Source: Photorhabdus heterorhabditis
GTDB taxonomy: Bacteria > Pseudomonadota > Gammaproteobacteria > Enterobacterales > Enterobacteriaceae
DNA: 64,000 nucleotides
Assembly: GCF_018448905.1 (NCBI RefSeq)
Contig: NZ_RCWA01000007.1
Location: 1-64,000 of the forward strand
Direction: 5' to 3'
This document shows, piece after piece, positions 1 through 64,000 of the stretch; the first letter of the stretch is position 1, and each line of letters begins with the position of its first letter. The translations under genes were made by a program, and so were the position numbers. The notes under the pieces were generated by a model. It searched no databases. It worked only from the letters and a program-made list of their open reading frames with translations, and was not told the origin of the DNA.

Positions 1-48
1 ACGCCCGGTGTGAACGGAAGGCATCAGTTGTCGTAGGAATGTGGTCAT
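1..48 (-). CDS. Probable transposase, N-terminal 16 codons only
   Basis: An ATG at base 48 on the minus strand opens a frame of 16 codons that runs off the window. It lies just inside the foreign DNA that interrupts uraA and its ATG overlaps the accidental stop of the disrupted uraA frame. Position and context suggest the transposase of the inserted element. The protein is too short here for a family assignment; this is inference from context. Confidence 0.4.
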   Translation of the reverse strand, partial: MTTFLRQLMPSVHTGR

Positions 49-149
49 AATAGAAGTTCTGAATTTGGAATGGGAACCAAGATATTAACTGATAAGGGAT
101 AACTTTTGCGACACCCTCGCACTGGGCAAGGGTTTACGGCGTTTTTCGC
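1..149 (-). mobile_element. End of an insertion sequence, inside uraA
   Basis: UraA-like coding sequence stops matching its family after the AEHVGHL motif (about base 150), and the remaining bases to the window edge do not resemble uraA. On the minus strand a new reading frame begins with ATG at base 48 and stays open to base 1 (starts MTTFLRQLMPSVHTGR). I infer the start of a transposase, faintly IS4-like in character, but the family cannot be decided from 16 residues. The element continues outside the window, so its other end and target duplication cannot be seen. Confidence 0.6.
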
Positions 150-887
150 TAAATGACCAACATGTTCTGCTATAACAACCAGTGCCGCCGGCAAAATCGT
201 CATAATAGCAAACCATTCAAAACGTGGTGTGTAGAAAGTAGGCAACGCAAACCACGGCGCTTCACGTACCGGTGTCAGATCAACTTCACCCATCAAGAAT
301 GCCAGCGCATAACCGACCAATACGCCAATCAGAATTGGAATGATAGCCAGAAATCCACGGAACATAACTGAACCAAGAATAGTGACAGCCAATGTGACCA
401 AAGAGATTGTCAACGTTGTTGTATTAATGTCAGCACCTTCCGCCGGATGCAGACCTGCCATCTCAGCCGCAACACCCGCAAGCTCCAAACCGATAACGGC
501 AACAATGGCACCCATTGCCGCAGGTGGAAACAGCACATTGATCCAACCCCGCCCTGCTACCTTCACAATCAGCGAAACCAAACAAAACAACACCCCGCAG
601 ACAATAAAGCCCCCCAGAGCCAATTCATATCCCAGTGGTAACAACAATAAAACCGGCGAAATAAAGGCGAAACTTGATCCCAAATACGCCGGAATTTTTC
701 CCTTACAGATAATCAGATACAATAATGTGCCGATACCGTTAAATAGCAAAATCGTCGCCGGGTTGACTTTAAACAGAATCGGCACCAATACCGTTGCACC
801 AAACATAGCAAAAAGATGTTGGAAACTCAGCGGAATGGTTTGTAAAAATGGAGGCCGTTCATCTACCCCAATAGTGCGACGGGTCAT
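45..887 (-). pseudogene. uraA: Uracil permease UraA, interrupted by an IS
   Basis: Residues 1-246 match the NCS2 uracil:proton symporter UraA closely (MTRRTIGVDERPPFLQTIPL start, then the conserved GSSFAFISPVLLLLP and PPAAMGAIVAVIGLELAG segments). The family is about 429 residues. Here the last 34 codons (after AEHVGHL) are unrelated sequence and end in a stop at 45-47, so roughly the last 180 residues and several membrane helices are missing. The gene follows upp in the usual upp-uraA order, separated by a hairpin. Loss of UraA should reduce high-affinity uracil uptake while leaving uracil salvage by Upp intact. The remaining uraA part may lie beyond the insertion, outside the window. Confidence 0.85.
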
Positions 888-916
888 TTATTTATCCTCT
901 TAATGCGTCACGAGCC

Positions 917-943
917 AAAAAAAAGCCGACTCAAAAGTCGGCT
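917..943 (-). terminator. Intrinsic terminator/attenuator between upp and uraA
   Basis: AGCCGACT (924-931), loop CAAA, AGTCGGCT (936-943) form a perfect 8-bp stem. Read on the minus strand it is followed by eight consecutive T. It sits 12 nt after the upp stop and before uraA, so it would end most upp transcripts and attenuate uraA. Confidence 0.8.
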
Positions 944-954
944 ATCTAACTTAT

Positions 955-1581
955 TTATTTCGTACCAAATATTTTATCGCCGGCATCTCCCAGGCCGGGG
1001 ACAATGTATCCCTGTTCATTGAGTCTCTCATCAACAGAAGCGGTATACAGTTCTACATCTGGGTGGGCTTTTTCTAGCGCTGCAATACCTTCAGGTGCTG
1101 CAACCAGAACCAAAACTTTAATTGACTGGCAACCTGCTTTTTTCAGTAAATCGATAGTTGCAATCATGGAGCCACCGGTTGCCAACATTGGGTCAACCAC
1201 CAAAGCCATGCGTTCATCAATATTGGAAGCAAGTTTTTGAAAATAAGGGACAGGCTCTAACGTTTCTTCATTGCGGTAAACACCTACGACACTGATCCGA
1301 GCGCTCGGGACATTCTCTAATACCCCATCCATCATCCCCAGCCCTGCACGCAGAATAGGCACAACTGTTATTTTTTTACCTTTAATCTGTTCAACTGCTA
1401 CCGGGCCACACCAGCCATCAATAGTGACTTTCTCCGTTTCTAAATCAGCAGTTGCTTCATAAGTCAAAAGGCTTCCAACTTCTGCGGCCAGTTCACGAAA
1501 GCGTTTGGTGCTGATATCATTCGCTCGCATCAGGCCGAGTTTATGTTTAACAAGGGGGTGTTTCACCTCAACGATCTTCAT
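955..1581 (-). CDS. upp: Uracil phosphoribosyltransferase
   Basis: Makes UMP from uracil and PRPP in pyrimidine salvage; cytosolic. The 208-residue protein has the family's full length, starts [19 protein letters not shown] and carries the PRPP-binding loop [11 protein letters not shown] near residues 128-138 and the C-terminal uracil-binding segment [15 protein letters not shown]. It is divergent from purM across a 237-bp gap and would be the first gene of a upp-uraA unit. A strong hairpin with T-run follows the stop. Because uraA is broken in this genome, Upp may mainly recycle uracil made internally or brought in by other carriers (inference). Confidence 0.97.
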
Positions 1582-1737
1582 GGACTTCTCCTACTGTATG
1601 TCATGTCACCGGCAGACAAAAAAACCGCGGGATTATACCTTCTTTTACCCATAACACCACTATCAATCTATTGATTTTAATCAAGCACAAACCCTTTGTT
1701 ACTTTTTTCTCTGATAATGAGATCCTCAACAAGGGTC

Positions 1738-1753
1738 TCGCAAACGTTTGCTT
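1738..1753 (+). promoter_or_regulatory. PurR operator upstream of purM
   Basis: TCGCAAACGTTTGCTT closely matches the 16-bp PurR operator, with the central CGCAAACGTTTGC palindrome intact. It lies about 65 bp upstream of the purM start. A TAGAAT -10-like hexamer is at 1761-1766, which would place the operator over the -35 region. This is the expected arrangement for purine repression of purMN. Confidence 0.85.
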
Positions 1754-1818
1754 AGACTGATAGAATGACTAATGCTCTATCTTAATTTATCAAATACAAC
1801 CGCCTTGGGGACTTCGCA

Positions 1819-2859
1819 GTGACCAACAAAACCTCTCTTAGCTATAAAGATGCCGGTGTAGATATTGACGCTGGTAATGCCTTGGTAGACCGTATTAAAG
1901 GTGTTGTAAAACAGACCCGTCGTCCAGAAGTCATGGGGGGTTTAGGGGGGTTTGGTGCTTTATGTGCATTACCACAAAAATACCGCGAACCCATTCTAGT
2001 TTCCGGTACCGACGGTGTTGGTACTAAATTGCGTCTGGCAATGGATCTCAAACGCCATGACACTATCGGCATTGATTTAGTTGCAATGTGCGTTAATGAC
2101 CTGGTTGTCCAGGGCGCAGAACCTCTATTTTTCCTTGATTATTATGCAACTGGGAAACTGGATGTTGATACAGCATCCAGTGTTATCACCGGTATCGCAG
2201 AAGGTTGTAAATTATCAGGCTGCGCTCTGGTGGGCGGTGAAACCGCAGAGATGCCTGGGATGTATCATGGTGAAGATTATGATGTTGCTGGCTTCTGTGT
2301 TGGTGTCGTTGAAAAATCAGAAATCATTAACGGCAGCAAAGTTCAGGCGGGTGATACCCTGATCGCCTTGGCCGCCAGTGGCCCACACTCAAACGGTTAT
2401 TCTCTGGTACGCAAAATTCTGTCAGTCAGCAATACAAATCCAGAAGTAACGGAGCTTGAAGGCAAACCGCTGGCAGATCACCTACTTGCCCCAACAAAAA
2501 TTTATGTTAAATCCGTTTTATCCTTGATTGAAAAAGTTGACGTTCACGCTATTGCTCACCTAACGGGTGGCGGTTTCTGGGAAAATATTCCACGTGTCCT
2601 GCCTGAAAATACCCAGGCACAGATTAATGAATCCAGCTGGCAATGGCCGGCAATATTTGACTGGCTGCAACAGACCGGTAATGTCAGTCGTCATGAAATG
2701 TATCGTACATTCAACTGTGGTGTCGGAATGGTGATTGCATTACCACAAACAGCAGCAGAACATGCAGTTGAATTACTCAATGCGGCTGGTGAAAAAGCCT
2801 GGCAAATCGGCACCATTGCTACACTGAAAGAAGGTGAACAACAGGTTGTTATTAAATGA
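1819..2859 (+). CDS. purM: Phosphoribosylformylglycinamidine cyclo-ligase (AIR synthetase)
   Basis: Closes the imidazole ring in de novo purine synthesis (FGAM + ATP to AIR). The 346-residue protein is family length, with the conserved [14 protein letters not shown] segment near residue 55, the [12 protein letters not shown] motif near residue 141 and [16 protein letters not shown] in the C-terminal domain. Start is GTG at 1819; the protein begins [19 protein letters not shown] after the initiator, as in E. coli. Its stop overlaps the purN ATG (ATGA), which implies translational coupling. A PurR box lies upstream. Confidence 0.97.
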
Positions 2860-3494
2860 AAAACATCGTTGTATTAATCTCTGGCAACGGCAGCAATCTT
2901 CAGGCGGTGATTGATGCCTGTCAACTGAATAAAATCAGTGGGCGGATTTGTGCCGTATTCAGTAATAAAGCAGACGCTTACGGCTTGTTGCGAGCTAAAC
3001 AAGCCAATATCCCAGCTCATGTTGTCAGCCCCAAAAACTATGCAGATCGTCAAGCTTATGATGAAGCATTGAAACACGCCATTGATCAGTATCAGCCAGA
3101 TTTAGTCGTTCTCGCGGGTTATATGCGCATTTTGACACCTGAATTCGTTCAACACTATCTTGGTCGCCTACTGAATATCCATCCTTCCTTGTTGCCAAAA
3201 TACCCCGGCCTGCATACTCACCATAAAGCGATAGAAAATGGTGATACCGAGCACGGGACTTCGGTCCATTTTGTGACAGAAGAGCTGGATGGCGGTCCAG
3301 TGATCCTGCAAGCCAAGGTTCCTGTTTTTGCAGATGACCAAGAAGAGGACGTTATTAAACGGGTTCAGACTCAGGAGCACAATATCTATCCATTAGTCAT
3401 CAACTGGTTTGTCGAAGGACGCCTGAGTATGATCAATGGCAAAGCGTATCTGGATGGAAATTCTCTTCCCGCACAAGGTTACGCCGCAGAATAA
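2856..3494 (+). CDS. purN: Phosphoribosylglycinamide formyltransferase (GART)
   Basis: Transfers a formyl group from 10-formyl-THF to GAR, the third step of purine synthesis. The 212-residue protein shows the N-terminal substrate loop [10 protein letters not shown] (residues 8-17), the catalytic segment [19 protein letters not shown] with the active-site Asn and His, and the ELDGGPVI motif holding the catalytic Asp. It overlaps purM by 4 nt and shares its promoter. A hairpin with no T-run lies after the stop. Confidence 0.97.
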
Positions 3495-3516
3495 TCTATT
3501 TATTAACCGCTAATTA

Positions 3517-3544
3517 CAGTGCTGTGGTAAGATACCCAGCACTG
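3517..3544 (+). terminator. Hairpin after purMN
   Basis: CAGTGCTG (3517-3524) pairs with CAGCACTG (3537-3544), an 8-bp stem in the gap between purN and speG. No clear T-run follows, so termination strength is uncertain. Confidence 0.45.
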
Positions 3545-3591
3545 CGAACTATATTAACAATACCCTTTTATTAAAAACACCGAGGTGTCAA

Positions 3592-4137
3592 ATGTCTGGT
3601 GGCTCTCATACTCCACCTGTTAGGTTACGTCCACTTGAACGGGAAGATTTGCCTTTCGTCCATCAATTAGATAACAACGCCAGCGTGATGCGTTACTGGT
3701 TCGAAGAACCTTATGAAGCTTTTGTTGAACTGTGCGATCTCTATGACAAACATATTCACGACCAAAGCGAACGCCGGTTTATTATCGAGAGTTCTGATTC
3801 TAAAGTTGGGTTGGTTGAGTTAGTCGAAATCGACTATATCCATCGTCGGTCAGAATTTCAGATAATTATCGCGCCAGCTTATCAGGGCCAAGGGCATGCG
3901 ACTAAAGCGGCAAAATTAGCAATGGAATACGCATTTTCTGTGCTTAATCTATACAAACTCTACCTAATTGTTGATAAAGAAAATTCCAAGGCCATTTATA
4001 TCTATAATAAGCTGGGTTTCTGTATTGAAGGCGAATTAATAGATGAATTCTTTATTAATGGCCGTTACCGCACAGCGATTCGCATGTGTATTTTCCAACA
4101 TCAATATTTTGCATCTAAGGCAGGTGAAAAAGCCTAA
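3592..4137 (+). CDS. speG: Spermidine N1-acetyltransferase
   Basis: GNAT-fold enzyme that acetylates spermidine/spermine with acetyl-CoA and so limits polyamine toxicity. The 181-residue protein has the SpeG hallmarks: [19 protein letters not shown] at the N terminus, the acidic polyamine site around [15 protein letters not shown], the acetyl-CoA loop [12 protein letters not shown] and the tail [13 protein letters not shown]. It starts at ATG 3592 after an AGGTG ribosome-binding site. It lies between purN and ppk, 78 nt from ppk, and is probably its own transcription unit. Confidence 0.93.
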
Positions 4138-4215
4138 ACCAGCGGTTAGACGCAAGATTTTAGCAACTGGCAAGCTAGTAAATCTCAATACTTTTACCTG
4201 AACACCGGAGTAACG

Positions 4216-6285
4216 ATGTCCCAAGACAGGCTCTATACCGAGAAAGAACTTAGTTGGTTATCATTCAACGAACGTGTGCTTCAGGAAGCGGCGGATAAGA
4301 GCAATCCATTAATTGAAAGGATGCGGTTCCTGGGTATTTACTCTAATAATCTGGATGAATTCTACAAAGTCCGGTTTGCTGATGTGAAACGACGAATCCT
4401 GATTAATGAAGAACGTGGATCAGCTACCAGCGCCCGGCACGTACTGAAAAAAATTCAAACCAAAGTGGCCAAAACCGATCAAGAATTCGATGTGCTCTAT
4501 AACGAATTATTGCTGGAAATGGCCCGCAATCAAATCTTCCTGATCAATGAACGGCAGATTTCACCTAACCAGCAAATCTGGTTGAGGCAATATTTCCGTC
4601 AACATTTGCGACCACATATCACGCCCATCTTGATTAACCCGGAAACTAATCTGGTTGAATTCCTAAAAGATGATTACACCTATCTGGCGATCGAAATTAT
4701 ACATGGTCAAAATACTCAATATGCATTGCTGGAACTACCATCAGATAAAGTTCCCCGTTTTGTTAATTTGCCTCCCGAAATGCCAAGACGACGCAAGTCA
4801 ATGATTTTATTAGACAATATCCTACGTTACTGTCTTGATGAAATTTTCAAAGGATTCTTCGATTATGATTCACTCAACGCCTATTCAATGAAAATGACTC
4901 GCGATTCTGAATATGATTTGGCAACAGAAATGGAGTCTAGCTTGCTTGAATTGATGTCATCCACATTGAAACAACGACTGACTGCGGAACCGGTAAGGTT
5001 CGTTTATCAGCGAGAAATGCCAGATGAAATGGTGGAATTACTGCGTAACAAACTTGGTCTATCGAATGATGACTCTGTAATCGCGGGTGGGCGCTATCAC
5101 AATTTTAAAGATTTTATTAAATTTCCCAATGAGGGGAATAAAAACTTACTGAATAAACCACTGCCGAGATTACGTCACATCTGGTTTGATTATTTCCGCA
5201 ATGGTTTTGATGCTATCCGTGAACAGGATGTTCTACTCTATTATCCCTATCATACCTTTGAACATGTATTAGAATTATTGCGCCAAGCTTCTTTCGATCC
5301 GAGTGTACTTTCCATCAAAATCAATATTTATCGGGTTGCAAAAGATTCTCGCATTATTGATTCAATGATTCATGCTGCTCATAACGGTAAAAAGGTCACT
5401 GTTGTTGTTGAATTACAAGCACGGTTTGATGAAGAGGCCAATATTCACTGGGCCAAACGGCTGACTGAAGCGGGAGTACATGTTATCTTCTCCGCACTAG
5501 GATTAAAAATTCACGCAAAACTATTTTTTATTTCCCGTATCGAAGGCGAAGAAATTATTCGTTATGCCCATATCGGTACCGGTAACTTTAATGAAAAAAC
5601 AGCCCGTCTTTATACAGACTATTCCCTGCTGACAGCAAATCCGAAAATCACCAACGAAGTACGCCGAGTATTCAACTTTATTGAAAACCCCTATCGTCCG
5701 GTTAAATTTGAAAACCTGATGGTTTCACCACAGAATTCTCGTGCAATGCTCAACCAACTTATTTCACAAGAAATAGAAAATGCCAAAGCAGATAAACCTG
5801 CGGGTATCACATTAAAAATCAATAATCTTGTTGATAAAGAGCTGGTAGACCGTCTGTACGACGCTTCTGAAGCCGGTGTAAAAATACGCCTGCTGATACG
5901 CGGTATGTGTTCGCTAGTACCAAACCAGCTGGGATTTAGCGAAAACATTCAGATTACCAGCATTGTTGACCGTTTCCTTGAACATGATCGAGTTTACGTA
6001 TTTACCAATAACGGAGATGAAAAAGTCTTTCTCTCCTCTGCCGACTGGATGACCCGTAATATCGACTACAGGATTGAAGTTGCTGTCTGCGTGCTCGATC
6101 CCCAATTGAAACAACGCGTATTGGATATTCTCGAATTGCAATTTAATGATACGGTGAAAGCCCGTTATGTCGATAAAGAATTGAGCAACAGTTATGTGCC
6201 ACGAGGCAATAAACGGAAGATCCGCGCACAGATGGCTATTTATGACTATATAAAATCCCTCGAACAACCTGGACCAAGAGCTTAA
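4216..6285 (+). CDS. ppk: Polyphosphate kinase 1
   Basis: Membrane-associated enzyme that polymerises the gamma phosphate of ATP into polyphosphate. At 689 residues it is family length. The N-terminal domain begins [15 protein letters not shown]. The two phospholipase-D-like halves are visible: the autophosphorylated His (LKIHAKLFF) falls at residue 433 and the second essential His ([10 protein letters not shown]) at residue 590, matching E. coli H435 and H592. ppx begins 3 nt after its stop, so synthesis and degradation of polyP are encoded in one operon. Confidence 0.97.
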
Positions 6286-6288
6286 TTT

Positions 6289-7821
6289 ATGCCGCTAACA
6301 CACGATAAGTCCACGCCAAGACCAATGGAAATTGCAGCAATCGATTTAGGTTCAAACAGTTTCCATATGGTCATTGCACGAATTGTTAACGGTGCCTTGC
6401 AGATTCTTGGCCGCTTAAAACAGCGTGTCTACCTAGCTTACGGCCTTAACCATAAAAATGAATTAAGTGAAGAAGCAATAGAACGCGGCCTGGCTTGCCT
6501 TGCCCTGTTTGCTGAACGGTTACAAGGTTTTCCGGCTGACAACGTTTGTCTGGTAGGGACCCACAGCTTACGTGAAGCCAGTAACGCAAAAGAGTTTATC
6601 AAACGGGCAAAAGAAGTTATCCCCTACCCGATTGAAATTATTTCCGGCCATGAAGAAGCCCGTTTGATCTATATGGGAGTGGAGCATACTCAACCAGAAC
6701 AAGATAGAAAACTGGTGATTGATATTGGTGGTGGTTCCACAGAATTAGTGATCGGTGAAAACTTTGACCCCTTATTGGTAGAAAGTCGCCGAATGGGATG
6801 TATTAATTTCGCTCACCAATTTTTTCCGGATGAAGAAATCAGTGCAGAAAGATTCCGCAGAGCACGGCTTGAAGCAGCTCAAAAACTGGAAAACCTCTCA
6901 TGGCAGTACCGTATTACAGGCTGGAATTCGGCGCTTGGCGCATCCGGGACAATTAAAGCGGTTTATGAAGTACTGGTTGCAATGGGAGAAAAAGACGGAT
7001 TAATCACACCAGAACGACTAGAGATGCTAGTCAAAGAAGTTCTTAAATTCAAAAAGCTTAAGACCCTCAGTCTGCCCGAATTATCTGATGATCGTAAACA
7101 AGTTTTTGTTCCCGGTCTGGCTATCTTATGTGGTGTATTCGATGCCCTACATATAAAAGAATTACAGTTATCAGATGGCGCTCTGCGCGAAGGTGTTTTA
7201 TATGAAATGGAAGGTCGCTTTCGCCATCAAGATATTCGCCGGAGAACCGCAAAAAGCCTGGCTGAACACTATAATATCGACAGAGAACAGGCAAAGCGTG
7301 TACTTGATACGACAGAAGTGCTTTACAAACAGTGGGCAATCCAGAATTCAAAACTAGTGCAACCTCAACTTGAGGCTATCTTACATTGGGCGGCAATGTT
7401 ACATGAAGTTGGGCTAAATATTAACTTAAGCGGATTACAGCGACATTCTGCCTACATTCTCCAACATACTAATTTGCCAGGTTTTAATCAGGAACAACAA
7501 TTACTACTGGCGACACTGGTTCGCTATCATCGCAAAACAATAAAACTGGATGATTTACCAAAATTCAATTTATTCAAGAAAAAACAATATTTGCCATTAA
7601 TTCAAATCCTGCGCCTGGCTACTTTACTTAACAATCAGCGCCAATCCACAACAATACCTAAATCACTCAGACTGGTAACTGATGATAATCATTGGACACT
7701 CTATCTACCTCACAATTATTTATCAGAAAATACCCTGATGCAGATTGATTTAGAAAAAGAGCAGGACTACTGGCATAATGTTACTGGTTGGCAACTGGAA
7801 ATAGAAGAAGAATCAGCATAG
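6289..7821 (+). CDS. ppx: Exopolyphosphatase
   Basis: Removes terminal phosphates from polyphosphate and probably hydrolyses pppGpp. It has 510 residues, about E. coli length. The ASKHA phosphate-1 motif [17 protein letters not shown] is near residues 17-33, the second nucleotide motif [14 protein letters not shown] near residue 144, and a helical HD-like C-terminal half follows ([14 protein letters not shown] near residue 364). It starts 3 nt after the ppk stop, so it is co-transcribed. The start [13 protein letters not shown] aligns with E. coli Ppx. Confidence 0.96.
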
Positions 7822-7833
7822 CAGCCTAAATCT

Positions 7834-8004
7834 ATGAAGAAAAAGAAACGATCTCAAATTACCAAACTAATTTTACTTATCAGTTTTTTAATTTTGTTCG
7901 GGTGCTTTATTTATTCGTCTATTGTGGCATTGGATCATCATCAGAAAAATAAACAGACCGCAAACCGCATGTTTATCTTCTGCTATTCATGGAGATTATG
8001 GTAA
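7834..8004 (+). CDS. Small membrane protein, YfgG-like
   Basis: A 56-codon frame begins 12 nt after ppx. It starts MKKKKRSQITKLILLISFLI and continues FGCFIYSSIVALDHHQ, a basic N terminus followed by one membrane helix. This pattern (VLLISF..FFGRFIYSS..A..HHQ) matches the E. coli YfgG/DUF2633 protein, which is also encoded just downstream of ppx. The C-terminal 15 residues differ, ending FCYSWRLW. The function of YfgG is poorly understood, with a proposed link to metal (nickel/cobalt) stress; I infer only family membership. Probable third gene of the ppk-ppx operon. Confidence 0.75.
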   Translation: MKKKKRSQITKLILLISFLILFGCFIYSSIVALDHHQKNKQTANRMFIFCYSWRLW

Positions 8005-8005
8005 A

Positions 8006-8047
8006 TTCATATCACCCATACCATCTTTCCCATGAATGTGATATGAA
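8006..8047 (+). terminator. Inverted repeat after ppx-yfgG
   Basis: TTCATATCAC (8006-8015) pairs with GTGATATGAA (8038-8047) around a 22-nt loop, directly after the small gene. It lacks a T-run and abuts a partial ERIC, so its role as terminator is tentative. Confidence 0.35.
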
Positions 8048-8051
8048 GTAT

Positions 8052-8107
8052 AGCGGCGGCAAGTGAACGCAGCCAACAAAGCCGCAACTTCAAGGATGAA
8101 GGGTATA
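8052..8107 (-). repeat. Partial, internally deleted ERIC
   Basis: The stretch from GCGGCGGCAAGTGAAC to GAAGGGTATA matches one end of the ERIC copies elsewhere in the window. The outer left arm is missing, and the middle is deleted at the same junction (AAGTGAACGCAGCC) seen in the short copy at 38641. Its right terminus forms the last codons and stop of the neighbouring nucleoside hydrolase fragment. Confidence 0.8.
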
Positions 8108-8329
8108 GTGCTCTCTAAATAATGGTTTACTCATTCCTTCATATACCGGAGGAATATACATCCCCGCTTTTTCAATACTGACTAACGCATTTTTCTTACA
8201 CTGAGAGACCGTACAATTCCCCGCAACAATAGTGATATCTTCAATAAAAATTGAAGGCTCCCGTAACGCCATCAACAAGGCAACTGCATCATCGGAAGCA
8301 GTATCTGTATCAATAATTAAATGTCTCAT
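8090..8329 (-). pseudogene. Truncated inosine-uridine nucleoside hydrolase
   Basis: Only 79 codons remain of a family usually about 310-330 residues long. The calcium/ribose-binding motif DTDTASDDAVAL is intact at residues 7-18. Host-like sequence runs to about residue 72 (KPLFRE), and then the last residues HYTLHP and the stop are read from an ERIC end. No rest of the gene is found on the other side of the repeat, so the ERIC marks a deletion or rearrangement end point. It cannot be an active hydrolase because the C-terminal catalytic His and substrate residues are missing. Confidence 0.8.
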
Positions 8330-8892
8330 AATATCCTCCTCTTTATAATGTCCCTTACATTAGGTTATAAGCTGCTCTAAAAAAAGTCACATGACCTTTT
8401 TCTACAATAAAGAAGCAAGATGCACAGAGATATATAGCAAATATGTGATCTATTTCACAATGCATCATCAATAAATAAAATGACAAAAAAACAACCTATT
8501 AACATAAACAATTAAAGTTGTTCATTAGATTTATCTCTTCCAAACTATACTTAGTTATTAGACAAAAAGGATATAGCTATTTCTATCCTTTCTACTTCAC
8601 CGGTGTTTTATAATTGGCCTGAATCTTCATCAAAAAATAAATATATGTTCTAATAATTGCGAAAAAATTAAAGCGACCCAATCATCAGTTACACAATTTT
8701 TGGAGCCGCCTCGAAAAAAATGACAAAAAACACCTTAATTTACCTTAAAAAGCACTTCCTTGACATAATTTCCACATTTCCTCCATTTTTTAGTCTATCC
8801 TCACTGGCTAAACTAATAACATATGATTAAATCGATAATGCAGCCGTACATAAATCAAGTGATACCTTGAGTTTTGAGAGAATGTCGAATAA
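8330..8892. other. Intergenic region upstream of mdtABC
   Basis: 563 bp, AT-rich, divergent between the nucleoside hydrolase stub and mdtA; it must hold the mdtABC-baeSR promoter. A weak BaeR-box-like string, ATTTCCTCCATTTTTTAGT, is at 8776-8794 (E. coli consensus TTTTTCTCCATNATTGGC). A TTGACA hexamer is at 8760-8765 but has no well-spaced -10. I see no other gene. Confidence 0.4.
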
Positions 8893-10116
8893 ATGAATAA
8901 AAATAATAAACGCCGCCTTTTCCGTGCAATATTAGCCACCGTTACAGTTGCTATTGCTATATTTGTCTGGCATCAATTTAAAACATCTTCTACTCCTCAG
9001 AAGAAAAATGCGCAATCCAGTGTGTCTGCTCAATCTTCTGTCTCAAGACGTTCTCCTTTACCCCCAGTTCAAGCTGCCACGGCAAAAAAACAGGCAGTGC
9101 CCCGTTATCTGACCGGACTAGGCACTATTCAAGCTGCGAATACAGTCACCGTGACCAGCCGGGTAGAAGGTCAGCTTATGGCACTACACTTTCAAGAAGG
9201 TCAACAAATTAAACAAGGTGACTTACTGGCCGAAATTGATCCACGTCCTTTTCAGGTTCAATTAGCACAAGCTGAAGGCCAGCTTGCCAAAGATCAAGCC
9301 GTACTGGTTAATGCTCGTCAAGATCTGAATCGCTATCAGAAGCTGGCAAACACCAGACTAATTTCCCAACAAGAAATGGATAATCAACGTGCACTTGTCC
9401 ATCAACATGAAGCCAGCCTGAAAGTTGATCAAGCGATCATTGATAATGCAAAACTTCAGCTCGCTTACAGCCGTATTACTGCACCAATTTCTGGTCGAGT
9501 AGGTCTGAAACAGATCGATGTGGGAAATTTTATCTCCAGTGGCAACAATTCCCCTATTGTGGTTATTACACAAACTGATCCAGTCGATGCGCTCTTTTCA
9601 CTACCGGAAAACGATATCAACACGGTTTTACAAGCTCAAAAAAGGAATCATGACGTTGTTGTCCGCGCATGGGATCGCAGTAATCAACAACAACTTGCCG
9701 AAGGAAAACTGTTAAGTATCGATAATCAAATCGATACCGCTACCGGCACGATTAAGCTCAAAGCCCGTTTTTCTAATCAGGATGAAATTCTATTCCCTAA
9801 TCAGTTCGTTAATATTCATATCAAAGTCGATACATTGGAAAACGTAGTTGTGATCCCAAATGCCGCGCTGCAAATGGGTCATGAAGGGAATTTTGTTTGG
9901 ATACTGGATAAAGATAACAAAGTTAGCAAGCATTTGGTCACGGTCAAATTACAGGATGCCCAACGCGTTGTTATCAGCTCTGGCCTGACAGAAGGTGACA
10001 AAGTGGTTACTGATGGTATCGACCGCCTGACAGACGGCGATAAGGTAGATATCGTTACTCCGATGGTAAATAAAATTAAAATCCAACCACATAATAACAA
10101 GGCGGAGAACTCCTGA
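8893..10116 (+). CDS. mdtA: Multidrug efflux membrane fusion protein MdtA
   Basis: Periplasmic adaptor that links the MdtBC inner-membrane pump to TolC. The 407-residue protein has an N-terminal membrane anchor (residues 9-27), a biotinyl-lipoyl-like half ([20 protein letters not shown]), a coiled-coil hairpin around residues 120-180 and a second lipoyl half ([20 protein letters not shown]), then beta-barrel and membrane-proximal domains. Its stop overlaps the mdtB ATG. First gene of an mdtABC-baeSR operon. Substrates of the E. coli system include bile salts and novobiocin; those here are not deducible. Confidence 0.93.
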
Positions 10117-13100
10117 TGCAGGTAAACGCCCAGATACCGAGGGGCGGGCCATCCCGCCAGTTTATCCTGCGTCCCGTCGCTACCACGTTGTTTATGGTGG
10201 CAATCCTACTGGCAGGAATTATCGGCTATCGCATGTTGCCCGTGTCCGCTTTACCGGAAGTGGACTATCCCACAATTCAAGTAGTCACACTCTACCCTGG
10301 CGCAAGCCCTGATGTGATGACCTCTGCGGTAACAGCGCCATTGGAACGCCAACTCGGACAGATGTCCGGCCTTAAACAAATGGCATCCCAAAGCTCCGGT
10401 GGTGCTTCAGTTATCACATTACAATTTCAACTGACATTGCCATTGGATGTAGCCGAACAAGAAGTACAGGCTGCCATTAACGCTGCCAGCAACTTATTAC
10501 CCAATGACCTACCCTATCCACCTATTTACAACAAGGTTAACCCCGCTGATCCACCAATTTTAACGCTGGCAATAACCTCCGATGCCATGCCGATGACTCA
10601 GATTCAGGATATGGTGGAAACCCGCGTCGCACAAAAAATTTCACAGGTAAATGGTGTTGGATTGGTAACACTTGCCGGCGGGCAGCGCCCAGCAGTCAGA
10701 GTGAAACTGAATGCTCAAGCTGTCGCTGCTCAGGGATTAGATAGCGAAACTATCCGTACCGCCATCAACAGTGCCAATGTTAACTCAGCCAAAGGTAGTC
10801 TTGACGGACCAACCCGTTCTGTCACGCTTTCAGCCAATGATCAGATGAAATCCGTTGATGATTATCGCAAACTGATCGTTGCCTATAAAAATGGTGCACC
10901 CGTACGATTACGAGATGTAGCAACTATTGAGCAAGGGGCTGAAAATATCAAGCTAGGCGCATGGGCAAATGGTAAACCGGCAATTGTGATTAATGTTCAG
11001 CGCCAGCCGGGTGTCAACGTAATTGAAACTACAGATAACATTCGTCAGATGTTACCGGAGCTCATTAGCAGTTTGCCAAAATCTGTCGATATAAAAATTC
11101 TGACTGACCGCACGACAACTATTCGTGCTTCAGTAAAAGATGTTCAGTTTGAGCTGCTACTGTCAATTGTGCTAGTTGTTATGGTGATTTATCTGTTTTT
11201 ACGTAACGGCATCGCAACACTTATTCCAAGTATCGCAGTTCCCCTTTCACTGGTCGGCACATTCGCAGTAATGTATTTCTGCGGCTTCTCCATTAATAAC
11301 CTGACACTCATGGCCCTCACCATTGCCACCGGGTTTGTGGTGGATGACGCCATTGTGGTGATCGAGAATATCTCCCGCTATATAGAACAAGGCGAGAAAC
11401 CGATGGCCGCAGCATTGAAAGGTGCCGGTGAAATCGGTTTCACCATTATCTCTCTAACTTTCTCTCTAATCGCCGTGTTGATCCCGTTATTTTTCATGGG
11501 CGACATCGTTGGCCGCCTTTTCCGTGAGTTTGCCATTACTCTAGCCATTGCAATTCTGATTTCTGCCATTGTCTCACTAACATTAACACCCATGATGTGC
11601 GCCAGAATGCTCAAATCGGAATCACAGGTAAAGCACAATCGCTTTGAACAGGCCAGTGAACACTTTTTCGAACGGATAATTACTGGTTATACAGTATGGC
11701 TGAAAAAAGCACTAAACCACCCGTGGATCACACTTGGTATCGCCCTAAGCACACTGGCACTAACCGCCATGCTCTATGTCATTATTCCAAAAGGTTTTTT
11801 CCCATTGCAAGATAACGGGCTGATTCAGGGAACATTAGAAGCACCGCCATCAGTATCTTTTGCGGCAATGGCAGATAAACAGAGACAGGTTTCGTCCTTA
11901 TTGTTGCAAGATCCCGCAATAGAAAATGTCACTACATTTGTTGGCGTTGACGGTAGTAACCCAACGCTAAATAATGGGCGGCTACAAATTACGCTGAAAC
12001 CACTCAACCAACGTAACGACAGAATCGCTGAAATTATTCCTCGTTTACAGGAAAAAATTGCGTCCATACCAGACGTAAAACTCTATCTGCAACCCATGCA
12101 AGATCTGACGATTGATACTCAGGTTACACGTAACCAATATCAATTCACATTGCAAGCAACTTCCCTAGATGAATTGAGTATATGGGTACCGAAGTTATTG
12201 ACTGAACTGAAACAGAGATCAGAGCTGGTTGATATCAACAGTGACTGGCAAGCACAAGGGCTGATCGCCTATGTTAAAGTAGACAGAGACATTGCTAGTC
12301 GGTTAGGTATCTCAATGGCGGCTATCGATAACACCCTCTACAATGCATTTGGTCAGCGACTGATTTCAACAATTTATACTCAGGCCAATCAGTATCGAGT
12401 CGTACTAGAACATGATGTGAAATCGACCCCGGGACTGGCCGCATTTGATAACATCCGTCTCAACGGAATTGATGGTAATACCGTACCACTCAGCGCTATC
12501 GCTACTGTTGAACAAAGATTTGGCCCGTTAGCAATTAACCACCTGGCACAATTCCCCGCAGCAACATTTTCTTTCAACGTATCGGGAAATGCTTCTCTTG
12601 AGCAGTCAGTCAATGCTGTTCGCAATGCAGCGCAATTAATTGAAATGCCCAAAGATATAACCATTAAATTCCAGGGAACAACGCTGGCATTTGAAAGCGC
12701 ACTCGGCAATACATTATGGCTGATCGCTGCCGCTGTTATCGCCATGTATATTGTGCTGGGAATACTGTACGAAAGTTTTATTCATCCGGTAACAATTCTC
12801 TCCACGCTGCCAACAGCGGGAGTGGGTGCACTGCTAGCACTGATGATGACAGGTCAAGAACTGGATGTTATTGCAATCATCGGCATTATCCTGCTGATAG
12901 GTATTGTGAAGAAAAACGCTATCATGATGATCGATTTTGCTCTGGCGGCAGAACGCGAACAGGGGTTATCCCCTTATGAAGCGATTTATCAGGCTTGTTT
13001 GTTGCGTTTCCGTCCAATTCTGATGACCACCATGGCCGCATTGTTTGGTGCTTTACCATTGATGCTCAGCGCCGGTGTAGGCGCCGAATTACGCCGACCA

Positions 13101-13262
13101 TTGGGAATTTGTATGGTTGGCGGACTGATTATGAGCCAGATCCTGACGCTGTTTACAACTCCGGTCGTCTATTTACTGTTTGACAGACTGGCGCACTATC
13201 GTCGTAATCGCAAACCTAGCGAGCAGGATAATTCATCTATTAATAATCAGGAGCTACGGTGA
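10116..13262 (+). CDS. mdtB: RND efflux pump subunit MdtB
   Basis: Inner-membrane proton-driven RND transporter that forms a heteromultimer with MdtC. At 1048 residues it has the standard layout of 12 helices with two large periplasmic loops: first helix after [19 protein letters not shown], the TM4 proton-relay segment [19 protein letters not shown] with paired Asp near residue 407, and the C-terminal half [20 protein letters not shown]. It overlaps mdtA by 1 nt and mdtC by 4 nt, indicating translational coupling. It is paralogous to the next gene. Confidence 0.95.
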
Positions 13263-16200
13263 AGTTTTTTGCTTTATTTATCCAGCGCCCTGTTGCCACA
13301 ACGCTGCTCAGTTTAGCTATAACCCTATGCGGGTTATTAGGATTTACCCTGTTGCCGGTTTCCCCTTTGCCGCAAGTGGATTTCCCGGTAATCACCGTTT
13401 ATGCCTCATTGCCAGGAGCATCACCGGAAACAATGGCATCATCTATTGCTACTCCGCTGGAACGGGCATTGGGACGAATTGCCGGTGTCAATGAGATGAC
13501 GTCCAGTAGTTCACTTGGCAGTACAAATATTACGCTTGAATTTGATTTGAGCCGCGATATTAATAGCGCCGCCCGGGATGTACAAGCAGCCTTGAATGCC
13601 GCTCAAAATATGTTACCTTCCGGTATGCACAGTAGACCACGTTACCACAAAGCCAATCCGTCCGATGCCCCCATTATGATCCTAACACTGACTTCTGATA
13701 CCTATAATCAGGGGCAACTTTACGATTTAGCGTCTACTCAACTCGCCCAGAAAATTGCACAAGTCGAAGGAGTCAGTGAAGTTTCTGTTGGAGGAAGTTC
13801 TCTACCCGCAGTGAGAATTGAATTGAATCCTAACGCTCTGTTTAATCAAGGGGTTTCTCTAGATACCATACGTAAAGCTATCAGCAACGCAAATGTTCGC
13901 CTCCCACAAGGATATGTGGATTCAGATCAGCAACGCTGGCAGATCCAAACCAACGATGAGCTGAAAACCGCTGAAAGTTATCGACCGATAATCGTTCACT
14001 ACAAAAACGGCTCACCAGTGCGGCTACAAGATGTAGCGAATATAAAAGACTCGGTTCAGAATGTCAGAGCAGCCGGTATGTCTGGCGGTGAACCGGCTAT
14101 TTTGCTTATCATTCGCCGTGAAGCTGGCGCAAATATTATCGCCACGGTAAACCGTATCCGTGAACAATTACCTGCATTACGTGAATCCATCCCCGCCTCT
14201 ATTCAACTTAAAGTTGCTCAGGATCGCACACCAACTATTCGTGCTTCATTAGCAGAGGTGGAGCGTGCGTTGGTAATTGCTATCGGACTGGTGATTCTGG
14301 TGGTATTCCTGTTCCTACGTTCTGGCCGGGCAACATTGATCCCAGCGATTGCCGTACCTGTTTCACTCATTGGAACTTTTACCGCCATGTATTTGTGCGG
14401 TTTTAGTCTTAACAACCTTTCCCTGATGGCACTGACGATTGCAACAGGATTCGTCGTAGATGATGCTATTGTGGTATTGGAAAATATTTCCCGCCACCTT
14501 GAAGCTGGCATTAAACCTATGCAAGCGGCGCTGCGAGGTGTTCAAGAAGTGGGCTTTACCGTCCTTTCCATGAGTATTTCGCTGGTCGCAGTCTTTATCC
14601 CTCTTCTGCTAATGGATGGGTTGGTTGGTCGGCTATTCCGTGAATTTGCTATTACGCTAACGACAGCAATCGGTATCTCGTTGTTGGTCTCTTTAACATT
14701 GACCCCAATGATGTGTGCTCATTTGCTGAAACCCCAACGCACCAAAGCACAGGAAAAAATTCGCGGGTTTGGCAAAGTTCTGCTGAAAATTCAGCAAGGT
14801 TATGGCCGCTCCCTAATATGGGTTCTTAATCATAGCCGCTGGGTGCTGTTAATTCTGGCTGGCACTATTGCCCTAAACGTCTGGCTCTATATCAATATTC
14901 CAAAAACTTTTTTCCCAGAACAAGATACTGGCCGGTTGTTAGGATTCGTCCGGGCAGATCAAAGTATCTCTTTCCAGTCTATGCGTGAAAAAATGAAAAA
15001 TTTTATGCAGATAATTAATGCCGATCCTGCGGTAGATAGCGTTACCGGTTTTACCGGCGGCTGGCAGGTAAACAGCGGTTTTATGTTTATCTCTTTGAAG
15101 CCGCTAAAAGAGCGCTCAGACAACGCTGAACAAGTTATTTCACGCCTGAGAACCAAACTTGCTAATGAGCCGGGGGCAAACCTGTTTTTAATTCCAGTAC
15201 AAGACATCAGAGCGGGTGGTCGCCAAAGTAATGCAAGCTACCAGTTTACATTACTGGCAGATGACCTCAATGATCTACGCAAATGGGAACCCGTTATCCG
15301 TAAGGCATTAGGGCAATTGCCTCAACTGGCCGATGTGAATTCAGATAAAGAAGATAAGGGAGCTGAAATGGCAATAACTTATGACCGCGATACCATGTCA
15401 CGGCTGGGAATTAATGTCAGTGAAGCAAATAGTTTACTGAATAACGCGTTTGGCCAGCGACAAATATCTACTATTTATCAGCCACTTAATCAGTATAAAG
15501 TTGTAATGGAAGTTGCACCGGAATATACACAAGATGTCAGCGCATTGGAAAAAATGTTTATGATTAACAATAAAGGAGAGGCAATTCCACTTTCCTATTT
15601 TGCTCACTGGCAGCCCGCTAATGCGCCGCTAAGTGTGAATCATCAGGGGCTTTCTGCTGCCTCTACCATTTCCTTTAACGTACCAAAAGGTTATACCCTC
15701 TCCGATGCTATCAATGCTATTGAAAGGACCATCACTGAACTTGGTGTGCCTCCAACTGTTCGCAGCACTTTTGCAGGCACGGCTCAAATTTTTCAAGAAG
15801 CAGTGAAATCACAGTTATTCCTGATTCTGGCTGCAATTATCACCGTTTATCTGGTGTTAGGAATATTGTATGAAAGTTATATCCACCCACTGACCATTCT
15901 CTCTACTTTGCCTTCTGCCGGTATTGGTGCTTTGTTGGCATTGGAACTATTTAACACTCCATTCAGCCTGATAGCCTTAATAGGCATCATGTTGTTGATT
16001 GGTATCGTGAAAAAAAATGCCATTATTATGGTGGATTTTGCCATTGAAGCCCAACGTAAAGGCAATATCTGTGCCCGTGATGCGATATTCCAGGCTAGCC
16101 TGTTACGTTTCCGCCCAATTCTGATGACTACACTTGCCGCCTTGTTTGGTACCCTGCCATTGGTTTTGAGTAATGGTGATGGCGCGGAGTTGCGCCAACC

Positions 16201-16345
16201 ATTAGGAATTACCATTGTTGGTGGTCTGGTCATGAGCCAACTTTTAACATTATATACCACACCGGTGGTCTATCTCTGTTTTGATCGATTAAGAGAGAAA
16301 TGGCAACAACGACGCACCACCAAACAAATTGCGGGGCAATCATGA
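13259..16345 (+). CDS. mdtC: RND efflux pump subunit MdtC
   Basis: Second RND subunit, 1028 residues, close to E. coli MdtC (1025). It starts at GTG 13259 ([20 protein letters not shown] after the initiator). The TM4 motif [19 protein letters not shown] carries the proton-relay aspartates, and [20 protein letters not shown] marks the second-half repeat. In E. coli, MdtB and MdtC assemble as a B2C trimer; the tight gene overlap here fits a fixed ratio. E. coli has mdtD next; here the reading passes straight into baeS (ATGA overlap). Confidence 0.95.
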
Positions 16346-17730
16346 AACTCGGTATCAGTGGCAAACTATTTATGGCTATCTTTGCCACTTGTATGCTGGT
16401 ACTTATTACCATGCACTGGGGTATCAGAAGCAGTTTTCAGCATGGTTTTATTGGTTATATAAAACAAAACATCCAGTTACGCACTTCTATGCTAGCTGAA
16501 GCACTAGCTGAACAATATCAACAATATGGTAGCTGGAAATTCTTAAAGAAGAATAATCGGATCATTTTTCAAATCATCCGTTCTATTGAACAAACCAGTG
16601 AAAGCCGCCAGGGTCCACCGCCCCGCGGCTGGCGAACTCAGTTTTGGGTCGTGGATAGTGATATGAAACTACTGGTCGGTCACGAAGGTGAAATTCCATC
16701 CGATACCTATCGCGAACCAATTAACTATAATAATCAGATAGTCGGTTGGGTCATTGTCAGTACATCTGACAAAATCACCCGCCAGGCTGATATCAGTTTT
16801 GATCACCAGCAACAACTGACAAGTTGGATAATTGCGGGCTTATCTACCTTACTGGCAATCATAGCGACATTCTTGTTGTCCCGCGGCATGCTAAAACCCG
16901 TTAAACGCTTGGTTGAAGGGACGTATAAACTAGCAGCAGGCGATTTTAGTGTCCGAGTTACACCATCAAGTAGAGATGAAATCGGTCAGCTTGCCCACAA
17001 TTTTAACCAACTTGCCAGTACGCTGGAAAAAAATGAACAAATGCGCCGTGATTATATGGCAGATATTTCCCATGAACTTCGCACACCTCTTTCTATATTG
17101 CGAGGTGAATTAGAAGCTTTACAGGACGGTGTTCGTAAAGCAACACCTGAAACACTCAATTCGTTATTAGCAGAGATCACCACATTGACCAAACTAGTTA
17201 ACGATTTGCATCAACTATCTCTATCAGATCGCGGAGCACTGGCATATCGGAAAGAATTTATCAATATCAGTGGGTTACTTCAAGCTGCTATAGCATCTTA
17301 CCGAGGCCGTTTCATTGATAAGCAAATTCAGATGGATGTTAAGCTGCCTGAAATTGTCATGATGTTTGCTGACCCAGGCAGATTAACTCAACTATTTCAT
17401 AATTTACTGGAAAACAGCCTTCGCTATACCGCTAACAATGGAAAACTGATTATTGAAGGTAACTCTGATGATAACCACTTTATACTGAGCTGGCAGGACA
17501 GCGAGCCAGGGCTGTTACCAGAACAATGTCAGCGAGTCTTTGAACGATTCTACCGCAGTGAATCTTCTCGAAACCGTGCCAGTGGTGGGTCAGGGCTTGG
17601 GTTGGCTATTGGCTATAACATCGTTGAAGCGCATAATGGTACGATACGTGCTGAACCCTCACCTTTAGGTGGCTTGAGAATTAGCGTAGAATTACCGCTA
17701 ATTAAATCCCCTGACTGCGAAATGCCATGA
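16342..17730 (+). CDS. baeS: Envelope-stress sensor histidine kinase BaeS
   Basis: Inner-membrane sensor kinase of the BaeSR system. Start ATG 16342 overlaps the mdtC stop; a longer frame from 16300 lies inside mdtC and is not used. The 462-residue protein has an N-terminal helix (residues 9-27), a periplasmic sensor, a second helix (about 156-178), a HAMP domain ([18 protein letters not shown]), the phospho-accepting His244 in [10 protein letters not shown], and N, F and G boxes ([25 protein letters not shown]). It is co-transcribed with the pump it presumably controls. Confidence 0.94.
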
Positions 17731-18431
17731 ATGCAGAATTTGAACATTATACTGTTTTAATTGTTGAAGATGAGCCAAAACTCGGTCAATTACTGGTTGA
17801 TTATCTAAACGCGGCTGATTACAAGACTCAGTGGCTACTGCGTGGTAATGAAGTCGTTCCTCACGTACAGCAACACAATCCAGATATTATTTTGCTGGAT
17901 CTGATGCTTCCAGGTTGTGATGGTTTATCTGTCTGTCGTGAAATCCGCCGTTTTTCTGATGTACCTATTATTATGGTCACCGCTAAAACCGAAGAAATTG
18001 ACCGATTACTGGGGCTGGAAATCGGGGCAGATGATTATATCTGTAAACCTTATAGCCCACGTGAAATTGTTGCACGAGTGAAAACTATTCTCCGACGCTG
18101 TTACCGACCACAGGATATTGTCAAACAAAGTGACCTACAAATTGATGAAGCCTGCTTTCAGGCAAGTTACCGCGACAAAATACTGGATCTAACTCCCGTT
18201 GAATTCCGGTTACTAAAAACAATGGCAATCCATCCTAGACGGGTGTTTTCCCGCGATCAATTACTGAATAATTTGTATGACGATCACCGCATCGTTACGG
18301 ACCGCACTATTGATAGCCATATTAAAAACTTACGCCGTAAATTGGAACAATTAGACAGCAGTAAAACATTCATCCGTTCCATTTATGGGCTTGGTTACCG
18401 CTGGGAGGCCGATATATGCCGTTTGTTATAA
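17727..18431 (+). CDS. baeR: Response regulator BaeR
   Basis: OmpR/PhoB-type transcription factor phosphorylated by BaeS and activating mdtABC. The 234-residue protein has a receiver domain with acidic pocket (EDE near residues 15-17), the phospho-Asp58 in LLDLMLPG and the conserved Lys in [15 protein letters not shown] winged-helix domain follows ([13 protein letters not shown] to [10 protein letters not shown]). Its ATG overlaps the baeS stop. Autoregulation through an operon promoter upstream of mdtA is expected from the family. Confidence 0.95.
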
Positions 18432-18528
18432 CTGTCACATTTTAATTGAATTAAGTTTCTCTCAACCTCTCACCGGTCAGAAATTCAGCTATATTAAAAA
18501 TACTCATCTTTAATTGGAGGAATTATCT

Positions 18529-18873
18529 ATGGCTATAGGTCACTATGATCTCAAAAGGACAAAAAACAAGCAGTATTATTTCAACTTAAAAACATCGAAC
18601 GGTGAAGTTATCCTCACCAGTGAAATGTACACTACAAAGGCAGCAGCGAATAAAGGGATTCGTTCTATTCAGGCGAATTCCCCTGAAGAAAAGAACTTCG
18701 AAATCAGGGAAAACAAAGCTGGTAAGTCTTATTTCGTGCTGAAAGCGAGAAACTATCAAGTTATCGGATTCAGCGAGTTGTACGATGATGAAACTGCTGC
18801 CAAAAAAGGCATTCAGTCGGCGGTTAAAAACGGCTCCAGTGTGAATGTTCGTGATCTAACAAAGTCAGAGTAA
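18529..18873 (+). CDS. yegP: DUF1508 family protein YegP
   Basis: A 114-residue protein of two tandem DUF1508 repeats, each of pattern YYF.LK..NG.V...SE.Y....AA.KGI.S: residues about 16-50 and 65-100. The function is unknown. I chose ATG 18529 because a GGAGG ribosome-binding site lies 9-14 nt upstream; the frame could open at a TTG five codons earlier, but that overlaps the Shine-Dalgarno. The neighbourhood baeR-yegP-trhP matches E. coli. A strong 18-bp hairpin follows. Confidence 0.9.
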   Translation: MAIGHYDLKRTKNKQYYFNLKTSNGEVILTSEMYTTKAAANKGIRSIQANSPEEKNFEIRENKAGKSYFVLKARNYQVIGFSELYDDETAAKKGIQSAVKNGSSVNVRDLTKSE

Positions 18874-18891
18874 TATTTTTTTATAATAAAC

Positions 18892-18934
18892 TGCACCTTA
18901 TCAGTTGAAATTACTATTCAACTGATAAGGTGCA
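18892..18934 (+). terminator. Strong hairpin terminator after yegP
   Basis: TGCACCTTATCAGTTGAA (18892-18909), a 7-nt loop and TTCAACTGATAAGGTGCA (18917-18934) form a perfect 18-bp stem, followed by the T-rich TCTTCATCTTTT. The symmetry suggests it can act in both directions. Confidence 0.85.
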
Positions 18935-18937
18935 TCT

Positions 18938-19075
18938 TCATCTTTTAATTGCTTTAATTGCCAGGAATGTCAGCATAAAATGATCGACGACAAAGCGAGG
19001 ATTGGGTTGCTGATCTTCATAAAAACCTTCGATAGAAAATCCAGCGTTAATCTGACCTCCAATGAAATCTGACAT
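18938..19075 (-). pseudogene. C-terminal remnant of a class I SAM methyltransferase
   Basis: A 45-codon minus-strand frame starts MSDFIGGQINAGFSIEGFYE and ends FLAIKAIKR. This resembles the extreme C terminus of small-molecule class I methyltransferases (pattern IGG.INAGF.I.GFYED...P...VD.F...F.A.KA.K). No upstream coding sequence in the same frame is present, since stop codons precede it immediately. I interpret it as the leftover tail of a deleted gene. The family call rests on my recall of the pattern and is moderate. Confidence 0.5.
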
Positions 19076-19277
19076 TTATTTGTACTCATTGATATAGTTT
19101 CGATTGGTGACATAGTACACAATATTTTTTATTTTAAAACTTCAGTATAAAAATCCATCTCAATCTATTTACCTAATAAATTTGTATCCCCAACAGATTA
19201 AGCGTTAGAATCCGTGGTCTTATCCTCACTTTTTGTAGTGAAAACTGACCTGAATTCAGACCGAGAATTTTTTAAAC

Positions 19278-20654
19278 ATGTTTATTCCAGAATTACTTTC
19301 CCCTGCCGGCTCATTGAAAAATATGCGTTATGCCTTTGCCTATGGCGCAGATGCCGTATATGCCGGCCAACCACGTTATAGCCTGCGTGTTCGTAATAAT
19401 GAATTTAATCACGAAAATCTGGCACAGGGCATTAAGGAAGCGCATGAGCTTGGCAAACGCTTTTACGTTGTAGTCAATATTGCTCCGCACAATGCCAAAC
19501 TGAAAACCTTTATCCGTGATCTGAAACCCGTCGTAGAAATGGGACCTGATGCTTTGATTATGTCCGATCCCGGACTCATTATGATGGTTCGTGAAGCTTT
19601 CCCAGAAATAGAAATCCACCTTTCCGTTCAAGCTAATGCGGTCAATTGGGCAACAGTAAAATTCTGGCAACAAATGGGACTAACCAGAGTCATTCTTTCC
19701 CGTGAACTTTCTCTGGATGAAATTAACGAGATTCGCCAACATGTTCCTGATATGGAGCTGGAAGTGTTCGTACATGGTGCACTGTGCATGGCCTATTCCG
19801 GTCGCTGCCTGCTATCCGGTTATATTAATAAGCGTGATCCAAATCAGGGAACATGTACTAATGCCTGCCGCTGGGAATACAACATTCAAGAAGGCAAAGA
19901 AGACGATATCGGTAATATTGTGCATATACATGAGCCTATACCGGCAAAAAATATCGAGCCAACATTGGGAAAAGGTGCACCAACAGATAAAGTATTTACG
20001 TTCGAAGAGATGAAGCGTCCAGGCGAATATATGTCTGCTTTTGAGGATGAACATGGTACTTACATCATGAATTCTAAGGATTTACGCGCAATTGAACACG
20101 TTGAACGATTAACTAAAATGGGCGTTCACTCGCTAAAAATCGAAGGACGCACAAAATCTTTCTATTACTGCGCCCGCACAGCACAAGTTTACCGCAGAGC
20201 TATTGATGATGCTGTTGCAGGAAAACCTTTTGATCCAATCTTGCTAACCACCCTGGAAGGGCTTGCTCACCGCGGATATACCGAAGGATTCTTACGCCGT
20301 CATACCCATGATGCCTATCAAACTTATGAATACGGCTATTCGATATCCGATACACAGCAATTTGTCGGTGAATTTACCGGTGAGCGAGTCAACGGATTAG
20401 CTGAGGTTGCAGTCAAAAATAAATTCATGGTCGGAGATCGCCTCGAATTAATGACGCCATCAGGCAATATCCAGTTCACACTGGAAGCAATGCAGGGTAA
20501 AAAAGGTCAGTCAATGGAAGTTGCCCCTGGTGATGGGTATATTGTCTATTTACCAATTCCTAAACAAATTGATATTAATTACGCCTTATTAATCCGTAAT
20601 CTAAATGGTATTAATTCTCAATCTCTTCACATGAGCCGAGATTCAGACAAATAA
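19278..20654 (+). CDS. trhP: tRNA 5-hydroxyuridine modification protein TrhP (YegQ, U32 family)
   Basis: The U32 'peptidase' family protein YegQ/TrhP works with iron-sulfur chemistry in prephenate-dependent formation of 5-hydroxyuridine at tRNA position 34. The 458-residue protein begins MFIPELLSPAGSLKNMRYAF and has the U32 signature ELEVFVHGALCMAYSGRC near residues 159-176, with Cys in SGRCLLSGY and GTCTNACRW that probably ligand a cluster. It lies between yegP and the cyaR sRNA gene as in E. coli. A hairpin terminator follows. Confidence 0.93.
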   Translation: MFIPELLSPAGSLKNMRYAFAYGADAVYAGQPRYSLRVRNNEFNHENLAQGIKEAHELGKRFYVVVNIAPHNAKLKTFIRDLKPVVEMGPDALIMSDPGLIMMVREAFPEIEIHLSVQANAVNWATVKFWQQMGLTRVILSRELSLDEINEIRQHVPDMELEVFVHGALCMAYSGRCLLSGYINKRDPNQGTCTNACRWEYNIQEGKEDDIGNIVHIHEPIPAKNIEPTLGKGAPTDKVFTFEEMKRPGEYMSAFEDEHGTYIMNSKDLRAIEHVERLTKMGVHSLKIEGRTKSFYYCARTAQVYRRAIDDAVAGKPFDPILLTTLEGLAHRGYTEGFLRRHTHDAYQTYEYGYSISDTQQFVGEFTGERVNGLAEVAVKNKFMVGDRLELMTPSGNIQFTLEAMQGKKGQSMEVAPGDGYIVYLPIPKQIDINYALLIRNLNGINSQSLHMSRDSDK

Positions 20655-20660
20655 TCATCA

Positions 20661-20696
20661 ATATACCCTCCTTATGATGGTATATTTCTTTTTTTA
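20661..20696 (+). terminator. Terminator after trhP
   Basis: ATATACC (20661-20667) pairs with GGTATAT (20679-20685), and then TTCTTTTTTT follows. This is a short stem with a good T-run, and it lies just upstream of the cyaR promoter. Confidence 0.65.
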
Positions 20697-20709
20697 GAAA
20701 CAGATCACA
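20694..20709 (+). promoter_or_regulatory. CRP-like site of the cyaR promoter
   Basis: TTAGA-N6-TCACA has one perfect half of the CRP consensus and one weak half. Its centre (20701.5) lies 41.5 bp before a start at about 20743, and TAGTAT (20731-20736) is a well-placed -10. This is a class II CRP geometry, as known for cyaR in E. coli. Confidence 0.6.
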
Positions 20710-20742
20710 TCAATACTATTTTATTTACCGTAGTATTGTTGA

Positions 20743-20833
20743 CGAAAAATAAAAAACTAAAAAAGTATTACAGTAAGACTAGGAACCACCTCCTTGGCCG
20801 GCTCAATCTCCCTTGAGCTGGCCTTTTCTTTTT
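20743..20833 (+). ncRNA. cyaR: Small regulatory RNA CyaR
   Basis: The block AGGAACCACCTCCTT at 20781-20795 is the highly conserved core of the Hfq-dependent sRNA CyaR (formerly RyeE), whose ACCACCTCC segment pairs with ribosome-binding sites of targets such as ompX, luxS and nadE. It is followed by a GC-rich stem (GGCC.GCTCAA, loop TCTCCC, TTGAGC.GGCC at 20797-20823) and a T-rich tail, a rho-independent terminator. Location directly downstream of trhP (yegQ) is the same as in E. coli. The 5' end is inferred from the -10 position. Confidence 0.92.
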
Positions 20834-21882
20834 CCCCCGGAATAATAAAATCAACAAGTTGCAGAGTTCATTTACATGATTAATTAAATAGATTAGTTTA
20901 ACTATTAAATTAATAAATCTTTGTATTAATATGTTTCTTATACCTTATACATTAATAAGAAAATATTTATAGTTACTGAAATATAACACCATCTAAAGAA
21001 ATGTAATTAAAATTTTTCACTATTCAATAATTCAGAAAATCCATCATATTTAGGCTAAATATTATGCGATTTGATAAAATTGATCGGGTGAAAATTACGA
21101 AATAGGATAATTACAATTTACTTATTGTTAAAACTATTAGTTCAACATTTACCTGACCATTCTGGGTATCAACTCCCTCGTCATGGTTCTGATTTACAGA
21201 CAACGAGAGTCCATGAATTAGCTAGCTGACTATCATTACCCTATCCCGATTAGTTTGACACAGAATTTTTACTGTCTTATATATCCATAATTTGAACAGG
21301 GAAAAATGGTTATAATCAATTAATAAAACACCAATGAGTAGTACCGCAGGACATGATTTTATGGAATGCTATTTGCAAAATAGCCAACAAGGAAGCAATG
21401 TGACAAGGAAATTATTTTTGGCAAAAAAATAAAATCTAATATCAACATTTGCAATAAAAAAATGGCGAGAAATTTTCTATCTGTGACAAAATCAAACTAC
21501 ATTTATGCATTTATCAATCAATTAATTTATTGAAAAATACAGATTACAGTTAAAAATTTAGAACAATAACTATTTGCCATTATGGCTATTTTTAAAAAAG
21601 AACAAATAACTATATAAACTGTCTCCTACAGAATCATATAGCATTAAAAGCATTGATATCCCAGACGATTATTTATCATATATAATGACACCAAATAATA
21701 GATAGATTAATAAAACAGAAACTTGATTTATATAAGAAAAAATATCAGATATATTTATATCAATATTAAAAAAATAACAACTAACCCTACAGAATTCATT
21801 AAAATAAAATCAATATATATTGCATTTCATTATAAATCGCATATAATCAATAGAGCTTATTACAATATCATTGGACTATAAA
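20834..21882. other. AT-rich intergenic region with unassigned coding remnants
   Basis: About 1.05 kb between cyaR and the next gene, visibly poorer in GC than the flanking core. A plus-strand frame near 21076-21231 contains a protein-like run (LPDHSGYQLPRHGSDLQTTR) bounded by stops and without a start. I cannot name it. The rest shows no gene, tRNA or clear terminal repeats. It appears to be the left edge of a small accessory island. Confidence 0.4.
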
Positions 21883-22710
21883 ATGGCAAGTTTATCTATA
21901 AAAAAAGAAGATAGTATAAAGGCTGCTCTTATTGATTGGTTAATAAAACGAGACGAAATAAATGATAATGCAGTATTAATCAATGAACTCCCTATTGCAA
22001 ACTTCAGTAGACGCGTTGATCTCGCGGTTGCAAATGGTAAACTCCATGCATATGAAATTAAAAGCGACTCTGACAGTCTAGCCAGACTTGAAGGACAAAT
22101 ATCCACATACAGACTCTACTTTGATAAAGTGACATTAGTTTGTGCACCAAAGTTTACTGAAAAAGCCTTATCAATTCTACCCATGGATATTGAAATATTA
22201 GAAATCAAGAAAAACAATAGTGGAGTAACTAACACTTTTATAAAAAAGAGACGCGGACGTACATGCAAAATTTCTGAAGATAGGTTTATTTTTTCCTTTG
22301 TCGAAAAAAAAGAAATCGTCAAATTTGTCAGAAAAAATGGTTATACATGTCATCCCTCTGAGATGAGAGAGAATATATATAATTTAACAAAAAACATCTC
22401 AATTGAGAAGAAAAGAAATTTCACAATAAATTATTTAAAGATAAAATATAAAATTTCTTTTGAAAATTTCATAAACAATAAGAATTCTAGTTCAACTTCT
22501 GCTGAAAATATTTCATTATTGAGCAATAATAAAATCAAAAGGAATCTTAATAAAGTTAACAAAGATGAAGAACTTAAACATATTGATATTTCAGTTTATC
22601 AAAAACCCATAAATTCCCATGCTATAGATATATCGAAAAATTTATCACTTATAGGTATTAAATCTCATACTCCTATCTATATTATTCCAAGAAAGAAAAT
22701 TGCCTCTTAA
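21883..22710 (+). CDS. PD-(D/E)XK nuclease-like, sce7726 family
   Basis: A 275-residue protein whose first 120 residues resemble the sce7726 family. Asp46 in RRVDLAV and the E58-I-K60 triad in AYEIKSDSDSLARLEGQ form a PD-(D/E)XK restriction-like core, followed by YRLYFDKVTLVCAPK. The C-terminal half is Lys/Asn/Ser-rich, low complexity and not recognised. ATG 21883 is preferred over TTG 21871; neither has a strong ribosome-binding site. Base composition is very AT-rich. It is convergent with a Beta_protein/sce7725-type gene, the known neighbour of this family in other bacteria. The function is unproven; a role in phage defence or DNA processing is inference. Confidence 0.7.
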   Translation: MASLSIKKEDSIKAALIDWLIKRDEINDNAVLINELPIANFSRRVDLAVANGKLHAYEIKSDSDSLARLEGQISTYRLYFDKVTLVCAPKFTEKALSILPMDIEILEIKKNNSGVTNTFIKKRRGRTCKISEDRFIFSFVEKKEIVKFVRKNGYTCHPSEMRENIYNLTKNISIEKKRNFTINYLKIKYKISFENFINNKNSSSTSAENISLLSNNKIKRNLNKVNKDEELKHIDISVYQKPINSHAIDISKNLSLIGIKSHTPIYIIPRKKIAS

Positions 22711-22720
22711 AGAGGCAATT
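22698..22720. terminator. Shared hairpin between the convergent sce7726/sce7725 genes
   Basis: AATTGCCTCTT (22698-22708), a single central A and AAGAGGCAATT (22710-22720) form a perfect inverted repeat that includes the sce7726 stop codon. On the minus strand it is followed by TTTCTTTCTT, so it should terminate the opposing gene in particular. Confidence 0.7.
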
Positions 22721-22744
22721 GCAAAAAATCATAGCAATATATTA

Positions 22745-23836
22745 CTATTCAACAGAATTATATTCATCAGTATCATCATCATTGATATGAGACAATACAC
22801 CATTTTCTATAAACCTAATCATTCTTTCTATATGTAAATTTACTCGTACCGAAATCCATTTAGATGGCGACTTAAAGCGATTCACATTACCTTCACTAAC
22901 AGATTTAATAATTTCTGTACCCCAAACCTCCAATGAATCATCCCATCCCTCATCTGTAACAATATCTTTTGCTGCTAATTGATATAGTTCATCTCTCTGA
23001 TCACTACCAGATCGACGCTCAAAACGCCAAACTCCTGGTGTAGGATAATCTATTCGCGCAACGAACTTCGCATAACTTCCTGGATAAAATTCTCCATGAA
23101 TACTTGCTGCATCACCATATAAAGCAATTTTTTCACCGCCTACTGCAAGATAGTTTTGCCACTCCAACATGCTAATAGCTCCACTTTCTTTACCATATTC
23201 AGCAAATGTACGTGGAAAACTGGTACCAGAACTAACGATTTCTATTCTAGGATCAATATTCCTAAGCATATTAATTCCTCTAATAGTTGCATCTAAACAT
23301 AGATCTTGACGAGAGCTATCTATTTGCCCAACATCCAATATAAATAATACATTACTTATATCATCAACTACTGATGCTGCCATTGTCGCAGCCAGTAACT
23401 CATGCGACTTTAACGGATTAATTTTAACTACAAACCTACCAAAATAAGATTCTAACTTCTCAAGCTGCTTGACATAATCCCGTTGCCCCAAATCCTTATG
23501 GAAAATCGCTGCGGGAATAATTTTATTATATTTTCCTTTCTGATTTTTTAAAAAATCAATCCAATTACTACAATGTTTATCAGATAAATACAATGAATCT
23601 GAATCGATACATTTCAAAACTGGATCATTTGATATTTCTATAATTGATTCATTATTAAAAGAATCAAACCATTTATCAATAGCTGAATCAGCATCCTGTC
23701 TACCTTTAAGCTTTGTCAGAGACACAACCGGTAAAAACTTACTTTTTGTTGACTCACCGATATTACTAACACCCTCTAACTCAGACTGTCTGGTTCTTAT
23801 AGATGGAAAATACCTATAGTCCGAAAATTTTTTCAT
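22745..23836 (-). CDS. Beta family (T4 beta-like, sce7725-type) protein
   Basis: A 363-residue protein resembling the Beta_protein/sce7725 family: N-terminal YFPSIRTRQSELEGV with P-loop-less TIM-barrel-like strands, then VVSLTKLKGR, central FILDVGQIDSS, and the late block YGDAASIHGEFYPGSYAKF and WRFERRSG. The biochemical activity is unknown; the family is named after a phage T4 protein. The start ATG 23836 has a good AAAAGGAG ribosome-binding site. It converges on the sce7726-type gene with a 34-nt gap and a shared hairpin. It is AT-rich compared with neighbours, consistent with horizontal acquisition. Confidence 0.7.
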   Translation of the reverse strand: MKKFSDYRYFPSIRTRQSELEGVSNIGESTKSKFLPVVSLTKLKGRQDADSAIDKWFDSFNNESIIEISNDPVLKCIDSDSLYLSDKHCSNWIDFLKNQKGKYNKIIPAAIFHKDLGQRDYVKQLEKLESYFGRFVVKINPLKSHELLAATMAASVVDDISNVLFILDVGQIDSSRQDLCLDATIRGINMLRNIDPRIEIVSSGTSFPRTFAEYGKESGAISMLEWQNYLAVGGEKIALYGDAASIHGEFYPGSYAKFVARIDYPTPGVWRFERRSGSDQRDELYQLAAKDIVTDEGWDDSLEVWGTEIIKSVSEGNVNRFKSPSKWISVRVNLHIERMIRFIENGVLSHINDDDTDEYNSVE

Positions 23837-24719
23837 GTTAGACTCCTTTTGGATATCGAATATTGATATTAAAAATCACCAAATCACATTATCCTCAAGA
23901 AAACTGAGGTGTTTATTTAATAAGATTAAGCTAATAAATAATTAATCTGTGCAAAATAATTCCTTCCTTTTATAATTCATGAAATATCATATTAAATTTC
24001 AATCAATTAATAATACATGAGAAAAACCAAATTATTGCACCTTTATGCAATTTATCAGGCAGAAAATATCTTAAGTGTAGTCATACCTAATGATTGCCAT
24101 TGTATTAACCACACTAAACATCTCAATCTCATAGAATATACCCGTCATCTTTCAAGTTGCTTCTTTGTTGGCTGCACTCTCTCACACCCGATCACATAGT
24201 TCTCTATGCTCCCGGGGATTCGCTCCCTTGCCGCCGCGATGCATCTTGAAATCCATAGGGTATATACATTGTTATCATCTCGAAAAAAAATCAATAAAAA
24301 AGAATTAACTTAAAGGAAAAAACCTCCTATCTTTTATCGCATTATTTTTCCAAATTTACTATGTTTTTATATCTATAAATTATTTCTTGCGATAAGAATC
24401 ACAAACATAGTAATTTTCACCTAATACAAAAGTAATCACATAGTTGAATTAATCATGATAAATTTAAAAACCCATTAATAGATAAATTAATATCATATAA
24501 ATTTTCAAAAGCAAATAATCCAATGCGTGAATACTTTAGGTTTCAACCGCTAAATATCGATTGAAAACATAGTAATATCTCTCTTACCTTTTTAGGTAAT
24601 ATATTTCACCACAACCCCCCACCTGAAGCGATCCACTCCCCCTTCTCCTTGAATACAACTTGTTATTTTCAAAAGGATAAATGACAATCAATAACATCTT
24701 TCAAGAGCTGGAGTAAATC
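23837..24719. other. AT-rich spacer between the accessory pair and fbaB
   Basis: 883 bp containing the promoter region of the Beta-family gene, one full ERIC (24137-24264) and the fbaB leader. I see no credible gene; a short open frame at 24017 ends within the ERIC and is rejected. Confidence 0.6.
24137..24264 (+). repeat. ERIC repeat, full length (about 128 bp)
   Basis: Begins TATACCCGTCATCTTTCAAG, has the conserved centre CTCCCGGGGATTCGCTCCC and ends GGGTATA. It is an imperfect palindrome like all copies listed here, and lies in the spacer between the island and fbaB. Confidence 0.95.
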
Positions 24720-25769
24720 ATGACTGATATCGCTAAGTTGTTAGGCAAAGATGCAGACAGTTTATTGCAACATCGTTGTAGTACCATTCCGAGTGAAAAT
24801 CTTTATCTGCCAGGCTCCGATTTTGTTGACCGAGTAATGATCGACAATAACCGGCCAAATACGGTTTTGCGTTCCATGCAAACACTGTTGAATCATGGTC
24901 GTCTCGCAGGCACTGGCTATTTATCTATTTTACCCGTGGATCAAGGCGTAGAACATTCTGCTGCCGCTTCTTTTGCCGCTAATCCACTCTATTTTGATCC
25001 GAAGAATATTGTTGAATTGGCTATTGAAGCAGGTTGTAACTGTGTGGCCTCTACTTATGGAGTGTTATCCTCAGTTTCCCGCCGTTATGCCCATAAGATC
25101 CCGTTTTTGGTTAAACTGAACCACAATGAAACATTGAGTTATCCTGCTCAATATGATCAGACTTTATATGCCAGTGTTGAACAGGCGTTTGAGATGGGTG
25201 CCGTAGCTGTTGGTGCAACGATTTACTTTGGCTCTGTCGAATCACGACGTCAAATTGAGGAAATTTCAGCAGCTTTTGAACGGGCACATGAACTAGGAAT
25301 GGTAACCGTCCTGTGGGCCTACCTGCGTAATTCTGCTTTCAAAAAAGAAGGGGTAGATTATCACGCTAGTGCAGATTTAACCGGCCAAGCTAACCACCTG
25401 GCAGCGACTATCGGCGCTGATATCGTTAAACAGAAGATGGCTGAAAATAACGGGGGATATACTGCTATTGGTTTTGGTCATACAGATAAACGTGTTTATG
25501 CCAATTTGACTACCGATCATCCAATCGATCTGGTCCGCTATCAGATAGCTAACTGCTACATGGGTCGTGCTGGCCTTATTAATTCAGGTGGAGCATCTGG
25601 TGATAATGATCTAAGTGATTCAGTTCGTACCGCAGTAATCAACAAACGCGCGGGCGGTATGGGATTAATCCTCGGTCGTAAGGCTTTCAAAAAATCTATG
25701 AAAGATGGCATTGAACTGATTAATGCCGTCCAAGATGTTTATCTGGATAATCAAGTCACAATAGCTTAA
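24720..25769 (+). CDS. fbaB: Class I fructose-bisphosphate aldolase
   Basis: Cleaves fructose 1,6-bisphosphate through a Schiff-base lysine (DhnA-type aldolase), mainly in gluconeogenic growth. The 349-residue protein aligns with E. coli FbaB throughout, including [16 protein letters not shown] near residue 62, [12 protein letters not shown] and the [11 protein letters not shown] segment near residue 235 that carries the probable catalytic Lys. The start is preceded by GAGCTGGAGTAAATC, with a GGAG Shine-Dalgarno. It is convergent with thiD. Monocistronic by layout. Confidence 0.95.
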
Positions 25770-25886
25770 TACAGCTTGTCGTCGATGATGGTGATAATGA
25801 ACAAGATGATCAAGGTGCTATAAATTCTAAGCCAGACGTCTTACTCGTTATCACCTTCTTACCAAACCATCATTCAGCAGCTACTC

Positions 25887-26684
25887 TCACCACCACTGAT
25901 GAAAATGATGTACCGGCCCAATTCCCTTTCCTACTTCAAGGGAATCTGCACGCTCTAACGCAGCCTGGAGATAAGATTTCGCTACAGGAAGCGTCGTCTG
26001 CCAGTCTGAATAACGTGGGCGCAAAGCAGCTAATGCAGCGGAGAGAGTACACCCTGTACCATGAGTGTGACGTGTGTTGATTCTAGGAGCAGTGAAACGC
26101 CATTCTCCATTACCCGTAAATAACCAGTCAGGACTTTCACAGTCTATAAGGTGACCGCCTTTAAGTAGAACCGCTTCACATCCCAACGATAACAATGCAC
26201 GCCCTTGCTTTTGCATCTCTGTTTCAGTTTTTGCAACTGAACATTTCAGCATAGTTGCAGCCTCTGGCAAGTTTGGCGTAATCAACGAAACCTTCGGTAA
26301 TAATTGCTCAACAACAGAAGAAACCGCCTCCGGTGCCAGAAGCGGATCTCCACTTTTCGCAACCATTACCGTATCCAGTACAATATAAGGGATTGAGTAA
26401 CGACTTATTGCATCTGCAACCACTGCAACATTAGCCGCATTAGATAACATGCCTATTTTGGCGCTATCGATTCTGATATCTGACAGCACAGATTCCAGTT
26501 GTGCAGCAACGAAAGCGGGATCTATGTTGTAGACAGACTGCACGCCACAAGTATTTTGTGCAACAAGAGCTGTCATTACTGTTGTGCCATAGGCCCCAAG
26601 TGCGGAGAAAGTTTTCAGATCAGCCTGAATACCAGCACCACAACTAGGATCAGTGCCAGCAATTGTCAGCGTATTGATTCTCAA
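25887..26684 (-). CDS. thiD: Hydroxymethylpyrimidine (phosphate) kinase
   Basis: Phosphorylates HMP and HMP-P in thiamine pyrophosphate synthesis. The ribokinase-fold protein of 265 residues carries the N-terminal substrate motif AGTDPSCGAGIQADLKTF, the central VMVAKSGDPLL and the C-terminal anion-hole motif HTHGTGCTLSAALAA. I place the start at TTG 26684 because GGAAGGAG lies 9 nt upstream; the frame also opens at TTG 26702, which is inside that Shine-Dalgarno. It is controlled by a TPP riboswitch immediately upstream. The usual partner thiM is not adjacent. Confidence 0.94.
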   Translation of the reverse strand: MRINTLTIAGTDPSCGAGIQADLKTFSALGAYGTTVMTALVAQNTCGVQSVYNIDPAFVAAQLESVLSDIRIDSAKIGMLSNAANVAVVADAISRYSIPYIVLDTVMVAKSGDPLLAPEAVSSVVEQLLPKVSLITPNLPEAATMLKCSVAKTETEMQKQGRALLSLGCEAVLLKGGHLIDCESPDWLFTGNGEWRFTAPRINTRHTHGTGCTLSAALAALRPRYSDWQTTLPVAKSYLQAALERADSLEVGKGIGPVHHFHQWW

Positions 26685-26742
26685 TATAATTACTCCTTCC
26701 AACCAGCAAAAGATAAAGCAGGTATCAGGAAGAAGGCACCAT

Positions 26743-26816
26743 GACTTCCCTACACTGGCATTATCCAGATCAGGTGTTACGGGTTCATCTCAGCTCAGTT
26801 AAAAGCGCCACGAGTC
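26743..26816 (-). promoter_or_regulatory. TPP riboswitch (THI element) of thiD
   Basis: On the minus strand the leader reads GACTCGTGGCGC, then the pyrimidine-binding CTGAGATGAACCC, then ACCTGATCTGGATAATGCCA and GTGTAGGGAAGTC. These are the P2/P3 and P4/P5 signatures of the thiamine pyrophosphate riboswitch. The element ends about 58 nt before the thiD start, so it probably controls translation or early termination of thiD. Confidence 0.96.
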
Positions 26817-26821
26817 AAAAC

Positions 26822-26852
26822 AAAAACACCCTATCAGATAACTAACAGGGTG
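26822..26852 (-). terminator. Terminator of the cspE transcript
   Basis: On the minus strand CACCCTGTTA and TGATAGGGTG form a stem followed by TTTTTGTTTTG. It lies between cspE and the thiD riboswitch and would separate the two units. Confidence 0.75.
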
Positions 26853-26937
26853 ATATCAGTATGTCATTGTTGCCAATAAACAATAAATCAAACAACAAAA
26901 TTTACTCTGTCAATCAAAAACGATCGACGAAAAGAAG

Positions 26938-27147
26938 TTATGCTGTGGTGACATTTGCCGCAGAAGGACCTTTCTGGCCATCTTGAATTTCAAACTCAAC
27001 CTTTTGACCTTCCGCCAGGGTCTTAAAACCATCGCTCTGAATAGCGCTAAAATGTACAAACACATCTTTGCTACCATCAGCTGGAGTAATAAAACCAAAA
27101 CCTTTAGATTCGTTGAACCACTTTACAGTACCAGTGATTTTTGCCAT
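26938..27147 (-). CDS. cspE: Cold-shock-like RNA chaperone CspE/CspC
   Basis: A 69-residue single cold-shock domain protein. RNP-1 (KGFGFI) and RNP-2 (VFVHF) motifs are intact, and the end [12 protein letters not shown] is typical of CspE/CspC. It binds single-stranded RNA/DNA and acts as a transcription antiterminator. I start at ATG 27147 ([19 protein letters not shown]); a longer frame to 27201 adds 18 unrelated residues. Placement next to pagP parallels the crcA(pagP)-cspE neighbourhood of E. coli, which favours CspE over CspC. Confidence 0.9.
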
Positions 27148-27227
27148 TTTAAGAATTTCCTTTGGATCACTTAATTCTAATTCGCCATTTTGGCGCAACA
27201 TAAAAACCAGAGCGAGTTACTGTTATT

Positions 27228-27266
27228 AACAGAACCATATAACAGAACTATATAACAGAACCGTAC
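27228..27266. repeat. Three tandem 13-bp repeats upstream of cspE
   Basis: AACAGAACCATAT, AACAGAACTATAT and AACAGAACCGTAC follow one another at 27228, 27241 and 27254. They lie about 80-120 bp upstream of the cspE start, in its promoter or 5' leader. The function is unknown. Confidence 0.7.
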
Positions 27267-27759
27267 CTCGTTTACCCGAACGATTTATCACATATTCTTA
27301 ATATGATGGCAAGCCATTTTTTATCAGCTATGGAGCTAACGCACATATTTAAAATTCTTAACAACAATTATTGTTTAACATAACTGCAAAAATTTGAAAA
27401 TCCAAGGTTATCCTAATTAGATTACAGTTTATCCACTCAACAAAACCGCAGATAACATAAATAATTTTAATTTATTTTGCCGATCTTATTATGAGAATTT
27501 TTATCTCTATGCTATGTCTATCTACGCTAACCTCCCCCTTTTGAGTGAAAAAAAATCAACACATCTCCAATATCCATCGGCTAAAATATGAGTATCAAAT
27601 ATAGCCATTTAATACATAGAACATCTTAATATTTATTTTTCGTTTAACTTTTATTAAGAATAGCAAGAGTAGAATTCCTGAATTTAGATGTTTGTCATAT
27701 TTTATATAACTCGAAGGAATCCCCAATTTATGTCGTCGGGGGGATTGGAGCAATAAATA
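27267..27759. other. Divergent regulatory region between cspE and pagP
   Basis: AT-rich and without a gene. A PhoP-box-like direct repeat CGTTTA-N5-TATTAA is at 27641-27657 (consensus TGTTTA-N5-TGTTTA; the second half is weak). Just before pagP, AATCCCC (27718-27724) can pair with GGGGATT (27740-27746). An 8-codon upstream frame starts at ATG 27730 and ends in TAA at 27754-27756. Confidence 0.4.
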
Positions 27760-28383
27760 ATGAAGTTTGATTTGACCACAGCTTATACCCTATCAGTAAC
27801 CCTTTTAGGCTCATCCGGGACAGTGCTTGCAACTACAGCAGATACCGCCAGTAAATCATCAACGATGACTACAGCCAACACATCAACTGGTTATAGCAAT
27901 CACCCAGATAGCTTGTGGGCAACATTCAACAATAATGTTGCCCTCACCTGGGATGCGCCCAACAATGAATTTTATCTTCCAGTAATTACCTGGCATAACA
28001 GATATACCTACGATAAAGAGAAGACCGATAAATATAATGAACGCCCCTGGGGTTTCGGTTATGGTAAATACCGCTATGACAGAGACAATGATTGGCATTC
28101 CCTCTACGCAATGGCTTTTATGGATTCTCATAACCGCCTGGAGCCCATTATTGGCTATGGATTTCAGAAAATGTGGATACCGGGTGATTTAGATGGGTTC
28201 CGACTGGGTGTTGGTTTTACTCTGAGTGTTACAGCTCGTCACGATTATTACTATGTCCCTATTCCACTCCCATTACCCCTGTTCTCTGTCGAATATGATC
28301 GACTATCATTTCAGGGAACATACATTCCGGGCACATATAATAATGGCAACGTATTCTTCGCCTGGTTACGCTGGCAATGGTAA
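27760..28383 (+). CDS. pagP: Lipid A palmitoyltransferase PagP
   Basis: Outer-membrane beta-barrel enzyme that moves palmitate from phospholipid to lipid A, giving resistance to cationic antimicrobial peptides. The mature region matches E. coli PagP: His79 in ITWHNRYTYDKEKT and Asp122-Ser123 in AMAFMDSHNRLEP correspond to the catalytic His33, Asp76 and Ser77. The C-terminal TYIPGTYNNGNVFFAWLRW is the last barrel strand. The protein has 207 residues against about 186, because a Ser/Thr-rich linker of about 20 residues sits between the signal peptide (cleavage after VLA near 24) and the barrel. A PhoPQ-regulated gene in relatives. Confidence 0.94.
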   Translation: MKFDLTTAYTLSVTLLGSSGTVLATTADTASKSSTMTTANTSTGYSNHPDSLWATFNNNVALTWDAPNNEFYLPVITWHNRYTYDKEKTDKYNERPWGFGYGKYRYDRDNDWHSLYAMAFMDSHNRLEPIIGYGFQKMWIPGDLDGFRLGVGFTLSVTARHDYYYVPIPLPLPLFSVEYDRLSFQGTYIPGTYNNGNVFFAWLRWQW

Positions 28384-28388
28384 CGTCA

Positions 28389-28420
28389 AAACACCAGACT
28401 ATTATATCAGTCTGGTGTTT
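28389..28420 (+). terminator. Terminator between pagP and the convergent permease gene
   Basis: AAACACCAGACT (28389-28400) pairs with AGTCTGGTGTTT (28409-28420), a perfect 12-bp stem with a TTT end, placed right after the pagP stop. Confidence 0.75.
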
Positions 28421-28444
28421 GATAGTGACAATCCGGGTATTACA

Positions 28445-29824
28445 TTATCCTTGGTTCATTGTTTTCAATCTATCCCGATGGGAACGAGATATCAGGAATC
28501 CAATCCATAAAACACTAATCCAGAATGGCATCAGAATGACTGAAATACGGATACTTTCTGTCATCAAAATAATGACAAGAATAAAGGCAAGGAAAACTAA
28601 ACACAAATAATTACTGAATGGATACCAGAATGCTTTAAACGATGGTTCTACACCCTCTTTAACTTTCTGTGCCCGAAATTTTAAATGAGCCATACAAATC
28701 ATGACCCAGTTAATAACCAGCGTTGTTACCACCAATGCCATTAGCAATTCAAGGGCTTTACCTGGCATCACATAGTTAATTAATACACCAATTGAGGTTA
28801 CTAACGCAGATATCACGATAGCCCTGATCGGAACTCCATTCCTATTAATTTTCGTTAAAATCTTAGGGGCATTACCTTGCTTTGCTAAACCATACAGCAT
28901 ACGGCTGTTACAATATACGCCGCTGTTATAAACAGACAATGCAGCAGTCAGAACAACAATATTCAGAATATTCGCCACCCAGAAACTATCCAGATTATGA
29001 AAAATCATCACAAATGGACTTTCACCTTCAACAACATAGTTCCACGGATAAAGCGACAGTAGAACAGTCAGAGAACCGATATAGAAAATCAGTATCCTAT
29101 ATACCACCTGGTTAGTTGCTTTAGGAATGCTGATTCGTGGGTTCTCTGCTTCAGCAGCTGTAACACCAACCAATTCCAGTCCACCAAAAGAGAACATAAG
29201 CACAGCCATTGCCATAATAAGACCAGAAGCCCCATTAGGCATAAAACCACCATATTGCCAAAGATTAGTGATACTGGCCTGTGGACCTCCATTACCACTG
29301 ACTAATAGATAAGCGCCAAAAATAATCATACAGATAATTGCAGCAACTTTAATAATTGCAAACCAAAATTCTGTTTCACCATATAATCGAACATTAATTA
29401 AATTTACGCTATTGATTAAAACAAAGAATACCATCGCAGATACCCAGGTCGGAATATCAGGCCACCAGTAATGAATATACATTCCCACAGCCGTTAATTC
29501 TGCCATTCCGACCAGAGTAAACATTACCCAGTAATTCCATCCCGATAAGAAACCGGGAAACTCTCCCCAATATTTATATGCAAAATGACTAAACGATCCA
29601 GCTACTGGTTCTTCAACAACCATCTCTCCCAGCTGACGCATAATCAAAAATGCGATAAAACCTGCAACCGAGTATCCTAAAAGTACGGAGGGACCTGCCA
29701 TTTTTATGGTTTGTGCAATACCGAGAAACAACCCAGTCCCGACAGCTCCCCCTAAGGCAATAAGCTGAATATGTCGGTTTTTTAAACCGCGTTTAAGTGT
29801 TGATTGCTGCGATTGTCCTGCCAT
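28445..29824 (-). CDS. pheP: Aromatic amino acid permease (PheP/AroP type)
   Basis: APC-superfamily proton symporter of 459 residues with 12 predicted helices. It has the signature start LKRGLKNRHIQLIALGGAVG and MRQLGEMVVEEPVAGSFSHF. Details such as GWNYWVMFTLVGMAELTA, NVRLYGETEFWFAIIK and SPFVMIFHNLDS are closer to phenylalanine permease PheP than to AroP. Start ATG 29824 follows an AGAGGA site; a frame opening six codons earlier has no better signal. The substrate between phenylalanine and general aromatic is inferred. Convergent with pagP. An ERIC cluster begins 60 bp upstream, in the promoter region. Confidence 0.85.
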   Translation of the reverse strand: MAGQSQQSTLKRGLKNRHIQLIALGGAVGTGLFLGIAQTIKMAGPSVLLGYSVAGFIAFLIMRQLGEMVVEEPVAGSFSHFAYKYWGEFPGFLSGWNYWVMFTLVGMAELTAVGMYIHYWWPDIPTWVSAMVFFVLINSVNLINVRLYGETEFWFAIIKVAAIICMIIFGAYLLVSGNGGPQASITNLWQYGGFMPNGASGLIMAMAVLMFSFGGLELVGVTAAEAENPRISIPKATNQVVYRILIFYIGSLTVLLSLYPWNYVVEGESPFVMIFHNLDSFWVANILNIVVLTAALSVYNSGVYCNSRMLYGLAKQGNAPKILTKINRNGVPIRAIVISALVTSIGVLINYVMPGKALELLMALVVTTLVINWVMICMAHLKFRAQKVKEGVEPSFKAFWYPFSNYLCLVFLAFILVIILMTESIRISVILMPFWISVLWIGFLISRSHRDRLKTMNQG

Positions 29825-29883
29825 CTTGTCCTCTTGCTGCAACTTTTATTTTGTTATGAGTGGGGAAACAACCGATTCCCATT

Positions 29884-30010
29884 TATACCTGTTATCTTTC
29901 AAGTTGCCTCTTTGTTGGCTGCACTCACTCACCCCGGTCACAGAGTTATCTATGCTCCCGGGGATTCGCTCCCTTGCCGTCGCGATGCATCTTGAAATCT
30001 ATTGGGTATA
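29884..30010 (+). repeat. ERIC repeat, first of a tandem/nested cluster
   Basis: Full-length copy from TATACCTGTTATCTTTCAAG to GGGTATA, with centre CTCCCGGGGATTCGCTCCC. Its final TA is shared with the first TA of the next ERIC, as expected if the second element inserted at that TA. Confidence 0.95.
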
Positions 30011-30259
30011 TACCTGTTATCTTTCAAGTTGCCTCTTTGTTGGCTGCACTCACTCACCCCGGTCACAGAGTTATCTATACCCTTCATCTTTCAAGCTGCT
30101 GCTTTGTTGGCTGCGTTCACTTACCCCAGTCACATAGTTATCTATGCTCCTAGGGATGCATTCACTTGCCGCCGCGCTGCAACTTGAAATCTATTGGGTA
30201 TATGCTCCCGGGATTCGCTCCCTTGCCGTCGCGATACATCTTGAAATCTATTGGGTATA
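30009..30259 (+). repeat. ERIC repeat split by another ERIC
   Basis: The left part (30009-30077) runs to GTTATCTA in the usual centre. The right part (30201-30259) resumes TATGCTCCCGGGATTCGCTC and ends GGGTATA. The two parts together make one normal ERIC with one G missing in the centre. The break falls exactly at a TA dinucleotide. Confidence 0.93.
30076..30202 (+). repeat. ERIC repeat inserted within an ERIC
   Basis: Complete element TATACCCTTCATCTTTCAAG to ATTGGGTATA. It differs in sequence from its host copy (AAGCTGCTGC and CTCCTAGGGATGCATTCAC), so it is not a simple local duplication. It is flanked by a repeated TA, the apparent target duplication. Confidence 0.93.
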
Positions 30260-30261
30260 TC

Positions 30262-30279
30262 TGCTTTGCTCAAAGCAGA
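30262..30279 (-). terminator. Small hairpin after mgrB
   Basis: CTGCTTTG and CAAAGCAG (about 30262-30279) form a short stem 90 nt downstream of the mgrB stop on the minus strand, next to the ERIC cluster. T-run support is weak. Confidence 0.35.
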
Positions 30280-30368
30280 TAAAATACTAGCCTTAAAAGG
30301 TGGATACTGAACATATATGTTAGCACAGATACAGCAAGGGAGAATGACTGATGAGTATCAACAACTAA

Positions 30369-30512
30369 TCAGAAAGGAAGATATCGGGTCACAAAACAGA
30401 TACCTGAATCAAACTTTTCACCCTGATCACAGTAACGATCCAAAGCCAACAGGTACAAGAACAGACATATTCCAAGTAATACTAAGATTGCAATGGTTTT
30501 TTTTATGTCCAA
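30369..30512 (-). CDS. mgrB: MgrB-like PhoQ inhibitor, small membrane protein (TTG start)
   Basis: A 47-codon frame on the minus strand encodes one membrane helix (IAILVLLGICLFLYLLAL) and a short periplasmic tail YCDQGEKFDSGICFVTRYLP. Length (47) and all three cysteines (C16, C28, C39), plus CDQ and SGIC..., coincide with E. coli MgrB, the inner-membrane feedback inhibitor of PhoQ. It probably starts at TTG 30512, with AAGGAAA placed 6 nt upstream; no ATG is available in frame. The non-ATG start and small size make it easy to miss. phoPQ lies 16 kb away. Assignment is from sequence pattern and not tested. Confidence 0.85.
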   Translation of the reverse strand: MDIKKTIAILVLLGICLFLYLLALDRYCDQGEKFDSGICFVTRYLPF

Positions 30513-30826
30513 TTCTATTTCCTTAAGCTTAGTCAGCACTCAATACATAAAGAATAAATTCAAGAAATTATATTTTACAGTAATGAAAATAAGAAAAATA
30601 TCCATCCGGTGCTTCTGTTGTGGAGAAATCACACTGATACCGTACCCTCTGTCAGTAAATGCGCCGAAACGAATTAAACAAGTACTGAATTAGGGATTCT
30701 ATTCACTAAAACAAAAAAATCAATTGTCACATTTAGTTACAATCTCAACCACGATGCCAACGCTTTGTCATATTTAAAAAAAGTTGTGTATACTTCTTTT
30801 CACTTTCAACCAGAACGAAATTGTTA
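30513..30826. other. Divergent promoter region between mgrB and the AraC-type gene
   Basis: 314 bp, AT-rich. On the plus strand TTGTCA (30765-30770), an 18-bp spacer and TATACT (30789-30794) form a good sigma-70 promoter about 33 bp before the regulator's ATG. Short open frames in this stretch have no ribosome-binding site or recognisable similarity. Confidence 0.55.
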
Positions 30827-31210
30827 ATGCCACAGGATAATCACTTAGCACTTGTATACGCTCTCAGCAAATGGATTGAGAATCACCTTGGCCGGGTAAT
30901 CCATCTGGAGGAACTGGCAGCTTACTCTGGCTATTCGCTTTGGCATATGCAGAAAATATTCAAGGAAATTACTGGAATTTCTCTTGGCAAATATATCCGC
31001 CAACGACGTCTGGCGGGTGCTGTTCACCTTCTAAGAAACAGCTCTTTGTCTATTTTCGATATCGCCCTGGATTTTGGCTTTGGTTCACAGTCTCATTTTA
31101 CTTACATGTTCCGCAAAGAATATGGCATAACACCTTATGATTTCCGGCAGAACCCAGATATTGAGCTTGAGGTAAAACTACCTCTTCATTTTGCCAATAG
31201 CTGTTCATGA
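30827..31210 (+). CDS. AraC/XylS-family regulator of MarA/SoxS/RamA type
   Basis: A 127-residue protein consisting only of the two helix-turn-helix DNA-binding units, as in MarA, SoxS and RamA: first HTH around LEELAAYSGYSLWHMQKIFK (residues 26-46), linker helix, then IALDFGFGSQSHFTYMFRKE (about 79-98) with the AraC signature ending GITPYDFRQ. There is no effector domain, so activity is probably set by its amount. Start ATG 30827 is preferred to an upstream TTG. Which MarA paralogue it corresponds to cannot be decided. Likely targets are efflux and stress genes (family knowledge). Confidence 0.85.
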   Translation: MPQDNHLALVYALSKWIENHLGRVIHLEELAAYSGYSLWHMQKIFKEITGISLGKYIRQRRLAGAVHLLRNSSLSIFDIALDFGFGSQSHFTYMFRKEYGITPYDFRQNPDIELEVKLPLHFANSCS

Positions 31211-31296
31211 CACTATCATCAGGAAAGGAAACGCCTTTTAAGCGGGCAATTACACAACAAAGCAACAGTACCTAATCAGGCTTTCAGGAGAGAAAA

Positions 31297-32103
31297 ATGT
31301 CAATAAAATTGATCGCCATTGATCTTGATGGCACTTTACTGAACGAAAGTCATCAGATCACTCCCCCAGTCAAGCAAGCTATTCATTATGCCAGAAAACA
31401 AGGAATTCATATTGTTCTGGCTTCTGGTCGGCCTTTTACTGGCATCCAGCGATACTTACAGGAATTAGCGCTGAACGAAACTAGCAGTTACTGCATCAGT
31501 AACAATGGTAGTGTTGTCCATCAGGCAAATGATGGTGAACATTTGCTAGAAAATTTATTGGATTTTGAAGACTATCTGTTTTTTGAATCACTCTCCCGTG
31601 AAATTGGCGTTCATCTTCATGCTTTAGAATTTAATAAAATATATACTGCCAACCGTGATATCAGTCCATATACCGTCAGAGAAGCGTTCCTCACCGACAC
31701 GCCTCTAATTTATTGTCCTATTAATGAAATGGACAACGAGATGCGTTTCACTAAATTAATGATGATAGATCATCCAAATATCCTCAGTGATGCGATCAAT
31801 TTCATTCCAGTAGACGCTTATGAACACTATACGTTGATGCAGAGCAGTCCCTATTTTCTAGAAATTCTCAGTAAAGAAGTCAACAAAGGCACTGCTATCA
31901 AAGCCATCGCTGATCATCTGAGTATCACCAGAGATAAAATTATGTGTATCGGTGATCACAATAATGACTTGGCTATGATCGAATTCGCCGGTATTGGTGT
32001 TGCAATGGGGAATGCCGAACAAAGTGTTAAAGATATCGCTCAATTTATTACCGCAACAAATGAACAAGATGGAGTAGCAATAGCTATAAATAAGTTCCTA
32101 TAA
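31297..32103 (+). CDS. yidA: Sugar phosphatase YidA-like (HAD, Cof type)
   Basis: HAD-superfamily IIB phosphatase of 268 residues (E. coli YidA 270). Motif I IAIDLDGTLL has the nucleophile Asp near residue 9, motif II is VLASGRPF near residue 43, motif III includes the KGTAIKAIADHL lysine and motif IV is CIGDHNNDLAMIEFAGIGVAMGNA. The cap lies between motifs II and III. YidA hydrolyses sugar phosphates and other small phosphoesters. The start has an AGGAGAG site 7 nt upstream. It follows the AraC-type gene by 86 nt. Confidence 0.9.
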   Translation: MSIKLIAIDLDGTLLNESHQITPPVKQAIHYARKQGIHIVLASGRPFTGIQRYLQELALNETSSYCISNNGSVVHQANDGEHLLENLLDFEDYLFFESLSREIGVHLHALEFNKIYTANRDISPYTVREAFLTDTPLIYCPINEMDNEMRFTKLMMIDHPNILSDAINFIPVDAYEHYTLMQSSPYFLEILSKEVNKGTAIKAIADHLSITRDKIMCIGDHNNDLAMIEFAGIGVAMGNAEQSVKDIAQFITATNEQDGVAIAINKFL

Positions 32104-32448
32104 AGTGGTTTATTTTAATTTGTTACCATGCTTGTTTCATTTTTACTCTGTTTATTGGGCAAAGCAATAAGATCCCGAAGTCTGAATGCATTCTCTGACT
32201 GAATAATAAGCAGATTAGATTTTCAGAAATATATGAGGTAGGGGCTTCATCAAGAATTCCCTACCTCATTACCGCCTCTAATACTTCTTCTTGCAAACAA
32301 CATAATATTGCAACTATACCCAATAGATTTCAATTTGCAGCGCGGCGGCAAGTGAACACATCCCCAGGAGCATAGATAACGATGTGACTGAGGTAAGTGA
32401 ACGCAGCCAACAAAGCAGCAACTTGAAAGATGAAGGATATAGCAAGTA
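32104..32448. other. Spacer between convergent yidA and yddG with hairpin and ERIC
   Basis: Contains an inverted repeat GAGGTAGGG (32235-32243)/CCCTACCTC (32259-32267), probably a bidirectional terminator, and an ERIC ending 7 nt from the yddG stop. No gene seen. Confidence 0.6.
32315..32441 (-). repeat. ERIC repeat, full length
   Basis: From TATACCCAATAGATTTCAAT to GAAGGATATA. It contains the 8-bp sequence AAGTGAAC twice, once on each side of the centre (ATCCCCAGGAGCATAG between them), which explains the short ERIC derivatives elsewhere in the window. Confidence 0.95.
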
Positions 32449-33354
32449 TTACCTCTTTCTGGTCGCTAACCAGCAGGCAATTGACCCTATTGTGACCATC
32501 AGCACACCTTGCCAAAATGAAAAAGAGAGTGTAATGCTAAGTAACAACGATGAAAAAGCAGTAGATATAATTGGCGTAAAATAAGATAACGTAGCCAATA
32601 ATGCAACATGCCCCCTTATGATTGCCACTGTCCAGGCAGCATTCGCCACACCAATAACAATTCCAGCAAACAATAAGATACTGACACTACGAAGAGTTAT
32701 CACCATTTCAGGGGGAGAGGTGAAAAAGTATTGAACCCATAGCGCTAAAGCCGTTAGGATAAAAAACAATGACATGCCATTTTTACCCGCTGACATTATT
32801 TTTGTAATGTTACAATACATCGCCCAAATAATTGCCCCAGCAAAAGCCAATCCATAACTTAATGGATTGCTCTGTATATTCTCCATCATTTGACTAAATG
32901 ACCAACCATTGTCACCACTCATCACCCAACCAATCCCTAGAACAGACAACAATAAGCCGGGATATAACCACCAGTTCACTTTCTGCTTATTAACAATGAC
33001 TGACAATAAGACAGTCAAACCTGGCCACAGGTAGTTAACCATACCTAATTCAATTGCCTGGACACGATTATCAGCAAAACCTAATGCGAGTGATAAACAA
33101 ATTTCATAGCTGACAAACAGCAGACTTCCAAACCATAAATAGGCTTTAGGAAAGGTGCTGATTTTTGGCAAGCCTATTAGCAGAATCAAAAAGATTGAAC
33201 CAACAGTATAAATAAGAGCGGCACCGCCTACAGGCCCAAAACTTTCACTAACATTTCTTATCAAACCAACGATTGTGCTCCACAGCACAATCGCCAGTAC
33301 GCCATATACCGTAGCTTTGTATTGTTCAATCCCTGTCTTCACACTCATCCTCAC
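32449..33354 (-). CDS. yddG: Aromatic amino acid exporter YddG (DMT family)
   Basis: Ten-helix drug/metabolite transporter, 301 residues (E. coli 293). Matches YddG along its length: VLWSTIVGLIRNVSESFGPVG near residue 23, LFVSYEICLSLALGFADN, IELGMVNYLWPGLT and LSFSFWQGVLMVTIGSIACW at the C terminus. YddG exports aromatic amino acids and methyl viologen. It is followed 7 nt later by an ERIC, and upstream lies a DUF2165 gene on the same strand, 23 nt away, so the two are probably co-transcribed. Confidence 0.9.
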   Translation of the reverse strand: MRMSVKTGIEQYKATVYGVLAIVLWSTIVGLIRNVSESFGPVGGAALIYTVGSIFLILLIGLPKISTFPKAYLWFGSLLFVSYEICLSLALGFADNRVQAIELGMVNYLWPGLTVLLSVIVNKQKVNWWLYPGLLLSVLGIGWVMSGDNGWSFSQMMENIQSNPLSYGLAFAGAIIWAMYCNITKIMSAGKNGMSLFFILTALALWVQYFFTSPPEMVITLRSVSILLFAGIVIGVANAAWTVAIIRGHVALLATLSYFTPIISTAFSSLLLSITLSFSFWQGVLMVTIGSIACWLATRKR

Positions 33355-33377
33355 ACTTAATCTATCTCAATAGGCAG

Positions 33378-33893
33378 TTATTCTTCACCTAATTCTCTGT
33401 CACGTTGAACCAAATAAATCAATACCAGAATGATAGTGACAAAGAACCGGAAAGCACTGGATACACCATTCCATTGTTTAGACATCCACATTCCAAACCA
33501 TTCACCTCCAATTGACATAAATGCCACCTGCCAGGTCAGAAAACCCAAAGTCAGGCCAGCTATCGCAATAGCTTTCTTCTTATTAAAAACAGCAGCATTA
33601 GATTTTAAATTCGCCAGTAAGAGAATACCACCGATCCAACACAGCACTGCGGTAAGCGTTTCTAAAAAAATAATTCCAATATAACCAATATGATGTAATA
33701 CAGGTGAATTGATTGCTCGATAAGTAATGGCAGTATCAGGGAAAACAGTATCCATCATGAATACATGCTGTACAAATGCGAAATTAGTACCATAATCCGT
33801 AATGTTGCCAAAAGCGACCAATGTAGCAAACAAGGCAATTGCACAGACAGTCAGAACTTTAGATAAGCGAATAATCATTTGCTGAATCCTCAA
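33378..33893 (-). CDS. DUF2165 family membrane protein
   Basis: 171 residues with four hydrophobic segments (about 10-30, 67-92, 105-125, 142-160). The characteristic run VAFGNITDYGTNFAFVQHVFMMD near residue 26 and GEWFGMWMSKQWNG near residue 130 identify DUF2165, predicted small integral membrane proteins of unknown function. It is probably the first gene of a two-gene unit with yddG. An ERIC lies 48 bp upstream. Confidence 0.8.
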   Translation of the reverse strand: MRIQQMIIRLSKVLTVCAIALFATLVAFGNITDYGTNFAFVQHVFMMDTVFPDTAITYRAINSPVLHHIGYIGIIFLETLTAVLCWIGGILLLANLKSNAAVFNKKKAIAIAGLTLGFLTWQVAFMSIGGEWFGMWMSKQWNGVSSAFRFFVTIILVLIYLVQRDRELGEE

Positions 33894-33940
33894 AAAATAA
33901 GAATAACTTAAGCACTACTAAGATCATAAAGTTTACAAAC

Positions 33941-34067
33941 TATGCCCTATGGATTTCAAGATGCATCGCGACGGCAAGGGAGCGAATCCCCGGGAGCATA
34001 GCGAACTATGTGACCGTGGTGAACGAGTGTAGCCAACAAAGAGGCAACTTGAAAGATAACGGATATA
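33941..34067 (-). repeat. ERIC repeat, full length
   Basis: From TATGCCCTATGGATTTCAAG to AACGGATATA, with the centre GCGAATCCCCGGGAGCATAG. It is located upstream of the DUF2165 gene, between divergent genes. Confidence 0.93.
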
Positions 34068-34223
34068 TCATATAATTTAACAATCATCACCTTATTATCA
34101 CATATTCAATCGTATGATTATCTTTAGGATATTTCTATCCAATTTGGGATTTATATTTTTCTGTTCATACCATCATCAAATCAGTTATTATCTATTTAAT
34201 ATTTATTTACCTGACTATTCTTT

Positions 34224-34652
34224 ATGGATGATTCTCTGTTTGATGCAATAAAAAACTATTTCAGGCAAAAACTGAGTAGAATGGATTATATTATCAGCTT
34301 TATCACAGCGGCGGTTATTCTCGGAGCGCTGATTTTTTTCTCTGGTTATCTGGCAGAAAACAATTATGCCTCCTATATGCAATATGAATTATCAGTATGG
34401 TTGTACATGATTTCTATTGGCTTATGGGCAATGTGCTCCTTTGCCACTGTTTATTATTTGATCATAAAAACAGCTTTCAGGTTTAATAGTACGGGGTTAT
34501 ATGGCTGGCCAATATCTATTTTTATTTATCTATGCAGTGTCTTACCAAACTATCTTTCTGACAGAATAATCATGTATTCACCACTTATCAGCCTTGTCGG
34601 AATCATTCTTGCGTTTACTCTCCCTGCAAGAAAAAACAGTGATAAAAGGTAA
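34224..34652 (+). CDS. Uncharacterised four-helix membrane protein
   Basis: 142 residues beginning MDDSLFDAIKNYFRQKLSRM, then four hydrophobic helices (about 24-45, 57-82, 92-110, 118-136) and a basic tail. I do not recognise a family; the overall shape resembles small DUF805-like proteins but the motif is not convincing. No strong ribosome-binding site precedes the ATG. It stands alone between an ERIC and a hairpin (TAATAGTCG 34698-34706 with CGACTATTA 34719-34727). Confidence 0.6.
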   Translation: MDDSLFDAIKNYFRQKLSRMDYIISFITAAVILGALIFFSGYLAENNYASYMQYELSVWLYMISIGLWAMCSFATVYYLIIKTAFRFNSTGLYGWPISIFIYLCSVLPNYLSDRIIMYSPLISLVGIILAFTLPARKNSDKR

Positions 34653-35055
34653 TCTTGATCCCATATATCATGAATTTTATTTAATTTTACCTATTGGTAA
34701 TAGTCGTTATAAAATAAGCGACTATTACTTAGATAAAGAAAGCTTATCATCTTATTACTACTGAATATCTGACCATTTAACAATATCCTATTTTTATAAC
34801 TGCTTATTTTCACCCTTGTTGAAATAATTAACTATTAAAAATAACGAAAGAGATCTGGATTTAATACAGCGGGAGCTGATAATTCTCGATTAAGAATTGT
34901 TGGGGTAAACAGTGATAATAGATTGAAACAAAGTGAAGATGAGTTCGAAGAATAAGCCATGAAAATTTATAATACTGATTATCAGAAAAACCATGCCACA
35001 AAAGCCACTTTTATAAAGTTACTTCTGTGACATGATCTTACTCTGATATCAAAAA
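34653..35055. other. Intergenic region with terminator and a coding remnant
   Basis: A 9-bp stem (34698-34727) ends the preceding gene. At 34845-34955 an open stretch without a start reads RSGFNTAGADNSRLRIVGVN and ends SEDEFEE plus stop; it looks like the tail of a deleted gene I cannot name. The rest shows nothing. Confidence 0.4.
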
Positions 35056-35883
35056 CTATCTTTTATACTTCTCAACCAACGCCAAAGCTATTGACTCAGT
35101 TTGCGCATCAGGATTACCACTGATGTCATCTGGCCTAAAATGCATCTGGAATGCACTGATTGTTTTACGGGTATCTTCATCAAGTACACCCGTTTGTGGA
35201 ATGGTATAGCCATATTTTTCTAATGTCTTCTGTATTAACTCAACAGAAGCTTTTGCATTCCATTTTCTACCGGCCATGTATTTTTCAACGGTTGTATCAT
35301 CAGGCCATGCACCAATACCTTGTTCGGCCAACCTCTTCCAAGGGAAAAGTTTACCTGGATCATACTTTCTCAGCGGAGCAATATCACTGTGACCGATGAC
35401 ATTTTTCGGTTCAATGTCATAACGCTGGATAATATCCTTTGCCAAACGCATTAATAGATCGAGCTGTTGCTCATTGAATGGATACCATTCCTTCTCAAGC
35501 AATCTTTCCGTGAATCCTTTATTGACAATTTCAATCCCAATAGAGGTGTCATTCAAACCCTTTCGGCCATTCCATTCACTCACACCCGCATGCCATGCCC
35601 TTTTATCTTCAGGAACCAGCTGCAAAATGACGGGTTTCCCTTTCACATAATCCGGTAATGACGGAATCAAATAATGAGCACTAACTCCACCCTGAGTTAA
35701 TATACGTAAAGAATCTTCATCATTGACGGCAGTATAGTGAAACACTAAAAACATTACTCTGTCATTCTGACTTTGTGAAGGAAAAGAACTATCAACTTTA
35801 TAAGTTCCCCTATCTTCCAGATGACGCTGGCTAGAACACCCGGCTAATAACATAAATAAGCCAACTAATATGAGCTTCTTCAT
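35056..35883 (-). CDS. amiD: N-acetylmuramoyl-L-alanine amidase AmiD, outer-membrane lipoprotein
   Basis: Cleaves the amide bond between MurNAc and L-Ala in periplasmic murein fragments, including anhydro-muropeptides. The 275-residue protein has a lipoprotein signal (KKLILVGLFMLLAGC, Cys16 at the lipobox), an amidase_2 domain with zinc ligands in VFHYTAV and NVIGHSDIAPLRKYDPGKLF, and a C-terminal peptidoglycan-binding domain (TGVLDEDTRKTISAFQMHF). I place the start at ATG 35883; a frame extending to 35928 would put 15 residues before the signal peptide. Confidence 0.93.
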   Translation of the reverse strand: MKKLILVGLFMLLAGCSSQRHLEDRGTYKVDSSFPSQSQNDRVMFLVFHYTAVNDEDSLRILTQGGVSAHYLIPSLPDYVKGKPVILQLVPEDKRAWHAGVSEWNGRKGLNDTSIGIEIVNKGFTERLLEKEWYPFNEQQLDLLMRLAKDIIQRYDIEPKNVIGHSDIAPLRKYDPGKLFPWKRLAEQGIGAWPDDTTVEKYMAGRKWNAKASVELIQKTLEKYGYTIPQTGVLDEDTRKTISAFQMHFRPDDISGNPDAQTESIALALVEKYKR

Positions 35884-36022
35884 AATTTCCCTGTTCCACC
35901 TACTTAATTGAAAACAAGATAATAACACAAAGAAATCAAATTAATACAAAATAAAATTTATGTTTTATATGTTTTTTTTATAAACAATGGATTTTGTTCT
36001 TGATGTGGCACATTAAGGAAAA

Positions 36023-36056
36023 TGCCTTATTCCCATAGGCAAATGGGAATAAGGCA
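36023..36056 (-). terminator. Strong terminator after the AGCS symporter gene
   Basis: TGCCTTATTCCCAT (36023-36036), 6-nt loop, ATGGGAATAAGGCA (36043-36056): a perfect 14-bp stem followed on the minus strand by TTTTCCTT. Confidence 0.85.
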
Positions 36057-36134
36057 CACAAATGAAAAGTTAAACGCGAAAGGTAATCGCTTCTACATCA
36101 TTAAATACCATTAACTACCTTTTGTTCTGGTCTT

Positions 36135-37598
36135 TCACTTATGGTCAGCCATTTGAGCCAAACGGGCACGATTTGCAGTTTCTTCCCAAATACCAACTTC
36201 AACCTTTTGCTGAATTTCAGGATACTGATTGATATCGAACATCGGTAACTTCCCAGCACGTCTCTGCTGGTTATAGTCTCTTGCAAGTTTAAATGCGACA
36301 CCGGAAAGCAGCAAAATAGCGGTCAGATTAGTAATTGCCATCAATGCCATAGATAAATCAGCCATTTTCCAAACCAAAGGCACTTCAGCCAACGCACCAA
36401 ACATTACCATACCTAATGCCGCTAAACGGAGGATTATCAAGCCCGCTGTGTGATTACGTTCAAGGAAGACAATATTACTTTCCGCATAAGCATAATTCGC
36501 AATGATTGATGTGAAAGCGAAAAAGAAGATAGCTAAAGCGATAAATTCAGACCCCCAATCGCCTACTGCTGAAGATAATGCCCGCTGAGTCAGCTCTATT
36601 CCACTTATTCCTGAAATATTGCCATCCAGCACACCCGATGAAAGGATGATGACAGCGGTAGCACTACAGATAACGATAGTATCCATAAAAACGCCCAGCA
36701 TTTGTACATACCCTTGGGATGCTGGATGAGGAGGATACGGAGAAGCTGATGCTGCCGCATTAGGCGCTGACCCCATTCCGGCTTCATTTGAAAACAACCC
36801 ACGTTGAACACCCTGCGTCATCGCCTGCGCAACACCATAACCAACGGTTCCTGCAACAGCTTCCTGTAAGCCAAACGCACATTTGAAGATCAATGCAAAA
36901 ACTTCTGGCATGCGTTCAAAGTTATGACCGACGACCCAAAACGCCAAGATCAGATAAGCCGTCGCCATAAAAGGGACAACCAACTCCGCAACTCTGGCAA
37001 TCGAACGCAAACCACCAAAAATAATGATCCCGCTCAAGATAACCAGTCCAATACCGACATATAATGGGCTAAAATCAAAGGCAAAAACCGCAGCCTGAAC
37101 AATTGAGTTTGCCTGAACAGCATTAAATACCAGACCAAAAGCAATAATAAGAAATATGGAGAACAGAATGCCCAACCAGCGTACCCCAAGCCCTTTTTCC
37201 ATATAATAGGCTGGGCCACCGCGGTAATTCCCCTTATCGTCTTTTGTCTTGTACAGCTGAGCAAGTGTGCTCTCGATAAAAGAGGTCGCCATCCCAATCA
37301 GAGCAACAACCCACATCCAAAAAATGGCGCCAGGCCCACCAGCTGTTAAAGCGATCGCCACACCAGTAAGGTTACCGGTACCCACTCGTGCAGCTAAACT
37401 GGTACATAGAGCCTGAAATGACGAAATACCTGCACTGTCAGATTTTTTACTATTTTTCAATACTGAAAACATATGCCCAAAATGGCGGATCTGTATAAAG
37501 CCTGAACGTATAGTGAAGTAAGCACCAGCCCCAAGAAGAAGATAAATCAACACGGAGCCCCAAAGGATGTTGTTAAAAAAGTTAATCAGTTCCGTCAA
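36135..37598 (-). CDS. Alanine/sodium symporter (AGCS family)
   Basis: A 487-residue inner-membrane protein with about 11 helices. The AGCS signature is clear: RVGTGNLTGVAIALTAGGPG near residue 71, the E-S-T-L-A-Q-L-Y-K motif (FIESTLAQLYKTKDD), GGPAYYMEKGLG, and QGVQRGLFSNEAGMGSAPNA near residue 270. These proteins import alanine or glycine with Na+. It resembles YaaJ/AgcS/DagA proteins; the exact substrate is inferred. Monocistronic, with a strong terminator. Confidence 0.9.
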   Translation of the reverse strand: MTELINFFNNILWGSVLIYLLLGAGAYFTIRSGFIQIRHFGHMFSVLKNSKKSDSAGISSFQALCTSLAARVGTGNLTGVAIALTAGGPGAIFWMWVVALIGMATSFIESTLAQLYKTKDDKGNYRGGPAYYMEKGLGVRWLGILFSIFLIIAFGLVFNAVQANSIVQAAVFAFDFSPLYVGIGLVILSGIIIFGGLRSIARVAELVVPFMATAYLILAFWVVGHNFERMPEVFALIFKCAFGLQEAVAGTVGYGVAQAMTQGVQRGLFSNEAGMGSAPNAAASASPYPPHPASQGYVQMLGVFMDTIVICSATAVIILSSGVLDGNISGISGIELTQRALSSAVGDWGSEFIALAIFFFAFTSIIANYAYAESNIVFLERNHTAGLIILRLAALGMVMFGALAEVPLVWKMADLSMALMAITNLTAILLLSGVAFKLARDYNQQRRAGKLPMFDINQYPEIQQKVEVGIWEETANRARLAQMADHK

Positions 37599-38640
37599 GA
37601 TATTTTTCCCCTTATAATTAGCAAACCCAGTCTGACCATAAAATCGTATCCGACAGAATTCATTGCGCTTAATATGCCTTTATAATTAACAAGTAACACA
37701 ATGCTGTGTGAAAAGAACACAGAGATACTGGTCAGAAAAACGCTATGAGTGTAACACAAGTTTGAAATTGATGTGTAATGTTTACTGACCTTTTTACATT
37801 ATCCATCAGATTAAATGAATGTTTGATGTACTGCTCTTAGCCGCCAGTTAATAGATTACGTTATTCAATCCACTATTGTCCGTCAGTAACGTCTATACAT
37901 TCATTAGTCATTAGTGATGCCTCTTGTCGATGGTTGTCAATAAGCTACATATATGAAACTGATTGCTCGCTCCATACAATAACAAGGAGTTGTACCAATG
38001 AATCGCTTTTAATTAAATCAACAAGCAATCAATATCAAGAAAAAAAATTCAGAAATAAGATATAGTGATTAATTTTGTGAGCAGATTATCAGCTTTAAGA
38101 AAAAAATCGTAATTAATTATAAAAAATTTCACATAATGAGATTCATCATATAAGACACTAAAAAATCAAAAATATAACTCATCACTCCCTATCAGATTAC
38201 AACGAAATGTCAATGCCATAATGTTAACGCAGGAAATATCATCTCATGAATAACATAACATTCAAAAAACTAATAAAAGGGTAAATGTGTATCAATCTTT
38301 CATCCATCGACCTAAAAAGCACAAGGATAAATTATCTTTTTTTAAAATATTTGTGTTAAGTAAATGTTAATATTAAAAAATGCACAATGAATACGCCTCT
38401 TTATCTGACTATAATTAATACACACTCGCTTGTTTTGCTATTTTCTGAGCACCTCTAAATATATCCAATATCTCCCCTATGGTATTTCCTGTAAGATTAT
38501 TATCCAATATTCCCACTAACATATTAAAGTCAAATTACAATAGAATTGACATAACAAGATCTTTCTTATAAAGAATACTCGCTGTTTTCTAGCTGGCCCT
38601 TAGAAATAAATAACATTTATCTGACAATTTTCCGGTTGTA

Positions 38641-38722
38641 TATACCCAATAGATTTCAAATTGCATCGCGGCGGCAAGTGAACGCAGCCAACAAAACAGC
38701 AGCTTGAAAGATGAAGGGTATA
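38641..38722 (-). repeat. Short ERIC (82 bp, internal deletion)
   Basis: Both ends are intact (TATACCCAATAGATTTCAAA and GATGAAGGGTATA), but the centre reads GGCAAGTGAACGCAGCC directly. The roughly 45-bp middle between the two AAGTGAAC copies of a full ERIC is missing, along with one copy. Confidence 0.9.
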
Positions 38723-38885
38723 AGTAAAAATTTGATTTCCTACCAGATAGACTGAATACTTTATCAAGTTTGTCAAGAATTCGTCTAATGAACAACAGAA
38801 GTCGAATGAAACCAGATATATTACAAACTAAAACCATTACGATAATATCATTACCTAGAGCTTTCCCAAAGCTGAGTCACTAACA

Positions 38886-39012
38886 TATACCCAACGGATT
38901 TCGAGATGCATCGCGACGGCAAGGGAGCGAATCCCCGGGGGCATAGAGAACTCTGTAACCGGGGTGAGTGAGTGCAGCCAACAAAGAGGCAACTTGAAAG
39001 ATAACGGGTATA
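38886..39012 (-). repeat. ERIC repeat, full length
   Basis: From TATACCCAACGGATTTCGAG to AACGGGTATA, centre GCGAATCCCCGGGGGCATAG, in the gene-poor spacer upstream of the integrase remnant. Confidence 0.94.
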
Positions 39013-39468
39013 ATTGTACTTTATAAATACAGGCACGAAGTTCAACAGCTCACCATACCAAGATAACCTCATCAAAATCATAGCTGCCATCTGCTGCAAC
39101 AATTGCTTTACCTTTAAACATCAAAATTTTCCCAAACTAATATTTACACAATTAATTGCAGGCTTCTTAACCTATGAAAACACACACTTAACTCAATTAT
39201 ACATAACTACAATCAATATCTCATTCACCATTTTGTAACAAAATAAATTAATTTCAATAAAAATAATTTACAATTGAAATTATTTTTATGAAAAAATATG
39301 AAAAAACTTCTCTTATATGCAACATAAGACTGGATCTTTTATTATCTACTGCTAATATTTTCATTTGTTATCTTTTACAAAAAAAATATGTCTATGAAGT
39401 TAATATTGCTTAAATATCTCACTTTTATTCTGAATACATAATTTAAACAATATACGTTGAGGTTATGA

Positions 39469-39660
39469 ATGATGTTAAGAAGAAAAAGGAAGAATCCCAC
39501 TGATAACAATTTACCTATAAGAGTCTATCGTGGGAGATCTAAATATGAATATCACCCTCCATCGGGAGGTTCAATATCCATTTGCTGTTTAAGTTCACCA
39601 TTATCTGTCGTTTGGGAGGAATATGAAAAAATCCTTAATAAGGAAAATATGACCAAATAA
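39469..39660 (+). pseudogene. Phage-type tyrosine integrase, N-terminal fragment
   Basis: 63 codons starting MMLRRKRKNPTDNNLPIRVY, then RGRSKYEYHPPSGGSI and ending VWEEYEKILNKENMTK. The pattern R..KNP....LP.RVY.G.S.YE..P..GG...L.....VW..YE is typical of the arm-binding N terminus of phage integrases, which normally run to 330-400 residues. The catalytic domain is absent. It lies about 950 bp downstream of the 3' end of icd, a gene known as an attachment site for lambdoid phages in E. coli. I interpret it as a relic of a lost prophage; the family call is moderate. Confidence 0.55.
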
Positions 39661-40115
39661 TAAAATTTCAAATATTATACAATAAGTATTATATTTACAG
39701 TTATAAAAACAGCGGGAGAACACACTCCCGTTAGCGGTTTTGACCTAGTCACGCTCACAAAAAAGATTTTTACAAGCCATTAAATTAATTATTTAGTTAT
39801 AACCTCTGATCCCCGTCTATTGCTCATCGGAAAATCTGAAATAAAAATGACTATACCCAATTGGAAATAATTCACAAAAAACTATTAAAGTAAATAGAGT
39901 TCTACCACCAAGATTGCTCTAGACAGCCCGTTAATCAGTAAACGAGGCATCTATGAAATTTAGGTCAGCAGTTTTTTCCAGTCCATATGACGTCATACAC
40001 ACAGCGACAGTACCGTTCCAGCATAAACTGGAACATACCGTAACAAAGGTTATAAAGAAGAGAAAAAAACAATAGGTGAGAAAATGACTAACCGCAACTT
40101 ACGAAATTTTGCAAG
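39661..40115. other. Intergenic region with hairpin and possible small ORF
   Basis: A CGGGAG/CTCCCG hairpin lies at about 39712-39729 after the integrase remnant. A 40-codon frame (39953-40075) and an overlapping-strand frame (40084-40194) with Shine-Dalgarno-like sequences follow. Nothing else is recognisable. Confidence 0.4.
39953..40075 (+). CDS. Possible small basic protein (40 aa), hypothetical
   Basis: ATG 39953 is preceded by GAGG at good spacing and opens a 40-codon frame starting MKFRSAVFSSPYDVIHTATV and ending in a Lys/Arg-rich tail IKKRKKQ. No family is recognised. Evidence for expression is only the ribosome-binding site and the lack of any other gene in the gap, so this may be chance. 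Confidence 0.25.
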   Translation: MKFRSAVFSSPYDVIHTATVPFQHKLEHTVTKVIKKRKKQ

Positions 40116-40481
40116 TTACTGGATCAAAGTTGCCGCCTTAAAAATATACTCTTTGAAAAGCAGCGCTAACGCCGCAGCAACAATAGACCATTGAAGACGG
40201 TCAAATTTACCTTCAAGTTTGTCAAAACGTTTATCAACAGACTCGAATCGTTTATCAATAGATTCGAATCGTCGGTTAATAATCTCAAATTGTTTGTTAA
40301 CAGACTCGAACCGCTGGTCAATATCAGATCTCAGTGACGCAAAGGAAAACTCACTCTCACGGCGCAAATTATCAACACTTTCCTGAGTCGCAAGATGTTG
40401 CATATTCTGCCCACGATGCAAAAGAGCGTTCAGAACATCACTTGTACTAAATTCTATTTTTTTATCATTTGAATCACTCAT
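40116..40481 (-). CDS. Coiled-coil membrane protein with heptad repeats, hypothetical
   Basis: A 121-residue protein. After a leader of about 56 residues, six heptads of pattern RFESVDK run from about residue 60 to 103 (RFESVNK, QFEIINR, RFESIDK, RFESVDK, RFDKLEG, KFDRLQW), a strong parallel coiled-coil prediction, followed by one C-terminal membrane helix (SIVAAALALLFKEYIF). This arrangement resembles Bdr- or XhlA-like proteins, but no function follows. I chose ATG 40481 (MSDSNDKKIEF), which has GGAGGG 4 nt upstream; the open frame extends to 40640 but then overlaps icd. It shares the strand with icd and lies downstream. Confidence 0.75.
   Translation of the reverse strand: MSDSNDKKIEFSTSDVLNALLHRGQNMQHLATQESVDNLRRESEFSFASLRSDIDQRFESVNKQFEIINRRFESIDKRFESVDKRFDKLEGKFDRLQWSIVAAALALLFKEYIFKAATLIQ
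40196..40325 (-). repeat. 21-bp tandem repeats encoding coiled-coil heptads
   Basis: Units of 21 bp with the core GACTCGAATCGTTTATCAA (plus-strand view) repeat about six times with drift, matching the protein heptads. Such repeats can gain or lose units by slippage, which changes coiled-coil length in whole heptads. Confidence 0.8.
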
Positions 40482-40611
40482 CTTACCCTCCATATTGGAC
40501 AGAACAAATATTAACCTTAGTATACACCCCGCCATATGTGAGTTGCAAAATTTGAAACATTCATCCTCCACAGAAGGATTAACTACCGTGGAGGTGTCTG
40601 ACGATTTCAGA

Positions 40612-41865
40612 TTACATATGCTGGATAATAGCGTCACCAAATTCGCTACATTTCAACAGTTTAGCCCCTTCCATCAGGCGCTCAAAATCATAAGTCACGG
40701 TCTTCGCAGCAATCGCGCCTTCCATACCTTTAACAATCAGATCAGCGGCTTCTATCCAACCCATATGGCGTAACATCATTTCAGCGGAAAGAATAACTGA
40801 ACCTGGGTTCACTTTATCCTGACCAGCATATTTAGGCGCAGTACCATGAGTGGCTTCAAACAAAGCGCATTCATCACCAATGTTTGCGCCCGGAGCGATA
40901 CCAATACCACCTACCTGAGCAGCCAGCGCATCAGAAATATAGTCACCATTTAGGTTCATACAAGCGATAACGTCATATTCAGCAGGGCGCAGCAGAATCT
41001 GTTGCAGGAAAGCATCTGCGATCACATCTTTGACAATGATCTCTTTACCATTTTTCGGGTTGCTAATTTTCACCCAAGGGCCGCCATCAAGCAATTCACC
41101 ACCGAACTCTTCACGAGCTAACTGATAACCCCAGTCTTTAAAAGCGCCTTCGGTGAATTTCATAATGTTGCCTTTATGAACCAGAGTCACAGATTCACGG
41201 TCATTATCAATCGCGTATTCAATAGCAGCACGAACCAAACGTTTAGTACCTTCTTCAGAGCATGGTTTCACACCAATACCACACTGTTGTGGGAAGCGGA
41301 TTTTACTCACCCCCATTTCATCTTGAAGGAATTTAATTACTTTATCCGCTTCGGCAGAACCCGCTTTCCATTCGATACCTGCGTAAATATCTTCAGCGTT
41401 TTCACGGAAGATCACCATATCCGTCAACTCAGGTTGTTTAACCGGACTTGGCGTTCCCTGGTAGTAACGAACCGGGCGAAGACAAACATACAGATCTAAT
41501 TGTTGACGCAATGCCACATTCAAGGAGCGGATACCACCACCAACCGGCGTCGTCAGAGGGCCTTTGATGGCAACGCGGTATTCACGGATCAGATCCAGAG
41601 TTTCATCCGGTAACCAAACATCTTTGCCGTACACATGAGTAGATTTTTCACCTGTGTAGATTTCCATCCAAGAAATTTTACGCTCACCCTGATAGGCTTT
41701 CTGAACCGCTGCATCGACAACTTTCAGCATTGCAGGGGTAACATCAACACCAATCCCATCCCCTTCGATATAAGGAATGATTGGGTTATTCGGAACAACC
41801 AGTTTACCTTTAGCGTCGACTGTTATTTTTTTACCTTCCGCCGGAATAACTACTTTGCTTTCCAT
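40612..41865 (-). CDS. icd: Isocitrate dehydrogenase, NADP-dependent
   Basis: TCA-cycle enzyme that oxidises isocitrate to 2-oxoglutarate. The 417-residue protein aligns with E. coli Icd end to end: start [20 protein letters not shown], the regulatory Ser (AceK phosphorylation site) in [40 protein letters not shown] with the metal-binding aspartates, and [14 protein letters not shown] for NADP. The last residues AIIQHM differ from the E. coli tail, a detail of interest because phages recombine into the 3' end of icd. It is divergent from rluE. Confidence 0.97.
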
Positions 41866-42002
41866 TAACCTCTCCTTTCAAGTAAGCGTAATACCTTGTT
41901 AATTTTTTGTAAGGGACGTGTCAATACTACTTGAATATTCTGCAAACGCCAATCAATAGCAGACTAATGTATAATATCCCTCCCTTATTTGCTCAGTGGC
42001 CT

Positions 42003-42635
42003 ATGATGACAAATTTCTCTGTTAAAAAACACAAACTTAACCGATTCAGCCAAAGAAAAATATCAAATTCTGTCAAAAAACTAACAGGACCTCGCCGAGT
42101 GCTGATATTTAACAAACCTTACGACGTTTTACCCCAGTTCACTGATGAAATGGGCAGAACCACGCTGAAAGACTTTATCCCGTTTCCTGATGTTTATGCC
42201 GCCGGACGTCTGGATCGTGACAGTGAAGGATTATTAATTTTAACTAATGACGGTAAACTTCAAGCACAACTGACCCAACCGGGGGAAAAAACTGCCAAAG
42301 TTTATTATGTTCAAGTTGAAGGGATTCCAGATGAAGAATCACTCGATAAACTGCGTAAGGGCATCATTCTAAAAGATGGGCTAACTCTGCCCGCAGGTGC
42401 TGAGTTAGTTCGTGAACCAACCTGGCTCTGGGTTCGTCATCCGCCAATTCGTGAACGTAAAAGCATTCCGGTAAGCTGGTTAAAAATCACACTTTATGAA
42501 GGCCGAAACCGTCAAGTGCGCAGAATGACAGCTCATGTTGGTTTTCCTACACTTCGATTGATCCGTTTTAGTATGGGAACCTTACAATTAGGCGAAATGA
42601 AACCCGGTGAATGGAAGGAGATCAATTTTGTTTAG
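42003..42635 (+). CDS. rluE: 23S rRNA pseudouridine(2457) synthase
   Basis: RsuA-family pseudouridine synthase that modifies U2457 of 23S rRNA. The catalytic Asp lies in [19 protein letters not shown], and the family motif [20 protein letters not shown] is near the C terminus. From ATG 42003 it has 210 residues, near the E. coli 217. The open frame extends upstream to a TTG at 41931, but the added residues do not match the family. The stop overlaps the nudJ start by 8 nt, so the genes are coupled. Confidence 0.93.
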
Positions 42636-43077
42636 CCCTCATGTCACAGTTGCCTGCATTGTCCATGCTCAAAATAAATTCCTGGTAGTTGAAGAGACAA
42701 TTAATGGCAAAGCATTATGGAATCAACCGGCTGGTCATCTTGAAGCCGATGAAACACTATTACAGGCGGCAGAACGTGAATTATGGGAAGAAGCCGGTAT
42801 CCGGGCTACGCCACAAGCGTTGCTGAAAATTCATCAGTGGGTTGCACCAGACAACACACCATTTATCCGTTTTCTATTTCTGGTTGAAATGGAACAACAA
42901 ATAGCCACCAATCCACAGGACAGTGATATTGACTGTTGCCACTGGGTTACGGCAGAACAAATACTAAACAGCACCTGTCTTCGTTCTCCACTTGTTGCCG
43001 AAAGTATCCGCTGTTATCTGCAAAACAAAAAACACCCTCTTACGATACTGGATAATTATGCCGCGTCGTTCAATTAG
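42628..43077 (+). CDS. nudJ: Nudix phosphatase NudJ (HMP-PP hydrolase)
   Basis: Nudix hydrolase that acts on nucleoside triphosphates and on HMP-PP from thiamine synthesis. The Nudix box is [20 protein letters not shown] followed by AGI (about residues 37-59). I place the start at TTG 42628 ([13 protein letters not shown]), because E. coli NudJ begins MFKPHVTVACVVH and AAGGAG lies 7 nt upstream within the end of rluE. The protein is then 149 residues. It precedes mnmA, the same order as in E. coli. Confidence 0.92.
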
Positions 43078-43161
43078 CAGTAAAACAGTCATGCGCTTGA
43101 TGCACCCTCGCTTGCAACGTGTTAAAGTACGGCGCTTGTTTTTTTCTCCAGTGAGATTCCC

Positions 43162-44265
43162 ATGTCAGATAACAGCCAGAAAAAAGTCATTGTCGGCATG
43201 TCCGGCGGTGTAGATTCCTCCGTTTCCGCATACTTATTACAACAGCAAGGTTATCAAGTGTCTGGCTTGTTCATGAAGAATTGGGAAGAGGACGATAATG
43301 AAGAATACTGTTCAGCCGCGACTGATCTGGCTGATGCCCAATCTGTTTGTGACAAACTGGGCATTGAACTTCATACCGTCAATTTTGCTGCCGAATATTG
43401 GGATAATGTTTTCGAGCATTTCCTTTCTGAATATAAAGCGGGCAGAACCCCTAATCCAGATATTCTGTGCAACAAAGAAATTAAATTTAAAGCATTTCTG
43501 GAATTCGCCGCTGAAGATTTAGGGGCAGATTACATCGCTACAGGTCATTATGTTCGTCGCAAGGATATTAACGGAAAAAGCCAGTTACTACGTGGACTCG
43601 ACAATAATAAAGATCAGAGTTACTTCTTATATACCTTGAGCCACCAGCAAATTGCCCAAAGTCTGTTTCCTGTCGGTGAATTAGAAAAACCGGAAGTTCG
43701 CCGTATTGCTGAACAAATCGGTTTGGTGACAGCAAAGAAAAAAGATTCCACAGGTATCTGCTTTATTGGTGAACGCAAATTCCGTGATTTCCTCGGCCGT
43801 TACTTACCCGCCAAACCTGGCCCGATTGTTACTGTGGATGGTGAAACCCTCGGTGAACATCAAGGGCTGATGTACCATACACTCGGTCAACGTAAAGGTT
43901 TGGGAATCGGTGGTACAAAGGACGGCAACGAAGAGCCGTGGTACGTAATAGATAAAGATATTCAGAATAACATGCTGATCGTAGCTCAGGGGCATGAACA
44001 TCCTCGCCTGATGTCTACCGGCCTTATTGCCCAACAGCTTCATTGGGTAGACAGACAACCATTGACTGAAGAAATCCATTGTGTGGTCAAAACACGCTAT
44101 CGTCAGCAGGATATTCCTTGTACTGTCACACCAATAAACGAAGATAAAATAGAAGTACGCTTTGCTAACCCCGTCGCCGCAGTTACACCCGGCCAATCAG
44201 CGGTCTTTTATCAGGGTGAAATCTGTCTTGGCGGTGGCGTGATTGAACAACGTTTGCAGGAGTAA
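43162..44265 (+). CDS. mnmA: tRNA-specific 2-thiouridylase MnmA
   Basis: Forms 2-thiouridine at wobble U34 of tRNA Glu, Gln and Lys with sulfur from the Tus relay. 367 residues (E. coli 368). The ATP pyrophosphatase P-loop is [15 protein letters not shown] (residues 12-26). The two catalytic cysteines are in [12 protein letters not shown] and [16 protein letters not shown]. It sits in the rluE-nudJ-mnmA-hflD-purB cluster, 2 nt before hflD. Confidence 0.97.
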
Positions 44266-44267
44266 TT

Positions 44268-46288
<2,021 letters not shown>

Positions 46289-46298
46289 TCGATATTCC

Positions 46299-46323
46299 AC
46301 AGACGGATAAAACATCCGTCTGT
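46299..46323 (+). terminator. Terminator after purB
   Basis: ACAGACGGAT (46299-46308), loop AAAAC, ATCCGTCTGT (46314-46323): a perfect 10-bp stem just after the purB stop, followed by TACTACTCTT. Confidence 0.75.
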
Positions 46324-46468
46324 TACTACTCTTATATAAACCAATCCCAAACACACATTAAAGTTATATTCTATATTTCCACTTGACGTCTTGCTGTTAC
46401 ATATCCATGTATCTAACATGTTTGGTGAAGTCTATTGTATTGAATTTTTTGCGAGCAATTTTGTCTAT

Positions 46469-46595
46469 AATACCCAATAGATTTCAAGATGCATCGAGAC
46501 GGCAAGGGAGCGTATCCCCGGGAGCAGAGATAACTCTGTGACCGGGGTGAGTGAGTGCAGCCAACAAAGAGGCAACTTGAAAGATAACAGGTATA
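46469..46595 (-). repeat. ERIC repeat upstream of phoP
   Basis: From AATACCCAATAGATTTCAAG to ACAGGTATA, centre GCGTATCCCCGGGAGCAGAG. It ends 59 bp before the phoP start, so it falls inside the phoPQ promoter or leader region. Its right end also pairs with a nearby ACCTGTTATC (46610-46619). Confidence 0.93.
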
Positions 46596-46654
46596 TAACA
46601 GTCTTAATGACCTGTTATCATATACTGCTTGCTGGAGTTTAGAAGGAATATTCC

Positions 46655-47323
46655 ATGCGGATATTGATTGTTGAAGACAATATGTTATTACGCCACCATT
46701 TAACGGTACAACTTCGTGACACGGGTCATCTGGTTGATGCTGCCGCAAATGCTAAAGAAGCTGATTACTATCTGGCAGAGAGCGAACCCGATATCGCTAT
46801 CGTTGACCTTGGTTTGCCCGGAGAAGACGGTTTGAGTCTGATCCGTCGCTGGCGCCAGAAAGATGAGAAACTTCCTATTCTTGTTCTGACCGCTCGTGAA
46901 AGCTGGCAGGAAAAAGTCACCGTTCTTGATGCAGGGGCGGATGACTATGTCACCAAGCCATTTCATCTTGAGGAAATCATTGCCCGTATGCAGGCACTCC
47001 TGCGCCGTAATAATGGGCTGGTTTCCCAAATTATTGAATTTCCCCCGTTCAGAATTGATCTGTCACGCAAAGAATTAACAATTTATGGTGAAAGTGTCAA
47101 ACTGACGGCTTTTGAATATAAAATTGTTGAAATATTGATGTGCAATAGCGACAAAATTGTCACTAAAGAGTCATTAATGCGTCAATTATATTCCGATGCT
47201 GAACTGCGCGAAGGCCATTCCATTGATGTTTTAATCGGACGGTTAAGAAAGAAAATACAAGATATTTGGCCTTATGAAGCTATCGTGACTGTTCGCAGCC
47301 AAGGCTATCGCTTTGATGTATAA
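46655..47323 (+). CDS. phoP: Response regulator PhoP
   Basis: OmpR-family regulator of the magnesium/antimicrobial-peptide response. 222 residues. The receiver domain starts [20 protein letters not shown], the phospho-Asp51 is in [12 protein letters not shown], and the Lys is in [15 protein letters not shown]. The winged helix ends [10 protein letters not shown], as in E. coli PhoP. It follows purB but behind a terminator and an ERIC. Its stop overlaps the start of phoQ. In Photorhabdus, PhoPQ is known to control LPS modification genes and virulence; pagP and mgrB in this window are likely members of the circuit (inference). Confidence 0.96.
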
Positions 47324-48806
47324 AATTTTAATGTGCAAAAAAGTGCTTAAACGTAAAAAGCAACCTTTTTCACTCCGTACCCGGTTTCTAATGGCGACTG
47401 CCGCAGTCATTCTGGCTCTGACAATGTCTTATGGTATTGTTGCTATTGTCGGTTACCTGGTCAGTTTTGACAAAACCGCTTATACACTATTACGTAGTCA
47501 GAGTAACTTGTTTTTCAGCCTTGCTCAGTGGAACAACAATAAGCTGGATATTTCAGTACCACCCAATTTCACACTAAATAACCCGTCATTAGTTCTGATT
47601 TATAACAACAAAGGCACTATCCTTTGGCGTCAACGCCATATCCCAAAAGTAGAAAGATCTATCCCGAGTGAATGGTTGAAGGAAGATGGTTTATATGAAC
47701 TGGATACTGACCTGAAAAGCAGCCGAGACTTGTTAAAAGACTCGACCAATATGCAGGGGCAATTAGGCAAACTTAATACTCTCAACGAAAATGAAGATAA
47801 CGAGCTAACCCATTCCGTTTCCGTTAATAGATATCATTCGACAACACATCTGCCAGAATTGACTATCGTAGTGATTGATACCATTCCACAGGACTTACAG
47901 AAAACAGTTCTGGTGTGGGAATGGTTCGGCTATGTATTGATTGCCAACCTTATTCTGGTTATTCCATTAATCTGGCTGGCTGCTCACTGGAGTTTACGGC
48001 CAATCAAATCGCTTATTCATCAGGTCGGCTCATTAGAAAAAGGTGAGCGAGAAAAATTGGATGAGAATCCACCGACTGAGCTACGGGGATTAGTTCGTAA
48101 CCTTAATGTTCTGCTCAATAATGAACGCAACCGCTATACAAAATACCGCACAACACTGGCCGATCTGACACACAGCCTGAAAACACCGCTAGCTGTTTTA
48201 CAATCAACTCTCCGTTCTTTACGCAGCAGTAAGCAGATGACCATTGAACAGGCAGAACCTATCATGCTTGAACAAATAGGCCGTATTTCTCAGCAGATAG
48301 GTTACTATTTGCACCGGGCCAGTATGCGCGGTGATCATAGCATCATTATGCGGGAAGTTTCTTCTGTTCCAGCTTTACTGGATAGTTTGTGCAGCGCTTT
48401 AACAAAAGTCTATCAACGCAAAGGCGTCAGTCTCACGTTAGATGTATCGCCGGAAATCACCTGGCTTGGTGAAAAAAATGACTTTATGGAAGTCATGGGC
48501 AATGTCCTGGAAAATGCCTGTAAGTATTGCCTTGAATTTGTCGAGATCTCCGCAACTATGGATCATAATTCGGTAATGATCATTGTTGATGACGATGGAC
48601 CTGGTGTCCATATTAATAAACGGGAAATGATTTTCCAGCGGGGTCAACGTGTCGATACCTTACAACCGGGTCAGGGGCTTGGATTATCCATTGCTTCTGA
48701 AATCATTGAGCAATATAAAGGAGATATCAGTATCAGTGACAGTCCGCTTGGCGGCGCCAGAATTTGCGTTATATTCCGTTGCCAGCAAGTTAATGATGAC
48801 GATTAA
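47316..48806 (+). CDS. phoQ: Sensor histidine kinase PhoQ
   Basis: Inner-membrane sensor of low Mg2+, acid pH and cationic peptides. From ATG 47316 it has 496 residues. It has two membrane helices (about 27-49 and 205-225), a periplasmic PAS-like sensor containing an acidic stretch ([11 protein letters not shown]), a HAMP region, His286 in [15 protein letters not shown], and ATP motifs [13 protein letters not shown] and [17 protein letters not shown] start at ATG 47334 (MCKKVLKRK) is also possible. It overlaps phoP by 8 nt. Confidence 0.95.
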
Positions 48807-48889
48807 CCAAATATGCCTGTGTAGTCTGATACTCAATTTAACTATTTCGTTATAATATCCTAAAACTCACCTCAACTCAGGATGTCACT

Positions 48890-50011
48890 ATGGACTATCA
48901 GTTGAATCTGGACTGGCAGGCGTTTTTACAAAATCATTGGCAAAAACGACCTCTGCTGATTAAACAAGGTTTTCGTCAATTCATTGATCCCCTTACTCCC
49001 GATGAACTGGCCGGCTTGGCTATGGAAAATGAAGTTGATTGCCGCTTGGTCAGTCAGAAAAATGGCCGTTGGGATGTTTCCCATGGTCCATTCGAAAGTT
49101 ACGATCATTTAGGTGAAAAAGATTGGTCATTACTGGTACAGGCAGTTAACCACTGGCATCATCCCTCCTCTGCATTAATGCAACCATTCCGTGCGCTATC
49201 TGACTGGCGCATGGACGATCTGATGGTCTCTTTCTCCGTTCCTGGCGGGGGTGTTGGCCCACATCTTGACCAATACGATGTATTTATCATCCAGGGAATG
49301 GGACGCCGTCGCTGGCGCATTGGGGAGAAAGTGCCAATGAAGCAACACTGCCCTCATCCTGATCTGCTACAAGTCGATTCATTTGATGCCATCATCGATG
49401 AAGAGATGGAGCCAGGTGATATTCTCTATATTCCACCCGGATTTCCACATGAAGGCTACGCCACTGAAGATTCATTGAATTATTCAGTTGGTTTTCGTGC
49501 ACCCAATACCCGTGAGCTATTCAGTAGTTTTGCTGATTACCTACTGGCTAATGATTTAGGTGGCTATCGCTACAGTGATCCCAATCTGACTTTACGCGAC
49601 AATCCGGCATTGGTGCAAAAAGATGAGCTATCCGCACTACACTCAATGATGAGTGAATTATTGACACAACCCGAAACTTTCCAACAATGGTTTGGTGAAT
49701 TTATCTCTCAGTCACGGCATGAGCTTGATATTGCCCCACCAGAACCACCTTATGAAAGTGATGAAATTTATGAATTAATGAAACAAGGCGAAAATCTCCA
49801 TCGTCTTAATGGATTACGGGTTATAAGAATCGGTGATCAATGCTTTGTTAACGGAGAATTAATAGATACACCTCATCTTAATGCTGCTGACATTCTTTGC
49901 CACCACTATGAAATTAATGCCGAAATGCTTGGTGAAGCGATAGATGATGTTCGTTTTATCAGCCTGCTCACGGCATTAATAAACAGTGGTTACTGGTACT
50001 TTAATGATTGA
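48890..50011 (+). CDS. roxA: Ribosomal protein uL16 arginine hydroxylase RoxA
   Basis: JmjC-type 2-oxoglutarate/Fe(II) oxygenase (YcfD) that hydroxylates an Arg of ribosomal protein L16. 373 residues. The iron facial triad is seen in GVGPHLDQYDVF (His and Asp near residues 125-127) and PGFPHEGYATED (His near 187), and 2-OG is bound near NYSVGFRAPNTREL. The C-terminal winged-helix-like domain completes the family length. Order phoQ-roxA is as in E. coli. Confidence 0.94.
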   Translation: MDYQLNLDWQAFLQNHWQKRPLLIKQGFRQFIDPLTPDELAGLAMENEVDCRLVSQKNGRWDVSHGPFESYDHLGEKDWSLLVQAVNHWHHPSSALMQPFRALSDWRMDDLMVSFSVPGGGVGPHLDQYDVFIIQGMGRRRWRIGEKVPMKQHCPHPDLLQVDSFDAIIDEEMEPGDILYIPPGFPHEGYATEDSLNYSVGFRAPNTRELFSSFADYLLANDLGGYRYSDPNLTLRDNPALVQKDELSALHSMMSELLTQPETFQQWFGEFISQSRHELDIAPPEPPYESDEIYELMKQGENLHRLNGLRVIRIGDQCFVNGELIDTPHLNAADILCHHYEINAEMLGEAIDDVRFISLLTALINSGYWYFND

Positions 50012-50096
50012 TACATCACTACAAGAGGTAAATTTAAACGGAATCGTTCAAAAGTCCATTAATTCTGTTTAACATCTAACCCAATTATTAATTCAC

Positions 50097-50129
50097 TGCC
50101 TCTTAATCAAACCTCCTGATTAAGAGGCA
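50097..50129. terminator. Bidirectional hairpin between roxA and pepT
   Basis: TGCCTCTTAATCA (50097-50109), loop AACCTCC, TGATTAAGAGGCA (50117-50129): a perfect 13-bp stem between convergent genes. Confidence 0.75.
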
Positions 50130-50235
50130 ATTCCTAAAGGTTGCATTAATTATCTCTATATCAACCCGATGAATATTAAATTTAATTAATTATTTCCATG
50201 TTTCTTTTTTGTCTATTCATACTGGGGCAAATTAG

Positions 50236-51498
50236 CTAATGCTGCAAAACTCCTGAATTTTTCCCAATTTTTTTAGACAACAGAGCGGTCAATTCAGCAA
50301 TACGCATAACGACACTTACAGCTTGTTCCATTCCTTCCAGCGAAACAAATTCATGTTTACCATGATAATTATATCCCCCCATAAATATATTCGGACAAGG
50401 CAAACCACGAAATGACAATTGTGCTCCATTAGTACCACCACGAATAGGCTTAATGATGGGTTCAATATCACAATCCAGCATTGCCTGTTTTGCAATCTCA
50501 ATAACATGTGGATATTTGATAACTTCATCGTGCATATTGTAATAATTGTCATCGATAGTCAGTTCGATATAACAATCAGGATGTAACCCCTTACCTGCTT
50601 TTTCAGCAACTTTGATCATCTTTTTTTTACGTTCTTCGAAATTATTTCGATCAAAATCACGAATGATATAATGCATTTCAGCACGCTCTACCGTACCTTT
50701 AATTCGTTGCAGATGATAAAAGCCTTCATATCCATCCGTATGTTCCGGCGTTTCTCCTGATGGCAATTCCTGATGAATGCAGATTGCCAGCGACAAAGCA
50801 TTAATCATGACCCCTTTGGCATTACCAGAATGAATATTATTGCCAACAATCTTGACTGTTACTACCGCCGCATTAAAATTTTCAAATGCTAATTCACCCA
50901 CACCACCACCATCAACGGTATACGCCCACTCAGCATCAAATGAATCAATATCAAAATAACGTGCTCCCTTACCTATCTCTTCGTCAGGTGTAAACGCTAT
51001 TCGAATATCACCATGTAAAATATTGCTATTCTTCAGGCGAACCATGGCCGTAATGATCTCTGCAATACCCGCTTTATCATCGGCACCAAGCAGTGTTCTA
51101 CCATCTGTGGTAATCAGCGTTTTTCCTAACATACTATGCAATACAGGAAACATAACTGGCGATAACACTTCATCACCGCATCCTAAAGCGATGTCACCCC
51201 CCCGATAATTTTCTAACATTTGTGGGTTCACATTTTTTCCAGAAAAATCTGGCGAAGTATCAAGATGGGCAATAAAGCCGATAACCGGTACAGGCCACGG
51301 TGTATTAGCCGGTAATGTTGCCATTACACAGCCATGTTCACTTTGTACCACATTAGAGAAACCCAGCTCTATTAGCTCCTGCTTCAATGCCTTGGCAAGT
51401 TTAAGCTGACCATTACTGCTAGGAATGGTTTTCGCTGACAGTTTTGACTGAGTATCAAAAGAAATGTATTTAAAAAAACGCTCTAATAATCTGTCCAT
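50236..51498 (-). CDS. pepT: Peptidase T (tripeptide aminopeptidase)
   Basis: Cytosolic M20 zinc peptidase that removes the N-terminal residue of tripeptides. The di-zinc site is seen in [16 protein letters not shown] (His-x-Asp), [23 protein letters not shown] and near [15 protein letters not shown]. At 420 residues it is about 12 longer than E. coli PepT, with the extra residues at the C terminus ([14 protein letters not shown]). It is convergent with roxA and on the same strand as cobB, separated by 56 nt. Confidence 0.94.
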
Positions 51499-51554
51499 TG
51501 TTCTCTTCCCCCCGGGACTTTAGCTGTCCATTATGAGGAAGAGAAACACAATAA

Positions 51555-52397
51555 TTATTGCGTCAAATCAGCTTTAAATTCTTTTATCTTATCAATTAAC
51601 CTTTGGACATACTCATCCACTATTTTACTGGCTGGTCCATAGTGCTTTTCATCAAATAGGCTTTCTACCTGACTTGGTTCCAGATTCAATTCCACCGTAT
51701 GTGCGCCTGATAGTTTAGCTTCATGCACAAATCCAGCCGCAGGATAAACATGCCCGGAGGTGCCGATCGCAATGAAAATATCTGCCTGAGCCAGTGCAGA
51801 ATAGATCTCTTCCATACCCAAAGGCATTTCACCAAACCAAACAATATGTGGACGCAACGGTGATGGGAACTGACAGCAATGACAACGCTCATCTGTAGCC
51901 AATGCACCTGTCCATTCAAACACTTGCCCAGATTGGCAGCAACGGATCTTAAGTAACTCACCATGCATATGTACCGTACGACAACTACCTGCCCGTTCAT
52001 GAAGATTATCAATATTCTGAGTAATCAACAGAAAATGGTCACCCAGTTCGTGCTCCAGCGCGGCTAAAGCATAATGCGCTGTGTTCGGCTTTATGTCCGG
52101 TTGTTGTAGTTGACGCCGCCGGGCATTATAAAACGCCTGTACCAAGTCTGGATCTTTCTGAAAACCTTCAGGTGTAGCAACATCTTCCACCCGATGTTCT
52201 TCCCACAACCCATCAGAAGAACGGAAAGTCCGAATGCCCGATTCAGCTGAAATACCCGCACCAGTCAATACCACTACATAAGGTTTTTTCATATCAAATG
52301 CCAATCGATTATCCCTATAGAAAATTCGGCTACGAAATCGCTGATGCCTCAAACGCTTAACCTTACGAAACCGACAAAGCCGACTACGAACACGCAT
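51555..52397 (-). CDS. cobB: NAD-dependent protein deacylase CobB (sirtuin), long form
   Basis: Class III sirtuin that removes acetyl and succinyl groups from lysines. The Rossmann motif is [20 protein letters not shown], the catalytic His lies in [14 protein letters not shown], four zinc cysteines are in RCCQSG and ERCHCCQ, and the Tyr and Arg of FYNARRRQ fit desuccinylase specificity. The frame begins with an extra basic stretch of about 35 residues ([20 protein letters not shown]...), like the long CobB form of Salmonella. An internal ATG ([11 protein letters not shown]) would give the short form. Confidence 0.94.
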
Positions 52398-52490
52398 ACT
52401 GATTTCCTTTAAGATTTCTCAATAATGCTTAAGTTTCTGTTTCCTTTACACCATAGCGCTTTTGTTCAGCTGATGCCAATAATAGGTTTA

Positions 52491-53738
52491 TTATCTCCCA
52501 CTTAAAATCTGTGCCGGATCAAGCCTGCTTGCCCGTCTTGCCGGATACCAACTTGCCAGCAAACTCAAAATCAGCGCAGTCGCTAAAACGAACAAAACAT
52601 CCATGCTATGTAACTCTGATGGTAAGAAATCGATGAAGTAAACATCACCGGAAAGGAATTGATGGCCGATCAGCTTTTCCAGCCCATGGATAAGTGAAGT
52701 CAGATTAAGTGATGCTAATATTCCGACTACAGCACCTGCGATACTGCCTGTCATCCCCGTCAGTAATCCATACCAGAGAAAAACCGCTCTGATTTGTCCA
52801 TCTTTTGCTCCCAGTGTTCGTAAGATAGCAATATCCCTGCTTTTATCTTTTACCGCCATAACCAAGGTAGAAACGATATTGAAACACGCCACACCAATCA
52901 CCAGAATCATAGCCAGATACATAATGCTGCGTACCATCTGAATATCCTGATACATATAGCCGTAATTTCTTATCCAACTGCTGATATAGACATATTCCTG
53001 TGATGCTTCTCCAGCCACCCTTACTCGCTGATTGGCAGCAAACACATCATCAACTTTAATAGCAATTCCAGTGATCCCTTGGTCATAATCCAGATATTGC
53101 TGTGCATCAGCCAAGGGAATCAAAGCCAGACTATGATCAAGTAAGCCACTCAGTTGAAAAATCCCGCTGACCTGTAAACGAATCCGCTTTGGTTGCAACA
53201 GTTTCATCTCTGGATCGTTGTTTGGGATCATAACAGTCAGCCAATCACCCTGTTTAACCTTCAAAGCATTAGCAACCCCTTGCCCCAAAATGACCTGCTG
53301 ATGACCCGCCTGAAAGTGTTGCCATGCATTATCCTGCACAAACGTTGGTAATGAACTAACCTGAGCCTCTGTGACTAAATCAACACCTCTTACCTGAACG
53401 GCATGTAGACTAGCGCCTTTTTCCATCAATCCAGTGAAAGTAATATAAGGTGAAGCCGCAACCACACCAGCTGTGTTTTTCACCCGTCCTAATGCAGATT
53501 GCCACCGTTCAAGAGGCTGATTAACCGCATAGATTTCACCATGAGGAACAACGGAAAGTATCCTGTTCCTCAATTCCCGCTCAAAACCGTTCATGGCACT
53601 CAAGCCAATAATCAAGACCGCGACACCAAGCATAATCCCCAAAGTAGAGATCACCGAAATCAGGGATACCATTCCACCACGACGGCGCCCCCGGCTGAAT
53701 CGAAGAGCAGTAACTAGAGAAAGAGGCAAATTTGCCAT
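52491..53738 (-). CDS. lolE: Lipoprotein-releasing ABC transporter permease LolE
   Basis: Inner-membrane permease of LolCDE, which extracts outer-membrane lipoproteins and hands them to LolA. 415 residues with four helices: one near the N terminus (about 22-47) and three near the C terminus (about 270-400), with a large periplasmic domain between. [20 protein letters not shown] and [20 protein letters not shown] are family motifs. Its ATG shares one base with the lolD stop (TAATG). The nagK gene that follows in E. coli is absent. Confidence 0.95.
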
Positions 53739-54442
53739 TACAATGCCCTCGTCAGGGTCAATTCATCTTGCAAATAGCCGTCACGCATCTCTACCTGACG
53801 ATCCAATTTGCTGGCAAGTTTCAAATCATGGGTAACCACCAAAAACCCGGTTCCCTGCTGCCAGTTAAGTTTACCCAGTAACTCAAAAATACTATCTGCA
53901 TTACGTAAATCAAGGTTGCCAGTGGGTTCATCAGCCAAAACTAAAGAAGGTTCATTAACTAATGCTCTGGCAATCGCCACACGCTGACGTTCACCACCCG
54001 ATAATTCTGATTGGCGGTGATGAGCACGCTTCTCCAGACCAACCGCCGCCAACATTTCCAACGCTTTCTTCTGTGCTTGATTCCGATTTTTACCGCCAAT
54101 CAGCAGCGGCATAGCCACATTTTCTATCGCGTTAAAATCTGGCAACAGGTGGTGAAACTGATAAATAAAGCCTAATTCATGATTGCGCAATTCTGCTCTG
54201 GCTCTGGAAGACATTTTATTCAGAGACTCCCCTTTAAACAAAACGTCACCGGAAGTCGGTGTATCCAATCCACCAAGCAAATGCAATAGCGTACTCTTAC
54301 CTGACCCCGAACTTCCTACAATCGCCATCATTTCGCCCTGATTGATAGCAAAAGTGACATTTTTCAGTACTTCGGTCAGTACTTGCCCTTCTTGATATTT
54401 TTTACACAGATTATTACACAGCAATAATGGTTGATTATTCAT
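53738..54442 (-). CDS. lolD: Lipoprotein-releasing ABC transporter ATPase LolD
   Basis: Cytosolic ATPase subunit of LolCDE, 234 residues. Walker A is [16 protein letters not shown], the signature motif [15 protein letters not shown], Walker [12 protein letters not shown], and the LolD-specific [15 protein letters not shown] start at ATG 54442 ([16 protein letters not shown]); a frame to 54511 adds residues inside lolC. It overlaps lolC by 8 nt. Confidence 0.96.
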
Positions 54443-55637
54443 AACGCAAAGCCTCAGCAGGTTGGGTGGCAGCGGCACGCCAGGAAGGATATAACGTAGA
54501 TAATAGGGCAATAACTATCGCTGAAATTGCAATTGTAGCGACTTGCAATGGCTCAATAGCAACAGGTAACTCAACACCTGAAGTCAACAGGCCAATAAGT
54601 GGCATTAAGTTATTAAGCTGGCTCGAAAGCAGAACACCAAGCCCAGTTCCCAATAATGTACCGATAATCCCGGCACCCGCTCCTTGGATCATAAAAATCG
54701 CCATGACCTGACGGCGTGTCAGTCCCTGGGTTTGCAAAATCGCCACTTCACCCTGTTTTTCCATCACCAGTAAACCAAGAGAAGTAATGATATTGAATGC
54801 AGCCACAGCAATAATCAGACTCAACAATAAACCCATCATGTTTTTTTCCATCCTTACAGCCTGGAAAAATTCACCTTTACGTTCACGCCAATCTTTCCAT
54901 AACAACCCTTCAGGCATGGTTTGCAAGCTCAAGCGATCCACCGCCAACGGTTCTTTGAGATAGAGACGCCAGCCAGTAATATTATCCTGCGGGTAACGCA
55001 TCAAACGGGCAGCATCTTGTTGATTCACCAGAATCTGTGTGCCATCTACTTCACTGTTAGAAGCAAAAGTACCCACAATCATAAACAAACGTTGACTCGG
55101 AATACGCCCCATTGGTGTCAATTGGCTTGCACCTGGCACCATCAGGCGAACTCGATCTCCGCGTTTTACTCCAAGCTCCACCGCCAACTTTTCGCCCAAA
55201 ATAGCATGATAACTGCCGGGTTCAAGTTGATAGCGAGCAGTGTTAACCAAGTATTCAGTCAGTGGTTCATACTCATCTGAAGTAATACCCAACATCACAC
55301 CCACACCGACATTACGGGCGCTTTGCAATACAACGTCGCCCATAACCAATGGTGTAATCCTGTTGACTTGCTCTAGGTTCGAAAGTTCACTAGCAGGATG
55401 TTGTACGGGATCTAGAGAACCACTTGCCGACGTCACAACAGCCTGCGGCATCAAGCCAAGAATACTGGTTTCCAATGAACGCTCAAAACCATTCATCACT
55501 GACAATACAGTGATTAATGCGGCGACACCAAGAGTAATACCGATTGTTGACAGCCATGAAACAAACCGACCAAATTTGTCAGCCGCACGGCCACGCATAT
55601 ACCGCAAACCTATAAATAATGAGACAGACTGAAACAT
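54435..55637 (-). CDS. lolC: Lipoprotein-releasing ABC transporter permease LolC
   Basis: Second permease, 400 residues, paralogous to LolE ([20 protein letters not shown]). In E. coli it is the subunit that binds LolA through a periplasmic hook; the region [20 protein letters not shown] corresponds. Four helices as in LolE. First gene of a lolCDE operon that is divergent from mfd with a 198-bp gap. Confidence 0.95.
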
Positions 55638-55835
55638 GAAATCTGTTACGCCCCTGTTGCCAAAGCAAAGTGTTCGGGGATAATAAAGGGTAGCTATACT
55701 TTATGGAACCACCAACGCCCAAATCTGTGGTTTTTTTTATTTTTTCTCAACCTGCCAGCGTGTTTATTTTAAGACCATTATAGGTCAAAAAATCTGTTGG
55801 GAATGGGCTGAATCATAGAGAACACATTAACGCTT

Positions 55836-58800
55836 ATGTCCTCAAAATACCGTTATGAACTTCCTGAACGCTGCGGTGATAGCCGCCAGTTAGGTCGGCT
55901 CACTGGCGCAGCCTATGCTGTAGAGTGTGCTGAAATTGTCGAACGCCATCAAGGTCCTGTCGTACTGATAACCAAGGATATGCAAAACGCTTTACGTCTG
56001 CATGATGAAGTCCATCAGTTTACCGACTGTCCTATCAATATACTTTCTGACTGGGAAACACTGCCCTATGACAGTTTTTCTCCTCATCAGGAAATTATTT
56101 CCAACCGCCTGTCTACACTTTATCGTCTGCCAACGGTAACCAAGGGTGTTTTAATCCTGCCGGTAAACACCTTAATGCAGCGGGTTTGCCCACATGAATA
56201 TCTTCACGGGCATGCATTGGTTATGCATAAAGGACAAAAGCTCTCACGGAATAAACTCCGCGCTGAACTGGAACAGGCGGGCTATCGCAGCGTTGAACAG
56301 GTTCTCGAACATGGTGAATTTGCCACCCGAGGCGCATTGCTTGACCTTTTTCCAATGGGAAGCGAGCATCCTTATCGTATCGATTTTTTCGATGATGACA
56401 TTGATAGCCTGCGAATTTTTGATGTTGACAGTCAGCGCACGCTAACTGAGGTCAAGCAAATCAACTTATTACCTGCTCATGAATTTCCAACAGATAAAGA
56501 AACTATTGAACTGTTTCGCAGCCAGTGGCGGGAACGTTTCGAAGTCCGTCGTGATAGTGAGCACATTTATCAGCAAGTTAGTAAAGGCACGTTACCAGCC
56601 GGGATAGAATATTGGCAACCGCTGTTTTTCAAACAACCCTTGCCCTCGTTGTTTGATTATCTACCAGATAATACCTTGATTATTATCAGCCAAGAAGTCA
56701 ACAGCTCTGCTGAGCGCTTCTGGCAAGATGTTCAACAGCGTTTTGTGAATCGTAAAATTGATCCAATGCGACCGCTTTTACCACCGGAAGAACTTTGGCT
56801 TCCAGCTGATAAGCTGTTCTCTGAACTGAAAAATTGGCCTCGTATTCAACTCAAAACGGAAGAACTTAGTAAAAAAGCCAGCCATACAAATCTTGATTAT
56901 CAACGACTACCTGATCTATCTATTGTCGCACAAAATAAAGCACCGCTGGATAAACTTCGCCGTTTCCTTGAGCAATTCAGTGGCCGTGTTATTTTCTCCG
57001 TTGAGAGCGAAGGCCGCAAAGAAACATTGCAAGAATTGTTGTCACGGATAAAGATTAAACCAATTAAAATCAGCAAACTGGATGAAGCTCAGGAACCGGG
57101 TCACTTTTTAATGATTGGTGCAGCTGAACATGGTTTTATTGATAACAAGAATGAACTTACTCTGATCTGTGAAAGTGACATGCTTGGGGAGCGTGTTGTC
57201 CGCCGCCATCAGGATACTCGCCGTACTATTAATACCGATACCCTGATCCGTAACCTTGCAGAATTACGCCCCAGCCAGCCAGTCGTCCATCTGGAACATG
57301 GTGTTGGCCGTTATCAGGGATTAACCACTCTCGAAGCAGGTAGCATTAAAGCAGAATACTTGATATTGAGCTATGCTGGTGATGACAAACTCTATGTCCC
57401 TGTGTCTTCACTGCATCTGATTAGTCGCTACGCAGGTGGTGCAGATGAAAACGCCCCATTACATAAATTGGGTGGAGAGACATGGAGCAAGGCCCGCCTG
57501 AAAGCGGCTGAAAAAGTACGTGATGTCGCCGCCGAACTGCTCGATATTTATGCTCACCGTGCCGTAAAACCAGGATTTGCATTTAAGCATGATCAGGAAC
57601 AATACCAATTATTCTGCCAAAGCTTCCCATTTGAAACTACGCCAGATCAAGAACAGGCTATCAACGCCGTTCTAAATGATATGCGTCAGCCAATAGCAAT
57701 GGATCGCCTAATTTGCGGTGATGTGGGATTTGGTAAAACTGAAGTTGCTATGCGCTCCGCATTTCTGGCCGTCCATAATGATAAACAAGTGGCTGTACTG
57801 GTTCCGACAACGCTTCTGGCCCAGCAACATTTTGACAATTTCCGTGACCGTTTTGCTAATTGGCCTATACGTATTGAGATGATATCCCGCTTTCGCAGCG
57901 CAAAAGAGCAACAGCAAGTGGTTGAAATGGCAGCCGCTGGTAAAGTAGACATTATCATCGGTACTCATAAATTACTGCAAAGTAACCTGCGCTGGAAAGA
58001 TCTTGGTTTGTTAATTGTCGATGAGGAGCACCGGTTTGGTGTACGTCACAAAGAGCAGATTAAAGCCATGCGTGCGGACGTCGACATTTTGACGCTTACC
58101 GCAACCCCCATTCCGCGGACGCTCAATATGGCAATGAGTAGCATGCGGGATCTCTCAATCATTTCAACACCTCCCGCCCGCCGTCTGGCAGTCAAAACAT
58201 TCGTCCGTGAATATGACAGCCTGGTCGTTCGAGAGGCAATACTGCGTGAAATCTTGCGCGGTGGTCAAGTTTACTATCTTTACAATGATGTTGAGAATAT
58301 TGAGAAAACCAAACTACGTCTTGAAGAGTTGGTACCAGAAGCACGGATCGCCATTGGCCATGGTCAGATGCGTGAACGAGATTTAGAACGGGTAATGACC
58401 GATTTCCATCATCAACGATTTAATGTTCTGATCTGTACTACGATTATTGAGACTGGCATTGATATTCCAAGTGCCAATACCATCATTATTGAACGTGCTG
58501 ACCATTTCGGCCTTGCTCAATTGCATCAACTGCGTGGACGTGTTGGACGTTCTCATCATCAGGCTTATGCTTATCTTCTGACTCCACATCCGAAAGCAAT
58601 GACAGTCGATGCCCATAAACGTCTGGAAGCAATCGCTTCGCTTGAGGATTTAGGTGCAGGTTTTGCACTAGCCACTCATGACCTTGAAATCCGTGGAGCC
58701 GGAGAACTACTTGGTGAAGAACAAAGCGGCCAGATGACAACTATTGGCTTCACACTCTATATGGAGCTATTGGAAAGCGCTGTCGATGCACTAAAAGCGG

Positions 58801-59285
58801 GTCGTGAACCTTCACTTGAAGACTTAACAAATAGCCAGACTGATGTTGAATTACGCATGCCTGTCTTGTTACCTGATGATTATATTCCTGATGTTAATAT
58901 GCGCTTGTCTTTCTACAAACGGATTGCCAGTGCCAGAGACGAATCGGAATTAGCAGAATTAAAAGTTGAATTGATAGACCGATTTGGCACATTACCTGAT
59001 GCAGGACGCCACTTATTACAATCAGCCACAACTCGCCTGTCAGCTCAGAAATTAGGTATTAAGCGAATAGAAGCCCATGAGAAAGGCGGATTCATCGAGT
59101 TTAGTGAAAAAAATAAAGTTGATCCAACTTATCTGATTAGTCTATTACAAAAACAGCCTGAAATTTACCGACTGGATGGCCCTGTAAAACTGAAATTCAT
59201 TACGGACTTGAACGAAAGGACATCACGTCTGGAATTTATCCAACAGTTACTGAATGCTTTTGAACAGCATCAGGTCAACTCCTAA
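55836..59285 (+). CDS. mfd: Transcription-repair coupling factor Mfd
   Basis: ATP-driven translocase that removes stalled RNA polymerase and recruits UvrA. 1149 residues, full length. The N-terminal UvrB-like module is present (YDSFSPHQEIISNRLSTLYR), then the RNA-polymerase interaction domain (HLEHGVGRYQGLTTLEAG), the RecG-like motor with Walker A GDVGFGKTEVAMRSAF and the DEEHRFG box, motif VI in QLRGRVGRSHHQAYAYLL and a C-terminal D7 domain. It starts ATG 55836 and is followed by a hairpin terminator. Genes after it differ from E. coli. Confidence 0.97.
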   Translation: MSSKYRYELPERCGDSRQLGRLTGAAYAVECAEIVERHQGPVVLITKDMQNALRLHDEVHQFTDCPINILSDWETLPYDSFSPHQEIISNRLSTLYRLPTVTKGVLILPVNTLMQRVCPHEYLHGHALVMHKGQKLSRNKLRAELEQAGYRSVEQVLEHGEFATRGALLDLFPMGSEHPYRIDFFDDDIDSLRIFDVDSQRTLTEVKQINLLPAHEFPTDKETIELFRSQWRERFEVRRDSEHIYQQVSKGTLPAGIEYWQPLFFKQPLPSLFDYLPDNTLIIISQEVNSSAERFWQDVQQRFVNRKIDPMRPLLPPEELWLPADKLFSELKNWPRIQLKTEELSKKASHTNLDYQRLPDLSIVAQNKAPLDKLRRFLEQFSGRVIFSVESEGRKETLQELLSRIKIKPIKISKLDEAQEPGHFLMIGAAEHGFIDNKNELTLICESDMLGERVVRRHQDTRRTINTDTLIRNLAELRPSQPVVHLEHGVGRYQGLTTLEAGSIKAEYLILSYAGDDKLYVPVSSLHLISRYAGGADENAPLHKLGGETWSKARLKAAEKVRDVAAELLDIYAHRAVKPGFAFKHDQEQYQLFCQSFPFETTPDQEQAINAVLNDMRQPIAMDRLICGDVGFGKTEVAMRSAFLAVHNDKQVAVLVPTTLLAQQHFDNFRDRFANWPIRIEMISRFRSAKEQQQVVEMAAAGKVDIIIGTHKLLQSNLRWKDLGLLIVDEEHRFGVRHKEQIKAMRADVDILTLTATPIPRTLNMAMSSMRDLSIISTPPARRLAVKTFVREYDSLVVREAILREILRGGQVYYLYNDVENIEKTKLRLEELVPEARIAIGHGQMRERDLERVMTDFHHQRFNVLICTTIIETGIDIPSANTIIIERADHFGLAQLHQLRGRVGRSHHQAYAYLLTPHPKAMTVDAHKRLEAIASLEDLGAGFALATHDLEIRGAGELLGEEQSGQMTTIGFTLYMELLESAVDALKAGREPSLEDLTNSQTDVELRMPVLLPDDYIPDVNMRLSFYKRIASARDESELAELKVELIDRFGTLPDAGRHLLQSATTRLSAQKLGIKRIEAHEKGGFIEFSEKNKVDPTYLISLLQKQPEIYRLDGPVKLKFITDLNERTSRLEFIQQLLNAFEQHQVNS

Positions 59286-59294
59286 GTCATTTTT

Positions 59295-59337
59295 CACTTC
59301 CCCCGTCATGATTGATTATCAGTCTGTGGGGGAAGTG
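59295..59337 (+). terminator. Terminator after mfd
   Basis: CACTTCCCCC (59295-59304) pairs with GGGGGAAGTG (59328-59337), a 10-bp GC-rich stem just after the mfd stop; no T-run. Confidence 0.65.
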
Positions 59338-60080
59338 CGGCAATTCGCTTTGCAAAACTTAAACTACCCATTTGTTCCATGTAACTCTGTAAAATAAGTG
59401 AAACCAATATTGATCTATGGAATATTGGATAATTGTGATGTAACTTATCCATCAGTATCTTTTGAGATTAAAATTATATGCAATATTCATACTTAGGCAG
59501 AATTATCACCTTGATTAGATTAAGAAAAAGATTAATTCCCATGAAATACCAATCAGATATAGTCATGCTCGTAATAACAACCCATATTATCAATCCTATT
59601 TAACAATGGGCCATTTTAATTTATATTAACTCTATCCTGTTATAATTATTTTTTTTACTTATGTATAAGTAATATTATATAACCCAAGATAATAACTAGA
59701 AAAAAGATGCCTCTTAGCCTCATTATTTAAGCGCAATTTTACTAGAACACCGATATAAGACCGTTCAATCATTTCATTCCACGCACCTAAATTTAGCTTA
59801 AGTTACCATTCTATTATAGTGATCGTACCAGTTATCTAATAGGCTAATAATATTGTGAAACTGTGCCTTATTGTAACAATCAATCAAATATATTGAGTAA
59901 TTATAAAAATCATATTCAAACATATTGTTTATTAGAAAATAAATTATTATATATTCCTAAATATTATATTATCTTTTAATTGCATTATCTTACACTTCGT
60001 CTATACCAATTAGTTAAACCGTTATTTATCTGTTAAGAAAAAATAATAGACATTTATAACAAATATGAGAAATAGTCATT
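59338..60080. other. AT-rich regulatory region upstream of isnA
   Basis: About 740 bp without a credible gene on either strand and very AT-rich. Length and composition suggest a regulated promoter open to nucleoid-protein silencing (H-NS-like), which is inference. No ERIC is present. Confidence 0.45.
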
Positions 60081-61058
60081 ATGCAAAGTGTCACTAATAA
60101 TAATATCACTTCCGATAAAATTTCCTCTAAAAGTATTTCGATGCAAATTCTGCATGAGTTGTTGCAATATCGCCGACACCTAACCGATTCAGAAAGAGAT
60201 TTAGCTCTGGAAGAAGAAATCATTAAAGGTGTACAATTACCTAGAATTGAATATTTTATCAAAAATAAAAAGCCTATAGAATTTATTTTACCCGCATTCC
60301 CAACCAAATCGCCAAACAAAAATAAAGTACTTGGTACCGCTCCCGATATGGCAGAACGCTTGTCTTTGAGTTTTCTTAATTCTCTATGCCAACGTATCCA
60401 GCTTTATTATCCTCCTGGTGCACGTATTATCATTTGTTCTGACGGACATGTTTTCGGTGATCTAATTCGTGTCAAAGACGACGTTATCAGCCAATATCAT
60501 GAAGATATTAAACAATTACTCCATGAAATGGGTGCTATCAATTTAGGTACATTTAATCTCAACGATGATAAGGAACTCTGCGAGCATAGCGATAATTTTA
60601 ACTTACAGAGAGATATGCTAGTAAAACATTACGCCCGCTCTGAAGAATCCATCAAAGATGAATTGTTACAAAATAATGATGGATTGCAACTGTATCGTGC
60701 AGTCACCCGCTTTTTATATGAAGACAGCTTATTACCTGGTTATACCGGATCAAACAATGCCTTGCAAAAAGATGCCAAACAAAGAGCTATCGGTGTTATT
60801 CAACGAAGCTGGGCATGGGGAAGTTTATTAGATACTCATTTCCCAAAATCTATACGTCTGTCTATTCATCCTCAACCAGCAGACAGTATTAAATTCGGTA
60901 TTCATATGATGCCAACCCGGGATGACTGGTTAACCCCTTGGCATGGTGTCGCAGCCAATGTAAATGGGCAATTTATACTTATGAAACACAAAGAAGTTCA
61001 GATGATGGGCGGAAAATTAGTCAATATTCATGGAAAACCCAGCCATTATGTAATTTAA
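60081..61058 (+). CDS. isnA: Isocyanide synthase IsnA (PvcA/DIT1 family)
   Basis: Converts the amino group of L-tyrosine (or Trp in some homologues) to an isonitrile using ribulose-5-phosphate, the first step of rhabduscin-type metabolites. 325 residues. PvcA/DIT1 motifs include FILPAFPTKSPNKNKVLGTA near residue 74, DMAERLSLSFLNSLC, PPGARIIICSDGHVFGDLI and the C-terminal HGVAANVNGQFILMKHKEVQ. The start ATG 60081 has only a weak Shine-Dalgarno. isnB follows after 12 nt. In Photorhabdus such a pair makes the rhabduscin aglycone, an inhibitor of insect phenoloxidase; substrate assignment here is by homology. Confidence 0.9.
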   Translation: MQSVTNNNITSDKISSKSISMQILHELLQYRRHLTDSERDLALEEEIIKGVQLPRIEYFIKNKKPIEFILPAFPTKSPNKNKVLGTAPDMAERLSLSFLNSLCQRIQLYYPPGARIIICSDGHVFGDLIRVKDDVISQYHEDIKQLLHEMGAINLGTFNLNDDKELCEHSDNFNLQRDMLVKHYARSEESIKDELLQNNDGLQLYRAVTRFLYEDSLLPGYTGSNNALQKDAKQRAIGVIQRSWAWGSLLDTHFPKSIRLSIHPQPADSIKFGIHMMPTRDDWLTPWHGVAANVNGQFILMKHKEVQMMGGKLVNIHGKPSHYVI

Positions 61059-61070
61059 AGGAAAAAGATA

Positions 61071-61916
61071 ATGACAGAATTAAATAAATTTCAGACAGAA
61101 GAGATCATACCTTTTGGTCTAAAAATCACACCGCAATATTCCGATCAACATATTGATTCTCTACCAATAGAACAACTAAGAGAACTGACTAAAAAACATA
61201 ATCTGCTTATATTGCGTGGTTTCAAATCTAACTTATCCGATCGCGAAAAATACGAAGAATATGCCCGTAGTTGGGGAGAAATAATGATGTGGCCATTTGG
61301 TGCCATCTTAGATGTCCGTGAACACCAAGATGCTACCGACCATGTCTTTGATAACACCTATATGCCACTTCACTGGGATGGTATGTATAAACCGACAATT
61401 CCCGAATTTATTATGTTCCATTGTGCCCATGCACCTGAAAGTGACCAAGGAGGCAGGACAACCTTTGTCAATACCCGTCGTGTTATTGCTAATGCTACCC
61501 AACAGCAATTAGAACAATGGAAAAATATATCTGTTACTTATCGTATTAATAAAGTCACTCATTATGGTGGAGAAGTTCATTCCCCTCTATTAGAAGAGCA
61601 TCCAGACGGAAACGGATTCGTTATCAGATATAACGAGCCAGCAGTAGATGGTGAAAAATTCCTTAATAAACATGCTATTGAATACCATAATATCAACTCC
61701 GATCAGGTAGATAAATTCCAGCAAGATTTTATAAATATACTGTACGACAAGCGTCACTTATATGCTCATGCCTGGCAAAAAGGTGATCTCGTGATTGTGG
61801 ATAATTTCTCTCTACTGCATGGACGTGAAGGATTTACTTCCAAATCAGAACGGCATTTACAGAGAATCCACATTCAATCTGATCCGGTCTTTAATAATCA
61901 AGCGTTAAGATCATAA
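61071..61916 (+). CDS. isnB: Fe(II)/2-oxoglutarate oxygenase IsnB (PvcB/TauD family)
   Basis: Oxidatively decarboxylates and desaturates the tyrosine isonitrile to a vinyl isonitrile. 281 residues. The iron triad is His101 and Asp103 in MPLHWDGMYKP and His250 in NFSLLHGREGF, with the 2-oxoglutarate-binding Arg just after (RHLQRIHIQ). The start follows AAAGGAAAAA 12 nt downstream of isnA, so the two form an operon. The glycosyltransferase that completes rhabduscin is not in this window, consistent with its separate location in Photorhabdus. Confidence 0.9.
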   Translation: MTELNKFQTEEIIPFGLKITPQYSDQHIDSLPIEQLRELTKKHNLLILRGFKSNLSDREKYEEYARSWGEIMMWPFGAILDVREHQDATDHVFDNTYMPLHWDGMYKPTIPEFIMFHCAHAPESDQGGRTTFVNTRRVIANATQQQLEQWKNISVTYRINKVTHYGGEVHSPLLEEHPDGNGFVIRYNEPAVDGEKFLNKHAIEYHNINSDQVDKFQQDFINILYDKRHLYAHAWQKGDLVIVDNFSLLHGREGFTSKSERHLQRIHIQSDPVFNNQALRS

Positions 61917-61954
61917 TATTTTTATACGGACGAAGAACTGGAAAGATTATTACT

Positions 61955-62037
61955 TTGACTCCCAACTCCCATTGTAGTACGCTGGCCTTTTGTTTTTGCA
62001 ATATAATACCAGCCAAAATCAATCTACCGGGAGTCAA
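61955..62037. repeat. Inverted repeat around the leader of the acetyltransferase gene
   Basis: TTGACTCCC (61955-61963) and GGGAGTCAA (62029-62037) are perfect inverted repeats. The second arm contains the GGGAG ribosome-binding site of the next gene. Inner CTGG/CCAG pairs may extend the fold. Confidence 0.6.
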
Positions 62038-62039
62038 GA

Positions 62040-62468
62040 ATGATCCGCCCTTTTAACACACAGGATATGGATTCTATTCTGCACATCTGGCTATCAGCAT
62101 CATTGATTTCCCACAAATTTATTGATGCTGATTTCTGGAAAAGCAAAGTAGATGATATGCGTGATATTTATATTCCATTATCAGAAAATTATGTATATGA
62201 AAATCAAGGTTCTGTAATAGGTTTTTTCAGCCTATATGAAAATAATATTGCTGCGATCTTTGTTGCACCATCAGAGCAAGGAAAAGGTATCGGTAAACAA
62301 CTTATCAACTATGCAAAAAATCTACGGGATAAGCTGGAATTAGAGGTTTATTGCCAAAATATAAACTCCATCCATTTCTATCTTAACTGTGGTTTCTCAG
62401 AAAAAGAAAAAATAATAGATAAAAATACAGGTTACCCTGCGTTATTAATGGAATATATTAGAACCTGA
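62040..62468 (+). CDS. GNAT acetyltransferase (YiaC/YjaB-like)
   Basis: A 142-residue GCN5-type N-acetyltransferase. The acetyl-CoA loop is VAPSEQGKGIGKQLINYA near residues 77-94, followed by LELEVYCQNINSIHFYLNCG, and the N terminus IWLSASLISHKFIDADFW is like YiaC. YiaC can acetylate lysines of proteins in E. coli; the substrate here is unknown. The ribosome-binding site GGGAG lies in an inverted-repeat arm. It follows isnB by 123 nt and may or may not be transcribed with it. Confidence 0.75.
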   Translation: MIRPFNTQDMDSILHIWLSASLISHKFIDADFWKSKVDDMRDIYIPLSENYVYENQGSVIGFFSLYENNIAAIFVAPSEQGKGIGKQLINYAKNLRDKLELEVYCQNINSIHFYLNCGFSEKEKIIDKNTGYPALLMEYIRT

Positions 62469-62484
62469 CCTTTTCAATCAGATC

Positions 62485-62511
62485 TCAGGAAATAATAAAT
62501 TTATTTCCTGA
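62485..62511 (+). terminator. Terminator after the GNAT gene
   Basis: TCAGGAAATAA (62485-62495), loop TAAAT, TTATTTCCTGA (62501-62511): a perfect 11-bp stem after the stop codon. Confidence 0.7.
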
Positions 62512-62660
62512 TAGATTATAAATTTATTTATAAATCACACTCAGCAATAATCAATATAGATGGTCCGATCACTCTCTATGGACTGAGAAATAATAATAAT
62601 TTTAAATAACCAACTATAGTTATACTAAGGAGGCAATTAACACTAAAGAGGAAAATAACC

Positions 62661-64000
62661 ATGTCCATATCTCTTGAGTATTTTAAATCTGCAAAATTTG
62701 ACGGAAATCTATATCTTAAATGTCATGGTGAAATGGATAAACATACAGTAATAAAATATATATTAACCAACTTAACCAAAAAAGAGATATATGAATGTTA
62801 CAGTGAAGATAATCAACTCGCCTGTTTTACTTCACTTAAACCCGCAAATTATATAATAGAAACTACTATCATGAAAGATGGTAAAACTATTAAAAACCTT
62901 ACACCAGAAAACATAGAAATAAAAGAATCAGACCTGCTATTTGATATAGATAAAGAAATAGATGAAATAAATAAAAATGTAAGTAATGATATTAATATCA
63001 ACCATATCCCTCCGAAACAAATTTCATCTAAAGATAGAATTGTCTCTCTAAAAGGAAACAACCATATTCTAAATGATAATTTGAAGTACCATCTTGAGAT
63101 CATGTTTTCTGCCGATGGATTAAAAAGATTTGAAGCCGAAAGAACGGATTTATTACCTATTTTTAATTCATTTAAGCATAAAATAGACATAAGGCCGGTT
63201 TTTGATAAAGAAGATTTTGATAAAAAAATATGGAAAACTCCAGAATTTAGTAAATTAACTTATCTTTACAAGATAAACGCAGATATTAGTCATTCTGATT
63301 TAGTCAAGTTAGCCAATGAGCTGGAGAAACTGGATTATGTCGAGTTTTGCTCTCTCATTCCTGAGCTGAAAAATATGCCCCCACCTCCTTTGCTTTTAGC
63401 ACAAAAGATCCCCTCCGAATTCACTATTGATATCACTACACCTGATTTTTCATATCTACAGGGATATTTAAATGAGCACAATGGTATGAATATCCGAAAT
63501 GCCTGGAATAAAGGTTATAAAGGTCAAGGTATCACTGTACACCACCTTGATTTTGGTGTTTACAGAAACCATGAAGATCTAGTTGGTAATATTACAGTTA
63601 TCAATAGTCGCCCAGAAACACAAGATTGTAATCACGGCACAGCCGCCACCGGCTGTATTTCCGCAAAGGATAATAAATTCGGTGTAACTGGTATTGCTCA
63701 CGAATGTCAATTCCGTTTTTATGACGTCGATGATTTTGATAGAATTATATATAGCTTTTTACCAGGAGATATTATTAGTTTAAATATTCAAATTGTAGCC
63801 AATAATAGATATTATCCTTTTACCTATCTAGCATCTAATTGGCAAAAAATAAAAAGTTGTGCCGACGCAGGGGCAATCATTATTTTTGCTTCTGGTAATA
63901 GTGGTATTAATTTAGCCTATGACTTCACTTTCCCTAATTATGGAGATCATGGTGGTATTATGATCGGTGCCTGTACATCAATTAATGGACACAGGTTAGG
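62661..64000 (+). CDS. Subtilisin-like serine protease (S8), 3' end outside window
   Basis: An open frame begins at ATG 62661 (AGAGGAAA site upstream) and runs to the window edge, 446 codons. Residues about 1-270 are an N-terminal region of unknown fold (MSISLEYFKSAKFDGNLYLK). The subtilase core then starts: catalytic Asp297 in VHHLDFGVYRNH, His325 in CNHGTAATGCISA, and the oxyanion Asn413 in FASGNSG. The catalytic Ser must lie beyond the window. The Asp motif HLDFGV is atypical (usually LDTGV). There is no classical signal peptide at the start, so it may be cytosolic or exported by another route. AT-rich; possible accessory gene. Confidence 0.8.
   Translation, partial: MSISLEYFKSAKFDGNLYLKCHGEMDKHTVIKYILTNLTKKEIYECYSEDNQLACFTSLKPANYIIETTIMKDGKTIKNLTPENIEIKESDLLFDIDKEIDEINKNVSNDININHIPPKQISSKDRIVSLKGNNHILNDNLKYHLEIMFSADGLKRFEAERTDLLPIFNSFKHKIDIRPVFDKEDFDKKIWKTPEFSKLTYLYKINADISHSDLVKLANELEKLDYVEFCSLIPELKNMPPPPLLLAQKIPSEFTIDITTPDFSYLQGYLNEHNGMNIRNAWNKGYKGQGITVHHLDFGVYRNHEDLVGNITVINSRPETQDCNHGTAATGCISAKDNKFGVTGIAHECQFRFYDVDDFDRIIYSFLPGDIISLNIQIVANNRYYPFTYLASNWQKIKSCADAGAIIIFASGNSGINLAYDFTFPNYGDHGGIMIGACTSINGHRL

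What the first reader, a model, noticed from the sequence alone, without database searches (positions are those of the whole stretch)
30369..30512. Hidden mgrB with a TTG start next to an ERIC cluster
The minus-strand 47-codon frame reproduces the length and all three Cys positions (16, 28, 39) of E. coli MgrB, the CDQ and SGIC motifs and the single helix. It lacks an ATG and is easily missed by gene callers. With phoPQ and pagP in the same window it would complete the PhoQ feedback loop. If real, it shows that Photorhabdus keeps MgrB control of PhoQ, relevant to peptide resistance in insects.
Basis: partly seen in the sequence, partly recalled or inferred. Interest (0 to 1): 0.75.

Follow-up and report, generated by a model that had tools for sequence, protein, structure and literature searches.

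The report
Photorhabdus MgrB, with its usual weak start
The short frame is the Photorhabdus copy of MgrB, a tiny membrane protein that brakes the PhoQ sensor; it was already known in this genus, and its unusual start codon is common in this gene family rather than an exception.

Summary
Minus-strand frame 30369-30512 encodes a 47-residue MgrB with Cys 16, 28 and 39 at the E. coli positions; it passes the Pfam (64 vs 27 bits) and NCBIfam (70.4 vs 40 bits) models. One copy was found in its genome. The TTG is the same codon in 13 of 13 Photorhabdus genomes, with AAGGA 7-8 bases upstream and no in-frame ATG. phoP, phoQ and pagP lie in the window.

It is not a discovery: Lippa and Goulian (2009) list MgrB of P. 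luminescens TTO1, and Yadavalli et al. (2020) tested the P. laumondii protein in E. coli.

Two leads are added. The start is no oddity: of 66 genera examined, 49 have at least one locus where ATG is impossible and 3 have ATG as best start, while neighbouring genes start almost always with ATG. And a PhoP-box-like site about 180 bases upstream is the best matrix match in 10 of 13 Photorhabdus genomes (clear by plain consensus in 5) but degenerate in this genome's clade, so PhoP control of mgrB is unproven here.

The parts
30369..30512 (-). mgrB, 47 codons plus stop, TTG start at 30512
   Evidence: Pfam PF13998 64 bits (cut-off 27), NCBIfam NF007635 70.4 bits (cut-off 40); frame and TTG conserved in 13 of 13 Photorhabdus genomes
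30520..30524 (-). ribosome-binding site AAGGA, 7 bases from the TTG
   Evidence: sequence; spacing 7 in 12 and 8 in 1 of 13 genomes
30566..30579 (-). conserved TGTAAAATATAATT block, possible -10 of a nearer promoter
   Evidence: block found in 13 of 13 genomes (one with a base change in its first half); TATAAT in the 3 genomes of this clade, TATCAT or TATCGT in the other 10; its role is inference only
30675..30691 (-). PhoP-box-like site, degenerate in this genome (AATTCA-N5-TGTTTA)
   Evidence: counterpart of TGGTTA/TAGTTA/TAATTA/TAATGA-N5-TGTTTA in 10 of 13 Photorhabdus genomes; in the window no better than shuffles (fraction 0.86)
29881..30260 (.). cluster of ERIC-like repeats downstream of mgrB
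   Evidence: direct repeats of 131 and 54 nt and inverted ends of 24-30 nt; 3 of the window's 9 core matches
30821..31210 (+). divergent AraC-family regulator (SoxS/Rob-like)
   Evidence: Pfam HTH_18 2e-23; below the cut-offs of the 25 NCBIfam families shown of 36; next to mgrB in 12 of 12 named Photorhabdus and 8 of 8 Xenorhabdus loci
28445..29842 (-). AroP-like amino-acid permease downstream of mgrB
   Evidence: Pfam AA_permease 2e-124; same place in 12 Photorhabdus and 8 Xenorhabdus loci
27760..28383 (+). pagP, lipid A palmitoyltransferase
   Evidence: NCBIfam NF008271 277 bits, cut-off 155
46655..47323 (+). phoP
   Evidence: aligned end to end with E. coli PhoP, identity not counted
47313..48806 (+). 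phoQ (true start uncertain)
   Evidence: 287 of 486 E. coli positions identical; H277, Y32, Y197, N202 and R219 kept

Best explanation
The frame is mgrB. It makes a 47-residue inner-membrane protein: short cytoplasmic N-end, one transmembrane helix, and a periplasmic tail with a C28-C39 pair. The protein binds PhoQ in the membrane and lowers its kinase output, acting as a brake on the PhoPQ system. Shown here: family membership, conservation, topology as a model, co-occurrence with phoPQ, and retention of several PhoQ contact residues. Known from orthologues: PhoQ inhibition. Inferred: that translation starts at the TTG, and that PhoP drives the gene in this strain. The TTG most likely gives modest translation (general knowledge, not tested), as GTG does in other mgrB genes.
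For: Pfam and NCBIfam MgrB models pass their cut-offs; an HMM without Photorhabdus/Xenorhabdus gives 68.9 bits against 11.8 for the next frame. One copy in G000, and one in each of 12 other Photorhabdus genomes. TTG and AAGGA in 13 of 13. Gene order shared with Xenorhabdus. C28, C39, G37 and F34 are kept, W20 is Tyr and W47 is Phe; W20Y is reported active in E. coli (PMC10576120, passages). PhoQ keeps Y32, Y197, N202 and R219, with I38V and L204I. The model of residues 2-47 has a helix at model positions 2-28 and a second at 35-42, mean pLDDT 76.4. In print: P. luminescens TTO1 MgrB in Fig. 6 of PMC2789325 (passages); P. laumondii MgrB expressed in E. coli, where all but the E. ludwigii orthologue reached the membrane and most orthologues inhibited PhoQ (PMC8404706, passages).
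Against: D31 and F24, and possibly Q22, which matter in E. coli MgrB, are Gly, Leu and Leu here; K2/K3 are Asp/Ile, with Lys at 4 and 5. The window's own PhoP-box-like site is no better than chance. The main text on the P. luminescens PhoP regulon, studied by RNA-seq, does not contain the word mgrB (PMC5333078; section 7 read); its tables were not seen. The tail of the model has lower confidence (block means 61 and 57). No expression data for this strain.
Confidence: 0.95

Rival explanations
1. The gene is translated from the upstream GTG at 30539, giving a 56-residue form.
For: The frame is open back to that GTG in the window and in P. asymbiotica L002.
Against: In the other 11 of 13 genomes the open frame is only 51 or 54 codons, so a stop lies between that place and the TTG; the AAGGA site is placed for the TTG.
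Confidence: 0.03
2. mgrB is a decaying or silent relic in this clade: the PhoP site is degenerate, and in P. asymbiotica extra repeat-like sequence lies between promoter region and ribosome site.
For: Degenerate first half-site in L001-L003; about 125 extra bases, ERIC-like by eye, in the leader of L002.
Against: The protein is intact in all 13 genomes, with third-position changes dominating, and is identical in the window and P. asymbiotica; ribosome site and start are unchanged.
Confidence: 0.07
3. Chance hydrophobic open frame.
For: Short frame without ATG.
Against: 68.9 bits against a best of 11.5 in five shuffles; changes concentrated at third positions.
Confidence: 0.001

Closest known systems
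MgrB of Photorhabdus luminescens/laumondii TTO1 (Lippa and Goulian 2009, PMC2789325; Yadavalli et al. 2020, PMC8404706)
   Same: Same gene in the same genus; the 12 named Photorhabdus loci are 91-98% identical to the window protein.
   Different: Another species; the window's clade has Arg26, where the other 10 of 13 genomes have Ser, and a degenerate PhoP-box-like site. The TTO1 sequence itself was not fetched.
MgrB of Escherichia coli K-12
   Same: 47 residues, Cys 16/28/39, CDQ, SGIC, non-ATG start.
   Different: 13 of 47 positions identical; GTG not TTG; different neighbours (cspC, yobF, yebO, yobH, kdgR); W20, Q22, F24, D31 and W47 replaced.
MgrB of Xenorhabdus
   Same: Lies between the same permease and regulator in 8 of 8 loci; 53-65% identical.
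   Different: One extra residue between the cysteines in the 5 aligned; TTG one codon further out in the 7 read; no PhoP box seen by eye in 7 upstream stretches.

Membership tests
MgrB (PF13998 / NF007635) | Profile match above curated cut-off | tested here: met
   64 vs 27 bits and 70.4 vs 40 bits
MgrB (PF13998 / NF007635) | About 47 residues, one transmembrane helix, short periplasmic tail | tested here: met
   47 residues; model helix 2-28, mean pLDDT 76.4, weaker in the tail; membrane insertion itself not tested
MgrB (PF13998 / NF007635) | Essential periplasmic cysteines C28 and C39 | tested here: met
MgrB (PF13998 / NF007635) | Aromatic residue at position 20 (W or Y) | tested here: met
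   Y20; W20Y active in E. coli per PMC10576120 passages
MgrB (PF13998 / NF007635) | Other residues important in E. coli: D31, F34, G37, W47, F24, possibly Q22, K2/K3 together (not strictly defining) | tested here: inconclusive
   F34 and G37 kept; W47 is F; D31, Q22, F24 and K2/K3 replaced
MgrB (PF13998 / NF007635) | phoPQ in the same genome | tested here: met
   phoP and phoQ 16 kb away
MgrB (PF13998 / NF007635) | Transcription activated by PhoP | tested here: inconclusive
   PhoP-box-like site is the best matrix match upstream of the gene in 10 of 13 genomes, but not in the window's clade; against shuffles by plain consensus it is clear in 5 of 13
MgrB (PF13998 / NF007635) | Binds and inhibits PhoQ | not testable with these tools
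   P. laumondii orthologue expressed and assayed in E. coli (PMC8404706, passages)
ERIC repeats | About 127-bp imperfect palindrome in many copies (recalled) | tested here: inconclusive
   131-nt copies with 24-30 nt inverted ends, 9 core matches in the window; not compared with a reference ERIC sequence

The most novel reading that the evidence does not exclude
mgrB keeps a weak, non-ATG start codon by selection across the enterobacterial family (GTG in one large group, TTG in Photorhabdus, Xenorhabdus, Sodalis-like and other genera; ATG in only a few), so poor initiation is a conserved gain setting of the PhoQ brake. In the P. asymbiotica-like clade the PhoP site has also decayed while a TATAAT lies nearer, so there the brake may be constitutive rather than feedback-driven.
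Probability: 0.25. Interest if true: 0.55.

Novelty: already known. Interest (0 to 1): 0.25.

Why it matters
In P. luminescens, a small CAMP-resistant subpopulation that depends on PhoPQ and pbgPE is tied to virulence. That work reports positive autoregulation of phoP, found no conserved PhoP box upstream of phoP or pbgPE, and does not mention MgrB (PMC5333078: abstract start, passages and section 7). An intact MgrB, with a PhoP-box-like site at mgrB in most Photorhabdus examined, is a negative arm to examine in that heterogeneity. The common non-ATG start may help to explain why mgrB is often missed in annotation (that it is missed is a remark of PMC2789325) and suggests a measurable gain control.

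Tried and rejected
PhoP box by simple consensus: TGTTTA-N5-TGTTTA with up to 3 mismatches gives 138 hits in the window against 127 expected, so a hit means nothing by itself. Against shuffles, the best consensus site upstream of mgrB has a fraction of 0.025 or less in 5 of 13 Photorhabdus genomes (L007, L008, L010, L012, L013) and 0.095-0.86 in the other 8; in L002-L004 and L006 the best consensus hit was not the aligned site. A matrix from 25 genera, chosen because their upstream DNA fits a GTTA-N6-GTTTA pattern and so biased to that form, ranks the window's site only 137 of 127930 for the box alone; with spacer, the best upstream match ranks 203 and is another site. pagP (rank 244) and phoP (rank 57) give no clear site either. 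Where the matrix does pick the aligned site, its scores are modest (-2.9 to 3.9 bits).

Promoter and terminator scan: 2 promoter-like sites against 2.3 in shuffles, no terminator. Rfam on 29700-31000: 4 sub-threshold matches (best 52.2 bits against a gathering score of 96, RF02818), all on the ERIC-like repeats.

A selected weak start is not proven: mgrB neighbours are nearly uniformly ATG, but both patterns could be simple inheritance, GTG and TTG fall in large groups of genera, two genera clearly use ATG (L045-L049 group and L191/L192), and no tree was built.

The gene pair at 21871-23836 was only scanned with Pfam.

Full report
What is there. The minus-strand frame 30369-30512 translates to 47 residues and a stop, beginning with TTG. 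Pfam MgrB matches residues 19-47 at 64 bits (cut-off 27). The NCBIfam equivalog 'PhoP/PhoQ regulatory lipoprotein MgrB' matches residues 1-47 at 70.4 bits (cut-off 40). An HMM built from 78 distinct MgrB sequences, leaving out Photorhabdus and Xenorhabdus, gives this frame 68.9 bits. The next of 1821 frames in the window reaches 11.8 bits, and the best frames of five shuffled windows reach 6.6 to 11.5.

Conservation. The protein was found in all 13 Photorhabdus genomes (the window's own and 12 others), once each, in a search of 39 genomes in which 17 had a match. Variable columns fall 3/5/15 on codon positions 1/2/3. The TTG is the same codon in 13 of 13, with AAGGA 7 bases upstream in 12 and 8 in one. 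No ATG is in frame in any of them. A further named genome, P. akhurstii L107, also has the TTG. The longer reading from a GTG (30539 in the window) is open only in the window and in P. asymbiotica L002; in the other 11 the open frame is 51 or 54 codons.

Neighbourhood. In the 12 named Photorhabdus loci the order is fbaB, thiD, csp gene, pagP, aroP-like permease, mgrB, divergent AraC-type regulator, except that fbaB was not matched in L103. In eight Xenorhabdus loci mgrB lies between the same permease and regulator; pagP was matched in 2 of the 8. In E. coli mgrB lies beside yebO, yobH and kdgR instead. phoP and phoQ lie about 16 kb away in the window; PhoQ is identical to E. coli PhoQ at 287 of 486 positions. 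The window's neighbour genes are closest to P. asymbiotica and P. australis.

Function. Two papers settle most of it. Lippa and Goulian (PMC2789325; passages seen) describe MgrB as a feedback inhibitor of PhoQ, list P. luminescens TTO1 among the homologues and note that mgrB is often missed in annotation. Yadavalli et al. (PMC8404706; passages seen) expressed MgrB of P. laumondii and seven other species in E. coli. All but the E. ludwigii protein reached the membrane and most inhibited PhoQ; in the passages seen P. laumondii is not singled out as weaker or stronger. Of the residues important in E. coli, C28, C39, F34 and G37 are kept; W20 is Tyr (W20Y reported active, PMC10576120, passages) and W47 is Phe. 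D31, Q22, F24 and K2/K3 are replaced. PhoQ keeps Y32, Y197, N202 and R219 and has I38V and L204I. The AlphaFold model of residues 2-47 has a long helix (model positions 2-28) and a short second one (35-42), mean pLDDT 76.4, with lower confidence in the tail. That PhoQ is inhibited in this strain is therefore inferred from orthologues.

Start codon. PF13998 was found in 189 of 392 genomes of the family, in 67 of 154 genera. I had loci of 112 places from these 67 genera; one (L084, internal stop) was not recovered, leaving 111 loci in 66 genera. Seven of the 111 repeat a place under a second id (L018, L019, L037, L039, L043, L044, L054). Per locus, repeats included: no in-frame ATG possible, with GTG best 50 and TTG best 31; an ATG in frame but a ribosome site at least as good at GTG 8 or TTG 10 (L184 is a tie); ATG best 7; degraded 3; no start near 2. 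Per genus: in 49 of 66 at least one locus has no ATG possible; in 3 ATG is best, and one of these (L036) reads TTA at the usual place. Control: of 59 named loci given, mgrB aligned at its N-end in 53 and is GTG in 53; six loci of this set are Xenorhabdus or Sodalis-like (L120, L131, L146, L159, L166, L172) with TTG, very likely the six not aligned. In the same loci the neighbours are ATG wherever the N-end aligned: cspC 58, yobF 54, yebO 56 (2 not aligned there), kdgR 57, yebQ 53 (2 not), htpX 50, yobH 45 (6 not), mntP 36 (2 not), yobD 14 (1 not), manZ 4 (10 not), prc 3 (44 not); rlmA 52 of 53; proQ and manY never aligned there. Of 46 complete annotated E. coli genes around and including mgrB, 38 start with ATG, 6 with GTG and 2 with TTG. 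For Klebsiella, one paper numbers mgrB from its GTG start codon (PMC6054975, passage) and another reports colistin-resistant isolates with a changed initial codon (PMC9334626, passages). I found no paper stating the family-wide pattern in the searches (listings and a few passages seen). Whether the pattern is selected or simply inherited is not decided.

Promoter. In 10 of 13 Photorhabdus genomes the best match upstream to a matrix from 25 other genera lies about 180 bases before the TTG, as TGGTTA, TAGTTA, TAATTA or TAATGA, five bases, TGTTTA. It leads the next site by more than 10 bits, though its own scores are modest (-2.9 to 3.9). In the three genomes of the window's clade (window L001, P. 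asymbiotica L002, P. australis L003) the first half reads AATTCA; the site is not the best match in L001 and L003, and in L002 it lay outside the stretch scored. By plain consensus the site in the window is no better than shuffles (fraction 0.86), and only 5 of 13 genomes have a fraction of 0.025 or less. A conserved block at about -68 (-193 in L002) holds TATAAT in those three and TATCAT or TATCGT in the other ten. L002 also carries extra sequence, ERIC-like by eye, between this block and the ribosome site; the core pattern did not match it. PhoP control is therefore plausible in most Photorhabdus and doubtful in this clade.

Verdict. MgrB, correctly spotted, already known in the genus. The TTG is normal behaviour for a gene that mostly avoids ATG; that pattern and the clade-specific promoter change are the only fresh leads.

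Noticed in passing
window 46469-46505 (-): An ERIC-like core lies about 150 bases upstream of phoP (46655), so a repeat sits in the phoPQ promoter region.
   Followed up: no
L002, between the -10-like block and the ribosome site of mgrB; L011, upstream of the PhoP-box-like site: Extra ERIC-like sequence, judged by eye from the alignment, in the mgrB leader of P. asymbiotica and further upstream in L011.
   Followed up: partly
L021, L067, L023: L021 and L067 have no start codon near the usual place; they share with L023 a TTG 21 codons upstream, which may mean a longer N-end.
   Followed up: no
L084, L093, L195, L196: MgrB frames that look broken or degraded (internal stop, short or altered frame).
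   Followed up: no
window 21871-23836: Beta-protein family gene (PF14350, 132 bits) beside a 279-residue protein without a Pfam match.
   Followed up: partly
window 60081-61916: DIT1_PvcA and TauD-family genes side by side, resembling an isonitrile-type biosynthesis pair (label recalled).
   Followed up: partly
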